Source: Actinomycetota bacterium (GTDB taxonomy: Bacteria > Actinomycetota > Humimicrobiia > Humimicrobiales > Humimicrobiaceae). From it: a stretch of DNA of 11,120 nucleotides. A program made the position numbers and the translations under genes. This document shows, one piece after another, positions 1 through 11,120 of the stretch (position 1 is its first letter; each line of letters opens with the position of its first letter). The notes under the pieces were generated by a model. That model was not told where the DNA came from. It saw only the letters and a list, made by a program, of their open reading frames with translations, and did no database searches. The stretch spans positions 1 to 11,120 of the forward strand of contig JADHVN010000045.1 in NCBI GenBank assembly GCA_016783995.1, written 5' to 3'.

Positions 1-1066
1 TGAAATACTTTTCGCCTAATTCTTTAATCTTATCTTCTACAGTTTTAATTATACATCTTATCTCTTCATCTTTAAATCTGCTTGCTAATCTAGACTCATC
101 ATAAAGCATTAATTTTCTATCCGGCTTACTGCCCACTTCATCTTCACTTAAATTATTAATTTGCTCCCTTAAGTTACTGGCTAGATCAATTTTAAGGGGC
201 TGCAGCGCTTTAATTTCATTATATATAATTCTTTGAATACCTCTCTGGGATATATCCATATTAAATATTTTTTTAGAAATTATATCCATTAAATTGTAAT
301 TATCTGTAAGTACTGGAATTTCTGTCACCTTTACCTTATTTTCCTGAATAAAGTTTTTTAATTCTTCCCACCGGTCAAATTTTGGATAACTGTCATATCT
401 CTTATCTTTTCTTATAACTTCCCTCATAGTAGTTAATATCTGGGTTGGACTTCCGTAAAAAAAATTAATATCCCTATTCTGAAGCTGAAACTCAATTATA
501 GTTTTTATAATATTATTTACACCTCCTATAATACTTAAATCCCCGTCCATTTTGATTATCTGAGGTACTACAGACTGGTCCTTTTTTTCAGGAATTTTTA
601 AGAGATCTATATCTATATAAAATGAGACACCTTTTAACTTATCGGAAAAAACTATACTTATATCATCGACATTTAATTTTATAGAAAATAATGCCATTCC
701 CCTGCCATGAAAACCGTAAGGGTCTTTTATTCCATTTTCCAGCTTTGAAGTTACTCTTGATTCAAAAATAATCTTCTGCAAATTGGGAGGGATACCGTTA
801 CCGTCATCTATAAAGTAAATTTTTCTTCTTTTATCTTCAATTTTCTTTGTTCCAATAAAGATATTCCTGCTGCCTGCATCCCGGCTATTGCGGAGTAGTT
901 CTACGATTATATCTTCAACACAATCTATGTCCTGAAGGGCCTGTCTCCTTTCAGCTTCTGAAATCTTTAATCTGACATATCCATCCCCTAAATCTTCTTC
1001 AATATTCAGTGAATCTTTTAATTTTAATTCAGACAGAAATCTTTTTATATCAGAACTATTTTGCAT
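1..1066 (-). CDS. MutL-like GHKL ATPase, 3' end cut by window edge
   Basis: The frame is open from ATG at 1066 to the left edge (355 codons, no stop). The N-terminal part has the Bergerat ATP-binding signatures in order. The N box is [11 protein letters not shown] (residues 55-65, with Glu56 and Asn60 as likely general base and Mg ligand). DDGNGIP lies at 87-93, a TSK at 106-108, and the glycine lid [12 protein letters not shown] at 118-129. The N box, TSK and GF-G-G-AL-SI pattern resembles MutL more than histidine kinases. Residues 130-355 are not recognised, and I see neither a MutL-like transducer domain nor an endonuclease motif in the visible part. No signal peptide or membrane segment is evident, so it is probably cytoplasmic. 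The start codon overlaps the last 11 bases of rny, with a weak AGGGAAAG purine stretch upstream, so the two genes are likely co-transcribed and perhaps translationally coupled. ATPase fold is sure; biological role is unknown. Confidence 0.85.
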
Positions 1067-2597
1067 ATTCAACAGCTCTACTTTCCCTGATTACAGTTAC
1101 CCTTATCTGTCCAGGATATTCCATTTCTTTTTCTATTTCTCTCGCTATTTCTTTAGCCAGTACTAAAGACATATCTTCATCAACTTCTTCAGGTTTGACC
1201 ATGACTCTTATTTCTCTTCCAGCCTGTATTGCATAAGCTTTTTCTATTCCCTTAAATTTAGTAGCAATTTTTTCCAGGCTTTCCAGTCTTTTAACATAAC
1301 TTTCCAGCGTTTCTCTTCTGGCGCCAGGCCTTCCGCCCGATATCTGGTCTGCTGCCTGTATAATTACATCTAATGCAGATTTAGCTTCGACTTCATTATG
1401 ATGTGATTCTATTGCATGGCAGATCTCTTCATCTTCATTAAGTCTTTTGACCAGTTCAGCTCCGATAATTGCATGTGACCCTTCTATATCATGAGTTAAT
1501 GCTTTTCCAATATCATGCAATAGCCCGGCTCTCTTTGCTTTTTTAACATTCATACCAAGTTCAGCTGCAATCACACCTGCTATATAGGCAACCTCCTTTG
1601 AATGAAGCAGTACATTCTGTCCATAACTGGTTCTGTATTTTAATCTACCCAGCACTTTTACAATTCCTGGATTTATTTCAGATATCCCTATATCAAAAAC
1701 AGCCTGCTCACCTTCTAATTTAATCTCACTATTGACAATTTTACTTGCTTTTTCATACATTTCTTCAATTCTTGCAGGGTGAATTCTTCCGTCCATTATC
1801 AAATTTTCAAGCGTTACTCTCGCAATTTCTCTTCTTACTGGATCAAATGAAGATAATATTACAGCTTCAGGAGTATCATCTACAATTATATTTATACCTG
1901 TAAGATTTTCAAAAACTCTTATATTTCTACCTTCTCTTCCTATTATTCTTCCCTTCATTTCATCATTGGGTAAATTTACTACAGATACCGTAGTTTCGCT
2001 AACATGGTCCAGTGCACATCTCTGTATGGCCTGAGAAATTATTTTTTTAGCCATAACGTCAGCATCTTCTTTTAACTTTGCTTCAATATTCCTGATTTCT
2101 TTTGCAGATTCATATCTTGCTTCTTCTTCTATTCTTTTAATTAAAATCGCTTTTGCTTCTTCTTTAGTGAGTTCAGCAATAGCTTCAAGTCTTAGTATTT
2201 CTTTTTTTAGCAACTCATCTAATTTTTTATTTTTACTTTCGAGTTCCTCTTTTTTTTGATTTGCTGTTTGTTCTTCCTTCTCCAGGTAACGATTCTTTTT
2301 CTCAATAGAATCCTCCCGGCTTAACAACCTGTCTTCCATCCTTTTAAGTTCGAATCTCTGTTTTTTAGCTTCTTCCTCAACACGTGTTTTTAAATCTTGA
2401 ATCTCCTCTTTACCCTCTAACAGGGCTTCTTTTTTAATAGTCTGCGCTTCTTTTTTGGCATTACTTAAAAGTAAGTTTGCCTTTTGCTCTGCAGAACTTA
2501 GTTTTGAATCTATTATATATTTTCTATAAAAAAAGCCCATAAAAAAGCCCATTACTATTGCAATAGCCAATGTAACTATTTTTATTAACAAATCCAT
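1056..2597 (-). CDS. rny: Ribonuclease Y
   Basis: This is a 513-residue membrane-anchored endoribonuclease that starts mRNA decay; length and architecture match the family throughout. Residues 4-24 form one hydrophobic N-terminal membrane helix. Residues about 30-195 are a charged Lys/Glu-rich coiled coil. A KH RNA-binding domain has its GxxG loop in [11 protein letters not shown] (216-226). The HD metal-dependent hydrolase domain has His332 and the HDIGKA box at 361-366, followed by ESHH at 397-400. The conserved C-terminal domain ends in a [10 protein letters not shown] segment. The ATG at 2597 is supported by a strong GGAAGGAAGG ribosome-binding site 8 bases upstream. The gene sits behind a roughly 390-nt leader with a terminator-like hairpin and overlaps the downstream ATPase gene. 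In many Bacillota rny is followed by a ymdB-type phosphodiesterase, which is not seen here. Confidence 0.98.
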
Positions 2598-2605
2598 TTT
2601 ATAAA

Positions 2606-2615
2606 CCTTCCTTCC
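2606..2615 (-). promoter_or_regulatory. rny ribosome-binding site
   Basis: The minus strand reads GGAAGGAAGG, ending 8 bases before the rny ATG. It is the strongest Shine-Dalgarno-like sequence in the window. It begins only a few bases after the T-run of the preceding terminator hairpin and is outside that hairpin, so any control by the hairpin would act on transcription rather than by directly hiding this site. Confidence 0.8.
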
Positions 2616-2617
2616 AA

Positions 2618-2646
2618 ATAAAAAAGCCGGGTTAATTACCCGACTT
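2618..2646 (-). terminator. Intrinsic terminator inside the rny 5' leader
   Basis: On the minus strand AAGTCGGGT (2646-2638) pairs with ACCCGGCTT (2632-2624) around a 5-base AATTA loop. The 9-bp stem has five G-C pairs and one T-G wobble, and runs straight into TTTTTTATTT. The T-run exists only on the minus strand, so the hairpin points toward rny. It ends about 20 bases before the rny ATG with no room for a promoter in between, so every rny transcript must read through it. It could also serve as the terminator of tyrS read-through, but its position fits an attenuator better. Its upstream arm is also part of the long-range leader helix. Confidence 0.8.
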
Positions 2647-2986
2647 ATAAATTAATTTGCACTAATTAATTTTAAACTAAATATTTCTAATATTTATAAA
2701 AATCTAATATTTATATATTAGAACTACAACTTTTTTGCTCTAAAAAAACTCATTATAAACACTAAAGACAATTTATTTTAAACTAACTATTAACTTACAT
2801 CCTGGTTCATTATTTTACCAGAATTATCATTAGCAACTTTATAAAACATTTAAGATAACATCTATTTATTAAAACCATCAACTGCCTTTTATTGTATTAA
2901 AATTATCTTTCTATCGCTAATAATACTTATCGTAACCCTTGCAAATTAACTTATAAACCAAGTAATTATTAATGCCATTATTAATT
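2619..2986 (-). ncRNA. Structured leader RNA of rny (candidate attenuator)
   Basis: This fills most of the 499-bp gap between tyrS and rny. Transcription from the promoter at 3021-2993 would begin near 2986 and give a leader of about 390 nt. Visible folds on the minus strand are: a closing helix 2968-2940 with 2661-2633 (29 bp, six G-U); a nested helix 2925-2913 with 2837-2825 (13 bp, three G-U); an inner helix 2909-2902 with 2859-2852 (8 bp); a hairpin 2823-2817 with 2806-2800; and AT-only hairpins around 2749-2728, 2722-2703 and 2699-2681. The terminator lies at the 3' end. The closing helix and the terminator cannot coexist. The short AT-only hairpins may be chance in such AT-rich DNA; the closing helix is unlikely to be. 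No known riboswitch or housekeeping RNA core was recognised. It may be a cis-acting leader or a terminated independent RNA. Confidence 0.55.
2633..2968. repeat. 29-nt long-range inverted repeat bounding the rny leader
   Basis: Plus-strand segment 2633-2661 is nearly the reverse complement of 2940-2968: 23 of 29 positions pair perfectly and there are no gaps. All six differences are transitions. Read as minus-strand RNA every one becomes a G-U wobble, while on the plus strand all would be A-C mismatches. The arms bound a 336-bp block. An RNA helix is the favoured reading. A MITE with decayed terminal inverted repeats is possible, but no convincing target-site duplication is visible at the outer edges. 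Confidence 0.85.
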
Positions 2987-2992
2987 GCTTTT

Positions 2993-3021
2993 ATTTTAAC
3001 TATAGCGCCAGTTTAAGTCAA
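2993..3021 (-). promoter_or_regulatory. Sigma-A-type promoter for the rny leader
   Basis: The minus strand has TTGACT (3021-3016), a 17-bp spacer and TAAAAT (2998-2993), each one base from the consensus hexamers. This is the best promoter match I found in the window. It predicts a start near 2986, about 18 nt before the 5' arm of the long leader helix and about 390 nt before the rny ATG. It lies 75-105 bp past the tyrS stop, so rny can be expressed independently of tyrS. Confidence 0.65.
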
Positions 3022-3024
3022 CAC

Positions 3025-3046
3025 AAAATAATCTTATAATTATTTT
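3025..3046 (-). terminator. Possible weak tyrS terminator hairpin
   Basis: A perfect 8-bp stem AAAATAAT/ATTATTTT with a 6-base loop lies 50-72 bp beyond the tyrS stop. It is composed only of A-T pairs and has a short T-run, so it is weak, and in DNA this AT-rich it may be chance. The position between the tyrS stop and the leader promoter is the only support. Confidence 0.25.
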
Positions 3047-3096
3047 TATTTAAAATATTTTAATGGTGGAACAGGTTATAGAATATTCGTGCATGC

Positions 3097-4332
3097 TTAA
3101 TTTTTAGTAATTATTTTTCTAAAATGCCTTTTACCTCTCTGAATTACTTTTTCATTGATATCATTTAGACTAAGTTCCAGATTTGGATCACTAATTTTCC
3201 TGTCATTAATTTTTATTCCTCCTTGAGCAACCAGTCTCCTGGCTTCACCGTTAGATTTGGTAAGTCCTGAATCTGTAAGTAATTGTGCCAAACTTATTTT
3301 TTTATTCTTTATATCTTTCGGATTTATAATATATTCCTCAACTTTATCCGGAATTCCTTTTTTCTTAAAAATTAAATCAAAATCTTCTTCTGCTTCTAAT
3401 GCATCATTTTTAGTGTATAGATTCTCTATTATTATTTTTGCCAGTTTTCTCTTTGCTATTGATGGATTTAATTTCTCCTTTTTTATATTATCTTCAATTT
3501 CTCTAATTTCTTCACTATCTAGTGTGGTTACAAGCCGGAAATAAGCTATCATAATATTATCCGGGATAGACATTACTTTACCAAAAATTTCCTGAGGTGA
3601 TTCATCTACTCCTATACAGTTTCCAAGACTTTTACTCATTTTTTCAATACCATCAGTACCGACTAAAATAGGCATGGTAATGGCAATTTGAGGTTTCTGC
3701 GAGAATTCTTTTTGCAATTCCCTTCCCATAAGAAGGTTAAATCTCTGATCGGTTCCTCCTAATTCCACATCTGCTCCAATTGCAATCGAATCATACGCCT
3801 GCATTATTGGATACAGAAATTCCATAATTGCTATTGGCGTGTTGCTTTTAAATCTTTTTTTAAAATCATCTCTCTCAAGCATTCTGGCAACAGTAAACTT
3901 TGAGGTTAGATTTAAAATATCTTCAAATCTTAAAGACTTGAGCCAGTTTGAATTTTTAACAACTTCTGTTTTTCCAGGGTCAAGAATTTTGAATGCCTGT
4001 TTCATATAGGTCTTTGCATTCCTGTCAATATCTTCAGCAGATAGTTCCGGTCTTAAAGTAGATCTACCGGAAGGGTCACCTATCCTTGCAGTATAATCAC
4101 CGATTATCAGAATAGCCCTGTGACCTAAATCCTGGAACTGCCGGAGTTTATTTAGAACTACAGTATGACCAAGATGAATATCCGGAGAAGTCGGATCTAA
4201 TCCCAGTTTAACTTTCAAAGGCTTATCTTCTTCTATAGATTTTTTGACAATACATTCCAACTCTTCTTCAATTAAAATGTCCTCAGTTCCCAGCATAATG
4301 ACATCCATTTGTTTTTTTAAGTTTTTTTCCAT
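3097..4332 (-). CDS. tyrS: Tyrosyl-tRNA synthetase
   Basis: This 411-residue class I aminoacyl-tRNA synthetase attaches tyrosine to tRNA-Tyr in the cytoplasm. The Rossmann catalytic domain has the HIGH-type signature HLGH (53-56) in DPTSPDIHLGHTVVL, the tyrosine-pocket region with GGTDQRFN (192-199), and the KMSKS loop intact (231-235). A C-terminal S4-type RNA-binding domain covers about 345-405, with NGEARRLVAQGGI (361-373). The long HLGHTVVLNKLRQFQDLGH segment and the length resemble the TyrZ branch rather than the TyrS branch with HIGHL; that subtype call is inference. The start at 4332 gives the expected N-terminus, with only a weak GAAAG upstream. No T-box leader is visible upstream (no GGTGGNACC motif on this strand). 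It is divergent from the PBP gene and upstream of, but well separated from, rny. Confidence 0.98.
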   Translation of the reverse strand: MEKNLKKQMDVIMLGTEDILIEEELECIVKKSIEEDKPLKVKLGLDPTSPDIHLGHTVVLNKLRQFQDLGHRAILIIGDYTARIGDPSGRSTLRPELSAEDIDRNAKTYMKQAFKILDPGKTEVVKNSNWLKSLRFEDILNLTSKFTVARMLERDDFKKRFKSNTPIAIMEFLYPIMQAYDSIAIGADVELGGTDQRFNLLMGRELQKEFSQKPQIAITMPILVGTDGIEKMSKSLGNCIGVDESPQEIFGKVMSIPDNIMIAYFRLVTTLDSEEIREIEDNIKKEKLNPSIAKRKLAKIIIENLYTKNDALEAEEDFDLIFKKKGIPDKVEEYIINPKDIKNKKISLAQLLTDSGLTKSNGEARRLVAQGGIKINDRKISDPNLELSLNDINEKVIQRGKRHFRKIITKN

Positions 4333-4376
4333 CTCTTACTTTCTATAAATACGTTTCTAATTGAAAATTAAAATAA

Positions 4377-4406
4377 ATATTAACATAATAGTCGTATCTA
4401 TGTCTA
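4377..4406 (-). promoter_or_regulatory. Candidate tyrS promoter
   Basis: The minus strand has TAGACA (4406-4401, five of six to the -35 consensus), 18 bp, then TAATAT (4382-4377, four of six). It would give a 5' leader of roughly 40 nt. The downstream copy of the 26-nt repeat pair starts 7 bp upstream of the -35 box. AT-rich DNA offers other -10-like choices nearby, so this is tentative. Confidence 0.35.
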
Positions 4407-4412
4407 TTTGAG

Positions 4413-4485
4413 ATAATTCGAAGACTCTCCAATATTCAACATACAAAATTTTGCGCTACATAATTCGAAGACTCTCAGATATTCA
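4413..4485. repeat. Pair of 26-nt direct repeats between divergent promoters
   Basis: Two copies, 4413-4438 and 4460-4485, share ATAATTCGAAGACTCTC, then two differing bases, then ATATTCA: 24 of 26 identical. They repeat with a 47-bp period and a 21-bp gap. Each contains the palindrome TTCGAA. One copy sits just upstream of the candidate tyrS -35 and the other 13 bp upstream of the candidate PBP -35. No third copy is seen in the window. They could be paired operator sites or members of a dispersed intergenic repeat; two copies are too few for a CRISPR array. Confidence 0.85.
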
Positions 4486-4522
4486 TAAAATAGCCATGTT
4501 GTTATTTAACTAAATTTTGTAT
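4441..4522. repeat. 11-bp inverted repeat in the divergent region
   Basis: ATACAAAATTT at 4441-4451 is the exact reverse complement of AAATTTTGTAT at 4512-4522. The left arm lies between the two 26-nt repeats and the right arm overlaps the candidate -10 region of the PBP promoter. Being AT-rich with a 60-bp gap, it may be chance or a looped binding site. Confidence 0.4.
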
Positions 4523-4527
4523 AAAAT
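4499..4527 (+). promoter_or_regulatory. Candidate promoter of the PBP gene
   Basis: TTGTTA (4499-4504), a 17-bp spacer and TAAAAT (4522-4527) fit a sigma-A promoter, with an overlapping TATAAA at 4520. The transcript would start about 35 bp before the ATG. The -35 match is only partial (four of six), so confidence is moderate. Confidence 0.4.
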
Positions 4528-4569
4528 TTCTTAAGTTGTAATTTAGTAATATTTGAAAGTAAATATTTT

Positions 4570-7401
4570 ATGATGAGCCCAAAGCGTAAAAAACTAGGCG
4601 GATGTTTAAAGTTCTTCATATTTATAGCAGCAGCAATTTTTTTAATTGCCGCATTTATAGGAGTAGCTTTAACTCTATATTATATCAATACATTACCAAC
4701 GCTCGAAGAACTTACTCCCTCACCAATTGCTCAAACTTCTAAAGTTTATGCTCTGGACGGTAGCCTAATTACCGAATTTCACGCCGGGGAAAACAGGGAA
4801 ATTATTTCTTTTAATGAAATGTCCCCTTATATCAAAGATGCTATTGTGGCAGTTGAAGATAAAAGATTCTTAGAACACCAGGGAGTTGATTATATAAGAA
4901 TTATAGGAGCTTTTATAGCGGATCTAAAAGCCGGTGAATGGGTTCAGGGTGCCAGTACTATTACCCAGCAATATGTAAAAAATATTTATTTTAGCCCTGA
5001 AAAAACATTTCGCAGAAAAATTAATGAAGCTCTTATTGCCATTCAGCTTGAGAGAAATTACACAAAGGATAAAATTCTGGAAATGTATTTAAATACCATA
5101 AATTTCGGATCCGGGACATATGGAATAGAGAAAGCCTCTGAAATATATTTTGGTAAAAATGCAAGCGAATTAGACCTGCCACAGTCTGCTCTAATGGCAG
5201 GTCTTGTAAGAGCTCCCGAAATATATTCACCATTCAATGATATGGAAAAAGCAAAATTAAGAAGAGATCTTGTATTACAATTAATGTATGAACAGGAATT
5301 AATTGAAACCGGCCAGTATCTTAACGCATTGGCTGCGCCAATAACCTTAAACGAGAAATCAACTGTTGGCCCTGATCAATTTAGCAGCAGAATAGCTCCA
5401 TACTTTGTAGACTATGTAAAGCAGAATCTTTATAACCAAAAATTTACTGATTATGATGTATTTAAAGGAGGGCTCCGGATTTATACAACTCTGGATATTA
5501 ATTTACAGAAAAAAGCTGAAAATGCAGTAAAAAAAGTTTTCCCTGAAGATATTGGACCTTCCTACTCACTAATCAGTATAGACCCAGATAACGGCTATAT
5601 TTATGCTCTAATAGGTGGAAAGGACTACAGCACCAGTAAATTCAATATTGCAACACAGGGAAAAAGACAGCCCGGCTCTGTGTTTAAAGTACTGGTGCTT
5701 ATGGAATCAATAATGCAGAACTTTTCTCCAAAGAATACTTTTAATCCAAATGGTCCTATTACAATAGACATGGAAGAGGGTCCGGATTGGAGAGTTGATA
5801 ATTATGGCGGACAAAAATTCGGCAGTGACAAGATGTCTGTAGTAGACGGAACAATTTATTCTGTAAATGTTGTTTATGCGCAATTAATAATGAAAGTCGG
5901 AGCTGAAAACGTAGAGAACCTATGCAATGAAATGGAAATTTATGATATTGGAAATAATCCGGCAATTGCCATTGGTGGGCTTGAAACAGGCATAACTCCC
6001 CTTGATTTAAGTAAAGTTTTCTCTACTCTTGCTTCTGGCGGTATTTACCGACAGCCTGTATGTATTTTAAAGATAACTGATTACCAGGGAAACATTTTAT
6101 ACCAATATGACCCGGACAAAAATGAATCAAACCATAGAGTGCTTGAAAAACCGATAGCATACTATGTTACACAGATCCTAAAAAAAGTTATAGAAAGTGG
6201 AACCGGCAGAGGAGCTAATATCGGCAGGCCAGCTGCCGGTAAGACCGGCACCACAGATGGTCCTAACGATGCCTGGTTTGCAGGCTATACTCCGGAAATG
6301 GTCACTGTTGTGTGGATGGGTTACCCTGAATCAAATAAACCTATGGAACCTATAAATGGCAGAGTAGTTGTAGGTGGAACTTACCCTGCGGATATATGGA
6401 GGGAATTTATGAGTTCAGCACTGGAAGACCTTCCGGTTTCAGATTTCGATATACCGGATAAAAAATTAATTGATATTGAGGTTTGCTCTGAATCTAATCT
6501 TCTTACTACATTCTGGTGCCCTGAGGAGACCGTTGAATGGCACATATTTATCGAAGGAGAGGAGCCTGAAGATATCTGTAATATACACAATAAGGTTGAA
6601 GTCCCTGATGTTGTAGGATTGAACTTTGAGGAAGCAAAACAATTATTTGAAAATTTATATTTTGTAGTTGAAGAGATTTATGATTTTGATGAAACCTATA
6701 ACCAGGATATAATTTTTAAACAAAACCCGGAGGCAGGTACTACACTGGAGTCACTCAATGGTGAGAAATTAAGTATTACTCTATATGTTAGTAAAGGTAA
6801 AAAGACTTTTAGTATGCCTGAACTTATAGGGCTGAATCTTAGTGAGGCAAAACAAATTATAGAAAGCCTTGAACTTGTACTGGATAATATAATATATGGA
6901 TTCAGCAATGAACAGCCGATTGATAAAATATTCGATCAGAGTCCTGTTCCGGATTCTGAGGTCTCTAAATCAACCGGAGTAATTTTATATGTAAGCAAAG
7001 GCGAAAATCCTCAAGTCTTGATTCCCGATGTTATAGGGATGACAAAAGAAGAAGCAATAGATATATTAAATAACGCTGGTTTTAATGCTATTTCTGTAAT
7101 AGAGGGAAAAACTTTTGAAGAAAATAGCAACGAAAAGGACAAGGTATTTGCTCAAATCCCTGTAAGTGGAACTCTTTATAATAAATCCCTGGAAATAATT
7201 ATCAATATAAGCAAGGGTATAAAAGTGCCGGACGTTCTAAATATGACTAAAGGAGATGCTGTAACCACACTTGAAAGCTTGGGATTTGTTGTTGAGATAT
7301 CTCCCAATGCTGCTGCTACCGGTGCAGTTATAAATCAGATACCAAAAGCAGATACATATCTAAATTATGGTTCAAAAGTCACAATAGAAGTTAAGGAATA
7401 G
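4570..7401 (+). CDS. ponA: Class A penicillin-binding protein with four PASTA repeats
   Basis: This 943-residue bifunctional enzyme polymerises glycan strands and cross-links peptidoglycan outside the membrane. After a short basic cytoplasmic tail, residues 14-38 form the membrane anchor. The GT51 transglycosylase domain (about 60-235) has catalytic EDKRF (Glu96), QGASTITQQ (126-134) and RKINE (149-153). The transpeptidase domain has the active-site SVFK (Ser370-Lys373), SVN (431-433) and KTG (558-560). A Cys-containing linker (C639, C650, C670) of the kind common in these proteins precedes four PASTA repeats, about 676-742, 745-812, 816-882 and 884-942, each opening with a P-D/E-V/L-x-x-x-x-x-x-A pattern. 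All catalytic motifs are intact. Two adjacent ATGs (4570 and 4573) are possible starts; neither has a strong ribosome-binding site. It is divergent from tyrS and monocistronic, since its only downstream neighbour is convergent. The symbol is a family-level choice (equivalents: mrcA, pbp1A). Confidence 0.96.
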   Translation: MMSPKRKKLGGCLKFFIFIAAAIFLIAAFIGVALTLYYINTLPTLEELTPSPIAQTSKVYALDGSLITEFHAGENREIISFNEMSPYIKDAIVAVEDKRFLEHQGVDYIRIIGAFIADLKAGEWVQGASTITQQYVKNIYFSPEKTFRRKINEALIAIQLERNYTKDKILEMYLNTINFGSGTYGIEKASEIYFGKNASELDLPQSALMAGLVRAPEIYSPFNDMEKAKLRRDLVLQLMYEQELIETGQYLNALAAPITLNEKSTVGPDQFSSRIAPYFVDYVKQNLYNQKFTDYDVFKGGLRIYTTLDINLQKKAENAVKKVFPEDIGPSYSLISIDPDNGYIYALIGGKDYSTSKFNIATQGKRQPGSVFKVLVLMESIMQNFSPKNTFNPNGPITIDMEEGPDWRVDNYGGQKFGSDKMSVVDGTIYSVNVVYAQLIMKVGAENVENLCNEMEIYDIGNNPAIAIGGLETGITPLDLSKVFSTLASGGIYRQPVCILKITDYQGNILYQYDPDKNESNHRVLEKPIAYYVTQILKKVIESGTGRGANIGRPAAGKTGTTDGPNDAWFAGYTPEMVTVVWMGYPESNKPMEPINGRVVVGGTYPADIWREFMSSALEDLPVSDFDIPDKKLIDIEVCSESNLLTTFWCPEETVEWHIFIEGEEPEDICNIHNKVEVPDVVGLNFEEAKQLFENLYFVVEEIYDFDETYNQDIIFKQNPEAGTTLESLNGEKLSITLYVSKGKKTFSMPELIGLNLSEAKQIIESLELVLDNIIYGFSNEQPIDKIFDQSPVPDSEVSKSTGVILYVSKGENPQVLIPDVIGMTKEEAIDILNNAGFNAISVIEGKTFEENSNEKDKVFAQIPVSGTLYNKSLEIIINISKGIKVPDVLNMTKGDAVTTLESLGFVVEISPNAAATGAVINQIPKADTYLNYGSKVTIEVKE

Positions 7402-7455
7402 GTTTAAGAACAGGAAACCGAAGAAGAATAATACTAATATAAATAATTATCTTAT

Positions 7456-9777
7456 TTATTCTACTCCACGAAACAAATGCCCTTTTGAATAGTTTCTAAA
7501 CAAGTTATCATCCTGCAGATAAGAAGTAAAAATTTTATATTTTTTGATGCCCTTGTTATAAAGAATATCTATTGCCTCTCTGTAACTTCTCAGTACCTTA
7601 TAGAAATCTTTTTTCTCCAGGAATCTACTATCTATAATAATATTGTTGATCCTGCTATCTTTTATATTGTCAAGATTAAATAAAGTGCAGGTATTACTTG
7701 AATTAAAAATTATCATATTTTCGTTATAATCTGAACTGACCGGAAACCTGTAACCTTTAATGTCCTCTATGTAAAAATTACCACCGCAAGCTTTGTTTGT
7801 AAGGAATTTAATTTTATATCTGGAATTCATAACCGGAAAGTAACCTTGACCAAAAATGGAAAATTCTATTTCATCCTTAAATAAATTTTCTGCATTCGAT
7901 ATTATTTTTAAAATTTCTTCCAGGTTTAGTTCCGGAGAAAGCTCTATTCCTTTCAGAATTACATTATCACTCAGTAAATCTTTAAAAAATACAACTGACA
8001 GGCTATTGAATAAGTTAAAATTAAAGCTTAAATACAGGTTAATATCAGGCTTGTCTTTACAGCCTATTTCGTTTAATAATTCCAGTACTCCCGGATTTGA
8101 TATTTTAAAATTGTTTAATCCGGAATCCAGTAATTTTAAAATATTTTTTTTCAGCGATATAAAATCATCGTCATATAAAATTGACGGGGTATTAATCGAT
8201 ATTTTTATATCTTTAAATTCATTATATTTTTTTAAGGATTTAATTAAGCTGGCCTTGAAATTGCTGCCATATACCATTTCTTTGAAATTGCTGTAAATAA
8301 TATGAGTTATTCCTTTATCTACAGCAGGTTCAATGCACTCCTGTTCATATATATAGGCAGAAAGAGTCAATTTACGTTCTGGTTCTTCCCCGGCGGCTTT
8401 ATTATTTTTTAATAGAAACTTACTTAAGTAATTTTCAATTTCCTTTTCATTTATTTTATTGTCCGGAGTTTTTACCCTGGAAAGTACTGCTGCACTATCT
8501 TTATTAATATCATATTTAAACAAAGATTTGGCTTCATCATCTATTTTCTTATCAAAATATTTAAATACTCTATCTTTTTCTAAAATACTATTTCTTTTAT
8601 TTAGTGTAATTTCATATGTATATCTCTTATCTTTTTCATCTATCAGTTTAAAGTTTCCAATATTTATCCGGCTGTTGCCCTTTTTAGTCCATATTTCGAT
8701 AATATCTCCTTTATTTATTTTCCATCTGCTTCTTATGTAAATAGATTTTACCAGTAAATTTTTTCTATTATCATTACCTTCATAATCTATCTTATAAACT
8801 CTGCCTAAAAAATTTCCGATACTTCCTGATTTTTTTAATGATATGATTTCCTTCGGGTACTTTTGTTTTAAATATCCAGTTCTCATTTCTCTTGAAAATA
8901 TTTGTGCCAGTTTATAAAAGTCGTATTCATCTACATTAAAATTTAAAGGATTCTCATAATACAGATCTATATATTTTCTGTAAATTTTAGTGACCATACC
9001 TACATATTCCGGAGATTTCATTCTTCCTTCTATTTTTAGGGCACTGATTCCTGCTGCTATAATTTCGGGTATAATATCCAGTATACAAAGATCACTCTTA
9101 CTAAATATATAACCTCCATCCGCTATAATATAATTATATTTACCGGCATCTCTTTCAAGAAGCTTATATTTCATCCGGCAGGGCTGGGTACATTTCCCTC
9201 TGTTACCGCTTCTACCTCCTACAAATGAACTGAAATAACAGCTTCCCGAGTATGAATAGCACTGAGAACCATGACCGAATACCTCTATTTCCATCAACTT
9301 TTTTTTGCATAAATCTTTTATTTCGTCCAGAGTCATTTCTCTAGCAAGGATGACTCTTTTAAATCCAAGATTGCCTGACAATTTTAATGAATAAATATTA
9401 TGAATGTTAAGTTGTGTACTTGCATGAATTGGAATAGTCTTAAACAAATCTTTTAGAATTTTATATATACCATAGTCCTGAATAATAATTCCGTCAGAAC
9501 ATATATAAATGTATTCGTTCAGGAAATTTATTACCTCTGGTATTTCTCTATCTTTTACCAGTGTATTTAAGGTTAAATACACTTTTACACCACGACTGTG
9601 AGCAAAGACTACTGCTTTTTTTATTTGATTTATATCAAAATTTTCAGCATATGCTCTGGCACCAAATTTTTTATATCCCAGATAAACAGAATCAGCACCA
9701 GCATTAACCGCTGCTACCAATTGATCCCAACCTCCTGCCGGTGCTGTCAGCTCTATTTTATTTATGGTGTGATTCAT
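7456..9777 (-). CDS. U32 family protein with DUF3656-like domain (RlhA-like)
   Basis: This 773-residue protein starts with ELTAPAGGWDQLVAAVNAGADSV-type sequence typical of U32 N-termini, which supports the ATG at 9777. The U32 signature E-V-F-G-H-G-S-x-C-x6-C lies at 165-180. Cys173, Cys180, Cys196 and Cys200 (GNRGKCTQPC) are the conserved set that ligates an Fe-S cluster in characterised relatives. LKIEGRMKSPEYVG (247-260) is also family-diagnostic. A beta-rich DUF3656-like section follows (about 320-430), then a second barrel-like half ending in the conserved GHLFRGVE. U32 proteins include RlhA (23S rRNA hydroxylation), TrhP (tRNA hydroxylation) and UbiU/UbiV. The domain order and length best fit the RlhA-type group, so an RNA hydroxylation role is an inference; peptidase activity is the older family label. 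It lies 24 bp after argH and is probably in the same transcript. No clear ribosome-binding site is seen. Confidence 0.93.
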   Translation of the reverse strand: MNHTINKIELTAPAGGWDQLVAAVNAGADSVYLGYKKFGARAYAENFDINQIKKAVVFAHSRGVKVYLTLNTLVKDREIPEVINFLNEYIYICSDGIIIQDYGIYKILKDLFKTIPIHASTQLNIHNIYSLKLSGNLGFKRVILAREMTLDEIKDLCKKKLMEIEVFGHGSQCYSYSGSCYFSSFVGGRSGNRGKCTQPCRMKYKLLERDAGKYNYIIADGGYIFSKSDLCILDIIPEIIAAGISALKIEGRMKSPEYVGMVTKIYRKYIDLYYENPLNFNVDEYDFYKLAQIFSREMRTGYLKQKYPKEIISLKKSGSIGNFLGRVYKIDYEGNDNRKNLLVKSIYIRSRWKINKGDIIEIWTKKGNSRINIGNFKLIDEKDKRYTYEITLNKRNSILEKDRVFKYFDKKIDDEAKSLFKYDINKDSAAVLSRVKTPDNKINEKEIENYLSKFLLKNNKAAGEEPERKLTLSAYIYEQECIEPAVDKGITHIIYSNFKEMVYGSNFKASLIKSLKKYNEFKDIKISINTPSILYDDDFISLKKNILKLLDSGLNNFKISNPGVLELLNEIGCKDKPDINLYLSFNFNLFNSLSVVFFKDLLSDNVILKGIELSPELNLEEILKIISNAENLFKDEIEFSIFGQGYFPVMNSRYKIKFLTNKACGGNFYIEDIKGYRFPVSSDYNENMIIFNSSNTCTLFNLDNIKDSRINNIIIDSRFLEKKDFYKVLRSYREAIDILYNKGIKKYKIFTSYLQDDNLFRNYSKGHLFRGVE

Positions 9778-9801
9778 TTTGGAAATCTGAAATATGAATT
9801 C

Positions 9802-11120
9802 TTAAGCGTCGATGTACTTTATGATTTTCTCAAATTTAGGAGTCCTTTTGATTAAATCTTTAAGTTTGTTCCCACTATCTTTTATTTTTTTCTTTCCTGA
9901 TTCAATATTTAAAATTACCTGCCCTTTCTCTGTACCGCATTCCACTTTTTTACTTGATATACATGACTGAATTTCTACCATATCATGTATATCACTTTCA
10001 AAATAGGGCGAATAATTTTTAAGCTCCTCCATCTCTAAATCTTTGAATGATATCTTTTTATCAATACAAAACCTTACAATCTTTCCTACAATGTTATGCG
10101 CTTTTCTAAAACTTTCACCTTTCTTTACCAGATAGTCAGCAATATCGGTAGCTTCTAAAAATCCCTCTTTCAGGGCATTATTAATTTTTATACTATTGAA
10201 TTTTATTTTCTCAAGTAATTTAGAAAATATTTCAACACTGGCAGAGGTTTCCTTATAAGCACTGAGTAGTATTTTTTTATCTTCCTGAAGATCCCTGTTA
10301 TAGGTTGAAGGCAAGCCTTTAAGCAGTATCATTGACTGCAGGAGACTGCCAATAACCAGGGAGCTCTTGCCCCTTATTAACTCCAGAACATCGGGATTCT
10401 TTTTTTGAGGCATTATGCTGCTGCCTGTACAAAAATCTTCATCTATTTCAATAAATGAAAACTCACTAGTGTTATATATTATAAGGTCTTCACATAACCT
10501 GCTCAGATGCAGCATTATCTTGCTGCAGGAATATATAAAATCTATTATAAAATCCCTGTTTCCTACTATATCCATACTATTAGAATCAAGATCTTTAAAT
10601 TCAAGAAGTTCTTTTAGTAGTTTTCTATCCAGCTTATATCCACTTCCTGCACAGGCTGCAGCTCCCAGCGGCATATAATCGCAGGTTTCAAAATTGAAAA
10701 AAAGGTTGTAGGTATCCCTCTCAAACTTTTTAAAAAAAGAGAGGAAGTAATGTGAAAGCAAAACAGGCTGGGCCTTTTGCATATGGGTATAAGCTGGAAT
10801 AATAATATCGATTTTACTTTCTGCAATTTTTAATATATTTCCCTGCAGAGCTAAAATCTTACTTATTATATCTATTAAGGCATCTTTTATAAACAGTTTT
10901 TCATCCAGCACAACCTGGTCGTTCCTGCTCCTTCCGGTATGAATTTTCATGCCTGTATCTCCAATTATTTTTCCCAGTTCAGATTCAACCAGACTGTGAA
11001 TATCTTCATAAAGACTCGTATCAATACTACCTTCCTCAATATTTTTTTTGACAGTTTTTAGGCCGTAAAGAATTTTTTTAAGCTCATCATCCGTGATAAT
11101 TCCGATCTTATTAAGTCCTA
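9802..11120 (-). CDS. argH: Argininosuccinate lyase, N-terminus cut by window edge
   Basis: The frame is open through to the right edge, giving 438 visible codons; an internal ATG at 10950 is not the true start because GLNKIGIITDDELKKIL and EDIHSLVE upstream of it align with conserved ArgH sequence. About 45 N-terminal residues are missing. The enzyme splits argininosuccinate to arginine and fumarate, the last step of arginine synthesis. Counting visible residues, HTGRSRNDQ lies at 60-68, the AYTHMQKAQPV catalytic-His segment at 109-119, and the fumarase/ASL superfamily signature GSSIMPQKKNPD with the catalytic serine at 232-243. EATDIADYLVKKGESFRKAH (322-341) is typical. Small oddities are NRDF where SDRD is usual, and about 16 extra residues after the normal C-terminus. 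It is followed 24 bp later by the U32 gene. An arginine gene cluster may lie beyond the edge (argG is a common partner), but this is not visible. Confidence 0.97.
   Translation of the reverse strand, partial: GLNKIGIITDDELKKILYGLKTVKKNIEEGSIDTSLYEDIHSLVESELGKIIGDTGMKIHTGRSRNDQVVLDEKLFIKDALIDIISKILALQGNILKIAESKIDIIIPAYTHMQKAQPVLLSHYFLSFFKKFERDTYNLFFNFETCDYMPLGAAACAGSGYKLDRKLLKELLEFKDLDSNSMDIVGNRDFIIDFIYSCSKIMLHLSRLCEDLIIYNTSEFSFIEIDEDFCTGSSIMPQKKNPDVLELIRGKSSLVIGSLLQSMILLKGLPSTYNRDLQEDKKILLSAYKETSASVEIFSKLLEKIKFNSIKINNALKEGFLEATDIADYLVKKGESFRKAHNIVGKIVRFCIDKKISFKDLEMEELKNYSPYFESDIHDMVEIQSCISSKKVECGTEKGQVILNIESGKKKIKDSGNKLKDLIKRTPKFEKIIKYIDA

Follow-up and report, generated by a model that had tools for sequence, protein, structure and literature searches.

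In many bacteria, mRNA decay is initiated by RNase Y, so that mRNA lifetimes depend on how the amount of this enzyme is set. Ribonucleases that act on the leader of their own mRNA are known from pnp (PNPase) and rnc (RNase III), where the outcome concerns mRNA stability. Leader RNAs in which an antiterminator and a terminator are mutually exclusive are represented by the T-box leaders and by the L20 infC leader of B. subtilis. RNase E of E. coli is unrelated to RNase Y. The closest described case is that of B. subtilis rny itself: in the excerpted text of PMC10303841, RNase Y limits its own expression through cleavage of its transcript, in the 164-nt leader and the early coding region.

Here, we analyzed the rny leader present in a window (the whole stretch of DNA under study) of 11,120 nucleotides from an Actinomycetota bacterium of the family Humimicrobiaceae (contig JADHVN010000045.1). 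This leader is very probably a conserved, structured RNA in which a long helix competes against an intrinsic terminator. From its sequence and predicted folding, it also likely regulates rny by transcription termination.

Within the window, rny is preceded by a predicted leader of 389 nt (2986-2598), whose elements are listed in Table 1. A terminator scan carried out independently of the long helix, termed P1, located a hairpin of −12.5 kcal/mol (5' arm 2646-2638, loop 2637-2633, 3' arm 2632-2624), and the P1 5' arm lies approximately 18 nt from the start predicted by the promoter at 3021-2993. The start site itself is predicted, and the promoter scan, which covered 2500-4600, returned 14 promoter-like sites vs. 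12.0 in shuffled sequences; measured from it, a terminated RNA would be about 365–370 nt long, in agreement with the approximately 370 nt expected originally. No promoter-like site was detected by the promoter scan between the terminator and rny in the window. As rny comes directly after the terminator, every transcript initiated upstream of the terminator has to pass it before rny is reached. Two more promoter-like sites lie inside the leader, at 2836-2809 (9 of 12 letters) and at 2781-2752 (10 of 12); the latter is kept in loci L002-L005 and absent from L001 and from the 16 more distant family leaders examined. This second site, on the minus strand, is downstream of the 5' arm, and RNAs starting from it could form the terminator only.

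Table 1. Predicted and annotated elements of the rny leader region, in window coordinates.
Element	Positions	Strand	Basis or remark
Predicted sigma-70 promoter, TTGACT-17-TAAAAT	2993..3021	-	Promoter-like sequence match; predicted start near 2986
P1 5' arm (antiterminator, 5' half)	2940..2968	-	29-bp ungapped helix with 2633-2661; outer part covaries
Spacer helix P2, 5' side, AUUAGCGAU	2913..2921	-	Pairs with 2829-2837; two double changes among six rows, modest support
AUAGAU in spacer, candidate RNase Y cut site (G|A)	2860..2865	-	Top spacer 6-mer in sets C and D; not enriched in the window's family
Spacer helix P2, 3' side, GUUGCUAAU	2829..2837	-	Pairs with 2913-2921
P1 3' arm, including terminator 5' arm and loop	2633..2661	-	Ungapped helix and folding
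Intrinsic terminator hairpin, 9 bp, 5-nt loop	2624..2646	-	Terminator scan; covariation; U-rich tail 2623-2618
rny ribosome-binding site, GGAAGGAAGG	2606..2615	-	Sequence
rny, RNase Y, 513 aa	1056..2597	-	TIGR03319, 714.7 bits vs. cut-off 454.35
tyrS, upstream neighbor, outside the element	3097..4332	-	TIGR00234

With regard to the gene neighborhood, tyrS was found upstream of rny by tblastn in 9 of 30 relatives' loci, some of which are cut short. Among loci of the same genus, the stretch between tyrS and the rny leader is different and longer in L004 and L005 than in L001 and L002, promoter and leader being kept. The gene downstream of rny (2-1072, minus strand) overlaps the end of rny and resembles, by eye, a GHKL-type ATPase. 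In the drafts G024 (C121:62739-64139) and G034 (L013), rny is seemingly broken or frame-shifted, with matches in pieces or one internal TAA, which may be an assembly error.

The longest ungapped helix that the 389-nt leader can form joins 2968-2940 to 2661-2633 through 29 pairs (24 Watson-Crick and five G-U). In 1000 dinucleotide shuffles, the longest helix averaged 13.6 pairs and reached 22 at most, and none attained 29. This gapless pairing was the core of the original prediction and was reproduced exactly. Because P1 covers the entire 5' arm and the loop of the terminator, both structures are mutually exclusive, as had also been proposed.

The minimum free energy structure of 2968-2598 (−83.7 kcal/mol) includes P1, with a z of −6.4 and 0/100 shuffles as good. 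The same energy was obtained for the 389-nt leader, compared to −77.3 kcal/mol when the terminator was enforced. The predicted probability of the terminator rose from 0.03 for the intact leader to 0.92 on removal of its 5' part. Before synthesis of the 3' arm, the 5'-arm region was predicted to be only 0.28 unpaired, being mostly engaged elsewhere. The 5' arm (2968-2958) is nearly a copy of the terminator 3' arm (2632-2624), also in relatives (family form UUGCUUGAUUU vs. GCUCGAUUU); it carries U for C of the terminator 3' arm and pairs to the same strand via weaker G-U pairs.

Covariation in the window's family was determined on an alignment (A2) of 23 of the 28 family leaders, representing 18 distinct rows, with L009 and L013 (register displaced by a one-base bulge), L014 and L022 (P1 not found) and L018 (contig ends) omitted. 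The outer 11 pairs of P1, located on the terminator arm and loop, were paired in 96.0% of cells and contained nine double-change cells, a number reached in 0/500 shuffles, and slid partners lowered the pairing to 20–57%. The terminator was 99.4% paired, with 19 double-change cells. In one column, the 5' arm, the terminator 5' arm and the terminator 3' arm change together, being G:C:G in 10 rows and A:U:A in eight, which, as judged from the aligned sequences, is the behavior expected of two helices competing for one strand.

An RNAalifold consensus of the f20-type set (eight rows) held a P1 composed of two segments (19 pairs in total, paired at 98.1 and 89.6%) together with a spacer hairpin whose loop reads ACAUAGAUU in seven of the eight rows and ACAUAAAUU in the remaining one. 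The whole f20-type structure gathered 12 double-change cells vs. 5.7 in shuffles, row relatedness inflating this as well as the preceding double-change counts. Pairs with any double change were not beyond shuffles, as 77/500 reached the value of the family P1, 66/500 that of the terminator and 44/500 that of the f20-type set. In the spacer, helix P2 received modest support in the family (43/500 shuffles as good), as assessed on an alignment (A8) whose six rows represent 12 leaders with a P2 motif plain by eye. The MAFFT alignments A3, A4 and A5, which aligned the spacers or L203 poorly, were kept out of covariation, and alignment A7, fitted to the model and containing one antisense L118 match, was not counted.

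For the analysis of conservation, rny was sought in 61 relatives (52 matched), in the family (31/35 genomes), in the class (36/40), in a phylum sample (146/198) and in a Bacillota sample drawn around L054 (144/149). Upstream regions, each genome being used once, were assigned to set A (the window's family, n = 28), set B (class outside the family, n = 5), set C (other families of the phylum, n = 69, including 40 extra regions chosen at one or a few per family) and set D (Bacillota, n = 70; the first 30 plus the next 40 of 114 further matched genomes, which leans to those closest to L054). From set A, L019 and L029 were excluded because their gene starts lie off the contig, L111 because it shares its genome with L132, and L112 because its gene is not rny. 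The second copies of the duplicate genomes G037 (L113, L217) and G054 (L117, L210) were removed in a recount, and one more Bacillota leader pair is identical. Assignment of the phylum to Actinomycetota agrees with the occurrence of WhiB, which among 14 control genomes gave a signal in Corynebacterium glutamicum only: it was present in five of 10 phylum genomes tested (those of 3.1–9.2 Mb) and missing from the five smaller ones, G001 included.

A predicted promoter (at least 9 of 12 letters, 60–450 nt upstream of a terminator that sits just before rny) together with a terminator directly preceded rny in 24/28, 4/5, 37/69 and 57/70 regions of sets A, B, C and D, respectively, where terminator absences are upper limits, as the terminator rule misses weak or GC-rich hairpins. 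When these leaders were folded up to the terminator loop, at least 12 pairs between their first 55 and last 45 nt were observed in 24/24, 2/4, 32/37 and 53/57 cases, compared to 25, 24, 33 and 34% of dinucleotide shuffles. A control with reversed sequences (at least 12 pairs in 23/24, 2/5, 28/38 and 53/57) was uninformative, since reversal keeps pairing. At least three pairs into the terminator arm or loop were found in 24/24, 4/4, 32/37 and 56/57 leaders (116/122 overall), and mean folding z values were −4.5, −3.2, −3.3 and −3.8. A leader's own ends beat ends swapped between species, ranking in the best 10%, in 14/24, 1/5, 20/38 and 42/57 cases (two duplicates included). A stricter local-duplex test of the terminator region against all upstream sequence, scored with shuffles, gave z < −2 in 23/27 and 3/5, but in only 13/50 and 29/64, of sets A, B, C and D, which counts against the attenuator reading outside the family. 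The expectation that the arms would be conserved and covary in relatives was borne out, with arms, terminator and promoter kept not only in the window's family but also in Bacillota and in other families of its phylum.

A clear predicted switch, with a terminator probability below 0.2 in the intact leader and above 0.8 in the cut one, was obtained for 14/24 leaders in set A, compared to 0/4, 5/37 and 6/57 in sets B, C and D (11/98 outside the family). Median predicted terminator probabilities of intact leaders were 0.08, 0.58, 0.74 and 0.86 in sets A to D, and 0.93 after the cut in set A, where shuffling of the part 5' of the 3' arm also gave 0.93. In most family leaders P1 spans the whole terminator arm, while outside the family it often reaches only the terminator base or loop. 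The earlier view of P1 as an antiterminator by default fits the window's family and fits less well elsewhere. Within the family, where P1 usually prevails in the predictions, transcription is expected to read through by default and to terminate once the 5' arm is lost or occupied. In sets B, C and D, intact leaders favor the terminator at equilibrium, so that P1, unless the order of folding is decisive, could do no more than weaken or delay termination; antitermination there would have to be kinetic or aided. The low counts of predicted switches outside the family are, on this folding model, the main result against one uniform mechanism; they slightly lower the standing of the best explanation given below and slightly raise that of a structural clamp.

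Leader length from the −10 box to the terminator ranges from 61 to 414 nt, the spacer sequence is widely variable, and the middle of the leader is poorly conserved between genera. Among 79 further loci, 43 were without a terminator by the rule, 11 had a terminator without a promoter and 25 had both signals. The 43 terminator-less loci include 7/7 Bacilli (e.g., Paenibacillus, Anoxybacillus and Gracilibacillus) and several Lachnospiraceae and Oscillospiraceae. Of the 25 two-signal loci, 18 showed at least 12 end pairs, counted with no shuffle comparison, and eight showed at least 25 (L040, L043, L048, L053 from Desulfosporosinus, L054 from Peptococcaceae, L062, L099 from Moorella and L105). The arrangement of promoter, arms and terminator before rny is widespread, not universal. 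A minimal form was noticed in the Bacillota loci L153, L157 and L158, with a leader of about 93 nt in which one hairpin is directly followed by the terminator (folded for L153). Another Bacillota subtype (L040, L053, L171 and L177) has an ACUGG-type terminator, not a CCGAG-type one, and a 5' arm of GUCUCUG or similar, the arms matching by eye.

The specificity of the element for rny was addressed with a covariance model of the f20 form (R1), which gave 13 matches at E ≤ 0.01 in the 198 phylum genomes, one per genome and 13/13 directly before rny, a specificity that applies to the f20-like form only, given that R1 fails to reach the window's family. Eight matches are the model's own rows, and five are new, from families f6, f24, f34 and f55 and from another f20 genus, two of them at E 3.2e-6 or better and three at 0.006–0.009. 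On both strands of 75 loci plus the window (677,028 bases), 65/69 rny leaders had at least 12 end pairs and three into the terminator, in contrast with 0/5 other promoter–terminator combinations with a long helix reaching the terminator, a small control in which the L216 combination joins a different promoter to the rny terminator and the L148 one ends inside the rny leader. At the DNA level, five same-genus genomes each contain a single near full-length match to the window leader, located at rny, and a sixth genome has a match of 66%, likewise at rny. The remaining 17 matches in the 35 family genomes cover 24–98 bases, five of them at rny leaders.

No Rfam family reached its gathering score in the window and 14 loci. 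Sub-threshold matches were mir-644 (24 bits vs. 96, E 0.0095) and bglG-cis-reg (16.2 vs. 80) in the window region and four matches in 11 loci, all to unrelated families, and a known Rfam RNA (6S, riboswitch, T-box or ribosomal-protein leader) was rejected as an identity. A literature search by titles and abstract openings, which mostly does not cover subscription papers, retrieved no published account of this rny terminator/antiterminator leader. According to both searches, a conserved terminator/antiterminator in the rny leader over two phyla is undescribed, as the original prediction had stated for an element of this kind. As a probable transcription attenuator, the rny leader would be a device of a known kind, here placed before the gene of a ribonuclease whose described autoregulation operates through mRNA decay, and it is undescribed as far as searched.

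Other identities were also discarded. A leader-peptide attenuator was rejected since 9/9 family leaders examined contain no ORF of at least eight codons with a simple ribosome-binding motif. A pairing between the P1 3' arm and the ribosome-binding site of rny can be drawn by eye for the window, but L007 does not keep it, and it was dropped. A MITE or inverted-repeat element was rejected on the finding of no copies at unrelated sites in 35 genomes.

The leader has two features of an intrinsic-terminator attenuator, namely a terminator between the (predicted) promoter and the start codon, and an alternative helix that excludes this terminator. The best explanation, which we rate at close to an even chance, is a conserved, rny-specific transcription attenuator with RNase Y probably cutting the nascent spacer; RNase Y cleavage as the trigger is itself a tentative proposal. 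The 5' arm is transcribed first, followed by the spacer, the P1 3' arm and, last, the 3' arm of the terminator. As long as the nascent leader is intact, the P1 3' arm would join the waiting 5' arm before the terminator 3' arm exists, which would result in read-through into rny. With RNase Y in excess, the nascent spacer would be cut; it is often A/U-rich and carries AUAGAU, which includes a G|A site, in about 40% of relatives outside the family. The 5' arm would then be lost, the terminator would form and rny expression would fall. Whole or cut, the leader would report RNase Y activity. In a broader form, which we judge somewhat less likely than not, this would be a nuclease-activity attenuator, ancient and common to Actinomycetota and Bacillota, in which the ~60–400 nt between the arms must remain uncut during the passage of RNA polymerase for rny transcription to continue and would act as a real-time gauge of RNase Y activity, translated into termination.

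RNase Y is proposed as the signal because the model matches only at rny, and because a long and variable gap between the arms suits a bait better than an aptamer. AUAGAU was the most enriched spacer 6-mer in set C (16/38 vs. 0.9 expected) and set D (18/47 vs. 2.8). It is located about 45–57 nt after the −10 box in many Bacillota leaders and is predicted to be more unpaired than comparable 6-mers (0.52 vs. 0.40, p 0.002, 46 sites). This enrichment is absent in family set A (7/24 vs. 5.3 expected), the window having one copy (2865-2860). The excerpted text of PMC11780869 describes B. subtilis RNase Y sites as favoring G|A with U upstream, within a weak consensus, and reports that, at a tested site, mutation of the −1 G had no effect. 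Further, RNase Y is membrane-anchored (excerpt of PMC11313650) and must therefore reach the nascent RNA, which argues against fast cutting. Conserved helices in some spacers count against the reading of the spacer as a cut bait, since a passive spacer would not need them. Two features of the window also count against the best explanation: the inner promoter-like site at 2781-2752, which would yield RNAs devoid of the 5' arm, and the predicted engagement of most of the 5'-arm region elsewhere before the 3' arm is made.

The same antiterminator/terminator switch could respond to another sensor, either a bound protein (a non-cutting RNase Y, another RNA-decay factor or RNA polymerase) or a small molecule recognized by the spacer. 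Many metabolite riboswitches are not confined to one gene, in contrast with the subtype model, which matches at rny only. Moreover, leaders differ greatly in length (61 to 414 nt) and in spacer sequence, and the Bacillota form of about 93 nt (L153, L157 and L158) leaves scant space for an aptamer. This alternative is unlikely in our judgment but deserves serious consideration, as some spacer helices show conservation (P2 within part of the family, the ACAUAGAUU hairpin in the f20 type), and as the B. subtilis rny mRNA is enriched ~64-fold on RNA polymerase in the excerpted text of PMC11077062, an observation of possible relevance to the present leader type. P1 could also be mainly an mRNA-stabilizing or structural clamp that hides the 5' end, with the terminator setting a fixed basal read-through and the overlap having no regulatory role. 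P1 indeed links the region just past the predicted start to the terminator, and outside the family it often touches only the base or loop of a terminator that stands at equilibrium. However, P1 covers the whole terminator arm in most family leaders, with three co-changing strands, and in 116 of the 122 leaders carrying both signals three pairs or more extend into the terminator, which renders a mere clamp rather improbable.

Many small RNAs have their own promoter, their own terminator and paired ends, and the region with its own predicted promoter, own terminator and paired ends might accordingly be a stand-alone non-coding RNA gene that happens to precede rny. We consider this quite improbable, given that no Rfam match was above cut-off, that rny follows the model matches in 13/13 cases, that the window has no promoter-like site between terminator and rny, and that conservation between genera is poor in its middle part. 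A MITE-like mobile element with terminal inverted repeats would also present two inverted arms, which are here separated by about 300 bases. Against this stand the single near full-length match per genome, at rny, in the five same-genus genomes and the 66% match at rny in the sixth, the shortness of the other 17 matches (24–98 bases, five at rny leaders) and the conservation of promoter and terminator, and we regard a mobile element as scarcely credible.

If cutting of the nascent leader by RNase Y is indeed the trigger of the proposed rny attenuator, it would represent a feedback principle by which the activity of an enzyme on the RNA itself sets termination. In B. subtilis rny, as proposed here, the leader of the RNase gene serves its own control; there, RNase Y cuts the leader and lowers its own expression (excerpt of PMC10303841). 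That leader works via mRNA decay together with RNase J1, and the excerpted text of PMC10303841 mentions neither a terminator nor attenuation, whereas the window has a terminator. By the rule, 7/7 Bacilli loci were without a terminator before rny, unlike the window. The 5' UTR of E. coli rne (RNase E) is likewise a case of a major endonuclease tuned through the structured leader of its own mRNA. It functions by stem-loop recognition and mRNA decay in the excerpts of PMC3997798 and PMC10303841, with no terminator/antiterminator choice, unlike the window leader, and a term search of PMC7815308, which deals with 5' UTR termination in E. coli, showed no mention of rne in the text covered. The pnp and rnc leaders share with the proposal for rny that a ribonuclease acts on its own leader, the outcome there being stability and not termination. 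Finally, the T-box and L20 infC leaders share the alternative-helix logic with the rny leader, which has no Rfam match at cut-off. In contrast to both, the rny antiterminator joins the predicted 5' end of the transcript to the terminator across up to about 400 nt, and the gene it precedes is rny.
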